DNA of 64,000 nucleotides from Catalinimonas alkaloidigena (lineage in GTDB: Bacteria; Bacteroidota; Bacteroidia; Cytophagales; Flexibacteraceae), in NCBI RefSeq assembly GCF_900100765.1, contig NZ_FNFO01000002.1, positions 744,001 through 808,000 of the forward strand. The letters are read 5' to 3'. A program made the translations under genes and the position numbers. Positions 1 to 64,000 of the stretch are shown here, piece after piece. Positions within the stretch are counted from its first letter, which is position 1. The number at the start of each line of letters is the position of its first letter. The notes below the pieces were generated by a model that saw nothing but the letters and a program-made list of their open reading frames with translations, did not search any database and was not told the origin of the DNA.

Positions 1-588
1 GCCGCCAAGTTTCTGGGGTGCCACGCCATCCGCGTTAACCTGAACGGCAAAGGGTCCGACGAAGAAATTGCGAAGGCCGGCGTGGAGGGCTACGGCGCGC
101 TGGTAGACTACGGCGCGAAGCACAAGATGGCCGTGATCATCGAAAATCACTTCGGGCCGTCGACCAATCCCGACTGGCTGGCCGATGTGGTCAGGCAAGT
201 GAATAGCCCCTACGCAGGCGTACTACCTGACTTCGGCAACTTTACCCGCCGCACCGATCCGGAAGCGCAGACCATCGAAGCGTTTGCCAAAACCAAGGTG
301 ATCAAAGAATACGACCGGTACGACGGCGTGAAAAAACTCATGCCCTACGCGAAAGGGGTCAGTGCCAAAACGCATCAGTTCGACGACCGGGGCTACGATG
401 TGGAAACCGATTTTACCCGGATGCTGAAACTCATCAAAGATGCTGGGTTCAAAGGATTTATCGGCATCGAATACGAAGGCGCGTTTCTGAAACAGATGAT
501 GCAACTGCCCGGCGACTACCTGACCGAATTCGAAGGCATTATGGCAACCAAACGGCTTCTGGAGAAAGTAGGGGCGACCTTGTCGTGA
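1..588 (+). CDS. Sugar phosphate isomerase/epimerase (xylose isomerase-like TIM barrel), 5' end outside window
   Basis: The reading frame is open from base 1, so the start lies upstream of the window; the GTG at 82 is internal. About 195 C-terminal residues are present. Four acidic or His residues sit in the spacing typical of the metal site of xylose isomerase-like TIM barrels: Glu in IIEN, Asp in PDFGN, His in AKTHQF and Glu in GIEYEG. The family isomerises or epimerises sugars or inositols with a divalent metal. The substrate cannot be told from this fragment. A bidirectional terminator follows at 619-648. Confidence 0.85.
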   Translation, partial: AAKFLGCHAIRVNLNGKGSDEEIAKAGVEGYGALVDYGAKHKMAVIIENHFGPSTNPDWLADVVRQVNSPYAGVLPDFGNFTRRTDPEAQTIEAFAKTKVIKEYDRYDGVKKLMPYAKGVSAKTHQFDDRGYDVETDFTRMLKLIKDAGFKGFIGIEYEGAFLKQMMQLPGDYLTEFEGIMATKRLLEKVGATLS

Positions 589-618
589 AACTTCCGCCTT
601 GCTGGCGCCTGAAAATAA

Positions 619-648
619 AAAAGCCTTCGAGAAAACTCGAAGGCTTTT
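619..648. terminator. Bidirectional intrinsic terminator
   Basis: An 11-bp stem (AAGCCTTCGAG / CTCGAAGGCTT) closes an AAAA loop, with an A-run on the left and a T-run on the right. It can end both the isomerase transcript on the plus strand and the tRNA-Leu transcript on the minus strand. Confidence 0.85.
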
Positions 649-655
649 GCTTTAG

Positions 656-739
656 TGCCGAAGGCGAGAGTCGAACTCGCACGGGCGTAAGCCCACACGC
701 CCCTGAAACGTGCGTGTCTACCAGTTTCACCACTTCGGC
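656..739 (-). tRNA. tRNA-Leu (anticodon CAG)
   Basis: On the minus strand the 84-nt sequence starts GCCGAAG and ends CTTCGGC plus discriminator A, giving a perfect 7-bp acceptor stem. The anticodon stem CACGT/GCGTG encloses loop TTCAGGG, so the anticodon is CAG. The long variable arm (GTGGGCTTACGCCC) and the T-loop GTTCGACTC are those of a class II tRNA. The 3' CCA is not encoded. Confidence 0.97.
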
Positions 740-753
740 GTCTAAACGGGCAG

Positions 754-784
754 CAAATGTAAGCGGCGTATTTCAAATGAACAA
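754..784 (-). promoter_or_regulatory. Probable promoter of tRNA-Leu
   Basis: On the minus strand TACATTTG (754-761) matches the Bacteroidota -7 consensus TAnnTTTG exactly. A partial TTG lies about 19 bases further upstream. The spacing puts the start of transcription just before the tRNA 5' end at 739. Confidence 0.6.
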
Positions 785-853
785 CCTTTCCTGTTTTTTT
801 CTTTGCGAAAGCGGAACATCCCGCTCGTGGCTTCCCTACGTGGAACGATTCCC

Positions 854-861
854 TAATTTTG
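854..861 (+). promoter_or_regulatory. Probable -7 promoter element of pheT
   Basis: TAATTTTG matches the Bacteroidota -7 consensus. It would start transcription near 867 and leave a leader of about 90 nt before the pheT ATG at 955. No good -33 element is visible. Confidence 0.4.
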
Positions 862-954
862 AGGTTCGAATGTACCCCGCCCGGAGGGAAACGAGGCGTC
901 TGCTGCTTGCTCGTTCAGGGTGTGGGTGTTCTGTATCTAACTAGACATTGCCCC

Positions 955-3360
955 ATGAAAATATCCGTCAATTGGTTGCGCGACTTTATCGACCTGCACG
1001 AGTCGGCCGAAGAACTGGACGCGCGGCTGACCGCCTCGGGCCTGGAAGTCGAAGGCGTAGAAACGATCGAAGCCGTACCCGGCAGCCTGCAAGGCATGGT
1101 AATCGGGGAGGTGCTGACCTGCGAGAAGCACCCCGATGCCGACAAACTCAGCAAAACGACCGTAGACCTCGGTAGCGAAGTGGTGCCCATCGTGTGCGGT
1201 GCACCCAATGTCGCGGCCGGACAGAAGGTTGTGGTGGCTACCGTGGGGGCCACATTGTACCCCGCAGAGGGTGAGCCGTTTACCATCAAGAAGGCCAAAA
1301 TTCGCGGCGAAGTTTCGCAGGGCATGATCTGTGCAGAAGATGAACTTGGCCTCGGGGCTTCGCATGCGGGCATTATGGTGCTGGATACCGACTTGCCCAA
1401 TGGCACCCCCGCCGCCGACTACTTTCACCTGGAAACTGACTACGTTTTGGAAATCGGCCTGACGCCGAACCGGGCCGACGCGGCCTCGCACCTGGGTGTG
1501 GCGCGCGACCTGCGGGCCCTTTACAATCGCCCCATCACCAAGCCCGACGTCTCGGCGTTTGCCGTGGCGCGTGCGGAAAGCCCCGTCGAGATCGTAATCG
1601 AAGCGCCCGAAGGTTGCCCGCGCTACTGTGGCGTGAGCGTACACGGCGTTACGGTCGGCCCCTCTCCGGAATGGTTACAGCAACGCCTGCGGGCCATCGG
1701 CTTGTCACCGATCAACAACGTGGTCGACGTGACCAATTACGTGTTGCACGGGCTGGGGCAGCCGCTGCACGCGTTCGACGAAGCACAATTGGCCGGACAC
1801 AAAATCGTGGTGCGCTACGCGAACGAAGGAGAAACCTTGGTCACGCTGGATGACGTCGAGCGAAAGCTTTCGGCCGAAGATCTGGTGATTTGCGACGGCG
1901 ACAAACCGGTGGCATTGGCGGGAGTATTCGGAGGTGCGGGTTCGGGCGTGACGGAAGCTACCACCAACGTATTCATCGAAAGCGCTTATTTCGCGCCGGG
2001 CAGCGTGCGGCGTACGGCCCAGCGGCACGGCCTCAAAACCGATGCCTCGTTCCGCTTTGAGCGGGGAACCGACCCGGAGCTGCCTGCCTACGCGGCAAAG
2101 TACGCCGCCCTGTTGTTGCAGGAAGTGGCCGGCGGTACCATCGTCACCGACGTAACCGACAACCATCCGCGGCCCGTGACGGGCTTCCCGGTCGACGTGC
2201 GTTACCGGCACCTGGATCGCCTGTTGGGGGTGCAGATTCCGCACGGACGCGTTCGCAAGATTCTGGAGCTGCTCGACATTCGCATCGAGGAGGAAACCGA
2301 CGCAGGGCTGCGCCTGTGGGTGCCGCCTTACCGGGTCGACGTGCAGCGGGAAGCCGATGTGGCCGAAGAACTGCTGCGGATTTACGGCTACGACCAGCTG
2401 GAAGTGAGCGCACAACTGCGGAGCGATTTTCTGTCGGAGTTTCCGGCGGTGGACCGCGATACATTGCGGCAACGCATTTCGACGCTGCTGACGGCCGTCG
2501 GCTTTACCGAAATTCAGACCAATTCGCTGACCCGGCCGGAGTATGCTCAATGGCTGGGAGCCGAGGCGCAGAGCGTGCCGCTGGTCAATCCGCTGAGCGA
2601 AGAACTGAGTGTGCTGCGGCAGCACCTGCTGTTTACCGGACTGGAAGTAATGGCACATAACCTGAACCGACGCCAGACCGACCTGCGGCTGTTTGAGTTC
2701 GGACGCATCTACCAGAAAACCGAGAAAGGCTATCAGGAAGCCGATCAACTGATTCTGCTGGCGCAGGGCAACCAGCGGGCCGAAACCTGGCAGGGCAAAT
2801 CGCAGCCCGTCGACTTCTTCCAACTCGGGAATGTCGTCACGAAAGTACTGCGGAAACTGGGGGCCGACGAACTGGAACAGGTCCCCGCCCAAGACCCGCA
2901 GTTTGCCTGGGGCCTGACCCTGCGGATGAATCGCCGCGACGTGGCGACGCTGGGACTGGTGAAAACCTCTTTGAGCCGGAAGATGGAACTCAAGAGCCTG
3001 GTGTTCTGCGCCGTGCTCGACTGGGATTACCTGACCAAGAAGTTCAGCGATCAGCTCGTGACGCAGGAAATCTCACGTTTCCCCGAAGTGCGCCGCGACC
3101 TTTCGTTGGTGCTGGACCGGAACGTGACCTTCGAGGAGATCCGGCAGATTGCCCGGAAAACTGAGCGACGTCTGTTGCGCGACCTCAACGTGTTCGATGT
3201 CTACGAAGGCGAATCGCTGGGGGCCGGGAAAAAATCCTATTCCGTGAGTTTCATCCTGCAAGACCAGGAGCGGACCCTGACTGACAAGGAGATCGACAAG
3301 ACGATGGACCGCCTCATGAAGAATTTCGAGCGCGAGCTGGGCGCCGTGATCCGGCGGTAG
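955..3360 (+). CDS. pheT: Phenylalanine--tRNA ligase beta subunit
   Basis: The product has 801 residues, the normal length for bacterial PheT. It forms the alpha2beta2 synthetase that charges tRNA-Phe. The N-terminus (MKISVNWLRDFIDL) and the OB-fold tRNA-binding domain (about 40-150, with KHPDADKLS) are typical. The B3/B4 editing and B5 regions follow, and the C-terminal ferredoxin-like anticodon-binding domain (about 705-800) begins near SRFPEVRRDLSLVLD. The frame is open upstream to 859, but ATG 955 matches the family N-terminus. pheS is not next to it. Confidence 0.98.
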   Translation: MKISVNWLRDFIDLHESAEELDARLTASGLEVEGVETIEAVPGSLQGMVIGEVLTCEKHPDADKLSKTTVDLGSEVVPIVCGAPNVAAGQKVVVATVGATLYPAEGEPFTIKKAKIRGEVSQGMICAEDELGLGASHAGIMVLDTDLPNGTPAADYFHLETDYVLEIGLTPNRADAASHLGVARDLRALYNRPITKPDVSAFAVARAESPVEIVIEAPEGCPRYCGVSVHGVTVGPSPEWLQQRLRAIGLSPINNVVDVTNYVLHGLGQPLHAFDEAQLAGHKIVVRYANEGETLVTLDDVERKLSAEDLVICDGDKPVALAGVFGGAGSGVTEATTNVFIESAYFAPGSVRRTAQRHGLKTDASFRFERGTDPELPAYAAKYAALLLQEVAGGTIVTDVTDNHPRPVTGFPVDVRYRHLDRLLGVQIPHGRVRKILELLDIRIEEETDAGLRLWVPPYRVDVQREADVAEELLRIYGYDQLEVSAQLRSDFLSEFPAVDRDTLRQRISTLLTAVGFTEIQTNSLTRPEYAQWLGAEAQSVPLVNPLSEELSVLRQHLLFTGLEVMAHNLNRRQTDLRLFEFGRIYQKTEKGYQEADQLILLAQGNQRAETWQGKSQPVDFFQLGNVVTKVLRKLGADELEQVPAQDPQFAWGLTLRMNRRDVATLGLVKTSLSRKMELKSLVFCAVLDWDYLTKKFSDQLVTQEISRFPEVRRDLSLVLDRNVTFEEIRQIARKTERRLLRDLNVFDVYEGESLGAGKKSYSVSFILQDQERTLTDKEIDKTMDRLMKNFERELGAVIRR

Positions 3361-3425
3361 GGCTGAAACATGCACCGGAGTAGTTTCGTCAGTATAATAC
3401 TAGCACCTTCAACTCACAATTACCC

Positions 3426-3722
3426 TTGGACCTGATTAGCCGTATCGAACAATTGGAAAGGCGCCTGCGCAGGCTGGTGGAACTGTACCGGCATTCGCAG
3501 CGTGAACTGGCACAGATTCAGCAGGAAAAAGCCTCTCTGGAAGAGCTGGTAGCACGGCAGAAGCGGGAACTGAGTAACTTTCAAAATCAACCTAAAATCA
3601 GTAAGATTGTAACTTCGGTACCCGTAAATCCTCAGGATACGGCCGAACTTCGGCAACGTATTGATGAGTGTGTCAAGGAGATCGATCAGTGCATAGCTTA
3701 CTTGAGTAATTCAGAGTTTTAA
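3426..3722 (+). CDS. Small coiled-coil protein upstream of zapA
   Basis: This 98-residue protein starts with TTG. Residues 1-52 are a strongly predicted coiled coil rich in Leu, Glu, Arg and Gln, followed by a short linker and a second helix (about 72-98). I do not recognise a named family. It lies 20 bp before zapA and 65 bp after pheT in the same direction, so it is probably in one transcript with both. A short coiled coil next to ZapA suggests a ZapB-like divisome partner, which is inference from position and shape only. Confidence 0.75.
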   Translation: MDLISRIEQLERRLRRLVELYRHSQRELAQIQQEKASLEELVARQKRELSNFQNQPKISKIVTSVPVNPQDTAELRQRIDECVKEIDQCIAYLSNSEF

Positions 3723-3742
3723 GATAGCCTATCGGCTTTACC

Positions 3743-4033
3743 ATGGGCGAATTATCCATAAAGATCAAGATCATCGACCGGGAGTACCCGATGCGCACGG
3801 AGGCCTCTGACGAAGAGCGCCTGCGCACGGCCGCGCGGCTGGTGAACGAACAGGTTTCCGAGCTGCGGAAACGGTTTGGGCTGGATGATAAACAAGACTT
3901 GCTGGCGATGGTGGCCTTTTTGTCTTTAGAGGAGAAAATGCGGGCAGAAGAGGAAAAATCAACCCTGGAGCGAACGCTCGCCCGGAAAATGAGCACCTTG
4001 GATGACCTGATTTCGTCGGTACTGGCCGAGTAA
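3743..4033 (+). CDS. zapA: Cell division protein ZapA
   Basis: The product has 96 residues, the usual ZapA length. The N-terminal globular part carries the family pattern SIKIKIIDREYPMR, with an RTAARLVNEQV helix, and the C-terminal helix would form the dimer or tetramer coiled coil. ZapA bundles FtsZ filaments at the division site in the cytoplasm. It is followed 102 bp later by rny. Confidence 0.9.
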   Translation: MGELSIKIKIIDREYPMRTEASDEERLRTAARLVNEQVSELRKRFGLDDKQDLLAMVAFLSLEEKMRAEEEKSTLERTLARKMSTLDDLISSVLAE

Positions 4034-4135
4034 TCTGTCTTAACTCTCACATTCCAAGTAACTTTTTCTGATCCATGCTCTTTCATTTCGGCTTACCGGA
4101 GTGTGTACTCAACCTATTTTAACCCGGAATGAACA

Positions 4136-5698
4136 ATGGATATAATCTGGATAGTAGTCGCTGGCGTGGTCGGGCTGGTGGCGGGAGTCCTTATCGGCCG
4201 TATTTTGTTAAGGCAGGTTTTACAGAAGGAAGAAGAAAAAGCGCGTGAGAAGGCCGAGCTTATTCTCAAAGAAGCCGAACTGAAAGGGGAAGGCATCAAA
4301 AAAGAGAAAATGCTCCAGGCCAAAGAGAAGTACCTGCAACTCAAAGCCAATTTCGAAGAAGAAGCCAACCGGAAGAAAAACCAGATCATCACCAACGAGA
4401 ACAAGCTGAAGCAGCGGGAGCAGACGTTGAACAAGATGACGGAAAAGCTCAACCGCAAAGAAGCCGAACTCGACAGCCTGAAAGAAAACGTCAGCGCGCA
4501 ACTGGAGCAGGTGCAAAAGCGCCGCGAGGAGATGGAAAAGCTGAAGGCCTCGCAGGTCACCAAGCTGGAGCGCATTGCGGGCCTCACGGCCGAAGAAGCC
4601 AAGAGCCAATTGGTGGAAACGTTGAAAGACGAGGCCCAGACCGAAGCGGCGTCGTCCATCAAAAACATCCTGGAAGAAGCCCGTTTGTCGGCAACAAAAG
4701 ACGCGAAGAAAGTTGTGCTGGAAACGATTCAGCGTACGGCAACGGAGCATGCCATCGAAAACTGCGTGTCGGTCTTCAACATCGAAAGCGACGACGTCAA
4801 AGGCAAGATCATCGGGCGTGAAGGACGCAACATTCGTGCGCTGGAAGCCGCCACGGGCGTTGAAATTATCGTCGACGATACGCCGGAGGCGATCATCATC
4901 TCGGGCTTCGATCCGGTACGCCGCGAAATCGCCCGACTGTCGCTACACCGCCTGGTGGCCGACGGACGGATTCACCCGGCGCGGATTGAGGAAGTAGTCG
5001 CCAAAACCCGCAAAAACATTGAAGACGAAATTGTCGAAATCGGGGAGCGGACGGCCATCGACCTCGGTATCCACGGGCTGCATCCGGAACTGATCAAGAT
5101 GGTAGGGCGGATGCGTTTCCGCTCGTCGTACGGGCAAAACCTGTTGCAGCACTCGCGCGAAGTGGCTCGCCTCTGCGCCACCATGGCCGCCGAATTGGGT
5201 CTGAACGCCAAGATGGCCAAACGCGCCGGACTGTTGCACGACATCGGGAAAGTCTGGCCCGAAGAGCCGGAACTGCCGCACGCCATTCTGGGCATGGACC
5301 TGGCCAAGAAGTACAAAGAGCACGCGGACGTGTGCAATGCCATCGGAGCGCACCATGACGAAATCGAAATGACAACGATGATTTCGCCCATCGTGCAGGC
5401 CTGTGACGCCATTTCGGGCTCTCGTCCGGGCGCGCGTCGCGAAGTGATGGAATCGTACATCCAGCGCTTGAAAGATCTGGAAGCCCTGGCGTTGTCGTTC
5501 GACGGAGTCAATAACTGTTACGCCATTCAGGCAGGGCGCGAACTGCGCGTGCTGGTAGATGCCGAGTCGGTGTCGGACGAACAGGCGGGGATGCTCTCGT
5601 TCCAGATTTCGCAGAAAATCGAAAAAGACATGCAATATCCGGGACAGATCAAAGTCACGGTGATTCGCGAGATGCGCTCGGTGAGTTACGCCCGCTAA
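4136..5698 (+). CDS. rny: Ribonuclease Y
   Basis: The product has 520 residues, as usual for RNase Y, a membrane-anchored endoribonuclease that starts mRNA decay. An N-terminal membrane segment (about 4-24) is followed by a long charged coiled coil (about 28-200). A KH domain contains [15 protein letters not shown], and the HD metal-dependent phosphohydrolase domain contains GLLHDIGK and HHDE. A clear terminator follows at 5726-5756. Confidence 0.98.
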
Positions 5699-5725
5699 GG
5701 ATAAAAAATCGATCGGAAGAGTTTG

Positions 5726-5756
5726 AAAAACGCCGCTGACCAGCGGCGTTTTTTAT
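5726..5756 (+). terminator. Intrinsic terminator after rny
   Basis: CGCCGCT/AGCGGCG arms with a 4-nt loop are followed by six T residues. Confidence 0.9.
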
Positions 5757-5826
5757 GGTTTTGGGTACAAAAAAATCGGTTTTGCGGGAAGATCCTCCAC
5801 TAACAATCCACTTCGGCAAATAATAT

Positions 5827-5858
5827 TTTGTTTTTAGTGGGCTGAATCCTGTAATTTG
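5827..5858 (+). promoter_or_regulatory. Possible promoter of the Lrp-type regulator
   Basis: TTTG (5827-5830) and TAATTTG (5852-5858) lie 21 bases apart, close to the Bacteroidota pattern TTTG-N19-TAnnTTTG but one base short in the -7 element. Transcription would begin near 5865, about 77 nt before the chosen start codon. Confidence 0.35.
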
Positions 5859-5941
5859 CACCACCAAAAAAAATGCCTAACTGCTTGGGTGTTTCAAACC
5901 GCCAAGCGATTCTTTCATCATTATTAAGCACCACCTCCGTC

Positions 5942-6439
5942 ATGAGCAGCGTGAAATTTGATCACATTGACCGGAAAATACTGCACATCCTTCAGAACAA
6001 CGCCAAAATAACCAATGCGCAACTGTCGAAGGAGATTGGCCTGTCGCCCGCCCCTACGCTGGAACGGGTAAAGAAACTGGAAAACTCGGGCGTGATCGTA
6101 AGCTATCACGCAAAACTGGACCCGCACGAAGTCGGGTTGGGTGTCAGCACCTTTGTCCAGGTCACCCTGATCGGGCACAAAAAGAAATACATCGATGCCT
6201 TCATCAATAAAATCAGCGAGATTCCCGAGGTGGTCGAGTGCCATCACATCACGGGCCAGGGTGATTTTATGTTGAAGGTGGTGGCGTCGGATATTCCCAG
6301 CTACCAGCGTCTGATGCTGGAAGAAATCAGCGAGATCGACGAGATCGACAGCATGGAGTCCATCATCATTTTGCAAACGTTTAAAGACAGCCGTGGGGTG
6401 CCCATTCCAGAGCACATCGTGCTGCAAAACGGCATCTGA
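5942..6439 (+). CDS. Lrp/AsnC family transcriptional regulator
   Basis: The product has 165 residues from ATG 5942. The frame is open to 5873, but the extra residues do not resemble the family. The N-terminal winged helix-turn-helix (KFDHIDRKILHILQNN, then AQLSKEIGLSPAPTLERVKKLE) binds DNA. The C-terminal RAM domain (about 72-150, VSTFVQVTLIG through DFMLKVVASD) senses amino acids and forms octamers. The effector and targets are unknown. It stands alone between two terminators. Confidence 0.92.
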   Translation: MSSVKFDHIDRKILHILQNNAKITNAQLSKEIGLSPAPTLERVKKLENSGVIVSYHAKLDPHEVGLGVSTFVQVTLIGHKKKYIDAFINKISEIPEVVECHHITGQGDFMLKVVASDIPSYQRLMLEEISEIDEIDSMESIIILQTFKDSRGVPIPEHIVLQNGI

Positions 6440-6478
6440 GCCGGTGCGTTACAGCTACAACCGCAATGCCCTTCTTGA

Positions 6479-6507
6479 AAAAGGCGAGTCGCAGTGACTC
6501 GCCTTTT
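6479..6507. terminator. Bidirectional terminator between convergent genes
   Basis: A 10-bp stem AAGGCGAGTC/GACTCGCCTT with loop GCAGT has A- and T-runs on its two sides. It lies between the Lrp-type gene and the TPR gene, which ends at 6515. Confidence 0.85.
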
Positions 6508-6514
6508 GTGTTTC

Positions 6515-7717
6515 TTACGCTTTGCGATGACTGCGCAGGTACGTGCGCGCTTCGTCGTACGTGCTGTGCTTGCGGTCTGCTTTCTTTTTAATGAGCTGAT
6601 AATAGTCGCGTGCCTGCCCCACATCCCCTTGGGCGTCGGCAATGCGCGCCAGATGGGCCAGCGAATACAGGTAATAGCCAGAATCGTCCTGATTGGAGGC
6701 CTCGGCAAACTGCACTGCCTGCTGGAAATACGCTTTGGCTTTGTCGAGATCGCGGTGACGCACCTGATTGATGTAGCCGAGGTAAAATGCGGCGTACCGT
6801 CCGCTCACCGCTTCGTAGCCGGGCATCTGCGCCGCAATTTTCTCTAAGATACTCGCAGAGGCTTCTTCGGCCTCGCGCAGCCGGCCCTGTGTAAAACAGA
6901 GGCGTGCATAATAGCGCTGGAAAAAGGCGTTGTCAGGGTATGCCTCGTAAAGGCGCGTAGCGATGGGCATCGCCAGATCGGGGCGTCCCTCTTCCGACGC
7001 GTAAATCTGCATCAGAAAGTACTGCGCCTCCGTGCGGGTATAGAACGCATTCAGCGTAACCTCCCGCAACTGTTTCAGACCCAGCTCCTTGTCACCGTCC
7101 GGGAATAGTGCCACCACGGGCCGCAGCCAGAAGTAGTTTTCCGGAATCCACTCGGCATAGTAATTATACAATCCATCGCCGAACAGAAACTCCGGGCTCA
7201 GCTCAGCTTTGTCTTTGCTCTTTTGCATGTAGTTGAGCGCGTTTTTCCCAGCGAAGGTGGCCTTGCGCCACTGCTTTCGTTCCGAGTAGAGGCGCCCTTT
7301 GAAACCCCAGGCGGCCGCCAGAAAAAAGTTAGCTTCCACGTTTTCGGGGTCGCGGTCCAGCAGGGCTTCTGCCTTTTCGATGCTTTGGTCCATGTAAGAC
7401 AGAAATGCATCATCGTAACGCTCTACATCGATGTTGGGCACGATGCGCCACCATTGGCTCAAGCCGAGCAAGAAATAGGGGAGGGGGTGTGCGGGGTGAT
7501 CCTGCCTCATCCAACTGAACTTCATGTCCGCCCGATCGAACTTGAAGTTATACATGTCGTTAATCGCCTCCGTCGCCTGTACCTGGATATTCATGTTGGT
7601 CAACAGAATATTCGGGTTGCCGAGCATCACTTCTTCCTCGTTGTTGGAGGAATACTGTGCCCAGGCCAGCATGGGGAAAAACAAGGCGGCCAGCAAACAG
7701 AACCGCAGTTTATTCAT
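6515..7717 (-). CDS. Secreted tetratricopeptide-repeat protein, function unknown
   Basis: The 400-residue product begins with a clear signal peptide (MNKLRFCLLAALFFPMLAWA) and probably goes to the periplasm. The rest is helical with TPR-like pairs, for example AEALLDRDPENVEANFFLAAAWG and DNAFFQRYYARLCFTQGRLREAEE. No catalytic motif is visible. TPR proteins of this kind usually scaffold protein complexes. The partner is unknown, since the neighbours are divergent or convergent genes. Confidence 0.8.
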   Translation of the reverse strand: MNKLRFCLLAALFFPMLAWAQYSSNNEEEVMLGNPNILLTNMNIQVQATEAINDMYNFKFDRADMKFSWMRQDHPAHPLPYFLLGLSQWWRIVPNIDVERYDDAFLSYMDQSIEKAEALLDRDPENVEANFFLAAAWGFKGRLYSERKQWRKATFAGKNALNYMQKSKDKAELSPEFLFGDGLYNYYAEWIPENYFWLRPVVALFPDGDKELGLKQLREVTLNAFYTRTEAQYFLMQIYASEEGRPDLAMPIATRLYEAYPDNAFFQRYYARLCFTQGRLREAEEASASILEKIAAQMPGYEAVSGRYAAFYLGYINQVRHRDLDKAKAYFQQAVQFAEASNQDDSGYYLYSLAHLARIADAQGDVGQARDYYQLIKKKADRKHSTYDEARTYLRSHRKA

Positions 7718-7849
7718 ACCTTTCCAATGCTAATTCAATGTACTGTGTGGTTTGCACGTCCGTAGGGTTCATCTACAACGGACCTGTCTAAATGGTTCCC
7801 GGAAGATAAGTGAATTCAAACACAGTATGTATCATTTACGTTATAACGC

Positions 7850-8764
7850 ATGGAGTTACTCAAAAGTCTGTGTCAGGTCCACGCCCCTTCGGGCAACGAA
7901 GCAGCTTTAAAAGATTTTCTACTTACCTACATACGCGAGCAGTCGCCCCGGTGGCAAGTGCAGCCGGAGATAATCGAAGGCCCCGAGTGGCAAGACTGTT
8001 TGATGTTAGTATTCGGCGAACCGCGCACGGCCATTTTCGCCCACATGGATTCGGTGGGGTTTACCGTCCGCTACGACAACAAGCTGGTGCCCATTGGGGG
8101 ACCGGATGCGAAAACGGGTTACCGGCTGGTGGGCCGGGATACGCAGGGGGAGATTGAGGCGACGCTGGTAGCCGACGAAGAGGGGCAGATTTTGTGCGTG
8201 GACTTTCCCCGGCTGATTGATCGGGGAACCGAACTGGTCTTTAAGGCCGATTTTCGCGAAAGTCCGACGCATGTGCAATGCTGCTATCTGGACAATCGTC
8301 TGGGCGTTTGGAGCGCTTTGCAGGTGGCCGAAACCCTGGAGCACGGGGTGATTTGTTTTTCGTGTTGGGAAGAACACGGCGGCGGGTCAGTGAGTTATCT
8401 GGTCAGGTACCTATGGGAGCGTTTCCACATCCGGCAGGCCCTCGTGTCCGACATTACGTGGGTCACCGAGGGAGTTAAGCCCGGCAAAGGCGTGGTAATT
8501 TCCCTGCGCGATCAGCGAATTCCCCGGCGGAGTTTTTTGGAGCGTGTGGTGAGCGAGGCCAGTCAAACGGGCGTGCCGTACCAATTGGAAGTAGAAGAAT
8601 GGGGCGGGAGCGATGGCAAAGAAATTCAGGCATCGCCTTATCCGATCGACTGGTGCTTCATCGGAGCGCCGGAAGAGAACGTGCATTCGCCCCACGAACG
8701 CGTCCATCGGGACGACATCGAGGCCATGGTCGCCCTTTATCGGGCACTGATGCGACATTTATAG
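7850..8764 (+). CDS. M42-like metallopeptidase (glutamyl aminopeptidase/endoglucanase family)
   Basis: The product has 304 residues, slightly shorter than typical M42 enzymes (about 340-360). The di-metal ligands of the family can be followed in order: His in FAHMDS, Asp in YLDNRLG, Glu-Glu in CWEEHGGG, Asp in VSDITW and His in NVHSPHE. The catalytic machinery looks intact. M42 enzymes are cytosolic aminopeptidases that trim peptides. There is no signal peptide. The first in-frame ATG was chosen; 85 bases upstream have no gene. Confidence 0.85.
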
Positions 8765-8832
8765 CTACAAAAAAAGAGGCTTGGTTAAACCTTGTCGGGA
8801 AGATTCGCGTTAAATTCCTATTTAAAGGGGTT

Positions 8833-8863
8833 TTTGTCTTGCAATTGCGGGCGGATATCTTTG
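8833..8863 (+). promoter_or_regulatory. Strong Bacteroidota-type promoter upstream of the M48 gene
   Basis: TTTG (8833-8836), a spacer of exactly 19 bases and TATCTTTG (8856-8863) match the consensus TTTG-N19-TAnnTTTG fully. Transcription should start near 8869, giving a leader of about 115 nt. Confidence 0.75.
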
Positions 8864-8985
8864 ATTAATGGAATCAGGTCAAAAAAAATTGCATAACGTT
8901 TGGTCAGCGTATCGCAACCATGTAACTTCATCGGGGATTATTTCACTTCTGTCTGTCACCACCATTTTGCTCCTGCCTTACCTAC

Positions 8986-11073
8986 ATGGCTAAATTCTAC
9001 CCACATAGCCCGGAGATTTACAGGTACCCTTTCACGAAAACTACCCGTTCGTACAAGAAAAAGGTAGTGTATGTTTTAGCGGGAATTTTTCTGTTTTTCT
9101 CTTTCTACGCAGGGCTGATTGTGGGGGCTTCTTACCTGCTTTTTCTAGCCATTAAGTACGACAACCGGCTGGAAAGTCACTGGTCGCTTTTGCTCAAGGT
9201 CGGCTGGGGCTTTGTGGCCTGCATGGTGTTGCTGTTTCTGTTGAAATTCATGTTCCGGCAATCGCGTTCGCAAAGCCCGCTGCACCTGGAACTGCAACCG
9301 GACGAGCATCCTCAACTGTTCGCGTTCCTGAACCAGCTCTGCCAAGAAACTCAGGCACCTTTTCCGCAGAAAGTGTTTGTCAGCCACGAGGCCAACGCGA
9401 TGGTCTTCTACGAGCACTCGTTGCTGAGTCTGATCTGGCCGGTACACAAAAACCTGCTCATTGGGTTGGGGCTGGTCAACTGCGTAAACCTGTCGGAGTT
9501 CAAGGCCGTGCTGGCGCACGAATTCGGGCACTTTGCTCAGACCGGCATCCGCATTGGCAATTATGTACACGTAGCCAACCGGATCATCCACAGCATGGTA
9601 TACGAGCGCGACCGGTGGGACAATACGCTTGCGCAGTGGCGGAAGTCAGAAACGGTGCTGGCCATTCCGGCCTGGATCATCTATCCGGTGACGGGCACCA
9701 TCCGGCTGATGCTGCGCATCGGCTACCAGTTGCTCAATTTGCTGTACGCGTCCCTGTCGCGAGAAATGGAATTTCATGCCGACCGCGTCGCCGTCAGCGT
9801 AACGGGCAGTCAGGCCGTAGTGCAGGCGCTGGCCCGGCTGGACGAAGCCAGCAAGTCGCTCGACTTTACGTGGCACCATCTGGCGCATGCCACAGACCAT
9901 CAGCTCTTTACCAATAATCTTTTCTACCACCAGCGGCGTGCGCTCAAGCACCTGCGGGCGCAGGAAGGGACCGAAGGGTTTTGGGAGACCGAGTGGCTGC
10001 ATTCGCCGCGTAGCACCAAACGGGAAATCTGGTACGACAGCCATCCTCCCGACCACATCCGGGCTCAACATGCCCAGCGTTATTTTGTCGATGCTGAAGA
10101 GGACACCCGCTCGGCGTGGCTGCTGTTCAGCAATCCTGCGCAGTTGCAGCATCGGGTCAGTGAGCACCTCTACCGGGAAGTGTACGGTAAAAACGACATC
10201 GTCTTTACCGATCCGACTATGGTACAAGCCTTTATTGACCGCGAAGTGGCAGAAAGTACGTTCGACGAAAGTTATTTCGGAACGTACGATCAACGGATGT
10301 TGCACGAGTTTGACCTGGAAGAAGCAAGCGCCGTTCTGCCTTTCCATGCGCTCGACAAATCGCCTTATAACGAAGCGCTGCGCGTACGGATGGATGCTTT
10401 TCGCCAGAAACACCGCGATCTGAAACAAATTCTGCGCGTGCTCCAAGGGAAAGAACATCCGCGGGTGGTGGAAGTCAATCACCGTGAGTACCCGGTCGAA
10501 CGTGCGGGCGATCTTTACAAAACGCTGACCGATCAGCTAGAGGAAGACAACCATTGGTTGGCGGATTTTGACCGTCGTGTGTTCCAGTTGCACCTCTTGC
10601 GCATTCCTGAACAACGCGCCGATCTGCGTGAAGAGCTGAAGGAGCGCTATACGTTCCATTTCTGCATCCAGCGCCTTTACGACGCCACCATTGAGATTCA
10701 GCAGCGTTTTGCTCAACTTCTTAACCACTTTGCCAAGCATGCCGGTACGCTGGAAGCCGAGAACAGTCACTTTACATTTGAACTCTCGGTCTGTCAGGAA
10801 AAATTTGCCGAACTGCTGAAGCTAACCGAGCACTACCGCTTGCCAGCGCTGGAAAATGTGGAGGCGGGCGCTCCGCTCCGGTCGTACCTATTGACCGAAG
10901 CCGTGTTTCCGTTTGTATCGGGCGGCGACACATCCGAACGAATCAGCACCTTGGTGCGGCAGATGGAAGAGGTCATCAAAAAGCTGGAGCGCATGCACTA
11001 CAAAAGCCTGGGCAAAATTTTGATGCTCCAGGAAACCATCCGGCAGCTACGGCCGACCCACATCCTATCTTAA
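8986..11073 (+). CDS. Membrane-anchored M48 family metalloprotease with long C-terminal region
   Basis: The product has 695 residues. Two membrane segments (about 26-57 and 66-87) precede an M48 catalytic domain with zinc motif HEFGH (in LAHEFGHFAQ) and a downstream Glu in SREMEFHADRVAV. The family includes HtpX and Ste24. Residues from about 330 to 695 form a long helical region with no known domain that I recognise, containing alternating charged helices near 440-560. The protein may take part in envelope protein quality control, which is inference from the family. Confidence 0.88.
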   Translation: MAKFYPHSPEIYRYPFTKTTRSYKKKVVYVLAGIFLFFSFYAGLIVGASYLLFLAIKYDNRLESHWSLLLKVGWGFVACMVLLFLLKFMFRQSRSQSPLHLELQPDEHPQLFAFLNQLCQETQAPFPQKVFVSHEANAMVFYEHSLLSLIWPVHKNLLIGLGLVNCVNLSEFKAVLAHEFGHFAQTGIRIGNYVHVANRIIHSMVYERDRWDNTLAQWRKSETVLAIPAWIIYPVTGTIRLMLRIGYQLLNLLYASLSREMEFHADRVAVSVTGSQAVVQALARLDEASKSLDFTWHHLAHATDHQLFTNNLFYHQRRALKHLRAQEGTEGFWETEWLHSPRSTKREIWYDSHPPDHIRAQHAQRYFVDAEEDTRSAWLLFSNPAQLQHRVSEHLYREVYGKNDIVFTDPTMVQAFIDREVAESTFDESYFGTYDQRMLHEFDLEEASAVLPFHALDKSPYNEALRVRMDAFRQKHRDLKQILRVLQGKEHPRVVEVNHREYPVERAGDLYKTLTDQLEEDNHWLADFDRRVFQLHLLRIPEQRADLREELKERYTFHFCIQRLYDATIEIQQRFAQLLNHFAKHAGTLEAENSHFTFELSVCQEKFAELLKLTEHYRLPALENVEAGAPLRSYLLTEAVFPFVSGGDTSERISTLVRQMEEVIKKLERMHYKSLGKILMLQETIRQLRPTHILS

Positions 11074-11324
11074 TTGTCTAACTTCTTGAAAATGAGTCGT
11101 CTTTGTAGCAACGAAGGCGCGGCACTCTTGTGTCCTCTTGTGTAGGAGATGAGAAATTGCATTTTGCCTTTCTTTATTTTGAAATTTTGCAGAAGGGTAG
11201 AATAAAATGTGCCTAACCAGTTGGTTTCCCGTGATTTATTAGGTGTGTAAGCTTGTTTGGTGAATTAATTTTTGTATATTGATCGAAGCTCCCTTCCAAA
11301 TTTGCAACCTATAACATCACGCCT

Positions 11325-11717
11325 ATGCAACTCGTAAATGACGAACTGGTTCTGCTGTACAACGGCGATTCTTCCCGTGGCAAGAAAACGCTCGCCTATG
11401 CCCTGACCATGACCAAACGCATCAACCGTCAGGAGATCAGTTCAGCCATGATTTCGACTACGGTGTTTCGGGTTATGCTCGACAAACTGGGGCTACGTCC
11501 GAAAGACCTGATGAACCGCGCCGATCCATATTATCAGGCCTGTGTGCGGGGTCGGGATTTTCACGACGAAGAGTGGCTCCATCTGTTAAGGAAGCGCCCC
11601 GATTTGCTGCGGGCTCCCATTGCCATGTACCGGGGCAAAGCGGTTTTGTGCGAAACGCCTACCGATATTTTTCGGCTGATGGGCGAACGCGCCAAAACCC
11701 GCGCCGTTGCTGTGTAA
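11325..11717 (+). CDS. ArsC/Spx-fold protein lacking the catalytic cysteine
   Basis: The product has 130 residues, near the family length. The alignment reads YNGDSSRGKKTL where arsenate reductases have NPRCSKSRETL, so the redox Cys is Ser. The C-terminal pattern LRKRPDLLRAPIAM with GKAVLCETP matches the conserved end of ArsC. An arsenate reductase role is therefore unlikely. Spx-like binding to RNA polymerase or another redox-independent role is possible. A terminator follows. Confidence 0.8.
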   Translation: MQLVNDELVLLYNGDSSRGKKTLAYALTMTKRINRQEISSAMISTTVFRVMLDKLGLRPKDLMNRADPYYQACVRGRDFHDEEWLHLLRKRPDLLRAPIAMYRGKAVLCETPTDIFRLMGERAKTRAVAV

Positions 11718-11740
11718 CTGAACTGACACGATTCCAGATA

Positions 11741-11773
11741 AAAAGCCCACCTCGTTTACCGGGGTGGGCTTTC
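11741..11773. terminator. Bidirectional terminator
   Basis: AGCCCACC (11744-11751) pairs with GGTGGGCT (11763-11770), with A-rich sequence on the left and T-rich on the right. It serves the ArsC-like gene and the minus-strand small acidic gene. Confidence 0.8.
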
Positions 11774-11777
11774 TTGT

Positions 11778-11957
11778 TTACTCTTCTTCGTCGTGACTTT
11801 CGTCGTCCGGCTCCTCAAAGCCATACGGCCCCTCCAGGCGGGCTTCGTCTTCCGGCGAGCGCTTATCTTTGTTTTTTTCGATGTCCGTAATCGACGTATG
11901 ATGATCGTACGGACGATCGGATTTCTCTTGTGGATTGGATTTATTGTCTTGTGCCAT
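11778..11957 (-). CDS. Small acidic hydrophilic protein
   Basis: A 59-residue frame from ATG to TAA reads MAQDNKSNPQEKSDRPYDHH at its start and ends in PDDESHDEEE. About a third of the residues are Asp or Glu, and there is no hydrophobic segment. Its tight fit against a terminator and a codon pattern like that of the neighbours support a real gene. It is probably a cytoplasmic disordered protein. I do not recognise a family. Confidence 0.65.
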   Translation of the reverse strand: MAQDNKSNPQEKSDRPYDHHTSITDIEKNKDKRSPEDEARLEGPYGFEEPDDESHDEEE

Positions 11958-12003
11958 AGTACGTGCGGTTTTTCTTCTTACTAACGAAACCCGTCCGCGG
12001 GGG

Positions 12004-13008
12004 TTATTGTGGCGTAACTTGGTTTTTCAGTTCTTGCCCCTGTTCGAAGTCGCTGATGTTCTGGAGGGTTATCTGCGCAATGGCTTCCACAGCATTGCGG
12101 GTGAAAAACGCCTGGTGACCGGTAATGAGCACGTTCGGAAAGGTCAGGAGCCGCATAAAGACGTCATCTTGCACCACTTTGTCGGACTGATCTTCAAAAA
12201 AGAGCCCGTCTTCTTCCTCGTACACGTCCAGTCCCAGGTACCCGATGTGTTCGCGTTTCAGCGCATCGACCACCGCCTGTGTGTGGATGAGTGCCCCCCG
12301 GCTAGTATTGATCAGCATCACGCCATGCTTCATCTGTCCAATGGTGTCAGCGTTGATCAGGTGATGGGTTTCCGGCGTAAGCGGGCAGTGCAACGAAATG
12401 ATGTCCGATTCGCGGAGCAATGTATCGAGCGAGCCCATTTCGACATGATCCGCCTCCGTTTGCACCGGGTCGTAGCCCAGCACCCGGCACCCAAATCCCT
12501 GGAAGATGCGCGCGGTAGCCACGCCGATTTTGCCCAGGCCTACGATGCCCACCGTCAGTCCGTACAGGTCGAAGCCCATGAGACCATCGAGCGAAAAGTT
12601 GTTTTCTTTCACCCGGTTGTAGGCACGGTGCGTTTTGCGGTTCAGCGCCAGTACCAACGCAAGCGTATGTTCGGCAATGGAGTGAGGCGAGTAAGCCGGC
12701 ACCCGCACCACCCGCAGCCCCAGCCGCTGGGCGGCGTCCAGATCCACGTGGTTGAACCCGGCCGAGCGAAGCGCCAGCAGTTCGACGCGTTGGGCCGCCA
12801 ACCGCTCCAGTACAGGCGCGTCGGCATGGTCGTTCACGAAGATGCACACCGCCAGCGGCGCATCGCCTACCGTTTGGTTCCTTGCAAAATTGGCCGTATG
12901 GGTGTTCAGCGCAATGTCGTAAAAGTGGAGCTGGTGCCCGAAGTGTTCGTTGGCGGCGTTAAAGAAACGCTCGTCATAACGGCGGGTGCTGTAGAAAGTA
13001 ACGTGCAC
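12004..13008 (-). CDS. ldhA: D-lactate dehydrogenase-like 2-hydroxyacid dehydrogenase
   Basis: The product has 334 residues, the usual length for fermentative D-LDH. The NAD-binding fold has GLGKIG in TVGIVGLGKIGVATA. The catalytic Arg is in LRSAGFNHVD, Glu in LDVYEEED and His in ITGHQAFFT. The enzyme reduces pyruvate to D-lactate, though other 2-ketoacids are possible. It is a single-gene unit 46 bp from the small acidic gene on the same strand. Confidence 0.9.
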   Translation of the reverse strand: MHVTFYSTRRYDERFFNAANEHFGHQLHFYDIALNTHTANFARNQTVGDAPLAVCIFVNDHADAPVLERLAAQRVELLALRSAGFNHVDLDAAQRLGLRVVRVPAYSPHSIAEHTLALVLALNRKTHRAYNRVKENNFSLDGLMGFDLYGLTVGIVGLGKIGVATARIFQGFGCRVLGYDPVQTEADHVEMGSLDTLLRESDIISLHCPLTPETHHLINADTIGQMKHGVMLINTSRGALIHTQAVVDALKREHIGYLGLDVYEEEDGLFFEDQSDKVVQDDVFMRLLTFPNVLITGHQAFFTRNAVEAIAQITLQNISDFEQGQELKNQVTPQ

Positions 13009-13156
13009 AGAAAGTCAGGATTAAGTTGGACAACGGAAAGGGAGGCGCCCGTGGGGAGGCGAAGCTAAGATACTGGTCGTCAGGCTAAACTCAACCGGCT
13101 ACGGCGCGTAAGAGAGAGAAGAAAACGCATTTTTTCACCTGAACGCTTTTTAAACG

Positions 13157-13447
13157 ATGAATGTCACCATTCAACACGACCCCGACCGTCAGCAGTTTTA
13201 CGTGGATTTCGGCACGCATACCGAAGAGGCCCATCTGATTTACGATCAGCCCCAACAGGACATCATGGACTTTGTTTCTACGTTCGTACCGGAGCCATAC
13301 CGGGACAAGGGCGTTGCACGGCAACTGGTCAAAGCCGGCCTAGATTACGCCAAAGAAAAGAACCGAACCGTGATTGCCACGTGTCCTGTGGTAGAAGAGT
13401 ATTTGAATAAACATCAGGAAGAATACGACGAAATCAGAAGCGCTTAA
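13157..13447 (+). CDS. Small GNAT-type N-acetyltransferase (YjdJ-like)
   Basis: The product has 96 residues, the size of the compact GNAT subgroup. The acetyl-CoA-binding pattern is in PEPYRDKGVARQLVKAGLDYA, followed by ATCPVVEEYLNKH near the C-terminus, which is typical for this subgroup. The substrate is unknown. It ends 3 bp from the convergent UV endonuclease gene, so the two 3' ends nearly touch. Confidence 0.88.
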   Translation: MNVTIQHDPDRQQFYVDFGTHTEEAHLIYDQPQQDIMDFVSTFVPEPYRDKGVARQLVKAGLDYAKEKNRTVIATCPVVEEYLNKHQEEYDEIRSA

Positions 13448-13450
13448 TCC

Positions 13451-14431
13451 TTACGACCGCTCGGTTAGGTCGGGCGCAGGGACCGCTTCGGGCAGGAAAG
13501 GCTGGTCCGCGTAAGGCGGTTCCAGTTTTCCGCGCTGTTGCAGCTTCAGGTAATGCAGTACCGCCCGCTCTTTTTCCTTCGCTTCCACCACCACGTCGAA
13601 GTGATAGCCGTAAGTCGGAATTTCGCGTACGATGTAATCGGCGTGCGCTCGTACCTGTGCTTTGGCTTCGAACGAACGCGGCTCCGAATAGTGGCACATG
13701 GGCGTAATGCCCGCAGGCCAGGTGCTGAGTGCGCGGTGTAGCGCTTCCTGCGTCGGCACTCCGTCGGAGTGGCAGAAATGGTGGTGGAAATCGAAGACGA
13801 TCGGAATCCCAATTTTCTGGTAAATGCCCTCGTAAAGGTCGCCCACCGTATACATGTTGCCCTTGTCGTCGTTTTCTATCGTCAGCCGTTGCCGTGTCGA
13901 TTCATCCAGCCGCGCAAAGTTCCGGCAAAAGTTGCGCAGAGCGCCTGCCTTGTCGCCACCGAGTGTGGAGCCCACATGGATGTTGATCTTGTTGTAAGGC
14001 GTGGTGCTGAGGCCCATCTTGTCCATCAGTTGGGCGTGCTGATTCAGGTCCAGAATTGTTTTCTCGACTACCTTCTCGTTTTCCGACGCCAGCACGTTGA
14101 ACGGACCCGGGTGGAACGACAAGCGGATTTGGTAGGCACGCGCCAGAAGGCCAATGGTCTGGAGCACGTTATCGATCGCGTCGCGGTCGGGAAGTTCGTC
14201 CCAGGTATATTCGCTCATCCAGGGAATCATGTCGCTCGACAGGCGGTAGACATGGATGCCCTTCAGGAAGTTCCACCGCATCACGGCCAGCAGGTCGGTC
14301 AGGTTCAGCAAAATCAGTTCAGACGCATAGGCCGGGCCTTTTTCGTCGAACGTGCGGCGAATCATGCCCCGGTTGACGGTGATTTTCTGGTCGGAAAGTT
14401 CTTGGTTGATGCAGGCGTAGCCGAGTTGCAC
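13451..14431 (-). CDS. uvsE: UV DNA damage endonuclease (UvdE/UvsE)
   Basis: The product has 326 residues, the family length. The TIM-barrel enzyme nicks DNA 5' to UV photoproducts and other lesions. Typical motifs are LGYACIN at the N-terminus, RLSSDMIPW, RLSFHPGPF, NIHVGSTLGGD, LTIENDD and FDFHHHFCH, which carry the metal-binding His and Glu residues. Base excision completes the repair. The next gene upstream (14487-14765) is on the same strand 55 bp away. Confidence 0.96.
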   Translation of the reverse strand: MQLGYACINQELSDQKITVNRGMIRRTFDEKGPAYASELILLNLTDLLAVMRWNFLKGIHVYRLSSDMIPWMSEYTWDELPDRDAIDNVLQTIGLLARAYQIRLSFHPGPFNVLASENEKVVEKTILDLNQHAQLMDKMGLSTTPYNKINIHVGSTLGGDKAGALRNFCRNFARLDESTRQRLTIENDDKGNMYTVGDLYEGIYQKIGIPIVFDFHHHFCHSDGVPTQEALHRALSTWPAGITPMCHYSEPRSFEAKAQVRAHADYIVREIPTYGYHFDVVVEAKEKERAVLHYLKLQQRGKLEPPYADQPFLPEAVPAPDLTERS

Positions 14432-14486
14432 GAGCGATGGGGGTAAAGTGAACAGTAATGCTGTGTACGCAGATCGACGCCGGGCG

Positions 14487-14765
14487 TTACCGATCCACGT
14501 AGCGACCGGTCTGTTCCTGCCATTGCATCAGCAGCTCAAACGTATTGTTGGATTTGATCCAGTCGAGGTACCCGTACGTAACGCCTTCGACCCCGATCAG
14601 CGCGTTCAGCACGCGCTTTTCTTCATCGGTCGGCGTTGCGGGTAAAAAGCAGGTCAGTTCGTCGATGTCGTACAGCCGGATAAAGGTCGCTACGTCCTGA
14701 ATGTCATAGCGGTCGGCGAAGGCCAGGTACGCAGGCAGGCGGTGTTGTTCTGAGGGTACGGACAT
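14487..14765 (-). CDS. Small protein of unknown function
   Basis: The product has 92 residues, is mostly helical and is slightly acidic. Segments such as YDIQDVATFIRLYDIDELTC and EEKRVLNALIGVEGVTYGY look folded. I do not recognise the family. It lies 55 bp upstream of uvsE on the same strand and may share its transcript. Confidence 0.65.
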   Translation of the reverse strand: MSVPSEQHRLPAYLAFADRYDIQDVATFIRLYDIDELTCFLPATPTDEEKRVLNALIGVEGVTYGYLDWIKSNNTFELLMQWQEQTGRYVDR

Positions 14766-14915
14766 ATCCGAAAAACCACCAACCGCGGCAAAAGTTTTCG
14801 CTTCCGCCGCAATTCGCCGTTCAGAACGTCAACGTGCCGGCGACTTTTTCGTAAAAGCAGGAGGGGGCTGCATTGGCAGAACATCCCCCATTTTTTCACC
14901 TAATCAGTTTCAATC

Positions 14916-15098
14916 ATGCCACAAGGAGATAAATCGGCCTATACCGACAAGCAGAAACGGAAAGCCGAACACATCGAGGAAGGCTACGAAAAGCGTGGTG
15001 TTCCGGAAGAAGAAGCCGAGCGGAGGGCTTGGGCTACCGTCAACAAACAGGACGGCGGCGGCAAGAAAAGCGGATCGGGCCGCAAAAAATCATCATAG
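14916..15098 (+). CDS. Small basic stress-type protein
   Basis: The product has 60 residues. The N-terminal half (KSAYTDKQKRKAEHIEEGYE, then EEEAERRAWATVNK) matches short proteins often annotated as plasmid stabilisation proteins. The tail is rich in Gly, Lys and Ser (KKSGSGRKKSS). The protein is probably cytoplasmic. A stress or DNA-binding role is a guess. A terminator follows immediately. Confidence 0.75.
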   Translation: MPQGDKSAYTDKQKRKAEHIEEGYEKRGVPEEEAERRAWATVNKQDGGGKKSGSGRKKSS

Positions 15099-15105
15099 TA
15101 ACACT

Positions 15106-15138
15106 AAAAAAGGTCGGGCTTCAAACCCGACCTTTTTC
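15106..15138. terminator. Bidirectional terminator
   Basis: AGGTCGGG (15111-15118) pairs with CCCGACCT (15126-15133), flanked by A- and T-runs. It separates the small basic gene from the convergent dehydrogenase operon. Confidence 0.85.
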
Positions 15139-15140
15139 CT

Positions 15141-16163
15141 TTACATCTCGTTGTTCTGCGCGGCCGCTTTTTCTGTGAGTTGGGTTACCGGCGAGGGCGA
15201 CACCCACGACTGACTTTCGTAGCCTTTCTGGGCCGTGGTATTTTTCAACGTACCGGGTTTGGGCAACAGCCGGTTGGTCAGTGCCATCAGGTCGGTGGCG
15301 AGGCCGGGGAACCAGCCGTGCAGGCCGGTCAGGATCTTAGCCGGTACCGAGGTGACGACTTCCGCTTCGCCTTTGCGTGCTGCTTCCAGGATGGCGCGGG
15401 CCGTAGCTTCGGCGCTCAGGCTAAGCCCCGGAATCGAGTCAGCAATGCTGAACCAGGCGTATTCTTTTTGGTGATCGCCTTTAATGGTGGCGTTGCGGGG
15501 GCTGCCCGTACGGATCAGGCCGGGGCAGGCGGTCGTGACCAAAATGCCCGACTTCATCAGTTCGGCACGCAACCCCTCCGAGAAACCGACCAGGGCAAAC
15601 TTGCTGGCGCTGTAAGGAGCCAAATGAGGAATTGCTACTTTTCCGCCGATCGACGCTACGTTAACAATCCGCCCTTCGCCTTTCTGGCGCAGGAGCGGAA
15701 GCAGTGCCTGTGTGGTATGGTAAGGTCCCCAGAAGTGGGTGTTCATGGCTTCTTCGTACTCCTGTCGGCTCATCGTTTCCAGCGGGCCGACCTGGATGAC
15801 ACCCGCGTTGTTGATCAGTACGTCGATGGTGCCGAACCGTTCGCGCACTTTGCCGATCATCTCGTTGATCTGCTGCGGGTCGGTTACATCGCAGGGAACG
15901 GTCAGCACGTCGGCTCCCGTTTCGAAGAGTTCCTGGGCGGCGCGCTCCAGCTCCTGTGCATCGCGCGCGCAAAGCGCCAGACGTGCTCCGGCTTCGGCCA
16001 GCTGGCGGGCCATCACCAGACCGAGACCGCGCGAGCCGCCGGTGATGAGCACTACTTTGTCTTTGTACTGAATTTCGCGGCTGTCGCGCACCAATTTTTT
16101 CGTAGCGTAGGCGGCTCCCAGGCTGCCAATCAGCCAGAGAAATGCCTTGGTTTTCCGTTTCAT
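15141..16163 (-). CDS. Short-chain dehydrogenase/reductase with N-terminal anchor
   Basis: The product has 340 residues. A short hydrophobic N-terminus (about 6-22) precedes an SDR domain with the cofactor motif TGGSRGLG, the NNAG motif and the catalytic YSASK. The region after about 255 extends past the usual SDR core and ends in a hydrophilic tail. The substrate is unknown. It follows the next SDR gene by one base, so the two are translationally coupled. Confidence 0.88.
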   Translation of the reverse strand: MKRKTKAFLWLIGSLGAAYATKKLVRDSREIQYKDKVVLITGGSRGLGLVMARQLAEAGARLALCARDAQELERAAQELFETGADVLTVPCDVTDPQQINEMIGKVRERFGTIDVLINNAGVIQVGPLETMSRQEYEEAMNTHFWGPYHTTQALLPLLRQKGEGRIVNVASIGGKVAIPHLAPYSASKFALVGFSEGLRAELMKSGILVTTACPGLIRTGSPRNATIKGDHQKEYAWFSIADSIPGLSLSAEATARAILEAARKGEAEVVTSVPAKILTGLHGWFPGLATDLMALTNRLLPKPGTLKNTTAQKGYESQSWVSPSPVTQLTEKAAAQNNEM

Positions 16164-16164
16164 A

Positions 16165-16956
16165 CTATTTTTTTTCTTCCATCATTTTGTTTGATACGGC
16201 GGCCAGCAGGCTGTCGGGGAGCAGGTTGCTCATCCAGGCCTGTACTTTGTTCATGCCGCCCGGGATGACCCGTTTCTCGCCCTTCATCAGCGCGTCGAAA
16301 CCGGCCTGGGCCACTTCTTCGGCATCGTAAAGGGGCGTGTCCTGGACAATGACGGTATCTTCAGCGCCCGCCCGTTCGAAGAATTCCGTGTCGCTGGCGC
16401 CGGGACAGAGGGCTGTTAGTGTTACGTGTGTATCCTTCAATTCGTTTTGAAGCGACTCCGTGAACGACAGTACATACGCCTTGGTAGCCGCATAAACGGC
16501 CATTTTCGGGAAGGGCATGAACGAGGCCACCGACGCCAGTTGCAGAATTTTTCCGGCGTCGCGGGCTACCATCTCGCGCAGGTAAAGCTTGGTGAGGTGC
16601 GTAAGGGTGGCGATGTTGAGCTGGATGATCTTGAGCTCTTTTTCCAGATCGGTTTCGGTAAACAGGCCGTGCTCGCCGAAGCCCGCGTTGTTGATCAGCA
16701 CATCGACCGTCAGGTTATGCTGCCGGATGTCGTCGTAGAGCGCCTGCGCTGAGCCCGCTTCGGCCAGGTCTTTGGCGATGCAAACTACCTGTCCCGGCTG
16801 GTAGAGTTGTTCGAGCGAAGAGGCTACCTGCTTCAGCTCATCGTCGGAACGGGCGACCAGAATCAGGTTGTAGCCTTCCTTGGCAAAAAGTTTGGCGAAT
16901 TCGTGTCCGAAGCCGGCCGTGGCGCCGGTAATGAGTACGGTTGAGGGCGTGTTCAT
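16165..16956 (-). CDS. Short-chain dehydrogenase/reductase
   Basis: The product has 263 residues, the classic SDR length. The cofactor site is TGATAGFG, followed by NNAGFGEHG and the catalytic pair YAATK. The C-terminal pattern LCPGASDTEF matches SDRs acting on lipid or steroid-like substrates, but the substrate is not known. It is the first gene of a two-gene operon, with a possibly structured leader upstream (17049-17183). Confidence 0.9.
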   Translation of the reverse strand: MNTPSTVLITGATAGFGHEFAKLFAKEGYNLILVARSDDELKQVASSLEQLYQPGQVVCIAKDLAEAGSAQALYDDIRQHNLTVDVLINNAGFGEHGLFTETDLEKELKIIQLNIATLTHLTKLYLREMVARDAGKILQLASVASFMPFPKMAVYAATKAYVLSFTESLQNELKDTHVTLTALCPGASDTEFFERAGAEDTVIVQDTPLYDAEEVAQAGFDALMKGEKRVIPGGMNKVQAWMSNLLPDSLLAAVSNKMMEEKK

Positions 16957-17485
16957 AGCAAGGTTAGGTTAAAATGATATGTACTGGTCTGTCGTAGAGA
17001 AAGTTGTGGCAGGAGCTTGCCACTGCAGGAGGCCACCAAAACCAGAAAAGCGGAAGCTTCTCCACCGAGAATTCTTCCGCTTGCTATAAAAGGTTCAGGC
17101 ACTACACAGGAGGGAGTTGATCTACTCCCTTTCCTGTACGGAACCGCATGACCATCAGGTGCTTCTATCGGTCGGTGTAGTGCTTTGATCGGTGAGTGAA
17201 GAGAAGTACCCAGCCTAAGCGGATCACGAGAAGGAGCGGCATAAAAAAAGCCACCCGGGGCGGTGGCTATGAAAAATTTGCTCAAAAAAATAAGACGGGA
17301 GGATTACAGAAGTAATACGCTAGCTGATTGTTTAACCATGATTAAGATAGCTTTTTACGAGGTAGGATGCTGGAGCGATCTGTGAGTTGATGGTTTTGAT
17401 CGACGAAATTTTGGGTTAAGTCTTATTAAGCGCCTCTTTAGTAATTGGCTCGTCAAATTTATCGGAGAAATAGAAGTGTGCCGCT
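16957..17485. other. Intergenic region with nested inverted repeats, no convincing gene
   Basis: No frame here looks coding. On the minus strand, reading downstream from ldcA, it holds an intrinsic terminator (17243-17268). Next is a folded element: outer arms 17099-17105/17177-17183 and inner hairpin 17111-17117/17124-17130. A third hairpin has arms 17049-17056/17074-17081 and precedes a short T-rich stretch. The last two parts would lie in the leader of the dehydrogenase operon. Confidence 0.5.
17243..17268 (-). terminator. Intrinsic terminator, minus strand, downstream of ldcA
   Basis: On the minus strand AGCCACC/GGTGGCT arms are followed by seven T residues. It lies about 220 bp after the ldcA stop codon, so the ldcA mRNA would carry a long 3' untranslated region. 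Confidence 0.7.
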
Positions 17486-18520
17486 TTACGACACTGCGCC
17501 TTCCAACAGGCGAATGCTGCCGGTTGCCGCATCGATTTCGGCTTCTACGCCCAGCGGCACCGTAAACTTGTCTTTGATGTGCCCAATCATGCTGCCGCTG
17601 AATGCCGGAATCTGCAACGGGACGATGTGGTCGTCCAACACTTCTTCGAGGGTGAACGACGCGTACCCTTCGCCGGGAGGGCAATCGGAACAGTGGCCGA
17701 ACACAAACCCTTTCAGTCGGGGCAGGATGTCAGCCAGCGCCAGTTGCGTCAGCATACGGTCGATGCGGTAAATCTTTTCTCCAACATCTTCCACGAACAG
17801 AATCGCGTCTTTCCAGTCGGGCAGGTAGGGCGACCCCACAATGGCGGTCAGCACGGTCAGGTTACCACCCAGCAGCCGGCCGCGCACTTTGCCCGGACGC
17901 AACGTGCGAATGCGATTCTCGACTTGCGTGAGGTTATCGCCTTTGTCGGTCGGGTTCTGGTAAATCACGGCCTCACCGTCGAACAAAAGCCGCCGCAGGT
18001 AGTCGACCGAAAAGGCATTCCAGGTGGAAGCGCCCACCGGTCCGTGAAACGTCACCAGCCCTGTTCGGGCCTGGATGCCCAGCAGCAGGGCCGTTACGTC
18101 GCTGTAGCCCATCAGAATTTTGGGGTGGCGTCGGATCAGGTCGTAGTCCAGCAGGGGCAACAGACGGCTGCAACCCCACCCCCCGTGCATGACAAAAACG
18201 GCGTGTACTTCCGGATCGGCAAACATGGCGTGGAGGTCGGCCGCGCGCTCCTCATCAGTGCCGGCCAGGTACCCGTAGCGGCTGCGCAACGATTTGCCTT
18301 CCCGCACCTTTAGTCCCAGCGCCTCAATCGATTCTTTGGCAATCTCCACTTCCTCTTGCAGGAACGCGGCCGTGGCCGGGCACACCAGCCCCACCGTTTG
18401 TCCGGGGCGAAGCCGGGGCGGTTTGAGCAATTTCGGTGGGGGCGACGTAAACCGGAGAAAAGGACTGGCTAGGCCGGCGAGGGTGGCGCTGTGCAGGAAA
18501 CGGCGACGGGACGGAGACAT
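17486..18520 (-). CDS. LD-carboxypeptidase (S66 family), Tat-type signal
   Basis: The product has 344 residues from ATG 18520; an ATG 15 bases upstream is also possible. A twin-arginine-like signal (SPSRRRFLHSATLAGLA) suggests export. The S66 serine is in GYSDVTALL, and the catalytic Glu and His are in FVEDVGEKIYR and FGHCSDCPP. S66 enzymes cut the L,D bond that releases the terminal D-Ala from muropeptide tetrapeptides in murein recycling. An exported form is less usual than the cytosolic LdcA. It is divergent from the dipeptidase gene. Confidence 0.88.
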   Translation of the reverse strand: MSPSRRRFLHSATLAGLASPFLRFTSPPPKLLKPPRLRPGQTVGLVCPATAAFLQEEVEIAKESIEALGLKVREGKSLRSRYGYLAGTDEERAADLHAMFADPEVHAVFVMHGGWGCSRLLPLLDYDLIRRHPKILMGYSDVTALLLGIQARTGLVTFHGPVGASTWNAFSVDYLRRLLFDGEAVIYQNPTDKGDNLTQVENRIRTLRPGKVRGRLLGGNLTVLTAIVGSPYLPDWKDAILFVEDVGEKIYRIDRMLTQLALADILPRLKGFVFGHCSDCPPGEGYASFTLEEVLDDHIVPLQIPAFSGSMIGHIKDKFTVPLGVEAEIDAATGSIRLLEGAVS

Positions 18521-18576
18521 TTGGGAACTCAGCATGGAGCGGTTAAATTACCCCGCATCTACCAAAACCACGTCGC

Positions 18577-19359
18577 TTGAAGTCTATTTTCTATGGTCTG
18601 TGTGTGGCTGCGCTGTTGACCGGACTGGCGGGCTGCCGCTCCGGGGAGGAAACGCCGCCCGCCGAAACGCCGCCTTCTCTCGATACTACTACTGCCATGA
18701 CGCCGGATCGCTCCGTCGACATCGTCGCTGAAGCGGATACCGTGCCGCTGTCGGAATACGAACGACTGATGCAGCAACTGGGGCTGGTACAAGTCCAGTC
18801 GCTCGATTCGTCCATCCGGGTCGACTTGAAGTATTCCACGACCGACAACTTTGTGGGCGTAGACGTGTACGGCGATCTGGATGATGCTTATTTGCAGGAG
18901 GAGCCCGCCCGCCGCCTGGTGGAAGCGCAGCGCCTGTTGCACGAGCGCCATCCGGACTACCACCTGTTGATTTACGACGCGGCCCGCCCGCGACAGGTCC
19001 AGTGGATTTTGTGGGATACGTTGCAAAAGCCGGAAGCCGACAAACCGAAGTATGTCGCTGACCCACGCAAGGGCTCCATTCACAACTTCGGGGCGGCGGT
19101 AGACCTGACCATCGTCGGTGCCGACGGAAAGCCGCTCGACATGGGAACGGGCTACGACCATTTCGGCATTCTGGCGTTTCCGTACCACGAAGACTCCCTC
19201 CTGAAATCCGGCCAACTCACGGAAACGCAGATCGCCAACCGGCACCTGTTGCGAGAGGTAATGCAAGCCGCGGGCTTTTCGCCCATCACCTCCGAATGGT
19301 GGCATTTCGATGCCTTCTCGCGGGCCGAAGCCCGCCGTCGCTACCCCATCATCGAGTAG
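18577..19359 (+). CDS. D-alanyl-D-alanine dipeptidase (VanX/DdpX family) lipoprotein
   Basis: The product has 260 residues from a TTG start that immediately precedes a lipoprotein signal (lipobox LAGC at about residues 17-20). The M15D zinc site is complete: SIHNFGAAVDLT supplies His and Asp, and EWWHFD supplies the catalytic Glu and the third ligand. The enzyme cuts D-Ala-D-Ala. Without other van genes nearby, nutrient scavenging from peptidoglycan is more likely than vancomycin resistance. Confidence 0.88.
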   Translation: MKSIFYGLCVAALLTGLAGCRSGEETPPAETPPSLDTTTAMTPDRSVDIVAEADTVPLSEYERLMQQLGLVQVQSLDSSIRVDLKYSTTDNFVGVDVYGDLDDAYLQEEPARRLVEAQRLLHERHPDYHLLIYDAARPRQVQWILWDTLQKPEADKPKYVADPRKGSIHNFGAAVDLTIVGADGKPLDMGTGYDHFGILAFPYHEDSLLKSGQLTETQIANRHLLREVMQAAGFSPITSEWWHFDAFSRAEARRRYPIIE

Positions 19360-19453
19360 GCAATGCGGGTAGAGCGCATCCAGGCATAAGCGGTACTTTC
19401 ATAAAGCTATCTGTTCCTCCATTCTCTTCTCTATCAGTTTTTCCCCACTACCC

Positions 19454-20872
19454 ATGCGTTTGATTCTGTTACTGGCCTGTCTGTTTCCCGTGTTTGGGAG
19501 TGTGGCGCAACCGCAACGGCTGAGCGTCAGCAAGAATCAGCGATTTCTGGTGCGCGAAGACGGTACGCCTTTCTTCTGGCTGGGCGACACGGCCTGGGAA
19601 CTGTTCCATCGGCTGGACCGTGAACAGGCCGACCGGTACCTGCAACGTCGGGCAGAACAGGGCTTCACCGTTGTGCAGGCGGTGGCGCTGGCGGAACTCG
19701 ACGGGTTGCACGCGCCCAATGCGTACGGCGATGTGCCGCTGCGGGACGACGATCCTACCCAGCCCCTGACCACACCCGGCAACGCACCGGACGATACAAC
19801 GCAGTACGACTACTGGGACCATGTCGACTGGATGGTGGACCGGGCCGCCGCCCTGGGACTTTACGTGGGGCTGTTGCCGACGTGGGGCGATAAGGTGTTT
19901 AAAAACAGCTGGGGTACCGGTCCCGAGATCTTTACGCCCGAGAATGCCCGCGCGTACGGGGCGTGGATTGGCCGCCGCTACGCCGACCGGCCTAACCTCA
20001 TCTGGATCATCGGCGGAGACCGTAACCCACGCGCTAATGCGGACGATCTGGCGATCTGGCGGGCGCTGGCCGAAGGCGTGGAACAGGGCGTAGGGGGGAG
20101 GGACAAGGCGCTGCTGACGTTCCATCCGCAACCGACCGAGCACGGTTCTTCTTCCAACTGGTTTCAGCAGGATGCCTGGCTGGATTTCAACATGCACCAG
20201 ACCGGCCACTGCCGCGACCTGCCCGTATACGACCGGATGCAGGAAGATTACGCGCTGACGCCCGTCAAGCCCACCCTGAACGGCGAGCCGATTTACGAGG
20301 ACCATCCCGTTTGCTTCAACGCAGCTGAAAACGGCTATTCGTACGCGTCCGACATCCGCAAAGCCGCTTACCTGAGTTTGTTTGCGGGGGCGTTTGGCCA
20401 TACGTACGGATGTCACAACGTCTGGCAGATGTGGGCCCCCGGTCGCACGCCCGTCAACGGTCCGCTCAAACCCTGGTATGAGTCACTCGACCTGCCCGGC
20501 GCGGTCGATTTACATCACGTCCGTTGGTTGCTGGAGTCCCGCCCGATGCTCGACCGGGTGCCCGATCCGCTTTTGCTGGCGTCTGAGCCGGGGTCCGCTG
20601 CCGAACGCGTGCAGGCCACCCGGGGCCGCGACTATGCTTTTGTCTACTCAGCGGCCGGGCGGCCGTTCACCGTCAACATGGGCCTGATCCGGGGGCGGCA
20701 GGTGCGGGCGACCTGGTATGATCCCCGGACAGGGCGAGCCTTGCCTGCGGAAACCTTGCCGAACCGAGGTACCAACGCGTTTGTGCCGCCCAGTGCTGGA
20801 CTAGGCCAAGACTGGGTATTGATCCTCGACGATGTTGCGCAAGATTATCCCCTGCCGCAACAACAAAAGTAG
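19454..20872 (+). CDS. Glycoside hydrolase, GH140/DUF4038-type
   Basis: The product has 472 residues with a signal peptide (MRLILLLACLFPVFGSVA). The TIM-barrel part has the family patterns WLGDTAWELFHRL near the N-terminus and RPNLIWIIGGDRNPR mid-protein. A small C-terminal beta domain (about 375-465) starts after residue 370. Relatives include enzymes acting on apiose-containing pectin side chains. The substrate here is not known. It is followed 20 bp later by the methyltransferase gene, so the two are probably co-transcribed. Confidence 0.85.
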   Translation: MRLILLLACLFPVFGSVAQPQRLSVSKNQRFLVREDGTPFFWLGDTAWELFHRLDREQADRYLQRRAEQGFTVVQAVALAELDGLHAPNAYGDVPLRDDDPTQPLTTPGNAPDDTTQYDYWDHVDWMVDRAAALGLYVGLLPTWGDKVFKNSWGTGPEIFTPENARAYGAWIGRRYADRPNLIWIIGGDRNPRANADDLAIWRALAEGVEQGVGGRDKALLTFHPQPTEHGSSSNWFQQDAWLDFNMHQTGHCRDLPVYDRMQEDYALTPVKPTLNGEPIYEDHPVCFNAAENGYSYASDIRKAAYLSLFAGAFGHTYGCHNVWQMWAPGRTPVNGPLKPWYESLDLPGAVDLHHVRWLLESRPMLDRVPDPLLLASEPGSAAERVQATRGRDYAFVYSAAGRPFTVNMGLIRGRQVRATWYDPRTGRALPAETLPNRGTNAFVPPSAGLGQDWVLILDDVAQDYPLPQQQK

Positions 20873-20892
20873 GACGCGGTAGTTATGGGGGT

Positions 20893-21624
20893 ATGCAGAA
20901 AACGCCTTCGTTTTACGGGCTGATCGTCTGGAGTTGTCTGTTGGGCGGCTGTTCGCAGGCGCAACAGGCCCAACGCGCAGAGACCGACACGCTGTACAGG
21001 TACCGGGAGGCCATGCCCGACGGCATCGGCAAATGGTACCAGGGGCGCGAGATTGCGCACGTGATGGGACACCAGGGCGCGGGCTGGCTGGAACGCTCCG
21101 AGCGGGAGGAAGAAGAACGGACCGATCTGCTGATGGATGCGCTGGACCTGGCACCGGACGCCGTCGTGGCCGACATCGGGGCGGGGACGGGCTATTTTAC
21201 GTTCCGACTGGCGCGTCGGGTACCGCAGGGGCGCGTGCTGGCCGTGGACATCCAGCCGGAGATGATTGCCTACCTCAACGAAAAAAAGGAGGAACAGCGG
21301 GCCGCAAACGTCACGCCGATTCTGGGTACCATCACCCAGCCCCGTCTACCGACCGATCGTGTCGATCTGGTCTTGCTGGTGGATGCGTACCACGAGTTTT
21401 CCCATCCCTACGAGATGATGGCGGCACTGGCGCAGAGCCTCGCCCCGAACGGAAAAATTGCCTTAGTCGAGTACCGGGCCGAAGATCCGAGTGTGCCCAT
21501 CAAGCCGCTTCACAAAATGTCGGAAGCGCAGGCACAGAAGGAAATGGCCCAGGTCGGGCTGCAACTGCTCGAAAACAAAGACTTGTTGCCCCAGCAGCAC
21601 CTGATGTTGTTCGGACTGCCTTAA
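20893..21624 (+). CDS. Class I SAM-dependent methyltransferase with lipoprotein signal
   Basis: The product has 243 residues. The SAM-binding motif is DIGAGTGYFTFRLA, followed by AVDIQPEM and the post-motif LLVDAYHEF. The N-terminus (MQKTPSFYGLIVWSCLLGGC) is a good lipobox, so the enzyme appears to be exported and lipid-anchored, which is unusual because SAM is cytoplasmic. The fold is clear but the substrate is unknown. It lies 20 bp after the GH140-like gene. Confidence 0.85.
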   Translation: MQKTPSFYGLIVWSCLLGGCSQAQQAQRAETDTLYRYREAMPDGIGKWYQGREIAHVMGHQGAGWLERSEREEEERTDLLMDALDLAPDAVVADIGAGTGYFTFRLARRVPQGRVLAVDIQPEMIAYLNEKKEEQRAANVTPILGTITQPRLPTDRVDLVLLVDAYHEFSHPYEMMAALAQSLAPNGKIALVEYRAEDPSVPIKPLHKMSEAQAQKEMAQVGLQLLENKDLLPQQHLMLFGLP

Positions 21625-21778
21625 CGGCGGGTTGGCGTTCGGTCGGCTGTTTGGCACCGTTGGCCGAGTAGAACGGGCAACCTATATCGACTTGCTGAAA
21701 ATAACGCGCCGAGGGTGAATGTATTGGCCGAAACCCGTGTTACTCTCTAGCGCTATACTCTCATTTCTCCCCCTTACC

Positions 21779-22114
21779 ATGTCTATCTTCTGCTTTCGTT
21801 CCTTTCTGGAAGCCGCCGGGCTGCGCGGATCGCGCGACACCGACACACAATCGTATGTATCGGAAGAATTGGGCGTGCGGATCGACATCGTAGAATCGGC
21901 CGTGCGGGTTATCAATACCCAGCCTGCCAAGCGGCTGGGCCGGACGCTGGTGTCGGTCGTAAAGCTGCCGCAGACCTTCGAAGATGCTATGCGCCTGATG
22001 CGCGTGAACGAAATCGGGTGGTTTATGAAGCTGAAAAAAGCGGAACTCCAGGCGCTTCAACTGGCCGCCGAGTTGCGGCTTCCTTTCCTGACCGCCCGCC
22101 CCGCGCTGGCGTAA
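21779..22114 (+). CDS. Small protein of unknown function
   Basis: The product has 111 residues from ATG 21779; the frame is open to 21719, but the extra residues look non-coding. It is a compact helical-looking protein with LGVRIDIVESAVRVIN and TFEDAMRLMRVNEIGW. I do not recognise the family. It starts 154 bp after the methyltransferase and converges on pncA, with only one base between the two ends. Confidence 0.6.
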   Translation: MSIFCFRSFLEAAGLRGSRDTDTQSYVSEELGVRIDIVESAVRVINTQPAKRLGRTLVSVVKLPQTFEDAMRLMRVNEIGWFMKLKKAELQALQLAAELRLPFLTARPALA

Positions 22115-22115
22115 G

Positions 22116-22745
22116 CTAGGCCATTTGCGCCAGCACGTCGTGGCTGGTCAGCAGTTCTACTCCCTTCGCTTTTAATTCGGCCAGCGCCTTTTCGGTATCG
22201 TCAGGTTGCAGGTTGACGCCTCGCGTAGCGTCGGTGATCAGATGAGCTTTGAAGCCATCGCGCACGGCATCCAACGCAGTGAACTTGACGCAGTAATCGG
22301 CGGCCAGGCCGGTCAGGTACAAGTCGGTTACACCTTTGCTTTTCAGGTAATCGGTCAGGCCGGTCGCTTTGCGGTGACCGTTGTCGTAAAAGCCGCTGTA
22401 ACTGTCGATGGTCGGGTCGGTGCCTTTCTGAAAAACTTCCTGAATCGGTTCCTGATCGAGCTCCTGCGCCAGGGCGGCCCCTTCCGAGTGTTGTACGCAA
22501 TGGACAGGCCAAAGTACCTGCGACAGGCCGTGCAGGTCGATGACCTCTCCGGGATGCTTGTCGGCGTGGTTGGCCGCGAAACTACCGTGGTCGGCGGGGT
22601 GCCAGTCCTGCGTGGCCACCACCAGGTCGAAATGCGGTTGCAGTCGATTGATGATGGAAATAACCTGATCGCCTTTGGTCACGGCCAGCGCGCCGCCCGG
22701 CAAAAAATCATACTGAATATCGACAATGATAAGGGCTTTCTTCAT
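22116..22745 (-). CDS. pncA: Bifunctional nicotinamidase/pyrazinamidase
   Basis: The product has 209 residues from ATG 22745; in-frame codons upstream encode nothing family-like. The catalytic Asp is in IIVDIQYDF and the nucleophilic Cys in GLAADYCVKFT. The metal site is DWHPADHGSF. The enzyme hydrolyses nicotinamide to nicotinic acid for NAD salvage. nadD lies elsewhere in this window (37607) but is not linked to it. Confidence 0.95.
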   Translation of the reverse strand: MKKALIIVDIQYDFLPGGALAVTKGDQVISIINRLQPHFDLVVATQDWHPADHGSFAANHADKHPGEVIDLHGLSQVLWPVHCVQHSEGAALAQELDQEPIQEVFQKGTDPTIDSYSGFYDNGHRKATGLTDYLKSKGVTDLYLTGLAADYCVKFTALDAVRDGFKAHLITDATRGVNLQPDDTEKALAELKAKGVELLTSHDVLAQMA

Positions 22746-22924
22746 GGAAAGGTCGTAGTTACGAGGTGCAGGCAAAAGTAAAAAAGCCTCGCCACTTTTG
22801 TCTGACATGCTCCAGGTCGGTCAGGCCACGGCCGGATACAACAAAGACTCGACAGGAAACCCGCCGAGCCTTCGTTTTTAGCAACAATCCAATTGATCGT
22901 TTGGTCGAAAATCGACCCTTTTCT

Positions 22925-24253
22925 TTAAAAGTAAATCTGGTACTGCGCCGTGACTTGACTGCGCCGCCCGGTGGCGACACCCGCCCGGGTGAAAAGCGGA
23001 CGATTTTGCCAGTCGAGAGTGATTTTGGACGTATGGCCTTTCAACAGCCAGTTAACCCCCAGGTTGGTAACAGCCATGCCATCTTGCAGCCGGTCGTAGT
23101 CGGCGTACATCAAGGCAAAGTAGGGTTGTAGTGCGCCCTGGTCGTCGCCCAGCCACGTGCGGGGCGTCAGGTAGCCCACCTGTGCGTAATAAACCTGACC
23201 GGTCCCGTACATAGGAAAGGCGTTTCCGGCACCCGCCAGCGTAGCCTGATGGGCCACCACGCCGTTCGCGGGATTCATCACGCCGGTCATGCGGAGGTAG
23301 CCCGGCCCGTAATCGTAATGAGAGAAACTGGCGTAGGCCGTCAGCGCTGTGCCCGCACTGGGGTTGAGCGGGGTATCGTAAAACACATCCACGGCCCACA
23401 GCCGCAGATCGGTAGACACCGTATCGCCCACTCCGCTGCCGGTGCGTTGGCGGTGCCACATGGCGTCGGGCTGTGCGATGAAGCCGGCCCCGAGGTTGAA
23501 AACCCGTTTGGTGCCCAGGTACGATCCCGTCATGTAGGGCGTCGTGTTGCCTTCCTGGTCCAGAAACTGGTACATGAAATACCCCTGGTATTGCTTTTTC
23601 GGAGGACGCTGCGAGAAGTTGGAAAACGTGCTGTCGAGTGCGGTAAAAAGGTTCGACGTTTGGATGGGCATGGGCTGCGTCAGCGCCAGCCGGTAGTCCA
23701 ACTTGCCCGCCTTTCCTTTGGCGTACAAGCTCAGCTTGCGCAAAAACTCGTCGGTTGCGTCGTTGGTGGCCTGTTGGTACAGCGGAGCGTCCATGCCCAG
23801 AATTGACCCTACGCTGGGCGACGCAAAGCGCGATAAACCGCTCCAGGCCGTTAGCCCGGCGCCCACGGAAACGTAGCCCGGTGCCAGGGCATATTCGGTC
23901 AGCGCATCGTGAAAGAAGGCGCCCACCTTGCGGCTCGAAAGATAATTGAAGTTGTTTTGGCCGAATTGTGTGTAGAAGAAAATCCGGTCGGTCAGCTGGC
24001 CGTACAGTTGCAGGCGCGTGCGGCGCAGCCCGATGTCGAACGTTTCCGCTTTGGGAGTGCCAAAGACCGTGGTGCCGGGATTGCTCTGGTTGTAGCGTAC
24101 CCACGTCTGGTTGAGAAACGTGGCTTTCACGTAGTGTGATCCGTCGTTGTTCAGGTGCAGTCGGATCTCCTTTTTTTCGGAAGCAGTGGTTTGGGCCACA
24201 ACGGCGTCCGTCATCGACATCAACCCACTTATAAGAACGAGAAGTTTCTTCAT
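22925..24253 (-). CDS. Outer membrane porin
   Basis: The product has 442 residues with a signal peptide (about 1-20). The rest is an alternating beta-strand barrel ending in an aromatic C-terminus (QYQIYF). The patterns RRTRLQLYGQLTDRIFFYTQ and GVNWLLKGHTSKITLDWQ resemble anion-type porins of Bacteroidota. It lies 309 bp after sulP on the same strand, suggesting that the two handle the same anions across the outer and inner membranes. Confidence 0.85.
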   Translation of the reverse strand: MKKLLVLISGLMSMTDAVVAQTTASEKKEIRLHLNNDGSHYVKATFLNQTWVRYNQSNPGTTVFGTPKAETFDIGLRRTRLQLYGQLTDRIFFYTQFGQNNFNYLSSRKVGAFFHDALTEYALAPGYVSVGAGLTAWSGLSRFASPSVGSILGMDAPLYQQATNDATDEFLRKLSLYAKGKAGKLDYRLALTQPMPIQTSNLFTALDSTFSNFSQRPPKKQYQGYFMYQFLDQEGNTTPYMTGSYLGTKRVFNLGAGFIAQPDAMWHRQRTGSGVGDTVSTDLRLWAVDVFYDTPLNPSAGTALTAYASFSHYDYGPGYLRMTGVMNPANGVVAHQATLAGAGNAFPMYGTGQVYYAQVGYLTPRTWLGDDQGALQPYFALMYADYDRLQDGMAVTNLGVNWLLKGHTSKITLDWQNRPLFTRAGVATGRRSQVTAQYQIYF

Positions 24254-24562
24254 GCAGTGTTGTCAAGCTGCCTTCGGAGCGGGCGGCACCGTACCGCCTC
24301 TTCGCTAGATTTCCTCCAATTGGCCGTAAGAAATATCCGGAAGTCGGTGCGCCGTTTTCCCGTTGCGTGGTGGCCGGGTTGCCGTTGGCAGACGTGCCCA
24401 AGACCCGCGCCGGACGGTAGCGACGCGACCTCCAGACCATTGATGGCCAGCAATATAGACCTTTATGTACACCCATGTTCTACAATCGTTTTTAAAACCC
24501 GTTCTGTGCCTGGAGGTCGTGATGGCTCCCAACGGCCTGCGCCACCGGGAGCATCACGAAAC
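24254..24562. other. Spacer between sulP and the porin gene
   Basis: There is no convincing gene here. The notable element is a hairpin directly after the sulP stop codon, with arms 24517-24530 and 24547-24559 (13-14 pairs with one bulged G). It has no T-run after it on the minus strand, so it looks more like an mRNA 3'-end stabiliser than an intrinsic terminator. Confidence 0.55.
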
Positions 24563-26221
24563 TCAGGGGGTGGTGAGTGGGTCGGCGGTATTCGTTTTTT
24601 TGCGACGCGTTGCCGTAGGATGATCGGAAACGGGCTGGTGATCGTCCATGCCCACGACTTCGACGCGGCCACCTTTGAACGTATAGTCGGCTTCGAACCG
24701 ATGCAAATGCTCCATAAACGTGTGGTCGACCACACGCGTCTGTGAAAAATCCAGCAGGACGCGCTTCCCACTCGGAATGGCGTCGAGGCGCTTTTTGAAC
24801 CACAGGTAATTGCTGAATACCGCGGCCCGCTGCACTTTGATGTGTACCGTGTCGGGTTGACTGACGTCGACCAGAACGCTCGACCAAAACAGCGAACGCA
24901 GCGAAGCGCCCGACGTGAGGTGGATCAGAATTTTCACCAGAATTCCCGCGCCGATGCCCACCAGCAGGTCGGTCGCCAGCGTCACAATGACCGTGGTACA
25001 GTAAATGGCCAGTTGCTCGGGACCCACCTGGTACGCTTTGGCGAACGCCCGTGGGGACGCCAGCCGGTAGCCCGTGTAGATGAGCAGTGCCGCCAGCGCG
25101 GCCAGTGGAATCTGATGAATCAGCCGGGGCAGGAAGGCCACAAACAGGAGCAGAAAAGCGCCGTGGAAGAAGTTGGCCCATCGGGTACGGGCTCCGCTGT
25201 GGAGGTTGGCCGAACTGCGCACCACCTCCGAAATCATGGGCAGCGCCCCTACTAAGCCGCATAGCGCATTGCCCAGCCCTATGGCAAACAGATCTTTGCT
25301 CAGACGCGATTTTCGTTGGTACGGGTCAAGGGCGTCGATGGCTTTCACCGTCAGCAGCGATTCCAAACTTCCCACCAGCGCCAGCATGAACACGTACTTC
25401 CAGGTGGCAAAATCGCCCAGCTTGCCGAAATCAGGGAACACCAGCCCTTCGGTAATGCGGTCGGGCAGGGTGATCAGAAACTCTGGTCCCAGGGTGTATT
25501 CGTGGTGATCGAGAAATAGATACTTGTGTGCGTGGGCCAGGTCGAAGTAGAACCCCAGCGGAACAGCGACCAGAATCACCAGCATGGGGGCGGGCATCAG
25601 GCGGGCGTACCGGTTGTTGAGCAACGGCACGCCTATCAGTATCGCCAGACTGACTACGCCGATGATGGCGACCTCGGGATTCATGTCGGCTAAGAAACGC
25701 GGCAGGTTCAGCACCAGGTCGAACGGCGACTGGCTTCCGGGCGAAGCACCCAACAGCACCGGAATTTGTTTGGCCATGATCCGGATGCCGATGGCGGCCA
25801 GCATGCCGTGCACAGCCGAAGCGGGAAAAAAATCCCCAAACTGCCCGGCCTTCACCAGACTGAAGGCGACCTGGACAAGCCCGGCGACGACGATTACGGC
25901 CAGCGCATAGCGATAGCCTGTCAGGAGGTGGCCCTGCCCCAGCGTATCTACCGCCCCCGCCATGATTGCGATCAGCCCCACGGCCGGCCCTTTGATGGTG
26001 AGTTGCGCGTCGGAAAAGAACGTTATCAGCACGCCGCCGATCACCGCCGTCATCAGACCGGCCATGGGCGGAAACCCCGATGCTATGGCAATGCCCAGGC
26101 TCAGAGGCAACACGATCAGAAACACCAGCAGGCCCGACACCAGATCCGCTCTCCAGGTCTGCTGAAACCCCGCCCAGCCTGCCGGGGGTGCTACGAGAAT
26201 CGTTTCTGTGTGAACCGACAT
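24563..26221 (-). CDS. SulP family anion transporter with STAS domain
   Basis: The product has 552 residues from ATG 26221 and about 10-12 membrane segments. The start DLVSGLLVFLIVLPLSLGIA is typical of SulP. A STAS domain follows after about residue 430 (TVHIKVQRAAVFSNYLWFKK to VEVVGMDD). The family carries sulfate, bicarbonate or other anions. The substrate here is not certain. A structured leader element (26364-26431) lies upstream. Confidence 0.92.
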   Translation of the reverse strand: MSVHTETILVAPPAGWAGFQQTWRADLVSGLLVFLIVLPLSLGIAIASGFPPMAGLMTAVIGGVLITFFSDAQLTIKGPAVGLIAIMAGAVDTLGQGHLLTGYRYALAVIVVAGLVQVAFSLVKAGQFGDFFPASAVHGMLAAIGIRIMAKQIPVLLGASPGSQSPFDLVLNLPRFLADMNPEVAIIGVVSLAILIGVPLLNNRYARLMPAPMLVILVAVPLGFYFDLAHAHKYLFLDHHEYTLGPEFLITLPDRITEGLVFPDFGKLGDFATWKYVFMLALVGSLESLLTVKAIDALDPYQRKSRLSKDLFAIGLGNALCGLVGALPMISEVVRSSANLHSGARTRWANFFHGAFLLLFVAFLPRLIHQIPLAALAALLIYTGYRLASPRAFAKAYQVGPEQLAIYCTTVIVTLATDLLVGIGAGILVKILIHLTSGASLRSLFWSSVLVDVSQPDTVHIKVQRAAVFSNYLWFKKRLDAIPSGKRVLLDFSQTRVVDHTFMEHLHRFEADYTFKGGRVEVVGMDDHQPVSDHPTATRRKKTNTADPLTTP

Positions 26222-26363
26222 AGAATTTACAGAGGAGGTTACGATGAAAGCAAATCGAGGCGACCGCCCTGGCGGAAGCCACCGTTCGGGTGGAGGCATC
26301 GGGTCAATCCCAACGGCCGAGCGCTGCGGGCTTAGCGTTTTCCAGAAAAGTCAGCGATCCTTT

Positions 26364-26431
26364 GGTGCCTCTTCGGAAGGAAGAGACCCGTGGGGCGAAC
26401 GGCGGATGGGTCTCTTGTGCCCCATAGCACC
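26364..26431 (-). other. Candidate structured RNA element upstream of sulP
   Basis: Three sets of arms interlock: GGTGC/GCACC outside, AGAGACCC/GGGTCTCT inside, and TGGGG/CCCCA joining the inner loop to the flank in pseudoknot topology. A rival hairpin CTCTTC/GAAGAG (26369-26374/26380-26385) shares bases with the inner stem. The element is 143 to 210 bases upstream of the sulP start. It could be a regulatory leader or a repeat. Confidence 0.35.
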
Positions 26432-26466
26432 GTGATAAACGTTGAGGCGAGACGTATCGCGTTTCG

Positions 26467-26832
26467 CTAGATGCGAAAGCGGTGAAAAAGAAGGTAGCGA
26501 GGCAGGCGGGGGCGGGGCGTCCGCGATGCCAGGGCACTAGTAGACAGCGAAGTCTGCCCGACTGCAGGGTGGTAGAAAAAGGGAGCCACGCCCCGGGAGG
26601 TAAAATCACAATCCGATTCGGCTTCGGAATCCGTTATTGCCTCAGTCGCCAGCATGTCGCGGTCAACAGCACTTTGGCGATATACAAAAAAATGAGGAGT
26701 GGCTTTGGCTGTTGCGGTCAGCACCGCAGTTCCAGAGTAGGTGTGCGCAGCATCAGCCGTACCCGCTGGGTAGCTCCATCCCCACAGGACGAAGCACAAG
26801 AGCGAGACGACATGGAGAAGTGCGCTTTTCAT
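26467..26832 (-). CDS. Possible small secreted protein
   Basis: The 121-residue frame starts with a good signal peptide (MKSALLHVVSLLCFVLWGWS, cleavage probably after TADA). The rest is short on family features, with an Arg/Pro-rich C-terminus (RTPRPRLPRYLLFHRFRI). The signal peptide argues for a gene, and the low-complexity C-terminal part argues against. It lies upstream of sulP on the same strand. Confidence 0.4.
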   Translation of the reverse strand: MKSALLHVVSLLCFVLWGWSYPAGTADAAHTYSGTAVLTATAKATPHFFVYRQSAVDRDMLATEAITDSEAESDCDFTSRGVAPFFYHPAVGQTSLSTSALASRTPRPRLPRYLLFHRFRI

Positions 26833-27192
26833 CAGGTTGATTTCTTCTACAACGTTCGGGGTTTTTAAAGGGATTTCCTAAAGAAATAAGGCCCCAAACC
26901 GGCGATTTAATAGAATTTTAATTAGTTGAGAAGGTGAAGAATGAAGCATACTGAAGGCCTTTATCCATGCCTCTTACCCCACTTTTCGGAGCTGATCCAG
27001 CAGGAGGGAGCGCTATGGTAAGGTGAAGAGGAGCATGCTATTTTTTGAGTATTGTCTTGGGTGATGTATGAGCCGCAGAGGAGCGAAAAGTTTTCTATAA
27101 ACGATTTAGCTTCAGTGCGTTCGTATAGAGCATAGTCTTTGTAAACGCTAAGAAAATGCTCAGTTCATCGAAGTAGTTGGGGGGCTGATGAG

Positions 27193-27222
27193 TTGGGTAT
27201 GTACACGATTCTATTATCTTGG
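27193..27222 (+). promoter_or_regulatory. Possible promoter of the TonB-dependent receptor
   Basis: TTGG (27193-27196), an 18-base spacer and TATCTTGG (27215-27222) approximate the Bacteroidota pattern with one mismatch in each box. Transcription near 27228 favours the start at 27242 over an upstream ATG at 27188. Confidence 0.35.
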
Positions 27223-27241
27223 TGCGACTTTTCACCACCGT

Positions 27242-29986
27242 ATGGACCGACTCTTTTTCCTCCTTCTGCTTGTGCCCGTAGCGCTTCTACAGGCGCAGTT
27301 ACCTGATCTTCCAGCAGCTCCCGCCGATTCTACCGAACTCCTGGGTCAGGGAATCTCCCGCTTTCCAGCCAATCGCGTGACAGATGCGCAGCCGCAGGCG
27401 GGGCTGGTCGTAACGGCCGAACAGTTGCTGCGCGGCCAGATTGGCGGACTGATCACACAACGCGACTCGTGGGTGCCGGGCAGTGCAAGCCATCTGTACC
27501 TATACGGGCCGCGCGTCATGACCGGCAATCCGAATCCGATTTTTATCATCGACGGCATGCCGGTGTTTCCGGAACGCCCCCGTGACGGCGAAGCTTCCCT
27601 GAGCGAACTCATCGGCCTGAATCCCGAAGATATTGCCTCGATGCAGGTCGTGACTGACCCGGCCGCCCTGGCGCGTTATGGCATTCAGGGCGTGAAAGGT
27701 GTGGTGCTGATCACGACCCAACAGGGCGCCTCCGAACAAGGCCGGCTGACTTACCACACCACGTTTCGCGTAAGCCGCCCTGCGCGGCGCTACCCGCTGC
27801 TTCAGGCGGCTGACTGGACGCAGTACTATAACGAAGCCGCCACCTACCGAGGCGACAGTCTGTTGTTGCCGCCCCCCACCACCGACACCGACTGGCAGGA
27901 GGAAATTTTTCGCCCGGCGTTCGGCACATCGCATCAGCTCAGCTACGCCGGACTGCGGAACAAAACCCGTTATTACGCTTCCGGCAACTACTTTATGCAG
28001 GAGGGACTGCTTCGGCAGGACAAGCTGCAACGCCTGAGCGGGCGGCTGAACGTGCAGCAGCAACTGGGACAACGCCTGACCCTCAGCGGCCGCGTCGCTT
28101 ACAGTGTGACCGACCTTCCGGCCTCGTTGGCCAACCTTACCCGCAGCCAATCGATCGTGAATACGGCGCTGTTGATGGCGCCTACCGTGCCGGTGTACGA
28201 CAGCGATGGCCTGTACACGCAGTACTACGACTATTTCAGACATAGTCGACCGTATACCAACCCAGTGCAGCAGCTGGTAGACCATCAGAGTGAGGGCACA
28301 CAGCGTGAACTTGTGACGCAGCTAGGGGCAACGTATCGGCTCCTTGACCGACTTTCGCTCAACTACCACCTGGGGTACCGCCAGCGACACGTCACAACTT
28401 ACCGGGAGTCGCTGTTGTACACCTTCCGGGGGTACCCGGATACCATTTACAGCCATACCTACGATAACTATCTGCACAAAACCGATCAGTTCTTTAGTGC
28501 TCTGTCGGCAACGCATACGCAAACCTGGCGCGAGCACCATGTGCTGACGAGTACCGCAGGGACGGAGGTACACTTCTGGAAGGAAACGATGGAGCAGTAT
28601 GGCGGAGATCTCGAAGGGAAGTACACGAGTCGGCGTTACTATCGGGCAGAGCAGGGTTTTCGAAGCGTGTGGGCAGACCTTACCTATACCTTTAAGGAGC
28701 GCTACCAGATACAGTGGGTTAATCGCTGGGATAAGTTGTATGCGCAATTGAGTAAACATCACCACGGGATTGCTTCGGCGGCAACACTTACCTGGAAAGT
28801 GCATCAGGAAAACTGGTGGTCGTGGGGCGGTAGTATCCCGCAGTTAGAGCTTTACGCAGGATTCGGAAAACTGAATGGCGTGCCTGAAGGAGTGGAGCAT
28901 TTAGGTGGTTTTTCGATACTGAAACCGCGTGTTGGCTCCCTGCCAGCGTTGATGTTTGTGGACTGGGAGCGTCACTATCAGGCTAAAACGGGTGTACGCA
29001 TTGCTTTACTGGAAGGAAAATTATGGGGTGAACTCACGGGATACTCACTCTGGGGTAAGGAGCTGATGTTCCACATGACCGAAGGCTTACCACCTAATTC
29101 CGGCTATTTTCCCAGAAGTGGGGGAGAAATGGTGAATCGGGGTGCGAGTCTGGCACTGACCGGGCAATGGAAAAAAGACCGCTGGGGCTATCAGCTCAGT
29201 GGTAATGTAAGCTACAATAAAAACAAAGCCTGGCCCTACGGCCAAAAAGGTGCCGTGGTCATGGGAAGCGGGGGCACCTGGTATGACACTACGGGCGGCG
29301 GATCAGGGACTCCTAAACCCATACATCATCCTACGGATGGGCAGCCTTTGGGAGCATATCGCGCCTACCTGACAGAGGGTATTCTGCGCGATCAGGCAGC
29401 CGTCGATGCGCAGAGGGTGTTGACCACGCAATCGGACCGGTACATTACATTGGGAGGGCGGCGGTTTGTAGATCGGAACGGGAGCGGTGCCATCGATAAT
29501 AAAGATCCTTTTGTGATTGGGGCTCCTGTCCCTGCCTGGAACATGGGGCTATCGCAGCAGTTTCGGTACGGGGCCGTCGGGCTCAACGTGTCGCTACAAG
29601 GGGTGACGGGTAACGTCATTTTGCGTAAGCAGAAATACGAACTCCTCTATAACGAAGGGTGGGCGAATGTTACGCAGGACCGCTTTCAGAATCGCTGGAC
29701 GCCGGAACATCCTGATGCGACAGAACCGCGGGCTGGTTATTGGGAACCTGTAGCGTATGCCGATGCATTTTTCGAACCCGGTGCCTACCTGCGCATCCAG
29801 CACGTGGGCCTCACATATGAGTTGCCGGTGCGGTCTTTACAAGCCATGCAATTCTCGGTCGGAGGGCAGAACCTGTACACCGTTACGCGCTACTCCGGCC
29901 TGGATCCGGAAGTGGCGGATGGCACCGATGCCTACGCTTATCCTTCGCCCCGCACGTTCTTCATCGGGTTGAAGGTCAGCCTCTGA
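27242..29986 (+). CDS. TonB-dependent receptor, SusC-like, without a SusD partner
   Basis: The product has 914 residues. After a signal peptide (MDRLFFLLLLVPVALLQA) comes a plug domain (about 45-165) with YLYGPRVMTGNPNPIFIIDG, and then a 22-strand-type barrel ending in an aromatic C-terminal strand (FFIGLKVSL). The carboxypeptidase-regulatory N-terminal domain usual in SusC is absent. No SusD gene is adjacent. The substrate is unknown. It is followed by the kinase/regulator pair after a gap of about 86 bp. Confidence 0.9.
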   Translation: MDRLFFLLLLVPVALLQAQLPDLPAAPADSTELLGQGISRFPANRVTDAQPQAGLVVTAEQLLRGQIGGLITQRDSWVPGSASHLYLYGPRVMTGNPNPIFIIDGMPVFPERPRDGEASLSELIGLNPEDIASMQVVTDPAALARYGIQGVKGVVLITTQQGASEQGRLTYHTTFRVSRPARRYPLLQAADWTQYYNEAATYRGDSLLLPPPTTDTDWQEEIFRPAFGTSHQLSYAGLRNKTRYYASGNYFMQEGLLRQDKLQRLSGRLNVQQQLGQRLTLSGRVAYSVTDLPASLANLTRSQSIVNTALLMAPTVPVYDSDGLYTQYYDYFRHSRPYTNPVQQLVDHQSEGTQRELVTQLGATYRLLDRLSLNYHLGYRQRHVTTYRESLLYTFRGYPDTIYSHTYDNYLHKTDQFFSALSATHTQTWREHHVLTSTAGTEVHFWKETMEQYGGDLEGKYTSRRYYRAEQGFRSVWADLTYTFKERYQIQWVNRWDKLYAQLSKHHHGIASAATLTWKVHQENWWSWGGSIPQLELYAGFGKLNGVPEGVEHLGGFSILKPRVGSLPALMFVDWERHYQAKTGVRIALLEGKLWGELTGYSLWGKELMFHMTEGLPPNSGYFPRSGGEMVNRGASLALTGQWKKDRWGYQLSGNVSYNKNKAWPYGQKGAVVMGSGGTWYDTTGGGSGTPKPIHHPTDGQPLGAYRAYLTEGILRDQAAVDAQRVLTTQSDRYITLGGRRFVDRNGSGAIDNKDPFVIGAPVPAWNMGLSQQFRYGAVGLNVSLQGVTGNVILRKQKYELLYNEGWANVTQDRFQNRWTPEHPDATEPRAGYWEPVAYADAFFEPGAYLRIQHVGLTYELPVRSLQAMQFSVGGQNLYTVTRYSGLDPEVADGTDAYAYPSPRTFFIGLKVSL

Positions 29987-29998
29987 GTCAGGTCAGGA

Positions 29999-30020
29999 GA
30001 AACGTTAATGAAACGTTAAC
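29999..30020 (+). promoter_or_regulatory. Two 11-bp direct repeats, probable response-regulator box
   Basis: GAAACGTTAAT (29999-30009) and GAAACGTTAAC (30010-30020) are tandem and differ in one base. An 11-bp period is the pattern bound by dimers of OmpR/PhoB-type regulators. The gene encoding such a regulator (31317) is in the downstream operon, which suggests autoregulation. Confidence 0.6.
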
Positions 30021-30046
30021 GCTGCGCACAACCCGCCGGAACCTCT

Positions 30047-30054
30047 TATCTTTA
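30047..30054 (+). promoter_or_regulatory. Probable -7 element of the kinase/regulator operon
   Basis: TATCTTTA differs from TAnnTTTG only in the last base. It lies 26 bases downstream of the direct repeats, which therefore cover the -33 region as an activator site would. Transcription would start near 30060, about 13 nt before ATG 30073. Confidence 0.45.
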
Positions 30055-30072
30055 AGATATTTCCGAGTGGTT

Positions 30073-31320
30073 ATGAAACGATCTAAAATTCGGGTGATGG
30101 TGGTGCTGGGTGTACTGGCGGTAGCCGGACTGCTTACGGCCCAGCTGCTCTGGCTCAAGCGCGCCTACGAGGCCGAAACGCGCGCCTTCGATTTCTCGGT
30201 GCAGTCGGCACTGACCACCCTGGCCAACGAACTGTTGCCCGACCAGGAATCCGCGCCGTCTCTGCCGCCGGTGCGGCAACTCGCCTCGAACTTTTTTGTG
30301 GTGGAACTGGAGCGGGCTGTCGATCCCCAAGTGGTCGACCAGCGCCTGCGGGAAGAACTGAGCCGCCGGCATCTGCTGACCGCCTACGAGTGGGGCTTGC
30401 TCAACGCCGACCGCGACACGCTCGCGCTGGGGCACTTTGTGCCCGCTACCGGGGGATCGCTACCGTCGGCGTACCTGCGCAACGATGGCCCGGCGCGCTA
30501 CAACCTTGCGCTGCTGTTCCCCGACAAACGTGCTTACCTGGTCCGCGAAATGGACCTCTGGCTGCTGGCCACCGTGGGGCTACTGCTGGTGGTGGGCTTC
30601 TTTGGGTACACCATGGTGCAGGTGCTGCGCGAAAAGCGCCTCTCCGAGATGAAAACGGACTTTATCAACAACCTGACGCACGAACTCAAAACGCCCATCA
30701 CCAACATCGGCATCGCCAGTGAGTTGATGGAGCACGCGTCGGATGTGGCCAAGCAACAGCAGTACGCCGGGATCATCACCCGGGAAAACCAGCGGTTGCG
30801 GGCGCAGGTAGAGCGCGTGCTGCAAATGGCCGCGCTGGAGCAGAAAGAGTTGGCGCTGGACCGGACGGAAGTGGATCTGCACGCCATTCTGGGCGAAACG
30901 TTGCGGAGCATCGGCGTGCGGGTGCAACAGCGGGCGGGGCAGGTGCTGGCCGATCTCAACGCCAGTCGGGTGCGGCTAGTGGGCGATCCGCTGCACCTGA
31001 GCAACGCGTTTTTCAACCTGCTCGACAATGCCGAGAAATACTCGCCCGCCGCACCGCAGATTGCCGTCACTACCCAAGACTACGGTCATGGCGTGTTGGT
31101 GACGATTGCCGACCAGGGTCGAGGCATCCGGAAAGAAGATCAGCCGCACATTTTCGAGAAATTCTACCGCGTTCCGACCGGCAATACGCACGACGTGAAG
31201 GGCTTCGGGCTGGGCTTGAGTTACGTGAAATCCATCATCGACGCCCACCGGGGCACCATCACGCTCGACAGCGACCAGGGGCGGGGCAGTCGGTTCGAAC
31301 TATTTTTTCCGACGGCATGA
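30073..31320 (+). CDS. Membrane histidine kinase
   Basis: The product has 415 residues. Membrane segments are at about 8-28 and 162-182, with a periplasmic sensor of about 130 residues between them and no clear HAMP domain. The phosphoacceptor is His203 in FINNLTHELKTP. The ATP-binding domain has the N-box LLDNAEKY, DQGRGI and GFGLGLSYV. The start at 30073 was preferred to GTG 30067. The stop overlaps the regulator start by 4 bp. Confidence 0.95.
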   Translation: MKRSKIRVMVVLGVLAVAGLLTAQLLWLKRAYEAETRAFDFSVQSALTTLANELLPDQESAPSLPPVRQLASNFFVVELERAVDPQVVDQRLREELSRRHLLTAYEWGLLNADRDTLALGHFVPATGGSLPSAYLRNDGPARYNLALLFPDKRAYLVREMDLWLLATVGLLLVVGFFGYTMVQVLREKRLSEMKTDFINNLTHELKTPITNIGIASELMEHASDVAKQQQYAGIITRENQRLRAQVERVLQMAALEQKELALDRTEVDLHAILGETLRSIGVRVQQRAGQVLADLNASRVRLVGDPLHLSNAFFNLLDNAEKYSPAAPQIAVTTQDYGHGVLVTIADQGRGIRKEDQPHIFEKFYRVPTGNTHDVKGFGLGLSYVKSIIDAHRGTITLDSDQGRGSRFELFFPTA

Positions 31321-31997
31321 ACATTCTGTTGGTGGAAGACGACGCCAGTCTGGGCTTTCTGCTCGAAGATCACCTCGACGCGCAGGGCTACGCCGTGTTG
31401 CGCTGCGAAGACGGGGCGGCGGGGCAGCAGGCCTTTCAGCGGGGCCGGTTCGACCTCTGCGTGCTGGACGTGATGCTGCCGAAAGTAGACGGCTTTCAAC
31501 TGGCAGAAACCATTCGGCGTACCGATCCACACGTGCCCATTCTGTTTCTGACGGCCCGCGATCAGAAAGAAGACCGCATCCGGGGGTTTCGCCTCGGCGC
31601 CGACGACTACGTCACAAAACCTTTTAGCATCGAAGAGTTGGACCTGCGGATTCGGGCCATCTTGCGGCGTACGAAAGACCAACCCGCTGACGCTACGGAA
31701 TATCGCTTCGGACAGGCTACGTTCGATTACCCTAATCAGGTGCTGCGGATCGCCGACCAGCGTCATCAACTCACGCAGCGGGAAGCCGATCTGTTAAGAA
31801 TGCTGGCGCAGCACCCGAACCAAGTAGTGAAGCGCGAGGTGATTCTGAAAGCCCTCTGGCAGGATGAAGGCTATTTTGTGACGCGCAGCATGGACGTGTT
31901 CATCTCCCGCCTTCGTAAGTATCTGCGTCCCGACCCTTCGCTCCACATCGCCAACGTACACGGAGTAGGCTACAAACTGGAGGTAGCGTCGGCCTGA
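31317..31997 (+). CDS. OmpR/PhoB-type response regulator
   Basis: The product has 226 residues. The receiver domain has acidic residues at 7-9, phospho-acceptor Asp51 (VLDVMLP) and Lys in YVTKPF. The C-terminal winged helix (about 125-225) ends in VHGVGYKLE. Such regulators bind direct repeats with an 11-bp period, like those at 29999-30020. It is coupled to the kinase gene by a 4-bp overlap. Confidence 0.96.
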   Translation: MNILLVEDDASLGFLLEDHLDAQGYAVLRCEDGAAGQQAFQRGRFDLCVLDVMLPKVDGFQLAETIRRTDPHVPILFLTARDQKEDRIRGFRLGADDYVTKPFSIEELDLRIRAILRRTKDQPADATEYRFGQATFDYPNQVLRIADQRHQLTQREADLLRMLAQHPNQVVKREVILKALWQDEGYFVTRSMDVFISRLRKYLRPDPSLHIANVHGVGYKLEVASA

Positions 31998-32001
31998 ACC
32001 G

Positions 32002-32283
32002 TTACGGATGCCCCGTGCCGCGTAGCCTCTGTTGCGGTTCCGCTTGTTTTGCTTCGGCTACTTCTTCCAACATCGCTTCCAGGTCAATTTCGGGCAGGTC
32101 GTGGTACCAGTCCACGTGCGGCGACCATTCGGCACACGCATGGCATTGCGTATGCTGCCAGCGGAAATGGCACTGGGGACAGCGCCCCTGCGTTTCGAAC
32201 GCGTTCCAGTGGTGGCCGCAGTGGCACATCCAGCGGGAATGCGGGCCGGGTTCCCAGGTGCATTTGGGGCAATAAATTTCCAT
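32002..32283 (-). CDS. Small zinc-ribbon protein
   Basis: The product has 93 residues from ATG 32283. Four Cys pairs (CPKC, CHC, CPQC, CHAC) with Gly- and His-rich spacers suggest two zinc ribbons. The C-terminal third is acidic (EIDLEAMLEEVAEAKQAE). It ends 5 bp from the convergent regulator gene. The function is unknown. Confidence 0.75.
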   Translation of the reverse strand: MEIYCPKCTWEPGPHSRWMCHCGHHWNAFETQGRCPQCHFRWQHTQCHACAEWSPHVDWYHDLPEIDLEAMLEEVAEAKQAEPQQRLRGTGHP

Positions 32284-32380
32284 GATAAAGCGAGGGTTAG
32301 GTCGTGAATCCGACATTCAGAGGAAGAATAAGATGGCAATTTTGAGCCGTACTTCCTAACCAGACTCCACGTTGTTTCCA

Positions 32381-33058
32381 ATGAAACCTTTGTCGCTTAT
32401 GCTGTTGGTGGGCCTATTGGCCGCCTGCCAGCCGTCGCCCGCCCGTCAGCAGAAATCTTCGGCCACGTCACCCGAACCGGAGGCCGAAGCCCTGGCGCAA
32501 TACGGCATCGATGCCGCGCGTGGAGTGCCCGAAGGCCTGTCGGTAGGGGAGATGGCGCCTGACTTTTCGGCGTTCGATGATCGGGGGAATGTGGTGCACC
32601 TGGCGGAACTGCGCCAGCAAGGACCGGTGGTGCTGCTGTTTTACCGGGGGCACTGGTGCCCGGTCTGCAACCGCTACCTGAGTGCGTTCCAGGATTCGTT
32701 ACGATACCTCACAGACCAGGGAGCGCAGGTGGTGGCCGTGACGCCGGAAACGGCTGACCTGGCCGAAGAAATGGTGGCTAAGCACGGGTTGCAGTTCACG
32801 GTGGTTTCCGATTCCAGCTACGCGATCATGGAGGCCTATGGCGTTGCGTTCGACGTGACGGACGACTATGCCGGGCGAGTGAGCCGAAGTGGCAAGAATC
32901 CGGGCATTGCCCAGTTCAACGCCGATACCGATGGGGCGGCCCGCCTGCCGATTCCGGCGACGTACGTCATTGGGACGGACGGTCGCATTCGGTGGGCGCA
33001 CGTCAATCCCGACTACCGCAAGCGGGCCTCGGTGCGCGACATCGCAGAGGCTTTATAA
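32381..33058 (+). CDS. Peroxiredoxin-like lipoprotein (AhpC/TSA superfamily)
   Basis: The product has 225 residues from ATG 32381. A lipobox (LLAACQ) puts it on a membrane facing the periplasm. The thioredoxin fold carries GHWCPVCNRYL, with the peroxidatic Cys position at HWCPVC, and later YVIGTDGRIRWAHVN. It should reduce peroxides or act as a thiol oxidoreductase in the envelope. It fits the oxidative-stress theme with the nearby catalase. Confidence 0.88.
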   Translation: MKPLSLMLLVGLLAACQPSPARQQKSSATSPEPEAEALAQYGIDAARGVPEGLSVGEMAPDFSAFDDRGNVVHLAELRQQGPVVLLFYRGHWCPVCNRYLSAFQDSLRYLTDQGAQVVAVTPETADLAEEMVAKHGLQFTVVSDSSYAIMEAYGVAFDVTDDYAGRVSRSGKNPGIAQFNADTDGAARLPIPATYVIGTDGRIRWAHVNPDYRKRASVRDIAEAL

Positions 33059-33285
33059 CGGAAGCAGTTTTGGGATTTGGTGTTGATAGCGAACGGGTTA
33101 GTCTGAAAATAAGCGCAGAAAACTCACCCCTTCCCCTAAACTTCTGCCACTTCGGCCCGTAGTAAACAGCGATACACTTGGACGCTCCGAGTGCTTTTTA
33201 AACTGGGACACTTTTCATTTTTTCGACTTTTCCATTCGTGAGAAAGGTGTTCTGCCATTCATTTTTAACCTTAACTTTTTGTGTC

Positions 33286-34158
33286 ATGTTTTATCACGAC
33301 AAAAAACTACAGTACAACGTACGTGTAGAAAAACCCAACCCCCTCTTCGCAAAAATGCTGCAACAAGCCATCGGCGGCATCGAAGGCGAAATTCGCGTTT
33401 GTTTGCAGTACCTCTTCCAGGCGTGGGGTGCCCGCGGTCCGGTTAAGTACCGCGACATGCTGCTGGAAACCGGTACGGAAGAAATGGCGCACATCGAGAT
33501 GCTCTGCACCGCGGTGGCGCTGAATCTGGAGGGTGCCGAAAACGTAATCAAAGACCAGATTGCGGGTGCCAATCCCGTAGTGGAAGCGGTGCTGGGTGGT
33601 ATGAACCCCCGTCACATTTTATCGAGTGGGTTGGCCGCAATGGCCTCCGACAGCAACGGCGTGCCGTTCAGCGGGGCCTACGTGGTGGGTACCGGCAACA
33701 TCGCTGCCGATATGTACTCGAACGTAACGGCCGAGGCCGGCGGGCGTGCACTGGCAACACGTTTGTACGCCATGACCGACGATCCGGGGATGAAGGACAT
33801 GCTCTCGTTTCTGATTGCCCGCGACACCATGCACCAGAACCAGTGGCTGGCGGTGTTGGAAGAACTCGGCGACGTGCACCCGATTCCCAACAGTTTTCCG
33901 CAAGACAAAGAGAACCAAGAGTTTAGCTACTCTTTCATTTCGACGGACCTTCAACGTGAGCCATACGAACGGCGTTGGACTACCGGTACGGCACCTGATG
34001 GTAAAGGTAAATTTTCGTTTGCCGTGGCTGAACCACACGGGCAGGAGCCGCAACTCGGTCCGCCCATTCCGGAAGCCTTTGCGCAGCGTCAGCAGGTAGA
34101 ACAGCATCCGCAGACCAATGGCGAAGTCGCAGGCATGTCCGGCACGAGCCGTCGGTAA
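33286..34158 (+). CDS. Manganese catalase
   Basis: The product has 290 residues from ATG 33286; the frame is open to 33238. The four-helix di-manganese site is visible as Glu in GEIRVCLQYL, Glu and His in TEEMAHIEML, Glu in TAEAGGRAL and His in RDTMHQNQW. The enzyme breaks down hydrogen peroxide without heme. It is followed by a good terminator. The last 30 residues are a hydrophilic tail. Confidence 0.95.
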   Translation: MFYHDKKLQYNVRVEKPNPLFAKMLQQAIGGIEGEIRVCLQYLFQAWGARGPVKYRDMLLETGTEEMAHIEMLCTAVALNLEGAENVIKDQIAGANPVVEAVLGGMNPRHILSSGLAAMASDSNGVPFSGAYVVGTGNIAADMYSNVTAEAGGRALATRLYAMTDDPGMKDMLSFLIARDTMHQNQWLAVLEELGDVHPIPNSFPQDKENQEFSYSFISTDLQREPYERRWTTGTAPDGKGKFSFAVAEPHGQEPQLGPPIPEAFAQRQQVEQHPQTNGEVAGMSGTSRR

Positions 34159-34181
34159 ATTCTGTCACTAAATCATCCATG

Positions 34182-34215
34182 ACGGGGTTGTATCAGGAGG
34201 TGCAACCCCGTTTTT
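34182..34215 (+). terminator. Intrinsic terminator after manganese catalase
   Basis: ACGGGGTTG (34182-34190) pairs with CAACCCCGT (34203-34211), followed by TTTTT. It may also help separate the convergent O-antigen ligase-like gene ending at 34250. Confidence 0.85.
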
Positions 34216-34249
34216 GTACGGTATCGGGGGCAACCCTGCCGAACCGCAT

Positions 34250-35518
34250 TCAGGTATGCGCCGCTTCGCCGCGTAGGTAGGTCAGGTGCAGCATGGGGAA
34301 CAGAAGGCCGATGTACAACCCCAGTTGGGTATTCAGCGCATCTTCGAACAGCATCGACAGGGTGATGACCAAGTAAAAGGCGCTGAGCGGCAAAAAGCGG
34401 TACCGGCGTCCGCTTAACCAGGGATAATAGAAAAGAAAGAGGAAGCCACCCAGGCCCACGAGGCCCTCGGCCGCCATAAACCGCAGGAATTCGTTGTGCG
34501 GCATCAGGTAGTTGTCGGGCGTGATGTACGTATGTTCCTGGCGGTAGCGTTCCTGCAATGCAGCCTGTACGTTTCCTTCGCCAACGCCGAATAGCGGATT
34601 GGCCCGGAACGTGTCCCAGGCTACCTGATAGGCCAGCAGCCGCCGCGCCATAGAGTAATTATTCGCGCTCGCGGGGTCGTTCTGGTACTGCTCCAAGTCG
34701 TATAGCGTGTATTCGACGCGCTTCTGCAGCGTTTCCAGGCGAGTAAAGGCCACTACTGCCGTGCCCAGGATCACCAACAGGAGCAGCGCGCCCACCCAAC
34801 GCTTTTGTCTGCCCAACTGACGGAGGGCCAACCAGGCGGCCAATGCATAGAAACAGATCAGCCCGGTGCGGACCGCCAAGATATGTAAGAAAAGCACAAA
34901 AAAGCATGTAACTGCCAGAAAGATAATTCGTTTGAAAAGAGACGAGGCTTGCTGGGCCAGGTAACCGCTGCAAAAAAGTGCGTAGCATACCAGTACGCTG
35001 TAACGTACGTGGTGTGTCACCGTGAACATGATACCGGCTCTGCCGTAGGCCTGTAGCACTTCCTCCCGATGCAAGAAATAGTCGCGCAGACTAAAGAAGC
35101 TGGTGAGGAGCGTCATCGCTACGAAAGCAAGCAGGTACCTCTGGTACGTACGGGCAGTCAACGCCGGGAGTAGTGCAAAAGCCAGGGGCAATACCACAAA
35201 AAGAACTTTCATTTCGAGCTGACCGGTTGCGTACCCAACGTTGGTTTGGGCCGTAAACACCATACTGAAGGCCAGCAGAACGTAGATGGCCATATAGGCC
35301 CAGAACGGCGGCTCGCGCAGGGACTGCCAGAACGGCGGACGGGTGCGGAGAGCATGCGCCAAGGCGGAAATCAGCAAAGCTGCCAACGCGATGTTGGGCC
35401 ACACCCGGATGTGTTCGACTAAGAAAATGCCCGAAAGAAGCCCTAAAATGCCTACCTGGATGCCTGTTTCGATCCACTGATCGAGCGAGCGAGGAGGGCG
35501 GGAAAGAAGAGAACGCAT
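34250..35518 (-). CDS. O-antigen ligase/polymerase-like membrane protein
   Basis: The product has 422 residues and about 10-11 membrane segments. It contains the Wzy-type signature near the C-terminal half (NPLFGVGEGNVQAAL with HNEFLRFMAAEGLVGLGGF). Such proteins join or polymerise O-antigen or exopolysaccharide chains on the periplasmic side. There are no other polysaccharide genes nearby. A -7 element lies only about 7 bases upstream of the ATG, so the mRNA may be nearly leaderless. Confidence 0.88.
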   Translation of the reverse strand: MRSLLSRPPRSLDQWIETGIQVGILGLLSGIFLVEHIRVWPNIALAALLISALAHALRTRPPFWQSLREPPFWAYMAIYVLLAFSMVFTAQTNVGYATGQLEMKVLFVVLPLAFALLPALTARTYQRYLLAFVAMTLLTSFFSLRDYFLHREEVLQAYGRAGIMFTVTHHVRYSVLVCYALFCSGYLAQQASSLFKRIIFLAVTCFFVLFLHILAVRTGLICFYALAAWLALRQLGRQKRWVGALLLLVILGTAVVAFTRLETLQKRVEYTLYDLEQYQNDPASANNYSMARRLLAYQVAWDTFRANPLFGVGEGNVQAALQERYRQEHTYITPDNYLMPHNEFLRFMAAEGLVGLGGFLFLFYYPWLSGRRYRFLPLSAFYLVITLSMLFEDALNTQLGLYIGLLFPMLHLTYLRGEAAHT

Positions 35519-35524
35519 GGGCAA

Positions 35525-35532
35525 CAAAAGTA
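35525..35532 (-). promoter_or_regulatory. Probable -7 element of the O-antigen ligase-like gene
   Basis: On the minus strand TACTTTTG matches TAnnTTTG exactly. The ATG at 35518 would be at or within a few bases of the transcript start. No -33 match is visible. Confidence 0.45.
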
Positions 35533-35609
35533 TCTTTTTTTAGTTGTTAAGAAGAGGAGATTTGGGAGATAAGTCGGTAATTATGTCAGGTAATCAGGTG
35601 TTTTTTCTG

Positions 35610-35617
35610 TATCTTTG
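35610..35617 (+). promoter_or_regulatory. Probable -7 element of the sigma factor gene
   Basis: TATCTTTG matches the Bacteroidota consensus exactly. A transcript from about 35623 would have a leader of about 190 nt before the sigma factor ATG at 35814. Confidence 0.55.
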
Positions 35618-35623
35618 CAGACT

Positions 35624-35700
35624 ACTTCTCGCCTGGAGATGCCTGTGGCGACGAGTGATTCCCACCCTAGTAGATTTCAATAGTTATCTCTCCATTGCTT
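35624..35700 (+). other. Candidate structured leader of the sigma factor mRNA
   Basis: CTACT (near 35621) can pair with AGTAG (near 35670), enclosing CTCGCC, which pairs with a GGCGACGAG stretch. TGGAGAT can alternatively pair with ATCTCTCCA further on. This is folding by eye only. It could be a small RNA or a regulatory leader. Confidence 0.3.
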
Positions 35701-35813
35701 GATAAAAAAGGTAACGGAAAGAATTTTTTGTGACTAGTTAGGGATTTTGGCCGTTACTTAGCACGCTATTTGCACTAGATTGGTAGGATTGCCTTTAACG
35801 TATTACGCTATAC

Positions 35814-36422
35814 ATGGATAAGATCACAAAGCCTGTTTTAACCGATAAGCAGAAGCGGGATGCTCAGTTCGAAAGCGAGTTCATGCCTTTTATTGACGCG
35901 CTTTACAACTTTGCCTACCGGCTGACGCTCGATGAGGATGATGCAAATGATTTGGTGCAGGAGACCTATCTGAAAGCCTATCGTTTTTTTGATTCGTACG
36001 AGCCGGGTACCAACGCCAAAGCCTGGTTGTTCCGGATTTTGAAAAATAGCTTCATTAACGACTTCCGGAAGAAGAGCAAGCAACCGGCGAAGGTAGACTA
36101 TCAGGAGGTAGAAACGTATTATAATTCCGACGACGTAGACGAGTCGATTACGACCGACCTGCGGATTGAAACGGTGCAGGATATGCTGGGCGACGAAATC
36201 GCGACGGCGCTTAATTCGCTGGCGGTCGATTTCCGTACGGTCATCATCCTTTGCGACCTGGAAGGATTTACCTACGAGGAGATGGCAAAGATTTTGAACA
36301 TCCCTATCGGGACGGTTCGCTCGCGTTTGCACCGAGCGCGCAACCTGCTCAAAGATAAGTTACGAGACTATGCCCGCACGATGGGTTATCGAGACGAAGA
36401 AAAAGCCGAGGAAACACCATAA
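35814..36422 (+). CDS. RNA polymerase sigma factor, ECF/sigma-70 type
   Basis: The product has 202 residues. Region 2 contains YNFAYRLTLDEDDANDLVQE and LKAYRFFDSYEPGTNAKAWL. Region 4 contains FTYEEMAKILNIPIGTVRSR, a clear helix-turn-helix. Its end is overlapped by a terminator hairpin at 36400-36435. An anti-sigma-like gene follows 190 bp later. The operon continues to gmk and nadD, an arrangement that couples the regulator to housekeeping genes. Confidence 0.95.
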   Translation: MDKITKPVLTDKQKRDAQFESEFMPFIDALYNFAYRLTLDEDDANDLVQETYLKAYRFFDSYEPGTNAKAWLFRILKNSFINDFRKKSKQPAKVDYQEVETYYNSDDVDESITTDLRIETVQDMLGDEIATALNSLAVDFRTVIILCDLEGFTYEEMAKILNIPIGTVRSRLHRARNLLKDKLRDYARTMGYRDEEKAEETP

Positions 36423-36435
36423 CCTCGGCTTTTTT
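36400..36435 (+). terminator. Intrinsic terminator overlapping the end of the sigma factor gene
   Basis: AAAAAGCCGAGG (36400-36411) pairs with CCTCGGCTTTTT (36423-36434). It separates the sigma factor from the anti-sigma gene, so the downstream genes may need partial read-through or their own promoter. Confidence 0.75.
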
Positions 36436-36612
36436 CTTGCGTATGGTGTTAAAGCATCTGCATACAATATTGTGTAAGGAAGACAGTATGGAAAATTTTT
36501 GTGAGGATTTCTCGTGTGTATGTGAACTAAAATCCGCCAATCTGTTTTTTCTTGACATATTTGATGCTTAAACCTTCTGAACAATTTTGTAAAATATAAT
36601 TAGCTAGTAAAC

Positions 36613-36906
36613 ATGGATCAGTCTTATACCCCCGAGCGGGAGCCCAGGTCGCAGAAACCGGCGGAGGTGAGCCCATCTTACGAGGCCCGATGTTTTGAGC
36701 TCCTGCATATTGTCATTGACGGTGAGGCTACGCCCGAAGAAGTAGAATTTTTTAACTTGCACGCCAAAGAGTGCATGCCCGTCTATGAGACTTACCAGCT
36801 TGATGTCGCCATCAAAAAGGTGTTGTGTCACAAAGTCAAGAAAAAGGAAGTTCCGGTTGGGTTAGTGGACTCTATTCGTTCTAAAATCAGAGAAACTACC
36901 GTTTAA
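36613..36906 (+). CDS. Putative anti-sigma factor, small zinc-site type
   Basis: The product has 97 residues. The centre (LLHIVIDGEATPEEVEFF followed by HAKEC) matches the first part of the anti-sigma zinc site (His-x3-Cys), but the usual second Cys is absent (CMPV). The C-terminal part is basic and helical. Position after the sigma factor supports the call. The next gene, gmk, begins 3 bp after the stop codon. Confidence 0.65.
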   Translation: MDQSYTPEREPRSQKPAEVSPSYEARCFELLHIVIDGEATPEEVEFFNLHAKECMPVYETYQLDVAIKKVLCHKVKKKEVPVGLVDSIRSKIRETTV

Positions 36907-36909
36907 CTA

Positions 36910-37491
36910 ATGCCGCAGGGCAAACTCATCATCTTTTCAGCTCCGTCTGGTTCCGGAAAAACCACCATCGTTCATCATCTGCTGGAAAAGAATCCGCAGT
37001 TGCAGTTTTCCATCTCGGCTTGTACGCGCGATCGTCGTGGCCGGAAAGAACTTAACGGCAAAGACTATTATTTTTTAACGCCCGAAGAATTCAAAACCCA
37101 CATCGATCAAGGCGATTTTGTAGAGTGGGAAGAAGTCTATCCGGGGGCCTTTTACGGAACGCTCAAGACAGAAATCGAGCGCATCTGGTCGCTAGGCAAG
37201 CACGTAATTGCCGATGTCGACGTAAAAGGTGGGTTAAGCCTCAAGCGCTTTTACAAAGATCAGGCGTTGGCCATCTTCGTAAAAGTACCCTCGCTCGAAG
37301 AGTTGGAGCGTCGTTTGCGTGCGCGGGGCACCGATTCTGAAGACAGCATTTCCCGTCGCGTGTTCAAGATGAAATTTGAGATGAGCTTCGAGAAGGAGTT
37401 CGACATTACGTTGATCAACGAAGATCTGGACGATTCGCTGCGCGAAGCCCAGCAGTTGGTCGACCGTTTTCTGGCCGATCAGCCGATTTGA
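36910..37491 (+). CDS. gmk: Guanylate kinase
   Basis: The product has 193 residues, close to the family length. The P-loop [10 protein letters not shown] binds ATP. The GMP-binding region is in [11 protein letters not shown] and [11 protein letters not shown]. The enzyme phosphorylates GMP to GDP. Three bases separate it from the anti-sigma gene, so both are translated from one mRNA. Confidence 0.98.
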
Positions 37492-37606
37492 GGCTGGTTC
37501 AGCCTTGCGCGTCTTTTCCTGAATCCTTTACTTTCGCGGGTATGCACCGTACCCCTTTCTCTGCAAAGGGCGGCCGTCGTATTGTTGTTCCTCTAGCCGT
37601 TTTGTC

Positions 37607-38194
37607 ATGAAAGTGGGGCTTTTCTTTGGGTCGTTCAATCCCATCCACATCGGGCACCTGATCATTGCCAACACCATGGTAGAAACCACCGATTTGGATC
37701 AGGTTTGGTTTGTGGTGTCTCCTCAAAACCCGTTCAAGTCTTCGCAAAGCTTGTTGCATGCGTTTGACCGATACGACATGGTGGCGCGCGCGGTGGCCGA
37801 TAATTACAATTTCAAGGTGACGGACGTGGAGTTTCACCTGCCACGCCCAAGCTATACGATCGATACCTTGACCGTATTGCAAGAGAAACATCCTCAGCAC
37901 GAATTTGCGCTGATTATGGGTGGCGATAACCTGAAAGGCTTTTCGCGCTGGAAAAACGCGGACCGCATTCTGGAATTTTTTCAATTGTACGTATATCCCC
38001 GGCCGGGCGCAGACTTGACGCAGGGGGCAGCGGGTAGTTTGTCGGCGCACAAAAATGTACGGATGGTAGAAGCACCCTTGCTCGATATTTCGGCGACGTT
38101 CATTCGCAATTGCGTACACACCCACCGTTCGATCCGCTACCTGGTTCCGCCCGAAGTCGAAAGTATGATTCAGGCACGGAAATTTTATCAGTAG
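37607..38194 (+). CDS. nadD: Nicotinate-nucleotide adenylyltransferase
   Basis: The product has 195 residues. The nucleotidyltransferase motif GSFNPIHIGH and the later ISATFIRN region are family marks; ISATFIRN corresponds to the ISSTxxR motif. The enzyme makes nicotinate adenine dinucleotide in NAD synthesis. It lies 115 bp after gmk. Confidence 0.97.
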   Translation: MKVGLFFGSFNPIHIGHLIIANTMVETTDLDQVWFVVSPQNPFKSSQSLLHAFDRYDMVARAVADNYNFKVTDVEFHLPRPSYTIDTLTVLQEKHPQHEFALIMGGDNLKGFSRWKNADRILEFFQLYVYPRPGADLTQGAAGSLSAHKNVRMVEAPLLDISATFIRNCVHTHRSIRYLVPPEVESMIQARKFYQ

Positions 38195-38332
38195 CCTTGG
38201 CACGCATGTATGTTTTGAGGGAGATCTGTACCTAAAATGGGCAGGGATGAGGCACCGTAAGCTCTTGATTTACCGTATCTTACGGCTGTGTTTGTCTTCA
38301 ACCGGGCGGCTTTGTTGTCCGCCTCCTGCGCT

Positions 38333-40795
38333 ATGGATCAACCCTCCACCGACGAGTCTAAAAAATCACCCGCCTTTGTAAACGAAACACAGTCGTTCTG
38401 GGAGCGGCTGTTGTGGCTACGTCATCAAACCTGGGAAAACTGGTACGAACATTTGTGTGGATGCCTGGATGTGGCCTGCGATGCTTTAAGCATGATTGCA
38501 AGCCGCGTGTACATGCAAGTGGACGGGACCATGGTGATGATGGCCGATGTGGGGCGAACCGCACAGAACGACACGTGGCCGTTTCAGTTGGAAGATTATG
38601 CCCTCACCACACCCATCGGACGCATTGCCGAGCCTTTTTATGTGCAAAAAGCCGATTGGGGAAAAGCCGTAGGCTGTCCGTTTCTGATCGGTACGCAGTG
38701 GGGCGTAATCATGCTGGGCGCGCCCGACTTCTCCGGAAAACTTGAAGAGGAACAGGAGCGGTTTCTGCGCGCGGTGGCCGAAGAGGTGCGGTTCATCATT
38801 GCCGAGTACCGCACGTACCAGCAGCGGAACCGCGCCGAAAGCGAACTGTATGCCAGCAAAATGCAGTTCAAGACACTCTTGGACGCTACGGCAGGTGCCG
38901 TGTTGCAACTGTCGAGCGAGCCCATTCCCCGCATCGATTACGTGAGCCAGGGGATCATGCGGCTGACGGGATATCCGGCCGAGTATTACCTGGGGCGTCT
39001 GATCACCGATGTGGTCGACAAAATTCATCCCGAAGATTACGAGCGCCTGGCGGTTTACGTTGAAGACGCACGGTCTGCGCCGAACAATCAGGTCCACAGC
39101 CAGGAGTTCCGCATTTATCATCAGGATGGCTCTCTGAAATGGATTTTATATCAGGGGCAGGTTATTCAAACGAGCCGCGACACCATGCTGGTAGGGGTGG
39201 TGCTTGACATCACCGAACGCAAGCGGATGGTAGAGCTAACGCGAGAGCGTGATCTGGCCGAGAGTGCTCTGCAACTGAAATCAGAATTCCTAGCCAACAT
39301 TAGCCACGAAATTCGGACCCCTCTGAACGGATTGATCGGCATGACGGAGCTGATGCTGGAAAGCCCGCTTACTTCGCAACAGGAAGAATACACGCAGATC
39401 ATCCGGCGATCGTCCGAGAATCTGCTGACCATTATTAACGACATTCTGGACTTCTCGAAACTGGAAGCCGGAAAAATGCAGATGCGTGAGGCGGCCTTTG
39501 AGTTACCGCGCACGCTGAAGCAGGTGAAAGAACTGTTCACCCCACTGGTGCGCAAAAAAGCGCTGAACCTGACGTTGCAGGTCGCTCCTACGGTGCCGCG
39601 TTATCTGACCACCGACGAAACGCGCCTGACCCAAATCCTAACCAATCTGGTGAGCAACGCCATTAAGTTTACCGATGCAGGCGAGGTTGGGATCAGTGTC
39701 GACAAAGTAGGCGAAAGCCTGCTGCGGTTCTGCGTGAAAGATACAGGCCCTGGCATTTCGGCCGAAAATCAGCATAAACTTTTCCAGCCCTTTTCACAAC
39801 TGGACATGTCGTCGACGAGGCGCTATGGGGGCACCGGGTTGGGGCTGGCCATTTGCCAGAACCTCGTGCAGATGTTGGGCGGAGAAATTGGTATTGAGTC
39901 GTCGGGCAAGGGAGGAAGTGTGTTCTGGTTTACGCTCCCTTATAAGGCCGCCACGCGGCAACACATCAACCCGCCGCAGCACCGTCTGCAAGCCGATCAT
40001 GTGGGACAGTATTCGGCGCACGTGCTTCTGGTAGAAGATCAGGAGATGAACGGGCGCGTGGCAACGCTCATTCTGGAAAAGCTGGGCTGTCGGGTGAGCA
40101 TCGCCCGCAACGGCGTGGAAGCTTTGGATTTGTTTGCCTCTGCGGAGTTTGACTTCATTCTTATGGACATTCAGATGCCGGTGATGGATGGCATTCAGGC
40201 TACCCAGGCCCTGCGGCGTCAGTACGCAAACGTGCCCCCGATTGTAGGGTTAAGTGCCAATGCCCTGGAAGGCGACGCAGAAAAATACATCCGATTGGGA
40301 CTGGACGACTACCTCGCGAAGCCGTTGGTGATTGGTCCTCTGGCCGAAAAGCTACGCAAATGGCTACCTGAGTCGATGCAGTCTACGCTAGAAGGCGCTT
40401 CGGCAGAATCGGCTCCGGCTCTGGTGAACTCCAAACAGGTGTTGAACCGGACGATTATCGAACAGATCAAGCAATACGCCGGTAACGACCTCGGAGCGAT
40501 ACAAGAAGTGATCAATTCGTTCATCAATGATGGGAAGGCGCTGGTGCTGAGTCTGAAACAAGCCTGGCGGAAAGGACAGATTGCCGAGGTGCAAATGGCC
40601 GTACACACGCTGAAAGGATTATGTGGCACCCTGGGGGCCGAGCAGATGCACGAACTTACCAACGCTTTGAACCAGCACCTGATCCAGGAGCGGTTCGAGA
40701 ACGTAGGGGAGCTACAGGAACAAATAGGGCCTGCCTGGGCGCAGCTAACGCAAGAACTCCGTAAATACATGTACGATACACTACAGCAACACTAG
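38333..40795 (+). CDS. Hybrid histidine kinase with GAF, PAS, receiver and HPt domains
   Basis: The product has 820 residues from ATG 38333 and no membrane segments. The domains are GAF-like (about 40-158), PAS (175-297), HisKA with His325 (NISHEIRTPLNG), ATP-binding (DTGPGI and GGTGLGLAI), receiver with Asp612 (MDIQMP) and C-terminal HPt with His758 (VHTLKGLCG). A complete phosphorelay is present in one chain. The lone receiver 1 bp downstream is a possible partner. The input signal is unknown. Confidence 0.95.
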   Translation: MDQPSTDESKKSPAFVNETQSFWERLLWLRHQTWENWYEHLCGCLDVACDALSMIASRVYMQVDGTMVMMADVGRTAQNDTWPFQLEDYALTTPIGRIAEPFYVQKADWGKAVGCPFLIGTQWGVIMLGAPDFSGKLEEEQERFLRAVAEEVRFIIAEYRTYQQRNRAESELYASKMQFKTLLDATAGAVLQLSSEPIPRIDYVSQGIMRLTGYPAEYYLGRLITDVVDKIHPEDYERLAVYVEDARSAPNNQVHSQEFRIYHQDGSLKWILYQGQVIQTSRDTMLVGVVLDITERKRMVELTRERDLAESALQLKSEFLANISHEIRTPLNGLIGMTELMLESPLTSQQEEYTQIIRRSSENLLTIINDILDFSKLEAGKMQMREAAFELPRTLKQVKELFTPLVRKKALNLTLQVAPTVPRYLTTDETRLTQILTNLVSNAIKFTDAGEVGISVDKVGESLLRFCVKDTGPGISAENQHKLFQPFSQLDMSSTRRYGGTGLGLAICQNLVQMLGGEIGIESSGKGGSVFWFTLPYKAATRQHINPPQHRLQADHVGQYSAHVLLVEDQEMNGRVATLILEKLGCRVSIARNGVEALDLFASAEFDFILMDIQMPVMDGIQATQALRRQYANVPPIVGLSANALEGDAEKYIRLGLDDYLAKPLVIGPLAEKLRKWLPESMQSTLEGASAESAPALVNSKQVLNRTIIEQIKQYAGNDLGAIQEVINSFINDGKALVLSLKQAWRKGQIAEVQMAVHTLKGLCGTLGAEQMHELTNALNQHLIQERFENVGELQEQIGPAWAQLTQELRKYMYDTLQQH

Positions 40796-40796
40796 C

Positions 40797-41207
40797 ATGA
40801 AAAGCAAATACAAAGTTTACATCATCGAAGATAACCGTACCGAGGCGATGGTGATTCGCCTGGCGTTCAGCGGCATCGACAACATAGAAGTATACTATTT
40901 CGAGAGCGGACAGCAGTTGCTCGATTGCCTTCTGGAAAGCCGCCCCGACATTGTGATTATCGACCTGATGCTGCCAGATATCGACGGGTTGACGTTGCTG
41001 CGCAGGATTCGGGCGTATGACCAAAGCATCTACACCGTGGTAATGTCGGCGCAGGAGGACATTAACGTCATCAATGCAGTGCAGCGCGAAGGCGTGTTCA
41101 ACTATGTGGTGAAGAGCGATAGCTGCTTGCGTTATCTGAAGCAAGTCATCGAAAACCTGTTGCTGTTGCTGGAATCAAAACAGAAGGCAACGACCGACAA
41201 AGCGTAG
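40797..41207 (+). CDS. Stand-alone receiver domain protein
   Basis: The product has 136 residues. It has the acidic pair (IIEDN), phospho-acceptor Asp in VIIDLMLP, and Lys in YVVKSD. There is no output domain. It starts 1 bp after the hybrid kinase stop codon and may receive phosphate from its HPt domain, or work in the convergent chemosensory system. A terminator follows. Confidence 0.92.
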   Translation: MKSKYKVYIIEDNRTEAMVIRLAFSGIDNIEVYYFESGQQLLDCLLESRPDIVIIDLMLPDIDGLTLLRRIRAYDQSIYTVVMSAQEDINVINAVQREGVFNYVVKSDSCLRYLKQVIENLLLLLESKQKATTDKA

Positions 41208-41235
41208 CCAGAAATCATTCAACACGAAGGCATAT

Positions 41236-41270
41236 AAAAGCCCGCTTTTCAGAAGAAAAGCGGGCTTTTT
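41236..41270. terminator. Bidirectional terminator between convergent operons
   Basis: AAAAGCCCGCTTTT (41236-41249) and AAAAGCGGGCTTTT (41256-41269) form a perfect 14-bp stem with A-T flanks. It separates the kinase/receiver pair from the chemosensory operon ending at 41291. Confidence 0.9.
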
Positions 41271-41290
41271 GCTGCTCAAACGATATGTTC

Positions 41291-44200
41291 TTAAAGTGGA
41301 TTCAGAAAGGCGAGCACCTGATGATGCTGGCTGGTGAAGACCGGAATCAACGTGGTCTGGACTTGTTGGCCAATGCTGTAGCGCAGGCGCATGCTGAGGG
41401 TTATGATCTGTACGTCGCCTCGTTGAATCTGTTCCACAAAATGCTTCTGGGCTTCCTTATCGGGAAAATCCAGGAGCGAGAGGAACGATTGATTCTCCAG
41501 CTCTTCGTGCGTGTAGCCGATGAACTGATGCGCAGAGGGGTTGACGTGCAGGATGTTGCCCTCGGCGTCTAAATGCAGCATCGGAAGCGAATCGTGTTCC
41601 ATCAAGCTGTTTAGAGGAATTGAGCCGGTTTGCCCTGCCTCTGCGACAATGTCGCCCAGTAGTTTCTCCATCAAGTCGACCTCCCGGTCGCTCTTGGTAT
41701 CGAGAATCGCATTTTTCATCCGTTCGCGCGCCAACGACTTCCGTAGTTCGCTCTCTTGCGCTACTTGTTGCGTCACGTCGAACAGAATTCCCAGATAGCG
41801 TTGCTTGGCGCCGTTGGGGGTATCCTCGCTCACCGGTACACGCGCAATGGTCGTATCGCCCCAGCACATGGTGCCGGTGGCACTGCGGTAAGGCAGCGTT
41901 TGGCGGAAAAGAGCTCCCTCTTGCGCAGTGGCCTGAATCACCGCCAGAATATTTTCCGCCTGTAAATCAGTGGCAATCAGGTCGGTCAACTTCAGCTTAT
42001 CGAGAGGCGCATCGGCCAGATTCATGCACTGCCGGAACGAATCGTTGAGGGCAAGCATCTTACCCTTATGGTCTATCTCGAAAATGCAGGTCGTCTGGTC
42101 GAGCATGTGGACACGCGTTTCCAGCTCAGCTTTTTGCGTACTGAGCGAGGCCTGCACCACTTTCAGTTCCGCTACCGTTTCCGACAGCTGTTCCTGATGC
42201 ATGCGCAGTTCGTCCTGTAATTTTCGCTGGTCGGTGATGTCGATGATCATCGTCATCACTTTGTAGACCTCGCCGGCCAGGTTCCGAATCGGGCTGAAGT
42301 TGGTGAGGCAGTAGCGAATTTCGTTTTCGCCGGTGCGATACGGGAGCAGTTCAGAGATCGATTCCCCCTCCTGAATTTTAGGCCAGATGCTCTCGTAAAT
42401 AGCGGGTTCTGCCTGTTCTTCTGCCAGAAGCTGCCACAGGTTCATCTTACGCAGGGCGCTTCGCTTCACACCCGTCATTTCTACAAAGGCGAGGTTGGCT
42501 TTGATCAAGTTGCCCGTCAGGTCGAGGTCCAGCATCGGGAAAGACTGACTCATGGCATTGATCTTACTGGTCAGATCCAGGTCTTTCTCTTTGTCGTCCG
42601 TCACGAACTGTGCAAACTGAATGATTTTATAAGGCTTGCCGTCCGTATCGAAAATGGGGTTATACGTGCCGTTCAGCCACACTTCGCGTCCGTTTTTCGC
42701 CATCCGTCGGTATTCGCCCCCGTGGTAGGAGCCACGCCGGAGGCTATCCCACAGCATTTCGAACTGGAGGCGGTTGGCTTCGTCCTGCGCAATTAACTGC
42801 GCCTCGGCAATGCCGATCATCTCATCACGCTCGTAGCCCATCACCGTCAGGTACATGTTGTTTACCTGCGTGATGTTGCCTTCCATGTCGAACTCGACGG
42901 TGGCGTTGGTCTTGTTAATCGCTTCGATAATGCACTGGCTCAGGTTGGTCTCTTCGCGCAGTTCTTCCAGACGTCGGTTCAACTCCTCTTGGGTGGCCTG
43001 AAGCTCTTCTGCATTCTGCTGCATTTCGCGTTCGGCCAGTTGCAGCTCAGCGTTCGAGCGGCGCGATTCTTCCAGCAGAAGGCTGGTCTGGCGATTGGTC
43101 CGAATCCCGGCGATGGTAACGCCGAGCGTTTCGCCCACTTCGCTCACAAATTCGATTTGGTACGGCTTAAACCGGTGGAAAGAAGCCAATTCGATGACGC
43201 CATACACCTGATCGTTCACTTTAATGGGAACCAGCAATACCGCGCGTGGCGGCGCGTCGCCCAGGCCGGAAGTGATGCTGATGTAACGCTCGGGCACTTC
43301 TTCCAGGTAGATGGTTTCGCCTTCTACGAAACACTGGCCGACAAGACCATCGCCGGGCGCAATGCGCTGCTCCAGAAACTTCTGTTTGTTGAAGGCATAA
43401 GTAGCTGCCTGTTCCAGAAAAATGTCGTCGCTGTTTTCGTCGTTGAGGAGAAATACCCCACCCTGGTTCGATTCCGTGTAGCGTACAAAGTGGCTGATAA
43501 ACGCGTACGCCATCTGCTCTGGCGTCGATTGCTGATGATCGCGGATAAGCTCCGACAAACGGGCCACGCCGTTGATGCGCCAGTTCCGAATCTTTTCTTC
43601 TTCGGCGACTTCCATCAGCTTATGACGCATGTCGTTCAGCGCATTGCCGAGCGCGTCTTGCTCGCCTGTCACCTCAAACGTCGCGTCGAACTTGCCTTCC
43701 CCAATGCTGTGTGCAAACGCTGCGGCATCGGTTACATGAGCCAGCAACTGCTGCAGACAAGCGCCCAACGCCGCCAGGGGACCGTGCGTCTGGAACGACG
43801 TTTCCATGTGTGCGTTACCGGAGGAGATATTCTGGAGGTGTAGCGTTAGCTTTTGCAACGGTTGCAAAACACGCTGGTACATCAACAGTGCCGCGCAGGC
43901 AACCAGCAGCAGGCCGGTGCACAAGGTCAGCATGACCAGTGCATTTCTGTTTCTGCGCGAAGCCGCCTGCGACTCGAGGAAACGAAGCTGGACGTTTTCC
44001 CAATGCTGGATGAGCGACGTAAGCGCCGCTTCCTGATCGCGGTATGCGCCTGACGTCGGATCTTGCAGTGCCGTGAGCCCACGTTGCAGGGCATCAATTT
44101 CTTTCCCAACCGCACCGGCCGTGAATTTTTGCAACGACTCAAGTGCTTCTTGCGCGGCTAGCGAAGTAGCCGTGGCGTACGTTTGTTGTCCGGTCTGGTG

Positions 44201-44368
44201 ATAGAGCAGGTAGTGACTGTGCACCTTCTCCATCGCCACACGGCCTCGCCAGAGCGCTTCCGTGCCCAAATGTTGGGTGCTGAATGCCAACCAGCACGCA
44301 ATGCCTAACAGAAAGGAAGCACCGGCCAGCAAGGCAAAGAATACAGAAGAAGTGCGTTCGTTCCTCAT
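41291..44368 (-). CDS. Membrane PAS/GAF sensor protein without output domain
   Basis: The product has 1025 residues. Membrane segments are at about 8-30 and 142-164, around a roughly 110-residue periplasmic helical domain. Then come HAMP-like linkers (165-260), GAF (270-420), a coiled coil (425-475) and four PAS-like domains (478-595, 600-715, 750-870, 925-1025). The chain ends with the last PAS domain. No HisKA, GGDEF, EAL or methyl-accepting signalling domain is visible. It is the last gene of the chemosensory operon, 6 bp after cheR. Confidence 0.88.
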   Translation of the reverse strand: MRNERTSSVFFALLAGASFLLGIACWLAFSTQHLGTEALWRGRVAMEKVHSHYLLYHQTGQQTYATATSLAAQEALESLQKFTAGAVGKEIDALQRGLTALQDPTSGAYRDQEAALTSLIQHWENVQLRFLESQAASRRNRNALVMLTLCTGLLLVACAALLMYQRVLQPLQKLTLHLQNISSGNAHMETSFQTHGPLAALGACLQQLLAHVTDAAAFAHSIGEGKFDATFEVTGEQDALGNALNDMRHKLMEVAEEEKIRNWRINGVARLSELIRDHQQSTPEQMAYAFISHFVRYTESNQGGVFLLNDENSDDIFLEQAATYAFNKQKFLEQRIAPGDGLVGQCFVEGETIYLEEVPERYISITSGLGDAPPRAVLLVPIKVNDQVYGVIELASFHRFKPYQIEFVSEVGETLGVTIAGIRTNRQTSLLLEESRRSNAELQLAEREMQQNAEELQATQEELNRRLEELREETNLSQCIIEAINKTNATVEFDMEGNITQVNNMYLTVMGYERDEMIGIAEAQLIAQDEANRLQFEMLWDSLRRGSYHGGEYRRMAKNGREVWLNGTYNPIFDTDGKPYKIIQFAQFVTDDKEKDLDLTSKINAMSQSFPMLDLDLTGNLIKANLAFVEMTGVKRSALRKMNLWQLLAEEQAEPAIYESIWPKIQEGESISELLPYRTGENEIRYCLTNFSPIRNLAGEVYKVMTMIIDITDQRKLQDELRMHQEQLSETVAELKVVQASLSTQKAELETRVHMLDQTTCIFEIDHKGKMLALNDSFRQCMNLADAPLDKLKLTDLIATDLQAENILAVIQATAQEGALFRQTLPYRSATGTMCWGDTTIARVPVSEDTPNGAKQRYLGILFDVTQQVAQESELRKSLARERMKNAILDTKSDREVDLMEKLLGDIVAEAGQTGSIPLNSLMEHDSLPMLHLDAEGNILHVNPSAHQFIGYTHEELENQSFLSLLDFPDKEAQKHFVEQIQRGDVQIITLSMRLRYSIGQQVQTTLIPVFTSQHHQVLAFLNPL

Positions 44369-44374
44369 GGGTAC

Positions 44375-45187
44375 TTAGTTCTTTTTGCGATAGATGCGCG
44401 TTTTGGGGTCGAACAACTCGAAGAGTTCTTGCGCCTGCGCAGGCATCAGATCATAATAGCCGATGATGAGAAATCCTCCGTCCACCAAGGATTCATGGAA
44501 GAGGCGAAGGGCTTTCATTTTCAGCGTTTCGTCGAAGTAAATCATCACGTTCCGACAGAATACCATCTCGAACTGCCCGACAGAAGGGTCGCACACCAGG
44601 TTATGGCGCCGAAACGTAATGTGGCGTTTGAACATGTCCCGGATGGTGCCCTCTTCACCGTCGATGTCGAAGTAGTGCTCCAGCTGTGCCTCGGGCCGAT
44701 AAGCCCGCATGGCTTTCGCATACCGGTTGAGGGTCATGAGCGGATACGTGCCCTGTTTGGCTTGCTCCAGCGCCGTCGCGCTCAGGTCAGTCGCCACGGC
44801 CTTGGCTCTGGAGAGCAAGTGCTTGTCTTTCAGCACAATGGCCATGGTATAAATTTCTTCGCCTGTAGAACAGCCCGAATGCCAGATGCGCAGCGGATTG
44901 GTATACAGGTTGGGCAACACCTGATCGCGCACGGCGACCCAGGCTTCGCTGTTCCGAAACATTTCGGTCAGGCCCACGGTGAGTTCGTCTACGCACTGCG
45001 GAAAAAACTCCCGATCACGCAGGATCTTTCCCCACAGACCCAGTGTAGAGCCTAAGTGATGGCGTGAAATCAGTCGACCGAATCCTCTGCGCAACGACTT
45101 CTTTTCGTAATTCGTGAAGTCTAGTCCATAACGATCGTTGATGGCGCGTGTCAACGACACCAACTCTTCGTCTGTGATATCAACCAT
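44375..45187 (-). CDS. cheR: Chemoreceptor methyltransferase CheR
   Basis: The product has 270 residues, the usual CheR length. The N-terminal domain has LTRAINDRYGLDF. The SAM-binding motif is in WHSGCSTGEE, and the later CRNVMIYF is typical. CheR methylates Glu residues on chemoreceptors. It lies between the CheC-like gene and the PAS/GAF gene. Confidence 0.97.
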   Translation of the reverse strand: MVDITDEELVSLTRAINDRYGLDFTNYEKKSLRRGFGRLISRHHLGSTLGLWGKILRDREFFPQCVDELTVGLTEMFRNSEAWVAVRDQVLPNLYTNPLRIWHSGCSTGEEIYTMAIVLKDKHLLSRAKAVATDLSATALEQAKQGTYPLMTLNRYAKAMRAYRPEAQLEHYFDIDGEEGTIRDMFKRHITFRRHNLVCDPSVGQFEMVFCRNVMIYFDETLKMKALRLFHESLVDGGFLIIGYYDLMPAQAQELFELFDPKTRIYRKKN

Positions 45188-45217
45188 AATGTTGTGAACC
45201 TTTGGGAGTTATGGGAT

Positions 45218-45826
45218 TTAGTAGCTGATGTAATTGCTGATGCGTTTGGTATGAGCTTCGTCGGCCGTGAGGGTTTGAAGCGCCTCGAAAAAGCGTTCTT
45301 CCATGGTCCAGACTAACACAGGGCGTATCTGACGATCGCTTGAGGCCAGTTGGGCATCGAAAAGCACGGGACACCGATCCTGGTAAACGAATGCGGCCAG
45401 CGCATCGGCCGTTAGTTGTGTCCACTGGGGCACATCCCCATAGAGGTGCGTGTCCAGCAAATTGGCGAAGTGGGTGACGATCGAAGCAGTCACGATGTTG
45501 TCGAGTTCCAGCAGAAACGCCTGCGCGATTTCATCGGCCGGATCGGCATTGGGACACGCATGCGCGAGCAACTGGCGTGCTTCAGGTGCTGAAAAGATCA
45601 GGTGGCAGTGGCCTTTCAGCGCCCCTTTGATGGCGGTGGTCAACACAATGATGTCTTCCTGAGTGCGGTAGGGCGGAAGGGTGGCGGTATTGCATTGAAC
45701 AGACTCGGTATGTAAGGGTGCGTTTCCGGCCGTAAAGGAGCCAAACGCATCAATGGCGCTTTGCAGTCCCATGCGGATCAATTGCTGCACTATATCCCAA
45801 TCCGGTCCGTTTAATCGATTCTTCAT
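45218..45826 (-). CDS. CheC/CheX-like phosphatase
   Basis: The product has 202 residues. One site fits the CheC/CheX pattern (Glu-x2-Asn-x22-Pro): Glu107, Asn110 and Pro133. The residue expected as Asp or Ser four before Glu is Ala103. The N-terminal half has a matching fold element (TTAIKGALKGHCHLIF). CheC-type proteins remove phosphate from CheY. The missing position makes activity uncertain. Confidence 0.75.
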   Translation of the reverse strand: MKNRLNGPDWDIVQQLIRMGLQSAIDAFGSFTAGNAPLHTESVQCNTATLPPYRTQEDIIVLTTAIKGALKGHCHLIFSAPEARQLLAHACPNADPADEIAQAFLLELDNIVTASIVTHFANLLDTHLYGDVPQWTQLTADALAAFVYQDRCPVLFDAQLASSDRQIRPVLVWTMEERFFEALQTLTADEAHTKRISNYISY

Positions 45827-45865
45827 GCGCTAATGGTCGTGTGCACGTTTTGCGTTTCGTAGTAA

Positions 45866-47782
45866 TTAGTTAGAGTTGGCTCCTTTTTTATGGCGAAAGA
45901 GCGCACGTAAAATGGCGGAGACATCCAGCACCAGGCAGACGTTCCCATTGCCCAGAATGGTCGCACCGCTGATCATGTCCAGGTTGTCGAGGGGTTCGCC
46001 CAGGGGCTTCTCGACGATCTCTTTCTGCTGTAGCAGTTTATCGACCACCAGCCCCACATAGCGGTTCTCTTTCGAGACAATGATGAGATCGAGTTTCTGC
46101 AGGTCATCTGTCTGGTCGAACGATTGGTGCAAGACCCCTTCGTCCGACAGATTACGGAGCGAGTTCAAGTGGAACAAATCCCGTAGGAAAATGACCGTAA
46201 TGGTTTTATCCAGGTAGGTGGCCATCAGCCCGTTGCCGACTTTGTGAATGTCTTTTTTGCGGAGGGAAACCACCGCTTCGGTGTACGAAAGCGGGATGGT
46301 AAACTCCTGTTGATTCAACTCGAACAGGAGCGCTCCCTTCACGGCCATGGACGAGGGCAGTGCCAGCGTAATGGTCGAACCCTGACCCGGCACGGTCGCG
46401 ATGTCGATGCGGCCGCCGATCGATTCGGTCGAGCGTTTCACCACGTCCATGCCTACACCACGTCCCGAAACGGACGTGACTTTTTCGGCACTGGAAAAAC
46501 CCGGATGGAAGATAAAGTGGAGTACTTCTTCGTCGGTCAGTTTTGCCGACAGTTCGGTGGTCAGTAACCCTTTCTCCAGGGCTTTTCGCCGGATGACGGG
46601 GGCGTTGATGCCTTTGCCGTCGTCGATGACGTCGATAAACACCAGGTCTTTTTCATTCCGGGCCCGGAGCGTAATGGTGCCTTTGGCGGGCTTTCCGGCC
46701 TGGCGACGCTCTTCGGCGCCTTCAATGCCGTGGCTCACAGCATTTCGGACCAGGTGAATGAGCGAATCGCTCATGATTTTCAGGACGTTCCGGTCGATCT
46801 CAATGTTGGTTCCCTCCAGCACCAGGTCCACCTGTTTGTCTTCCAGGTGAGCCACATCGCGCACGATGCGGTGGAACTTGTTGAACATGAACCCAATTTG
46901 CACCAGCCGTATGCCCATGATGCCGTACTGCAAATCGGACGTAATGCGGTGCAGCCGAGCGTAGATGTTGCTGCGCGAGCCCTGGGCTTGTTGCATGGCA
47001 ACCAGGCGGTCGCGTTCGATGATCAGTTCCCCTACCAGGTTGAGCAGGGCATCCAGTTTCCGTACGGGTACCTGAACCTGATCGGAGAAGGTGATTTTGG
47101 TCTGGTCTTCGGCGGGTGCAGCTTCCTCAGGAGCTGCCTGAGCCGCCTCTTCAGGTTGCGCAGGGGCCGCCGCAGCGGGTACGGAAGCCACCGCTTCAGA
47201 AGAGGCTTCGTCGGCTGATGGGGCCGGGTCTGCCGGGATCTCCTTGGTACTTTCTTCTTTTTTGCCCGTTGTACTGGCCGCGGGACGCTTGCTGGTTTTG
47301 CGCTTGCTCTTTTTAGGAGCCGGTGTTACTTCCGGTTCTGCCTGGGGCGCCGCCGCCGCTACGGGTGCGGCCGGAGGATCGGCGGGTTTCTCTGCCTGTC
47401 GGTCACGTGCATTGCGCAAAAAGACTTCCAGTTTGGTTTGGATGCCCCGGTAGCTGACGCGCTGGCCGGTCGAGAGTGCCTCGATCAGTTCGCCTAGCTT
47501 GTCGTTTGCACGGAACAGGCTGGCGAACAATTCATTATCCAGCTGGATACTTCCTTGCTTTACCTCGCTGAACAGATCTTCCATAACGTGGGCCAAGCCA
47601 GCAATGGCTTCGAATCCCATGCCCATGGCATTGCCTTTCAGGGTATGTGTGATCCGGAAAATCGCGTCGATGACCGACATTTTCTTCGGATCTTTTTCCA
47701 AGTCGCTGAACAGGCGATTCAACTCTTCGAAGTTTTCGAACGCTTCTGCCCGAAACAGCTCTTTGTATTCTTCTTCTTTCAT
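45866..47782 (-). CDS. cheA: Chemotaxis histidine kinase CheA
   Basis: The product has 638 residues. The HPt phosphorylation site is His46 (FRITHTLKGNAMG). Residues about 133-237 are an Ala/Pro/Glu/Lys-rich linker in the place of the CheY-binding P2 domain. The dimerisation domain, the ATP-binding domain (HLVRNAVSHGIE, DDGKGI, GRGVGMDVV) and a CheW-like C-terminal domain follow. It passes phosphate to CheY and CheB. Confidence 0.97.
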   Translation of the reverse strand: MKEEEYKELFRAEAFENFEELNRLFSDLEKDPKKMSVIDAIFRITHTLKGNAMGMGFEAIAGLAHVMEDLFSEVKQGSIQLDNELFASLFRANDKLGELIEALSTGQRVSYRGIQTKLEVFLRNARDRQAEKPADPPAAPVAAAAPQAEPEVTPAPKKSKRKTSKRPAASTTGKKEESTKEIPADPAPSADEASSEAVASVPAAAAPAQPEEAAQAAPEEAAPAEDQTKITFSDQVQVPVRKLDALLNLVGELIIERDRLVAMQQAQGSRSNIYARLHRITSDLQYGIMGIRLVQIGFMFNKFHRIVRDVAHLEDKQVDLVLEGTNIEIDRNVLKIMSDSLIHLVRNAVSHGIEGAEERRQAGKPAKGTITLRARNEKDLVFIDVIDDGKGINAPVIRRKALEKGLLTTELSAKLTDEEVLHFIFHPGFSSAEKVTSVSGRGVGMDVVKRSTESIGGRIDIATVPGQGSTITLALPSSMAVKGALLFELNQQEFTIPLSYTEAVVSLRKKDIHKVGNGLMATYLDKTITVIFLRDLFHLNSLRNLSDEGVLHQSFDQTDDLQKLDLIIVSKENRYVGLVVDKLLQQKEIVEKPLGEPLDNLDMISGATILGNGNVCLVLDVSAILRALFRHKKGANSN

Positions 47783-47832
47783 GGAGTAGCGAAATCAAAA
47801 GTCGACCGGCGAGGGCCAACAACTAAATAGGC

Positions 47833-48873
47833 TCAGGACAGACAGCTTACCAGAAATCCGGCAATCTCCGGCAACGCGATTACCTGGCGGACCACGCCGG
47901 TTTCTACCGCGACGCGTGGCATGCCGTACACCACACTGGTGGCTTCGTTCTGAGCGATGGTGTACCCACCGCTTCGGTAAATGGCTTCCATGCCCCGGGT
48001 GCCGTCTTTGCCCATACCCGTCAGAATCACACCAATTGCTTTTTCTCCGTACACCTGCGCGACCGAAAGCATCAGGGCGTTAACGGACGGATTGTTGTAT
48101 TCCCGAAAAGTCTCTTCGGCCTGAGTCCACACCACGCGCCCTCTTCCAGAGGCTTTTAGCTTGGAGTTGCAGCCTCCTGGTGCTACCGTAATTTCGCCGG
48201 GCCGTATGGGGGTTCCTTCCTCGCCCACCCGCACTCGTAGGGGGGTAAGGGCATCGAGGCGCTCAGCAAAGGCCGGAATAAAGGCTTTGGGCATGTGCTG
48301 TGCAATCACCACCGGAATAGCCAGGTTGCTGGGCAACTGCGTAACGACCTGTTCTACCGCACCCGGTCCCCCTGTCGATGCACCGATCGCGATGATCTCG
48401 TAGGGAAGTTGACCCTGGAAAACGTGCGGCGCCTGGTTGGTGTGTTGCACCTGTTTGCGCAACAGACGCTGGCGGTTCACCCGCGACGCCTGTTTGACCT
48501 TGTGAACCAACTCATCCTGCAGCGTACGCAACCCACGCGACGCAGGCTTGGTCAGGTAATCGTACGCGCCCAGGCTCAGTGCCTCCATAATGGGACTCAG
48601 GTTGGTATTACCCAATGCACTGAGAATCAGAATGGGCGTAGGATGTTGTTGCATGACCTGGCGCACGGCATACAGTCCGTCATAATTGGCCATGGTCATG
48701 TCCAGCACCAGCACGTCCGGCTTAAGCTCCGTGGTTTTTTCTGCGGCCTCTTTACCATCGCAGGCCGTATCCACCACCTCAATCGACTCATCGTTGCGGA
48801 GGATGTCCGAAATCAGGAGCCGCATAAGGCTGGAGTCATCCGCCACTACAACTTGAATGGGAGACGCAGCCAT
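47833..48873 (-). CDS. cheB: Chemotaxis protein CheB, methylesterase
   Basis: The product has 346 residues. The receiver domain carries Asp in VLDMTMANYDG, a variant of the usual DxxMPxMDG. The methylesterase domain has Ser in GASTGGP, His in AQHMPK and Asp in TGMGKDG. CheB removes methyl groups that CheR adds to receptors. It lies 50 bp upstream of cheA in transcription order. Confidence 0.96.
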   Translation of the reverse strand: MAASPIQVVVADDSSLMRLLISDILRNDESIEVVDTACDGKEAAEKTTELKPDVLVLDMTMANYDGLYAVRQVMQQHPTPILILSALGNTNLSPIMEALSLGAYDYLTKPASRGLRTLQDELVHKVKQASRVNRQRLLRKQVQHTNQAPHVFQGQLPYEIIAIGASTGGPGAVEQVVTQLPSNLAIPVVIAQHMPKAFIPAFAERLDALTPLRVRVGEEGTPIRPGEITVAPGGCNSKLKASGRGRVVWTQAEETFREYNNPSVNALMLSVAQVYGEKAIGVILTGMGKDGTRGMEAIYRSGGYTIAQNEATSVVYGMPRVAVETGVVRQVIALPEIAGFLVSCLS

Positions 48874-48878
48874 GGTTC

Positions 48879-49244
48879 CTAGGCCATGATGCGATTGACG
48901 GCCTCCACGAGTTGTTCGGTCGTGAAAGGTTTTACGATGTAGTCGGAAGCGCCCAGGTTTAAACCTTCGTTGACTACCGACTGCTGTCCGACAGCACTGA
49001 TCATGATCACCCGCGACTCGATTTCCTCTTCGGTTTTCAGAATCCGCAGGATGTCCGTGCCGATCATGTCGGGCAGGATGTTGTCCAGGGTGATCAGGTC
49101 GGGCTGAAGCTCAAGTGCCATGTCGATGGCCGACTCGCCGTTGGCGGCTTGTCCTACCACTTCGTAGCCTGCTTCACTAAGTGCATCTTTGATCATCGTT
49201 CGCATGTACAGCGAATCGTCAACAATCAGAACTTTTTTTGCCAT
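48879..49244 (-). CDS. cheY: Chemotaxis response regulator CheY
   Basis: The product has 121 residues. The acidic pair Asp9-Asp10, phospho-acceptor Asp54 (TLDNILPD), Ser83 and Lys105 are in place. There is no output domain. It is the likely phosphate acceptor from CheA. It lies 5 bp upstream of cheB. Confidence 0.95.
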   Translation of the reverse strand: MAKKVLIVDDSLYMRTMIKDALSEAGYEVVGQAANGESAIDMALELQPDLITLDNILPDMIGTDILRILKTEEEIESRVIMISAVGQQSVVNEGLNLGASDYIVKPFTTEQLVEAVNRIMA

Positions 49245-49285
49245 GTATCTAGAACTAATAGCGTTAGAATCAAATAAGAGATGAA

Positions 49286-49792
49286 TTATAAAGATTTAGC
49301 AACCTCCTGTGTCTCGCGGCGCGATAACATCGCCAAGGCGTCGATCAAAATGATCATGCGCTCTCCGCTCTTGACGATGCCCCGAATGGCCTGCTCTTCG
49401 GCTTCGGACGACAGCACTACGCTGGAGGCAGTGTCGATGTCGTGTTCGCCGATGGAGAGCGTATTCGGAACTTTGCGGACCAAAATGCCCACGCTCGCTT
49501 CCTGGCTTTCCAGCACCAGGGTGTATTTGGGCAGACTTTCGTCTGTGCTTTTGATGCCGAATTTCTTTTCCAGATCCAGGATGGCCAGCACGTTCCCGCG
49601 AATGTTGGCTACGCCTTTGATGTGATCCGGCGTTTGCGGAATGCGCGCTACGTTCGGCGTGAGCACCACTTCTTTGATCTGGTCGATGCTAAGGGCGTAC
49701 TCTTCTTCGCCCAGTCGGAAAACGACCAGTTGGATGCGTGGCCCACTGTTGCCTGCCTGTGGCTCTTTTTCTTTGCTAATGCTTTGTGCCAT
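49286..49792 (-). CDS. cheW: Chemotaxis coupling protein CheW
   Basis: The product has 168 residues. The CheW domain has VFRLGEEEYALSIDQIKEVV, HIKGVANIRGNVLAILDL and GILVRKVPNTLSI. It links the receptor to CheA. The first 20 residues are an extra hydrophilic extension. It starts 8 bp after the chemoreceptor stop codon. Confidence 0.96.
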   Translation of the reverse strand: MAQSISKEKEPQAGNSGPRIQLVVFRLGEEEYALSIDQIKEVVLTPNVARIPQTPDHIKGVANIRGNVLAILDLEKKFGIKSTDESLPKYTLVLESQEASVGILVRKVPNTLSIGEHDIDTASSVVLSSEAEEQAIRGIVKSGERMIILIDALAMLSRRETQEVAKSL

Positions 49793-49800
49793 AGGGTAGG

Positions 49801-52770
49801 TTATGCTTTCTTGAGTTTGAACTTAGACACGCCTTCGGTCAACTGGTTGGCAATCTCGGCCAGATTCTTACTGCTCTGCAGTACCTCGCTCATGCCCTGG
49901 TTCAGCTCCTGCGACGACGTAGCGATCTGTTCCGAACCGGCGGCGGTTTCTTCTGCCACCACCACGATGCTCTCGATGTTCTTCACAACCGTGTTGATGC
50001 TGTTGCGCTGCTGATCGGTTGCCTGCAAAATCTCTTTCGAGAGGTCGAGTGTCTCGGTGCTCGATTGCTGAATGCTTTGGAATACCTCTTCGGCATCGCG
50101 CGACGCTTTGTTACCGCTTTTCACGCTGGTTTCCATGTTGCCGATGGCCTTGCCCGCCAGGGTAATGTCTTTCTGTACTTCTTTGATGACCCGCTCAATG
50201 TCGACAGCCGACTTGCGCGAGTCTTCGGCCAGTTTCCGGATCTCTTCGGCGACTACCGCAAAGCCCCGTCCGGCGTCTCCGGCCCGTGCCGCTTCGATGG
50301 CTGCGTTCAGCGCCAACAGGTTGGTCTGGGAAGCAATGTCGGTGATGACGTTCAACGTGCGGGCGATCTCCTCGGAGCGCTCGGTCAGAATCTCGATGGA
50401 TTTGGCCGTATCTTGTGCCGAAGTCTGAATTTCGCCCATGTTTTCTACGACCTTGTTGACGATCTTCAAGCCATCGTTGCAGCTCGACTGACCTTTTTCG
50501 GCCGCCTTGTTGATGATGTTGGCTTTGGAACCCATGTCGACCGACGAGTTCATAACGTGCTCTACCAGCTTCGACGATTCATCCGTTTTGGTCGCCTGCT
50601 GCTGTGCGCCTTCGGCCATCTGAGCGATGGCGGACGCCACTTCCTGCGTGGTATTCTGCATGCTTTCGCCCGTGGTCAGCATCTCTTCCGAGGCGGTGGC
50701 GATCACCGTCACGATCTGCGAAATGTTGCTGAGTAGCTGGTTCATGTTGCGCATGGCCACGTTCAGCGCGTTGCCCATATCGGCCAGATCTCCCTCCGCT
50801 TCCATGCTGAAGGCTTCGGTCAGGTTGCCCATGGAAAGCTCGGTGACGATGCGGTTGATTTCCATTACCGGGTTGGCGATGGACTCCAGCAGGTCGTTCA
50901 GCGACTCGACGAGGTTTTCCCAGGCGCCTTCTGCGTTTTTGAGTGACAGGCGGGCCGATAGTTGCCCTTCGCGTCCTGCCAGGGTGACGACCCGGTTCAC
51001 CTCGCCGATAATCATTTTGAGGGTATCGCGTAGCGCCAGGTTGTCCTGAATCATTTGCCCCACATTACCCTCGGCCTTGACCTGAATGTCGGCGTCGAAG
51101 TTGCCACGGCGCAGTTGGGAAATGAAGTCGCGGATGGCGTTGAGTGCTACCGTAAACTCGGTAACGTCCGTGGCGTACTTGACCACCTTGAACGGCTTGC
51201 CGTTGAGGTCGAGAATCGGGTTGTAAGTCGCCTGGATGTAAATTTCCCGGCCCCCTTTGCCCAGTCGCTTGTAAGTGGCCGAGTCAAATTCGCCCCGGTT
51301 CAATTTCTCCCAGAACTCCCGGTACTCGACGCTGGCAGCATAGGCCGGCTCGCAGAACATGCGGTGATGCTTGCCCACGACTTCCGAAGCGGAATAACCC
51401 AGCGTACGCAGGAAGTTTTCGTTGGCGGAACGGATCGTACCGTCCAGGTTAAATTCGATGACGGCCTGTGCTTTGCTCACCGCTTCCAACTGACCTCTGT
51501 AATCGGTGTTGCGCAGTTTGTCTTCGGTGATGTCGGTCGCCAGCTTGATAATTTTGGTTGGCTTGCCCTGCGCGTCCAAAATGGGTGTGTAGTTGGCCAG
51601 CAGCCAAACTTCCGAACCGTCTTTGGTAAGGCGTTTGAATTCGCCCGAATGCGTTTTGCCCTGACTCAGATCAAGCCAGAACTGCTTGTATGCGTCGCTG
51701 TTGGCGTAGGTAGGATGGCAGAACATGCGGTGATGCTGTCCCTTGATCTCATCGAGCGAGTACTGCATCGTGTTCAGGAACAGATCGTTGGCCGTAACAA
51801 TGTTGCCGTGCAGGTCGAACTCAATAAACGCAGAAGTGGCGTTGATGGCCGACATCTGGCCGCGCATCTCTTCGCGTTGCACTTCTGCCATTTGCAGCAG
51901 TTTGTCGATCTCCGCCTCCTTCTTTTTGGTCGGCGTGATGTCCTGCGCAAACTTGATGACCTTGTAGACGTTGCCGTTAACGTCGAGAATCGGGTTGTAG
52001 CTACCGAAAATCCAGACTGCTTCTCCCGCCTTGTTCAGGCGTTTGAATTCGCCGGTCGCAAACTTGCCTTCGCCCAGGTCGCGCCAGAACTGACGGTACG
52101 CTTCCGACGTGCGGTCTTCCGGCGTTACAAACAACTCGTGATGCTGTCCCTCTACCTCGCTCAGGGTGTAGCCCATCAATTCGAGAAAAGGAGCATTGGC
52201 GGTGCGAATGGTGCCGTCTGTTTCGAATTCGATCACGGCATTCGAGCGGTGGATGGCATCGATCTGCGCGTTGATTTCGTTCGTCTCGGCTTTACGCGCG
52301 GTGATGTCGCTGGCAATTTTAACGATTTTGACGACCTGCCCTTGGTTATCTTTGATGGGCATGTAACTGCCCTGTACCCAAACTACTTTGTTGTTTTTGT
52401 TGACACGGCTGAACTCCCCATTCTTGGCCTGACCTTCGCGCAGCCCTTTCCAGAAATCTTTGTAAGCCTGCGAGGATGCATCGGCCGGTTTAACAAACAT
52501 GCTGTGGTGTTTGCCTTGTACCTCTTCCAGCGAATAGCCCATCACCTTCAGGAAAAGCGAATTTGCCGTCTGGATGAGTCCGTCGGGAGTGAATTCAATT
52601 AAGGCAAAAGAAGCGTGTACAGCTTGTAACTGGCCGGCGGTCTGGTCTTGTATAGCAACCATTTCCGCAATGGTTTGCCGAAGTTCTGTTTCAACCGCTT
52701 TGAGTTCAGCTAGTTCGGCACTGGAAGGATCCTGAGGTTTGGTAGCTACAGCGCGTTTGGAAGTTGCCAT
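49801..52770 (-). CDS. Soluble chemoreceptor with four tandem PAS domains
   Basis: The product has 989 residues from ATG 52770 and no membrane segment. The PAS domains lie at about 48-158, 172-280, 307-415 and 430-538. Each carries a short GxHHxMF-like motif (for example GKHHSMF and GQHHRMF), as in the redox- or heme-type PAS domains of BdlA/Aer relatives. HAMP-like linkers and a methyl-accepting signalling domain (690-989, with the hairpin tip near 801-849, [16 protein letters not shown]) follow. The C-terminus lacks a CheR-docking pentapeptide. Confidence 0.96.
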
Positions 52771-53413
52771 AAAGGGAATGCAAAATGAGTTTGGTGATAT
52801 AAAATGCTTTGTGGTTTTGCTTGCCCGAGAGCTTTGCAATTCCTGCACTCAAAAGAATCTATTTTACATGGATTAGATTTTGTATTCCCTGATACTTAGT
52901 GCCTTGCGTAAGAAAAACGGGGAAGAGGCAGGATTGGCAGAGGTGGCCTCGTAAAAAGTTAGCTTACAGGCGATTAAGGGAGATGCGCACGTTTCTACCC
53001 TGACAAAAAAGCGGGAAATACATTCTGTTAGTAGAAAAAAAGCTAGCTAAAAGGCTGAGCTGGTGCCTGTTTCGTCATTTATATTACCTGTTTTGTAGAA
53101 ATTGACTCGGGTTTTCGGAAGCCGATGTCAGGCAGTTTGTAAGAAAAATGCGCTGCTGTAGCGAAGAAATGAACCAGGACCGTGGCGCGTGCAGGCTGCG
53201 TCGGGCGGAGCGGCGAGAGCGCGGCCGCAACCCAGGGGTAAAACGGGCCATGCGCAGTGGGGAACCGGGTGGCAACCGGCGGCGATCGGTTCGGCAGGCA
53301 GCAGGTTACCTAGTTTTGTACAACGCCTTTGCGGCACATCTGCCCTTTTTAGGCACCGCCGGACGTGCACCGCAGCGGATTTTGCTTACATTCCGGGACC
53401 AGACAGCGGCACC
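52771..53413. other. Intergenic region upstream of the chemosensory operon
   Basis: The chemosensory operon and the saccharopine dehydrogenase gene are divergent here. I see no convincing gene in the 643 bp. The only clear signal is TAGTTTTG at 53311-53318 for the dehydrogenase side. I find no good -7 element for the chemosensory side. Confidence 0.5.
53311..53318 (+). promoter_or_regulatory. Probable -7 element of the saccharopine dehydrogenase gene
   Basis: TAGTTTTG matches TAnnTTTG exactly. A transcript would start near 53324, leaving about 90 nt of leader before ATG 53414, which supports that start over the open frame extending to 53189. Confidence 0.45.
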
Positions 53414-54763
53414 ATGAAGAAAATTCTTGTCCTAGGGGCGGGGCGCTCCGCCACCGTTCTCATCGAATACTTACATGCTCAGGCAGCCTTGCACGGGTGG
53501 CACCTGCAAGTGGCTGATCAGTCGCTGGAACTGGTTCAGGCCAAAACCGCGCACCTCGCCCAGGTCGAATCCTTTGCGCTCGACATTGCCGATCCGGAGG
53601 CGCTGCGTGCCGCGCTGGTGTCTGTTTCGTTGGTGATCTCGTTGCTGCCTCCTCCGTTGCATCCGCAAGTTGCCACTGTCTGTCTGGAGCAGGGCTGTCA
53701 CCTGCTGACGGCGTCGTACGTTAGCCCGGAGATGGCCGCCCTGGATAAGGAAGCGCGGCAACGCAACCTCCTGTTCATGAACGAATGCGGGCTGGACCCT
53801 GGTATCGACCACATGTCCGCTATGGAGATGATCGATGACGTTCGGGAGGCAGGTGGTAAGGTAACGGCATTCCATTCTTATTGCGGCGGGTTGATTGCAC
53901 CGGAGTCGGATACCAATCCGTGGCATTACAAACTGACCTGGAATCCGCGCAACATCGTGCTGGCTGGGCAAGCGGGTGGCTGCTATCTCCACGAAGGGTC
54001 GCGGAAATACATTCCCTACGGACGTTTATTCGAGCAAACCACACCTGTACACGTTGAAGGCTGGGGGGAGTTTGAGGCCTACGTGAACCGCGATTCGATT
54101 CATTACCAAGACGTATACGGCCTGACGCACGCCACTACGTTGCTGCGCGGCACGCTGCGGCGTCCCGGGTTTTGCCGTGCCTGGAATGCGCTCGTACAGT
54201 TGGGGCTGACCGACGATCGCTACTGGATGGAGGGGGCGCGCGATTTGACGTTGCGGACATGGCTGGGCACATTTTTGCCACCGCACCCGCCCGAGCAGGT
54301 CCAACAGACCCTGGCCCGTTACCTCTCGCTCGACCCCAACGGTTCTGAAATGACTTGCCTCAAGTGGTTAGGTTTGTTTGGCGAAGAACGGCTCGGCGTC
54401 CCTTCCGGAACGCCGGCCCAATTATTACAGGGAATTTTGGAACGTCGCTGGGCGTTAGCACCGACGGACCGGGATATGATCGTCATGCAACACCAATTAG
54501 CCTATCAACTGGACGGACACCGGCATACCAAAGTTGCCTCGTTGGTCCTGACGGGCGACGATGCTGCACAAACGGCGATGGCAAAAACCGTAGGGCTTAC
54601 TCTGGGTGTTGTGGCTGTATTGCTGTTGCAGGAGCGGTTGTCGCAGCGCGGTGTACACATCCCAACGGCGCGGGAAGTCTATCAACCTGCCCTGCGCATG
54701 CTGGCTTCGTTAGGGATCTGCTTTCAGGAAGAGATGCAATCGGAGCCAAGTCCTGGTTTATAG
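53414..54763 (+). CDS. Saccharopine dehydrogenase/reductase-type enzyme
   Basis: The product has 449 residues. The N-terminal nucleotide-binding motif is GAGRSA in KKILVLGAGRSATVL. The conserved LDPGIDHMSAMEMID and HSYCGGLIAPE patterns match the saccharopine reductase family (glutamate-forming). It would join or split saccharopine in lysine metabolism. The start at 53414 matches the family N-terminus. Confidence 0.92.
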   Translation: MKKILVLGAGRSATVLIEYLHAQAALHGWHLQVADQSLELVQAKTAHLAQVESFALDIADPEALRAALVSVSLVISLLPPPLHPQVATVCLEQGCHLLTASYVSPEMAALDKEARQRNLLFMNECGLDPGIDHMSAMEMIDDVREAGGKVTAFHSYCGGLIAPESDTNPWHYKLTWNPRNIVLAGQAGGCYLHEGSRKYIPYGRLFEQTTPVHVEGWGEFEAYVNRDSIHYQDVYGLTHATTLLRGTLRRPGFCRAWNALVQLGLTDDRYWMEGARDLTLRTWLGTFLPPHPPEQVQQTLARYLSLDPNGSEMTCLKWLGLFGEERLGVPSGTPAQLLQGILERRWALAPTDRDMIVMQHQLAYQLDGHRHTKVASLVLTGDDAAQTAMAKTVGLTLGVVAVLLLQERLSQRGVHIPTAREVYQPALRMLASLGICFQEEMQSEPSPGL

Positions 54764-54928
54764 TGATATAATAAGGAATTAAGTAGATCAATATAATTAC
54801 ATTCGCTGCTAAGTCTTCTTCCTGACGCTGCTGGGGCCGAAGGAAGATGGTATAATCCGGTTTATTTCTTTCATTCGTCGAATAATATTGTTTCCTACCA
54901 CTATTTTCTTGAGATTAAAGTGGGCTTG

Positions 54929-54961
54929 CCTTCGAAAAGAATTGTGAGGTAGTTTCGAAGG
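54929..54961. other. Perfect inverted repeat in a promoter-proximal AT-rich region
   Basis: CCTTCGAAA (54929-54937) and TTTCGAAGG (54953-54961) are exact inverses, 15 bases apart. It lies about 60 bp upstream of the gene at 55020, so it could be an operator. It has no T-run, so it is not a typical terminator. Confidence 0.45.
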
Positions 54962-55019
54962 ATTTAACTCGGGGAGAGAGAGTTGCGTCACCAGTATAGT
55001 ATTTAGTATATATTACAGT

Positions 55020-55583
55020 ATGGTTAATCTTTTAGATGACCCAGATTATCAGAACAGCCACATCGTTGCGTTGGCTGACCAGTATGTGCAGATGCTGGAA
55101 AAAATTTCTTTACGCCGCAGTGCTTGGCAAAGAAATAAACAGGTCCTATTGCAAATCCTGCAACAAATAGAAAAGGAGGTAGAGCTCGATTGGCAGGTGC
55201 GAACCAACAACGAGTACTCGAACATGGAACAGGTCAGCCTGAGCTTCCCTCTCAAACAGTTGGGCATTCACTACGAAGACAAGTTTACCCGGGAAAACAA
55301 GTCCTACTTCATGAAAGGCGGGGGCCTTAACTACTCTCAAATGGCCAACGGCATGATTCACGTGTGGGTGTCGATGCCTACGGTCGACGAACTTCGCGAA
55401 TACATTGGCGAGCCCCCCGTCATCGGCATTATTGACCCGGCTCAGCTAAACAGTAAGCTGATTATCAAGCACATTGAAAAGTTTCTGAAATACGTTCTGT
55501 TGTGGGACGAAGAAGGTGACTATGGGTATGATCTCGAGATGCTGACCATTCCGGCCACTGCCGGGACGCCCCCCAACACTTAA
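55020..55583 (+). CDS. Protein of unknown function
   Basis: The product has 187 residues. A helical N-terminal third (ALADQYVQMLEKI and LLQILQQIEKEVELDW) is followed by a beta-rich part (VSLSFPLKQLGIHYED, MIHVWVSMPTVDELREY). There is no signal peptide or recognisable catalytic motif. I do not recognise the family. It is followed 44 bp later by another small gene on the same strand. Confidence 0.75.
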   Translation: MVNLLDDPDYQNSHIVALADQYVQMLEKISLRRSAWQRNKQVLLQILQQIEKEVELDWQVRTNNEYSNMEQVSLSFPLKQLGIHYEDKFTRENKSYFMKGGGLNYSQMANGMIHVWVSMPTVDELREYIGEPPVIGIIDPAQLNSKLIIKHIEKFLKYVLLWDEEGDYGYDLEMLTIPATAGTPPNT

Positions 55584-55627
55584 AGCGTACGAGCATTACG
55601 CCCGACATCTCAGACCAACACATCGGT

Positions 55628-55906
55628 ATGGCGGTGAAAGACACACACCTTCGCGAAAAAATACGTGCGATTTATACCCGCCTGGACGGGCTGCGCAATA
55701 CTCCTCGGGATGGTGCCCAACTGGAAAGGTACTTCCGGGAATTGCAAGCCATGGCCGGACAATTGCCCGATCCTCAACTGAACAGCAAGTTGTCTGCCAC
55801 CGCCGACCGACGCGTAGAGGCATACCGGCGCGATCCTTCAAACGCCAACTTCAGGGCGTGGGTTTACAACCTGAAGCGCGATTTGGAAGAGGGCGGCCAC
55901 GTGTAG
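55628..55906 (+). CDS. Small helical protein of unknown function
   Basis: The product has 92 residues, mostly charged helices (LREKIRAIYTRLDGLRN, YFRELQAMAGQL). There is no signal peptide. The family is not recognised. It probably shares a transcript with the gene at 55020 and ends at a terminator. Confidence 0.7.
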   Translation: MAVKDTHLREKIRAIYTRLDGLRNTPRDGAQLERYFRELQAMAGQLPDPQLNSKLSATADRRVEAYRRDPSNANFRAWVYNLKRDLEEGGHV

Positions 55907-55936
55907 CGCGAGTTTCACCCTCAAGATTGAAAAGTA

Positions 55937-55963
55937 GCAAGGGCACCGTGCGGTGCCCTTTTG
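55937..55963. terminator. Bidirectional terminator
   Basis: AAGGGCACCG (55939-55948) pairs with CGGTGCCCTT (55951-55960), with A- and T-rich sequence on either side. It separates the small helical gene from the convergent YceI gene. Confidence 0.75.
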
Positions 55964-55966
55964 CTT

Positions 55967-56608
55967 TTACTGCTGGGGCTGGGCTACCAGCGTCAGCGCG
56001 ATGGTGAAGTCGTCGTGGATGATCTTGTCCGCCGCTGTACCCAGCAGGCTGGAGCGGTACTGCAAGTCCCAGTTCAGCCGGTTCAGTTCGAAACGGGCCG
56101 TAGCGTTGACGCCGCTGCCCGATACCGTGACGGTGGCCGGAAAGGAGATTGGTTTGGTAATGCCTTTGATGGTCAGATCGCCCGCAATGGTGTAGTTGGG
56201 CTGGCCGCTTTTCGCCTGTGCCAGGGGCGTGGCCTTGGTCATGACGAAGGTAGCGGTGGGATGACGCTCGACCGAAAAGAAATCGTCGGATTTGAGGTGG
56301 TTGGTCAGCCGGGCGTTGAAATCCGCATTGGTGATGTCCGTATCGGTGATGGTCGTCATGTCTATCGTGAACGAACCGCCCGTCAGGGCTTTGCCGTCGG
56401 CGGTGAGTTGCCCTTGCGAAAGTTTGACGGTGCCGGTGTGTTCTCCGCCTACTTTGGTGGCAGTCCAGACGAGTTCGCTTTGGTCGGTATCGACTACAAA
56501 CGTGGTGGCCGCTACCGGGGCAGATGGGCGTAACGCTGGCGTGGTGTTGTTAAAACGGGTAGAAAACGCGGCCAGCAGAAGGGCAAACGAAAGGGAGAGG
56601 GTTTTCAT
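55967..56608 (-). CDS. YceI family lipid-binding protein
   Basis: The product has 213 residues with a signal peptide (MKTLSLSFALLLAAFS). The lipocalin-like YceI domain has FVVDTDQSELVWTATKVGGEH, VDMTTITDTD-type strands and YTIAGDLTIKGITKPI. Such proteins bind isoprenoid lipids in the periplasm. It is a single gene. Confidence 0.92.
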   Translation of the reverse strand: MKTLSLSFALLLAAFSTRFNNTTPALRPSAPVAATTFVVDTDQSELVWTATKVGGEHTGTVKLSQGQLTADGKALTGGSFTIDMTTITDTDITNADFNARLTNHLKSDDFFSVERHPTATFVMTKATPLAQAKSGQPNYTIAGDLTIKGITKPISFPATVTVSGSGVNATARFELNRLNWDLQYRSSLLGTAADKIIHDDFTIALTLVAQPQQ

Positions 56609-56737
56609 GAAAAGGATACATCATGGCGTTGAGATTAAGGTAAAAAGTAGGAAAATACGATCGGTGTACTTATAAAAACACCACGCTCGTCTTGCTGAGG
56701 AAGTGCGAACGTGGTGTGTAACATCAACATCTGATCT

Positions 56738-59506
56738 TTAGTCCTTTTTGTCGAGGTGCCCGCTCGGCGTCTGGGGCGCAGCACCTGGCGTTTGCGTTGG
56801 CGTCTCAGCCGGTAGTTCCTGCGTGGGCACCGGCGGTTGAGGAGTCGCCTGGGTGCTGTCGGTAGTCGATTGATAGGCCGGAGCCGGAGTTGGTGCAGCA
56901 CCCGAACCATCGGGACGTTGCTTGTCGCCCGCCGGTGGAGTAGGGGCAGGGCCTCGGCCGCGTGCCGGTGCGCCGCCCGCGGGTGCGCCGCCTCCTGAAT
57001 CACCGCCCATTTGCATGCCACCTCCATCGCCGCCTTCTTTCAGGTCGTCGTTGTTGATGCTCCGCCGACGGCGCCGCGAACCAGCATCCTGATCCATTTT
57101 CCCGATACGGTAGCTGAAGTTGACCTTAAAGCTCATGTTGCGCATCACCATTGTGCTCGATTGGTCGATCACCGGCGTGGTTACCTGACTGTTGATGCGG
57201 AACCCATTGAAGTTGAAGAAGTTTTCGGCACCTAGCCCGATGCTGCCACGCTTCTCGGCAAACTCTTTCTGTAAGCTCAGGCTGTAAATCCCGAAGCCTC
57301 CGCGGTAACCTTGCAGTTCTACCTGCCGGCCGCGCATGAACGAGAACGCTTGCAGGGCCCATCCGTTGCCGATGGTGTAGTTCCCAAACAGACGGTAGCT
57401 GGTGACCCAGCCCTGGTTGTGCGCGTTGTACAGCGGGTCCGGTACGTTGTTGCGCAGGTCGGCGTAATACACGTCAGTGCCGCCGTTTAGCGAGAATTTG
57501 TTCGAAATGCTGATGTTGGCGAAGAGGCTGAACCCGAAGGCGTTCTCACGACCGATGTTGCGGTAAGTTGTGCGTACGGTGTCGCCGAGGATGTCGCGCA
57601 GGCTCTGAATTGAGTTATTGGTGTTGCGGGCAAACGTCGACAGGTTCAACGAAAGTCCTTTCAGGTACGTGCTGTACGAAAGCTCGAAGTTATTGGTAAA
57701 CTCCGGCCGCAGTTCCGGGTTCCCTTCGGTGATGTTGAGGGGGTTGGATGCTTGAATATTGGGGTTGAGGAATTGCAGCGACGGCCGCTGAATCCGCCGG
57801 TTATACGCCGCTTTCACCATGTTGCCGTTGCCCAGCTTTTTCGACAGGTTCAGGCTAGGCACCAGCACACCGTACGCCGGAATATCCAACGGCTCTTGCC
57901 CGACAAATTGCGCCTGAATCGTCGTATACTCGTAACGCAACCCGCCCTTAACGCTGTACATGTTTTTGGTACTCAGCGTGTACGAGGCGTAGGCCGCCGC
58001 AATGTTCTGCAGGTAATCGAACGAGTTGGAGAGGTCGGCGTCGGCAATGGGCACGTACGAGCCGTTGTCGTCGGCCGTAAAGTACTTGTAGTCGCTCGTT
58101 ACTTTCCGGATGATGTCTTTCGCGCCGGTTTCCAGCATCTGCGTTTTGCCGATGGGCGTCTGGTAATCGGCTTCCAGCGTAATTTCCTCGTTCAGGCTGT
58201 TGTTCTCATTCTTCAGGCTGCTGGTAATGGTGCTCTGTTCATTGTTGTAGACGTCGTTCACAAAATTGTTGACGGCGTCGTTGCGGCTGTAGAGCGTCAG
58301 CAGGTACAGTTCGCGTTGCGGCTTTTTGAACGAGTGCGTGTAGTTCAGGCTGACGTCGACGGTGCCGGAAGCGTCTTTCATGTTGACGTCGCGCAGGCTG
58401 GCCGAAACCAGATCGGCGAAAGTCGGCCCCGAGAACGTCTGCGACAACAGTCCGTCCTGGAACATGTTGAACCGCCGCAGGCCGTATTGCACCGAGCCGT
58501 TCAGGTAGTTCTGCGGGTTGATGTCGTAATCCCAACCGAATGTGTAACGACCGAACATCATGCGGTTGCGCGTGTCGGCGTACTGGGTCGTCAGCAGCGG
58601 CGACTCACCTTGCGGGTCGGTAATCTGCCGGTTTTCGAAACTACCGGGCGTGTTGTATCCAAAGCGTCCGAAGCCACCCAGCGAGAATGACATCTTGCCG
58701 GGTTTGTAACTGCCGTTGACGCCCAGGTTGGAGCTACGTGTGCCCACGCTGCTGTTGATGCTGAGCTGCGCGCCCGTTTTGGTGGTTTTGGTCGTAATGA
58801 TGTTGATGATGCCGCCGGTTCCTTCGGCGTCGTAGCGGGCCGAAGGCGACGTAATCACTTCCACCGATTTGATCTGGTCGGCCGGAATCTGCTTCAGTGC
58901 GTCGGCAATGCTCCCGGCTGTGATGGTCGACGGGCGGTTGTTGATCAGCACCCGGATGTTCTGGCTACCGCGCAGCGAAACGTTGCCGTCCATGTCGACC
59001 GACAACATCGGCACGCGGCGCAGCACGTCAGTCGCGTCGCCACCGCGGGTCGTGGCGTCGTTCTCGGCGTTGTAGACCGTACGGTCCACTTTCTCTTCGA
59101 TCATCACCTTCTGGCCTTCAATCACCACTTCCTCCAACTGCTTGGTTTCGGACGTCAGCGGAATTTTGCCCAGGTCCAGGTTGGTGCCGCGCTCTTCGAT
59201 GACGACCGGCGATTTCGTATAGGTATTGTACCCGATGAAGCTGATCGACAGTTTGTACGTACCTGCCGGGATGTTTTTCAGGGTAAACTCGCCCTTGTCG
59301 TCGCAAATGGTGCCATCAACAGGTTTGTCGGACGAGAGGTCCATCAGCGCAATGGTAGCCAGCGACACGGGCTGCTGGTCGGCCGCATCGATGACCGCAC
59401 CGGAAATTTTGCCGGTGCCTTTGTTCTGTGCCCACGCTGCCGAACAGCTAAAAAGTACCAGCAGGCACGAGGCGATGGATAATCGGAAGTGGAAAATTTG
59501 GTTCAT
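56738..59506 (-). CDS. TonB-dependent receptor with a low-complexity C-terminal tail
   Basis: The product has 922 residues from ATG 59506. After a signal peptide comes a carboxypeptidase-regulatory domain (about 25-115, GAVIDAADQQPVSLATIALM), a plug domain with VLINNRPSTI, and a barrel. The barrel ends near FKVNFSYRIGKMD. About 115 residues after that are rich in Arg, then Gly, Pro, Gln and Thr. The substrate is unknown. It is divergent from the LytS/LytTR pair. Confidence 0.92.
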   Translation of the reverse strand: MNQIFHFRLSIASCLLVLFSCSAAWAQNKGTGKISGAVIDAADQQPVSLATIALMDLSSDKPVDGTICDDKGEFTLKNIPAGTYKLSISFIGYNTYTKSPVVIEERGTNLDLGKIPLTSETKQLEEVVIEGQKVMIEEKVDRTVYNAENDATTRGGDATDVLRRVPMLSVDMDGNVSLRGSQNIRVLINNRPSTITAGSIADALKQIPADQIKSVEVITSPSARYDAEGTGGIINIITTKTTKTGAQLSINSSVGTRSSNLGVNGSYKPGKMSFSLGGFGRFGYNTPGSFENRQITDPQGESPLLTTQYADTRNRMMFGRYTFGWDYDINPQNYLNGSVQYGLRRFNMFQDGLLSQTFSGPTFADLVSASLRDVNMKDASGTVDVSLNYTHSFKKPQRELYLLTLYSRNDAVNNFVNDVYNNEQSTITSSLKNENNSLNEEITLEADYQTPIGKTQMLETGAKDIIRKVTSDYKYFTADDNGSYVPIADADLSNSFDYLQNIAAAYASYTLSTKNMYSVKGGLRYEYTTIQAQFVGQEPLDIPAYGVLVPSLNLSKKLGNGNMVKAAYNRRIQRPSLQFLNPNIQASNPLNITEGNPELRPEFTNNFELSYSTYLKGLSLNLSTFARNTNNSIQSLRDILGDTVRTTYRNIGRENAFGFSLFANISISNKFSLNGGTDVYYADLRNNVPDPLYNAHNQGWVTSYRLFGNYTIGNGWALQAFSFMRGRQVELQGYRGGFGIYSLSLQKEFAEKRGSIGLGAENFFNFNGFRINSQVTTPVIDQSSTMVMRNMSFKVNFSYRIGKMDQDAGSRRRRRSINNDDLKEGGDGGGMQMGGDSGGGAPAGGAPARGRGPAPTPPAGDKQRPDGSGAAPTPAPAYQSTTDSTQATPQPPVPTQELPAETPTQTPGAAPQTPSGHLDKKD

Positions 59507-59749
59507 ACACGTGAGGCAATCGGGGTGAGGCTTCGCACTTGCAAAACCCGCTGAATAGTGTTTCTGTTGATGAGTACGCAAATGAAATTATAACTATGTA
59601 GTATAGGACTGTATATTAGATGGTTCGGGAGGTTTGATCGATATTCCGGGTGGATATTCGACCGGTCGAAACCGTAGAGAAAACGGCCGGAACCATCGAT
59701 CTTTGTTCCCTTCAAGACGAAAACCAATCCGGTGGCTAACGGAAAGAAA

Positions 59750-59757
59750 TAGCTTTG
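59750..59757 (+). promoter_or_regulatory. Possible -7 element of the LytS-type kinase
   Basis: TAGCTTTG matches TAnnTTTG but ends two bases before ATG 59760. Either the transcript is leaderless, the true start is ATG 59781, or the match is chance. Confidence 0.3.
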
Positions 59758-59759
59758 TT

Positions 59760-60824
59760 ATGAGTACTTCCAAACGGCGCATGCTCTCTTTTCCTCCACG
59801 TTACCGAGTAGCGATCCTGCACATCTCGTTCTGGTGTGTCTACCTCTCGTTCTTCCTGTACCGCATCAGCGGCTTTTACCAGGAAGAGCCGGTCGACTGG
59901 CGGCGCATCTGGATCATCGCGGTGTTGTCGATGGTGTTCCTGCTGCTGATCGCCTATACCAACTACTTTTACCTGCTGCCCCGGTACCTGCAACACAAAA
60001 AGTTAGGGCGTTATTTGCTGGAGCTGGGCAGTGTGTTCGGTCTGCTCATCACGTTTCGGATCTACCTGGAGCGTTACCTGATCGACGGATTTACTTACCA
60101 GGAAGAGTACCTCTACTCGTTGCGGTTCATCATTCACGTCAGCCTGACCACCCTGTTCATCGTCATCTTTATCGGGATGCTGCGCTTCGCGGAAGAGTGG
60201 TTCGAGCTGGAAGCCAAGAAGAAGGAAATGGAGAACGAAAAGCTGACGGCCGAGCTACGTTTCCTGAAAGCACAGGTCAACCCGCATTTTCTGTTCAACA
60301 CCCTCAACAACCTCTACTACCTGGCGTTTACGCAGTCGCCGAACACGACGGAGGTGATCGAGAAGCTCTCGCAGATGATGCGCTACATGCTCTACGACTC
60401 CAACCATCCGCAAGTCTCGCTTTGCAAGGAGATCGAGTACATGGAGAACTACATCAGCTTGGAAAAACTGCGTCTGAACAACCCGATTCCGATCCGCTTT
60501 ACGGTGGAAGGTGCCGAGCGCACGGCCCGCATCGCCCCGCTGATTTTCATTACCTTTCTGGAAAACGCGTTCAAGCACGGCGTGAGCAACACCCATGCGG
60601 AAAGCTGGGTGAACATTTCGATCAAACTGTGCGGACAAGAGTGCGTCTACGAGATCGAAAACAGCAAACTACCCGTGAACGGCAAAGTGGTGGAAGAAAA
60701 GTCGGGCATTGGCTTGCAGAACGTGCAGCGCCGGCTCGACCTGACCTACCCGCAAAAGTACGAACTGGCCGTGGACGATACGCCCGACCGCTATGCCGTG
60801 CGCCTGAAACTACAACTGACCTGA
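59760..60824 (+). CDS. LytS/YehU-type sensor histidine kinase
   Basis: The product has 354 residues from ATG 59760. Four membrane segments lie in the first 145 residues. The phosphoacceptor is His176 in AQVNPHFLFNTLNNL, followed by a region of typical pattern (LRLNNPIPIRF) and the ATP-binding domain. The stop codon overlaps the regulator start (TGATG). The pair is divergent from the TonB-dependent receptor. Confidence 0.95.
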   Translation: MSTSKRRMLSFPPRYRVAILHISFWCVYLSFFLYRISGFYQEEPVDWRRIWIIAVLSMVFLLLIAYTNYFYLLPRYLQHKKLGRYLLELGSVFGLLITFRIYLERYLIDGFTYQEEYLYSLRFIIHVSLTTLFIVIFIGMLRFAEEWFELEAKKKEMENEKLTAELRFLKAQVNPHFLFNTLNNLYYLAFTQSPNTTEVIEKLSQMMRYMLYDSNHPQVSLCKEIEYMENYISLEKLRLNNPIPIRFTVEGAERTARIAPLIFITFLENAFKHGVSNTHAESWVNISIKLCGQECVYEIENSKLPVNGKVVEEKSGIGLQNVQRRLDLTYPQKYELAVDDTPDRYAVRLKLQLT

Positions 60825-61594
60825 TGACCTGCCTGATTGTAGAAGACGAACCACTGGCCCGCAACCTGTTGGTTTCGTACGTCGAAAAGTTGCCTTCGCT
60901 GCAACTGGTGGAGGCGTGTGCCAATCCGCTGGCCGCGCTGGAAATCCTTCGCAACCAGCCCATCGACCTGCTGTTTCTCGACATCCAGATGCCCGAAATT
61001 ACCGGGCTGAACTTGCTCAAAATTCTGCACCACAAACCGCTGGTGATCCTGACCACTGCCTACTCGGAGTACGCCCTGGAAGGCTACGAGCTCGACGTGG
61101 TCGATTACCTGATGAAACCCATTTCGCTGGAACGGTTTCTGCGCGCCGTCGAAAAAGCCAGCAAACGCCGCGCACCGCAAGCACCCGCCCCGGCGCCCGA
61201 ACCGCCGGCCCCTGCGCCCGTGGTGGCCCCCCGGCCGGAAAACGTCGCGCCTCCCGAAAAAGCCGCCTCGCCATTTGTCTTCATCAAAGACGGCACCAAG
61301 CTGGTCAAAGTGCGCTGGGACGACATCCTCTACATCGAAGGCCTGAAAGACTACGTGGCGATTCATACGCGGCAACAGAAAATTGTGAGCCTGCAACGCC
61401 TCAAAACCCTCGAAAACCTGCTGCCCGCCGACAATTTCATTCGCGTCCACCACTCCTACATCGTGGCGCTGGAGGGCATCGACGCCGTCCACAAAAACGA
61501 AGTGCAGATCGGGCAGTCGCTGATTCCCATCAGCGATACGTACAAGAAAGCCTTCCGCGAGTTCATCGACCGCAACCACATTCAGCCGGAGTAG
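60824..61594 (+). CDS. LytTR-type response regulator
   Basis: The product has 256 residues from ATG 60824. The receiver has phospho-acceptor Asp53 (FLDIQMPEI). A Pro/Ala-rich linker (about 115-142) leads to the LytTR DNA-binding domain (about 145-250) with LYIEGLKDYVAIHT and FIRVHHSYIVAL. The frame is open for 330 codons upstream, but the overlap with the kinase marks this start. It is coupled to the kinase. Confidence 0.95.
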   Translation: MTCLIVEDEPLARNLLVSYVEKLPSLQLVEACANPLAALEILRNQPIDLLFLDIQMPEITGLNLLKILHHKPLVILTTAYSEYALEGYELDVVDYLMKPISLERFLRAVEKASKRRAPQAPAPAPEPPAPAPVVAPRPENVAPPEKAASPFVFIKDGTKLVKVRWDDILYIEGLKDYVAIHTRQQKIVSLQRLKTLENLLPADNFIRVHHSYIVALEGIDAVHKNEVQIGQSLIPISDTYKKAFREFIDRNHIQPE

Positions 61595-61881
61595 CATGCA
61601 GTTAGTGCGACGTGCTGTCTGGCGGTTGGTGGCATGCATCCATCAGGGGAATTTCGTCGATTGAAATCCCTCCGCCGTCTAGAACCGGAAGGGCAGAAGA
61701 GGGCTTTATTGCAGAATCGTGTAAGCTTGGGTGGCAACAGAAAACCGGGACACCCGTAAGAAAACGCGAAGGCACTCGCAACCAGCCCCTTAGGCACGAT
61801 TTTTTCGGTAGATTGCCCTGCAACGGATGAAGACCCGTTCATTCGTGAAATCTTTTAAGTCATCTTAACACCTATCCTTCT
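61595..61881. other. Intergenic region upstream of the T9SS cargo gene
   Basis: No frame here looks coding. GGCGG (61621-61625) can pair with CCGCC (61672-61676), enclosing a stem with arms 61645-61655 and 61663-61671. There is no known element that I recognise. Confidence 0.4.
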
Positions 61882-62874
61882 ATGAAAAAAGTTTATCTCT
61901 CGTTGCTGGTCGTGTTCTGCACATTACCGGCCTGGGCTCAACAGCGGCAAGCTGAAAAGGGTATCCCTTACGTTTCAAAAAGCAAATCCCATCTTTCTGA
62001 GGTAGGAATACGTCCTGCTTCGGTTGCTGCTGATGCGGATACTTTATACCCAGCCTCCTTATTTGATGAGTGTAGTGATAGCTTAAGAATTATAACTGTT
62101 ACTGATAATGGAGGTTATGTAACGGGCACTAACGTGTATGGGGATCTTGAAAAACTCCAGAAGTATGGGACAGATATGCCCTACGAACTCTCTTCAATAC
62201 TTGTCGTTGTAGGGTATAAGTCTGTAGCAGTAGCTACTACCGAGATTTCTGGAGTAGTCTATGGCGCTACAGAAGCAGGTGAGCCAGGTGCTTTGTTAGG
62301 CACAAGTGAACCAGTTACAATAGAAGAGGCAGATACAACGGCTTTCTTTACTCCCTTTGTATTTTCGACGCCTGTGCAATTACCTGATTCATTTTTTGTA
62401 GGAATCACTATCCCTGACGGTAGCGGAGGCGATACAATCATGGTGGTCTCTACGAAGCAAGGTTGCTATTCCGGTTTTCAAGCAGCTTGGGAAAAGCAGG
62501 CTGATGGAAATTTCTATCCATTTAATGCTGGAGACGGCACCTGGCAACTGGACGTAGATATGCTGATATTTCCTGTTATATCCCCCATTGCTGCCTCAGC
62601 CAAAAATCTGTCGGCGGTGTATCAGCCCAGCATCTATCCCAATCCGGGCAATGGCCGGGCGACGCTGAAGTATCAGCTGCCGAAGGCTTCAGAAGTCAGC
62701 GTGACGTTGCGCGACGTAACGGGTCGTGAGGTACAGCGTTTGGCAGAAGGGCTGCAGGGCGCAGGCAACAAGCAGGTGGAATTGTCGCTGAGCAACCTGA
62801 ACAGCGGACTGTATTTCTACTCGATCGAAACGCCGGAAGGCATAGCATCTGGCAAACTGAACGTCGTGCGCTAA
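61882..62874 (+). CDS. Secreted protein with T9SS type A sorting domain
   Basis: The product has 330 residues. A signal peptide (MKKVYLSLLVVFCTLPAWA) is followed by a domain of unknown fold (about 45-245). The C-terminal sorting domain (about 250-330) has SIYPNPGNGRATLKYQL and LNSGLYFYSIETPEG, and directs export and surface attachment by the type IX system. The N-terminal part is visibly more AT-rich than the C-terminal 90 codons. Confidence 0.9.
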   Translation: MKKVYLSLLVVFCTLPAWAQQRQAEKGIPYVSKSKSHLSEVGIRPASVAADADTLYPASLFDECSDSLRIITVTDNGGYVTGTNVYGDLEKLQKYGTDMPYELSSILVVVGYKSVAVATTEISGVVYGATEAGEPGALLGTSEPVTIEEADTTAFFTPFVFSTPVQLPDSFFVGITIPDGSGGDTIMVVSTKQGCYSGFQAAWEKQADGNFYPFNAGDGTWQLDVDMLIFPVISPIAASAKNLSAVYQPSIYPNPGNGRATLKYQLPKASEVSVTLRDVTGREVQRLAEGLQGAGNKQVELSLSNLNSGLYFYSIETPEGIASGKLNVVR

Positions 62875-62895
62875 CACGAACACACCAGCGCATTA

Positions 62896-62931
62896 AAAGC
62901 TCTCTCGGCACACGTCGGGGGAGCTTTTTTT
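62896..62931 (+). terminator. Intrinsic terminator after the T9SS cargo gene
   Basis: A stem AAAGCTCTCTCG/CGGGGGAGCTTT (with G-U pairs) is followed by a T-run. It ends just before the convergent metallo-hydrolase gene. Confidence 0.75.
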
Positions 62932-64000
62932 ATAACTGGAAACTCTGCCCTTTGGCGGGGATTTCGACGTTGTCGTAACCGAGTTGCTGGAGCTCCGACC
63001 GGAAGTTTTCCATCGCATCGGGGTATTCGCCGTGGCTCAGAAATACCTTTTTGAGGCGGTCTGGCTTCTGGTGTTTGACGAAGTCGAGGAGGTCGTCCAG
63101 GTCGCCGTGGCCGCTGAACACGTCCGTCGTCTCAATGTGGGCCTGTACCGTAAGTTCCTGTTTCCCCATCTTGATTTGTTTGTCGCCCCGCACCAGTTGG
63201 TGCCCGATGGTGCCTTCCGCAGCGTAGCCGATCATCAGGATCGTGCAGTAAGGATTGCCCAGGTTGACCTGAATGTGCTGCTCGACACGCCCACCGCTAA
63301 CCATCCCCGACGAAGAAATGATGATGCTGGGTTCCAGGTAGTTGGAGATGGCACGGCTGCGTTTGAGGTCTTCCACGTAATGCAGGTTCGAGAAGTCGAA
63401 CAGCTCTTCGTAGTCCTCGTGAAACTCCTGCGCTTCCTGGTTGAGTTGCCGGGTGAAGCGCTCGTAGACGCGCGTACTGCGCAGCGCCAGCGGACTATCG
63501 GCAAAGACCGGGATCGACGGAAAGCCGCGCTGGGCGTTGAGCTGGTTGAGGGTGTAGAGCAGGGCCTGCGTACGGCCAATGCTGAATGCCGGAATGATCA
63601 GTCGCCCCGGCATGTCGACGCAGGTGCGTTTGATCACGTCGGCCATGATGGTTTCGGGCGATTGCGTCGCCTGATGGCGTCGGTTGCCGTAGGTCGACTC
63701 GCACACCAGATAATCTACTTCCGGGAGCGGCTCAGGGTCGACCAGCAGCGGATAATTCTTCCGGCCCAGGTCGCCCGAGAACGCCAGCGTTTTGGTCTCG
63801 CCATTTTCCGTGATTTCCAGCAGAATGTGGGCGGCGCCCAGCAGGTGACCCGCCGGAATAAACGTCACCGCCAGTTGAGGACTCACCCGGAATCGTTGGT
63901 GAAACGCCAGCGTGACGAAGCGCTCCATCGTTTCCTTCACGTGCGACTCCAGGTACATCCCGGTTGTATCGATCTTCGGCTTGTTGTGTTTGCGGCGCTT
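62930..64000 (-). CDS. MBL-fold beta-CASP metallo-hydrolase (RNA-processing type), 5' end outside window
   Basis: About 357 C-terminal residues are present, and the frame is open to base 64000, so the ATG at 63958 is internal. The beta-CASP features are visible: GHLLGAAHILLE, FSGDLGRKNYPLL, VCESTYGNR, SIGRTQALLYTL, SSSGMVSGGRVEQHI and the final FLSHGE. Enzymes of this class cut RNA, as in CPSF-like hydrolases. The HxHxDH motif should lie outside the window. Confidence 0.93.
   Translation of the reverse strand, partial: KRRKHNKPKIDTTGMYLESHVKETMERFVTLAFHQRFRVSPQLAVTFIPAGHLLGAAHILLEITENGETKTLAFSGDLGRKNYPLLVDPEPLPEVDYLVCESTYGNRRHQATQSPETIMADVIKRTCVDMPGRLIIPAFSIGRTQALLYTLNQLNAQRGFPSIPVFADSPLALRSTRVYERFTRQLNQEAQEFHEDYEELFDFSNLHYVEDLKRSRAISNYLEPSIIISSSGMVSGGRVEQHIQVNLGNPYCTILMIGYAAEGTIGHQLVRGDKQIKMGKQELTVQAHIETTDVFSGHGDLDDLLDFVKHQKPDRLKKVFLSHGEYPDAMENFRSELQQLGYDNVEIPAKGQSFQL

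Follow-up and report, generated by a model that had tools for sequence, protein, structure and literature searches.

An outputless membrane sensor encoded in the che operons of many Cytophagales and its possible tuning by CheR

The window, a stretch of 64,000 nucleotides from Catalinimonas alkaloidigena, contains a che operon on the minus strand in the order MCP, CheW, CheY, CheB, CheA, CheC-like protein and CheR, followed by a last gene that encodes a membrane sensor. The cheR stop (44375) and the ATG of the sensor gene (44368) are separated by 6 nt (GTACCC), and the gene belongs to the che operon, so the preliminary description was right to place it 6 bases after cheR and to expect its product to be made with the Che proteins. 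The features of the locus are as follows.

40797-41207, plus strand: response-regulator gene, convergent to the sensor gene
About 41233..41270, no strand assigned: GC-rich inverted repeat flanked by A/T-rich sequence, probably a bidirectional terminator (read from the sequence; an automatic terminator scan was silent)
41291..44368, minus strand: outputless sensor of 1025 aa with ATG start, TM-(helical periplasmic)-HAMP-like-GAF-S-helix-PAS x4
42950..43165, minus strand: S-helix after the GAF domain, residues about 402-473, including EELQATQEE at 454-462
44375..45187, minus strand: cheR, che-type methyltransferase, 6 nt upstream of the sensor gene
45218..45826, minus strand: divergent CheC-family CheY-P phosphatase (no Pfam match; second ExxN motif kept, first degenerate)
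45866..47782, minus strand: cheA
47833..48873, minus strand: cheB
48879..49244, minus strand: cheY
49286..49792, minus strand: cheW
49801..52848, minus strand: MCP with four PAS, HAMP and MA domains (methylation-like motifs at residues 966 and 973)

Pfam recognised a GAF domain in the sensor at residues 282-419 and four PAS stretches within 494-1022, while a HAMP match at 163-185 stayed below the cut-off; this HAMP-like region belongs to the module conserved in the family. Hydropathy placed TM segments at 9-27 and 144-162, with a helical stretch enclosed between them. The AlphaFold model (mean pLDDT 77) consists of a helical N-terminal region, the GAF domain, a long helix at 402-469 and four PAS folds, and the chain ends with strand 1016-1024, the last of the fourth PAS. 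The architecture described earlier, a helical periplasmic domain, a HAMP-like region, GAF and four PAS domains and then a stop, was confirmed. The best PDB matches in Foldseek were tandem-PAS and GAF sensors (DosP, MmoS, PpsR, NifL and phytochromes). TM-scores over the full chain were low, as the model leaves the relative placement of the domains uncertain (pTM 0.36). Binding of FAD or heme by PAS-1 was weighed from the motifs of Aer, NifL and BdlA, and the support was too thin for a claim.

No output domain was found in the sensor by Pfam at E<=1, whether kinase, cyclase, SpoIIE phosphatase or MA (MCPsignal), and the HisKA-CA-REC output of the RsbK type was likewise absent in Pfam. NCBIfam models matched the GAF, coiled-coil and PAS parts; all except a PAS domain model stayed far below their cut-offs. 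A hidden output domain in residues 740-1025 was ruled out by Pfam, NCBIfam, the structure model and Foldseek; the model consists of PAS folds to the end of the chain, in keeping with the claim that the protein stops without an output domain. Histidine kinases, cyclases and phosphatases of the PAS/GAF kind share the input domains of this sensor, but only they carry an output domain. Truncation or a frameshift at the 3' end of the gene was also ruled out, since the convergent response-regulator gene lies 83 nt away, the inverted repeat lies between the two directly 3' of the sensor stop, and relatives end alike. Relatives with SpoIIE or HisKA/REC ends do exist, and the sensor could in principle be a functionless leftover of a hybrid kinase or phosphatase, in decay since the loss of its catalytic end. 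However, the long frame is intact, the synteny is conserved, and several distant relatives have their stop at the corresponding position of a C-terminal PAS, and we regard such decay as very improbable.

The MCP of the operon was the sole MCPsignal protein in a genome-wide search of the 7.1 Mb genome, and Pfam recognised no membrane sensor domain in it. The same genome is rich in PAS/GAF sensors, and its three long proteins that contain CheR include at least one CheB-CheR fusion (L084). The CheC-like neighbour scored far below the curated cut-off of the NCBIfam CheC model (E 3.4e-5), and its structure model matches Thermotoga CheC (2f9z_A, E 1.8e-10, TM 0.70); across the aligned relatives the second ExxN motif never varies, and the first is degenerate in most. 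Because no flagellin match was found in the genome and the T9SS/gliding genes sprA and gldN are present, flagella are most likely not what the Che system steers.

To read che clusters independently of the sensor, the CheC-like protein was used as bait in 390 Cytophagales genomes, of which 126 were positive. A HAMP-GAF-S-helix-PAS protein was encoded within the che cluster in 17 genera from 9 families of Cytophagales (the window, L028, L032/L076, L034/L039, L035, L040/L051, L044/L052, L045, L049, L050, L057, L058, L060, L062/L065/L067, L066, L068/L080 and L069). The general order is MCP-CheW-CheY-CheB-CheA-CheC-[sensor]-CheR, with the sensor gene usually between cheC and cheR; in the window and in Agaribacillus (L097) it comes after cheR. 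A sequence-based search of named genomes agreed, with the sensor found in Fulvivirga, Marivirga, Chryseotalea, Chryseolinea, Rhodocytophaga, Xanthocytophaga and others. These relatives were found by an alignment-based scan of genome contigs, whereas a scan with a single protein gave none. Most of the 54 relatives found by sequence alone adjoin cheR, including Bacteroidales loci without cheA in the stretch examined. No output domain was found in the che-linked relatives that were scanned. The window sensor has the traits of this set: a place beside cheC and cheR, the HAMP-GAF-PAS module and no output domain. The outputless membrane sensor is therefore a conserved member of the che operon in many Cytophagales, and the search of other cheR operons proposed in the preliminary description did recover the same kind of protein there. 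The helical periplasmic domain lies outside the conserved core, because most che-linked orthologues have a TM hairpin only. We found no literature on this che operon with a sensor gene, which is a weak negative as most subscription papers were outside our coverage.

The sensor gene and cheR tend to occur together. Most clusters without cheR, of the Hymenobacteraceae-like (f12) and Flammeovirga-like (f18) kinds, have no sensor gene either, and no che-type CheR was found anywhere in the searched genomes of these kinds (che-type matches scored at least 377 bits and the next group at most 295 bits). In two Thermoflexibacter-like genomes (G061 and G137) the cluster has the sensor gene and no cheR, and a che-type CheR is encoded elsewhere. 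Fisher tests of the co-occurrence gave p values of 0.003 by genus and 1e-6 by genome. We do not count these values as evidence, because the CheA tree offers just two independent pairs on supported branches and a pairwise test on it has no power. Statistical co-evolution of the sensor gene with CheR was dropped, as their co-occurrence is inseparable from shared ancestry. Among the clusters without cheR, those of the Hymenobacteraceae-like kind (L027, L043, L071-L075 and L081) have very long MCPs, and the one scanned (1452 aa, from L043) has about ten HAMP domains where other MCPs carry PAS arrays. The Flammeovirga-like MCPs (L036/L038, L046 and L083) are about 1840-2090 aa long with 11-13 PAS domains, in clusters that lack both cheR and cheB.

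A sensor encoded in this position may be a co-receptor for the soluble MCP array, or its tether at the membrane: PAS-PAS or coiled-coil contacts with the MCP would dock the array and add inputs, and CheR would be a mere neighbour. Pfam finds no membrane sensor domain in the only MCP of the genome, the PAS domains of MCP and sensor are closely related (143 and 154 bits with a PAS1 model), and the orthologues retain the TM hairpin even where the periplasmic domain is missing. On the other hand, the Hymenobacteraceae-like and Flammeovirga-like clusters keep MCP, CheW, CheA and CheC without the sensor gene, and HAMP/GAF proteins encoded outside che loci have similar PAS domains too. We consider a tether unlikely, and rank it second, behind tuning by CheR and CheB with output by contact.

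The HAMP-GAF-helix module is so common in Cytophagales that a search of 59 relatives yielded hundreds of matches. Most were partial, and 15 were in the window genome (14 besides the window sensor). Outputless HAMP-GAF-PAS proteins are also numerous away from che genes in Cytophagales genomes. That homologues lie mostly away from che genes, the outcome named beforehand as speaking against a Che-linked role, is untrue of the close relatives and true of the very large wider family. Che-linked proteins clustered strongly in a tree built from the module (3 changes, compared to 16 expected from shuffles). A single clade of all 24 che-linked proteins was rejected, though weakly (p-AU 0.033, one branch of the set being very long), and the window sensor fell in a supported set (97/86) of 14 che-linked rows and 2 others. 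For the many outputless proteins away from che genes, partners elsewhere must exist, and by the same token the output of the window sensor might be a separate protein outside the Che array, such as a kinase or phosphatase encoded elsewhere, with the operon merely co-expressing the sensor. The fixed place of the gene inside the che operon across 9 families speaks against this, and we think it quite improbable.

The type of sensor was earlier said to be one that could not be named. This was an overstatement, because TM-HAMP-GAF-S-helix with an adjacent gene of CheR type is the module of RsbK and RsbM. In Bacillus cereus, membrane-bound RsbK is a CHASE3-HAMP-GAF-S-helix-kinase-receiver protein that controls sigma B; the CheR-type RsbM encoded beside it methylates its S-helix after GAF, and RsbK-like kinases have been reported from ten phyla (PMC4574943; PMC12848376). 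At the level of domain architecture, RsbK and the window sensor share a membrane position, a helical extracytoplasmic region, a HAMP or HAMP-like region, GAF and S-helix. The CheR-type gene is adjacent in both, 6 nt upstream here and adjacent in most orthologues. However, RsbK goes on to HK-CA-REC whereas the window sensor goes on to four PAS and then stops, and only the latter is surrounded by a complete che operon that includes CheB, CheA, CheW and MCP.

The neighbourhood of CheR and this module extends beyond che operons, where the pattern carries more weight than the co-occurrence of sensor gene and cheR. Twenty stand-alone cheR loci away from cheA were chosen, one per genome and blind to their neighbours, and a HAMP/GAF-module protein was encoded within four genes in 17 of them. 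Most of these 17 are CheR-CheB-GAF-HAMP-GAF-PAS-SpoIIE arrays, and some have HisKA; two further loci outside the blind set (L092 and L093) had no such neighbour. In the window genome all three stand-alone cheR genes, that of the che operon included, lie beside HAMP/GAF proteins. The Cytophagales CheR-CheB-GAF-[dCache]-HAMP-GAF-PAS-SpoIIE arrays (e.g. G000:C1:687-694 kb) share with the window locus a HAMP-GAF-S-helix module beside CheR and CheB; unlike it, they end in a SpoIIE phosphatase and have no CheA, CheW or MCP alongside.

The heptad pair [EQ][EQ]xx[ASTG][ASTG]x[EQ][EQ] is the general form of chemoreceptor methylation regions. EELQATQEE, in the S-helix, is the only match to it in the window sensor; the window MCP has two, and in the sensor family the S-helix after GAF often reads EEL.ATQEE. 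The motif lay in the S-helix of 34 of 81 proteins, compared to about 1.5 expected from shuffles (16 of 37 che-linked proteins, 0.6 expected; 18 of 44 others, 0.9 expected), and only once elsewhere in the 81 proteins (61,705 residues). A methylation region in the S-helix is suggested by this, and we go no further because the pattern was written after the sequence had been seen and the shuffles remove heptad order and ignore shared descent. More than half of the proteins lack the motif, and it is equally frequent in relatives outside che operons. MCPs resemble the window sensor in being membrane sensors with a HAMP-like region, a che operon and methylation-like heptads; the sensor, however, has no MA/MCPsignal hairpin domain and therefore no canonical contact with CheA/CheW.

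Of CheA, CheW and CheR as putative partners, circumstantial evidence points to CheR first, and the position, family and helix sequence of the sensor suggest that CheR tunes it as it does ordinary chemoreceptors. Our leading reading, which we hold tentatively, is an accessory sensor in the membrane that serves the Che array, acts by contact and is tuned by CheR/CheB. In build it would correspond to an RsbK-type receptor reduced to its sensory front half, with no kinase, and its TM segments would hold it in the membrane. Signals would enter through the GAF domain and the PAS tandem, and in this species also through the helical periplasmic domain, and with no enzyme of its own the sensor would pass them on by protein contact. 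The S-helix after GAF would be the part bound, and probably methylated, by the CheR (and CheB) of the operon, so that CheR could couple the state of the sensor to the adaptation of the CheA/CheW/soluble-MCP array. Methylation, contact partner and ligands are all inferred. Against tuning by CheR, the MCP of the operon is already a normal CheR client, some clusters have cheR without the sensor gene (L024, L026, L042, L061 and L064), and one genome (G179) has the sensor gene and no che-type CheR.

Chemosensory systems are usually described as MCPs together with CheA, CheW, CheY, CheB, CheR and CheC. If in one widespread class an additional membrane sensor without output is a fixed component, surveys based on MCPs miss a protein that carries some of the input, and perhaps some of the adaptation. 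A front half of TM-HAMP-GAF-S-helix with a CheR-type neighbour was known from RsbK/RsbM; what is added here is its occurrence without a kinase and inside a whole che operon. It is conceivable, if rather doubtful, that an outputless non-MCP sensor in the membrane is a second methyl-accepting receptor of a CheA system, with its S-helix methylated by the CheR/CheB of the operon, and that it feeds into adaptation or activity, in bacteria without flagella whose array has a soluble protein as its only MCP.

HAMP-GAF helices also lie beside CheR in the CheA-less arrays of Cytophagales, which leads to a testable rule that an S-helix after GAF is a CheR substrate. These arrays, CheR-CheB-GAF-(dCache)-HAMP-GAF-PAS-SpoIIE with a small downstream gene, are widespread (L084:2330-9062 on C1 of the window genome; L148-L167) and have no MCP beside CheR and CheB. 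Elsewhere in the window genome (L086:5338-12070), CheR and CheB adjoin a hybrid kinase, NIT-HAMP-GAF-HisKA-HATPase-REC x3, in an RsbK/RsbM-like arrangement. In Bacteroidales (L116-L133), the neighbours of CheR are an outputless HAMP-GAF-PAS protein, a small protein with GAF and a GAF-PAS-SpoIIE protein, and in rumen genomes (L125, L126 and L128) a full che cluster adjoins this locus.
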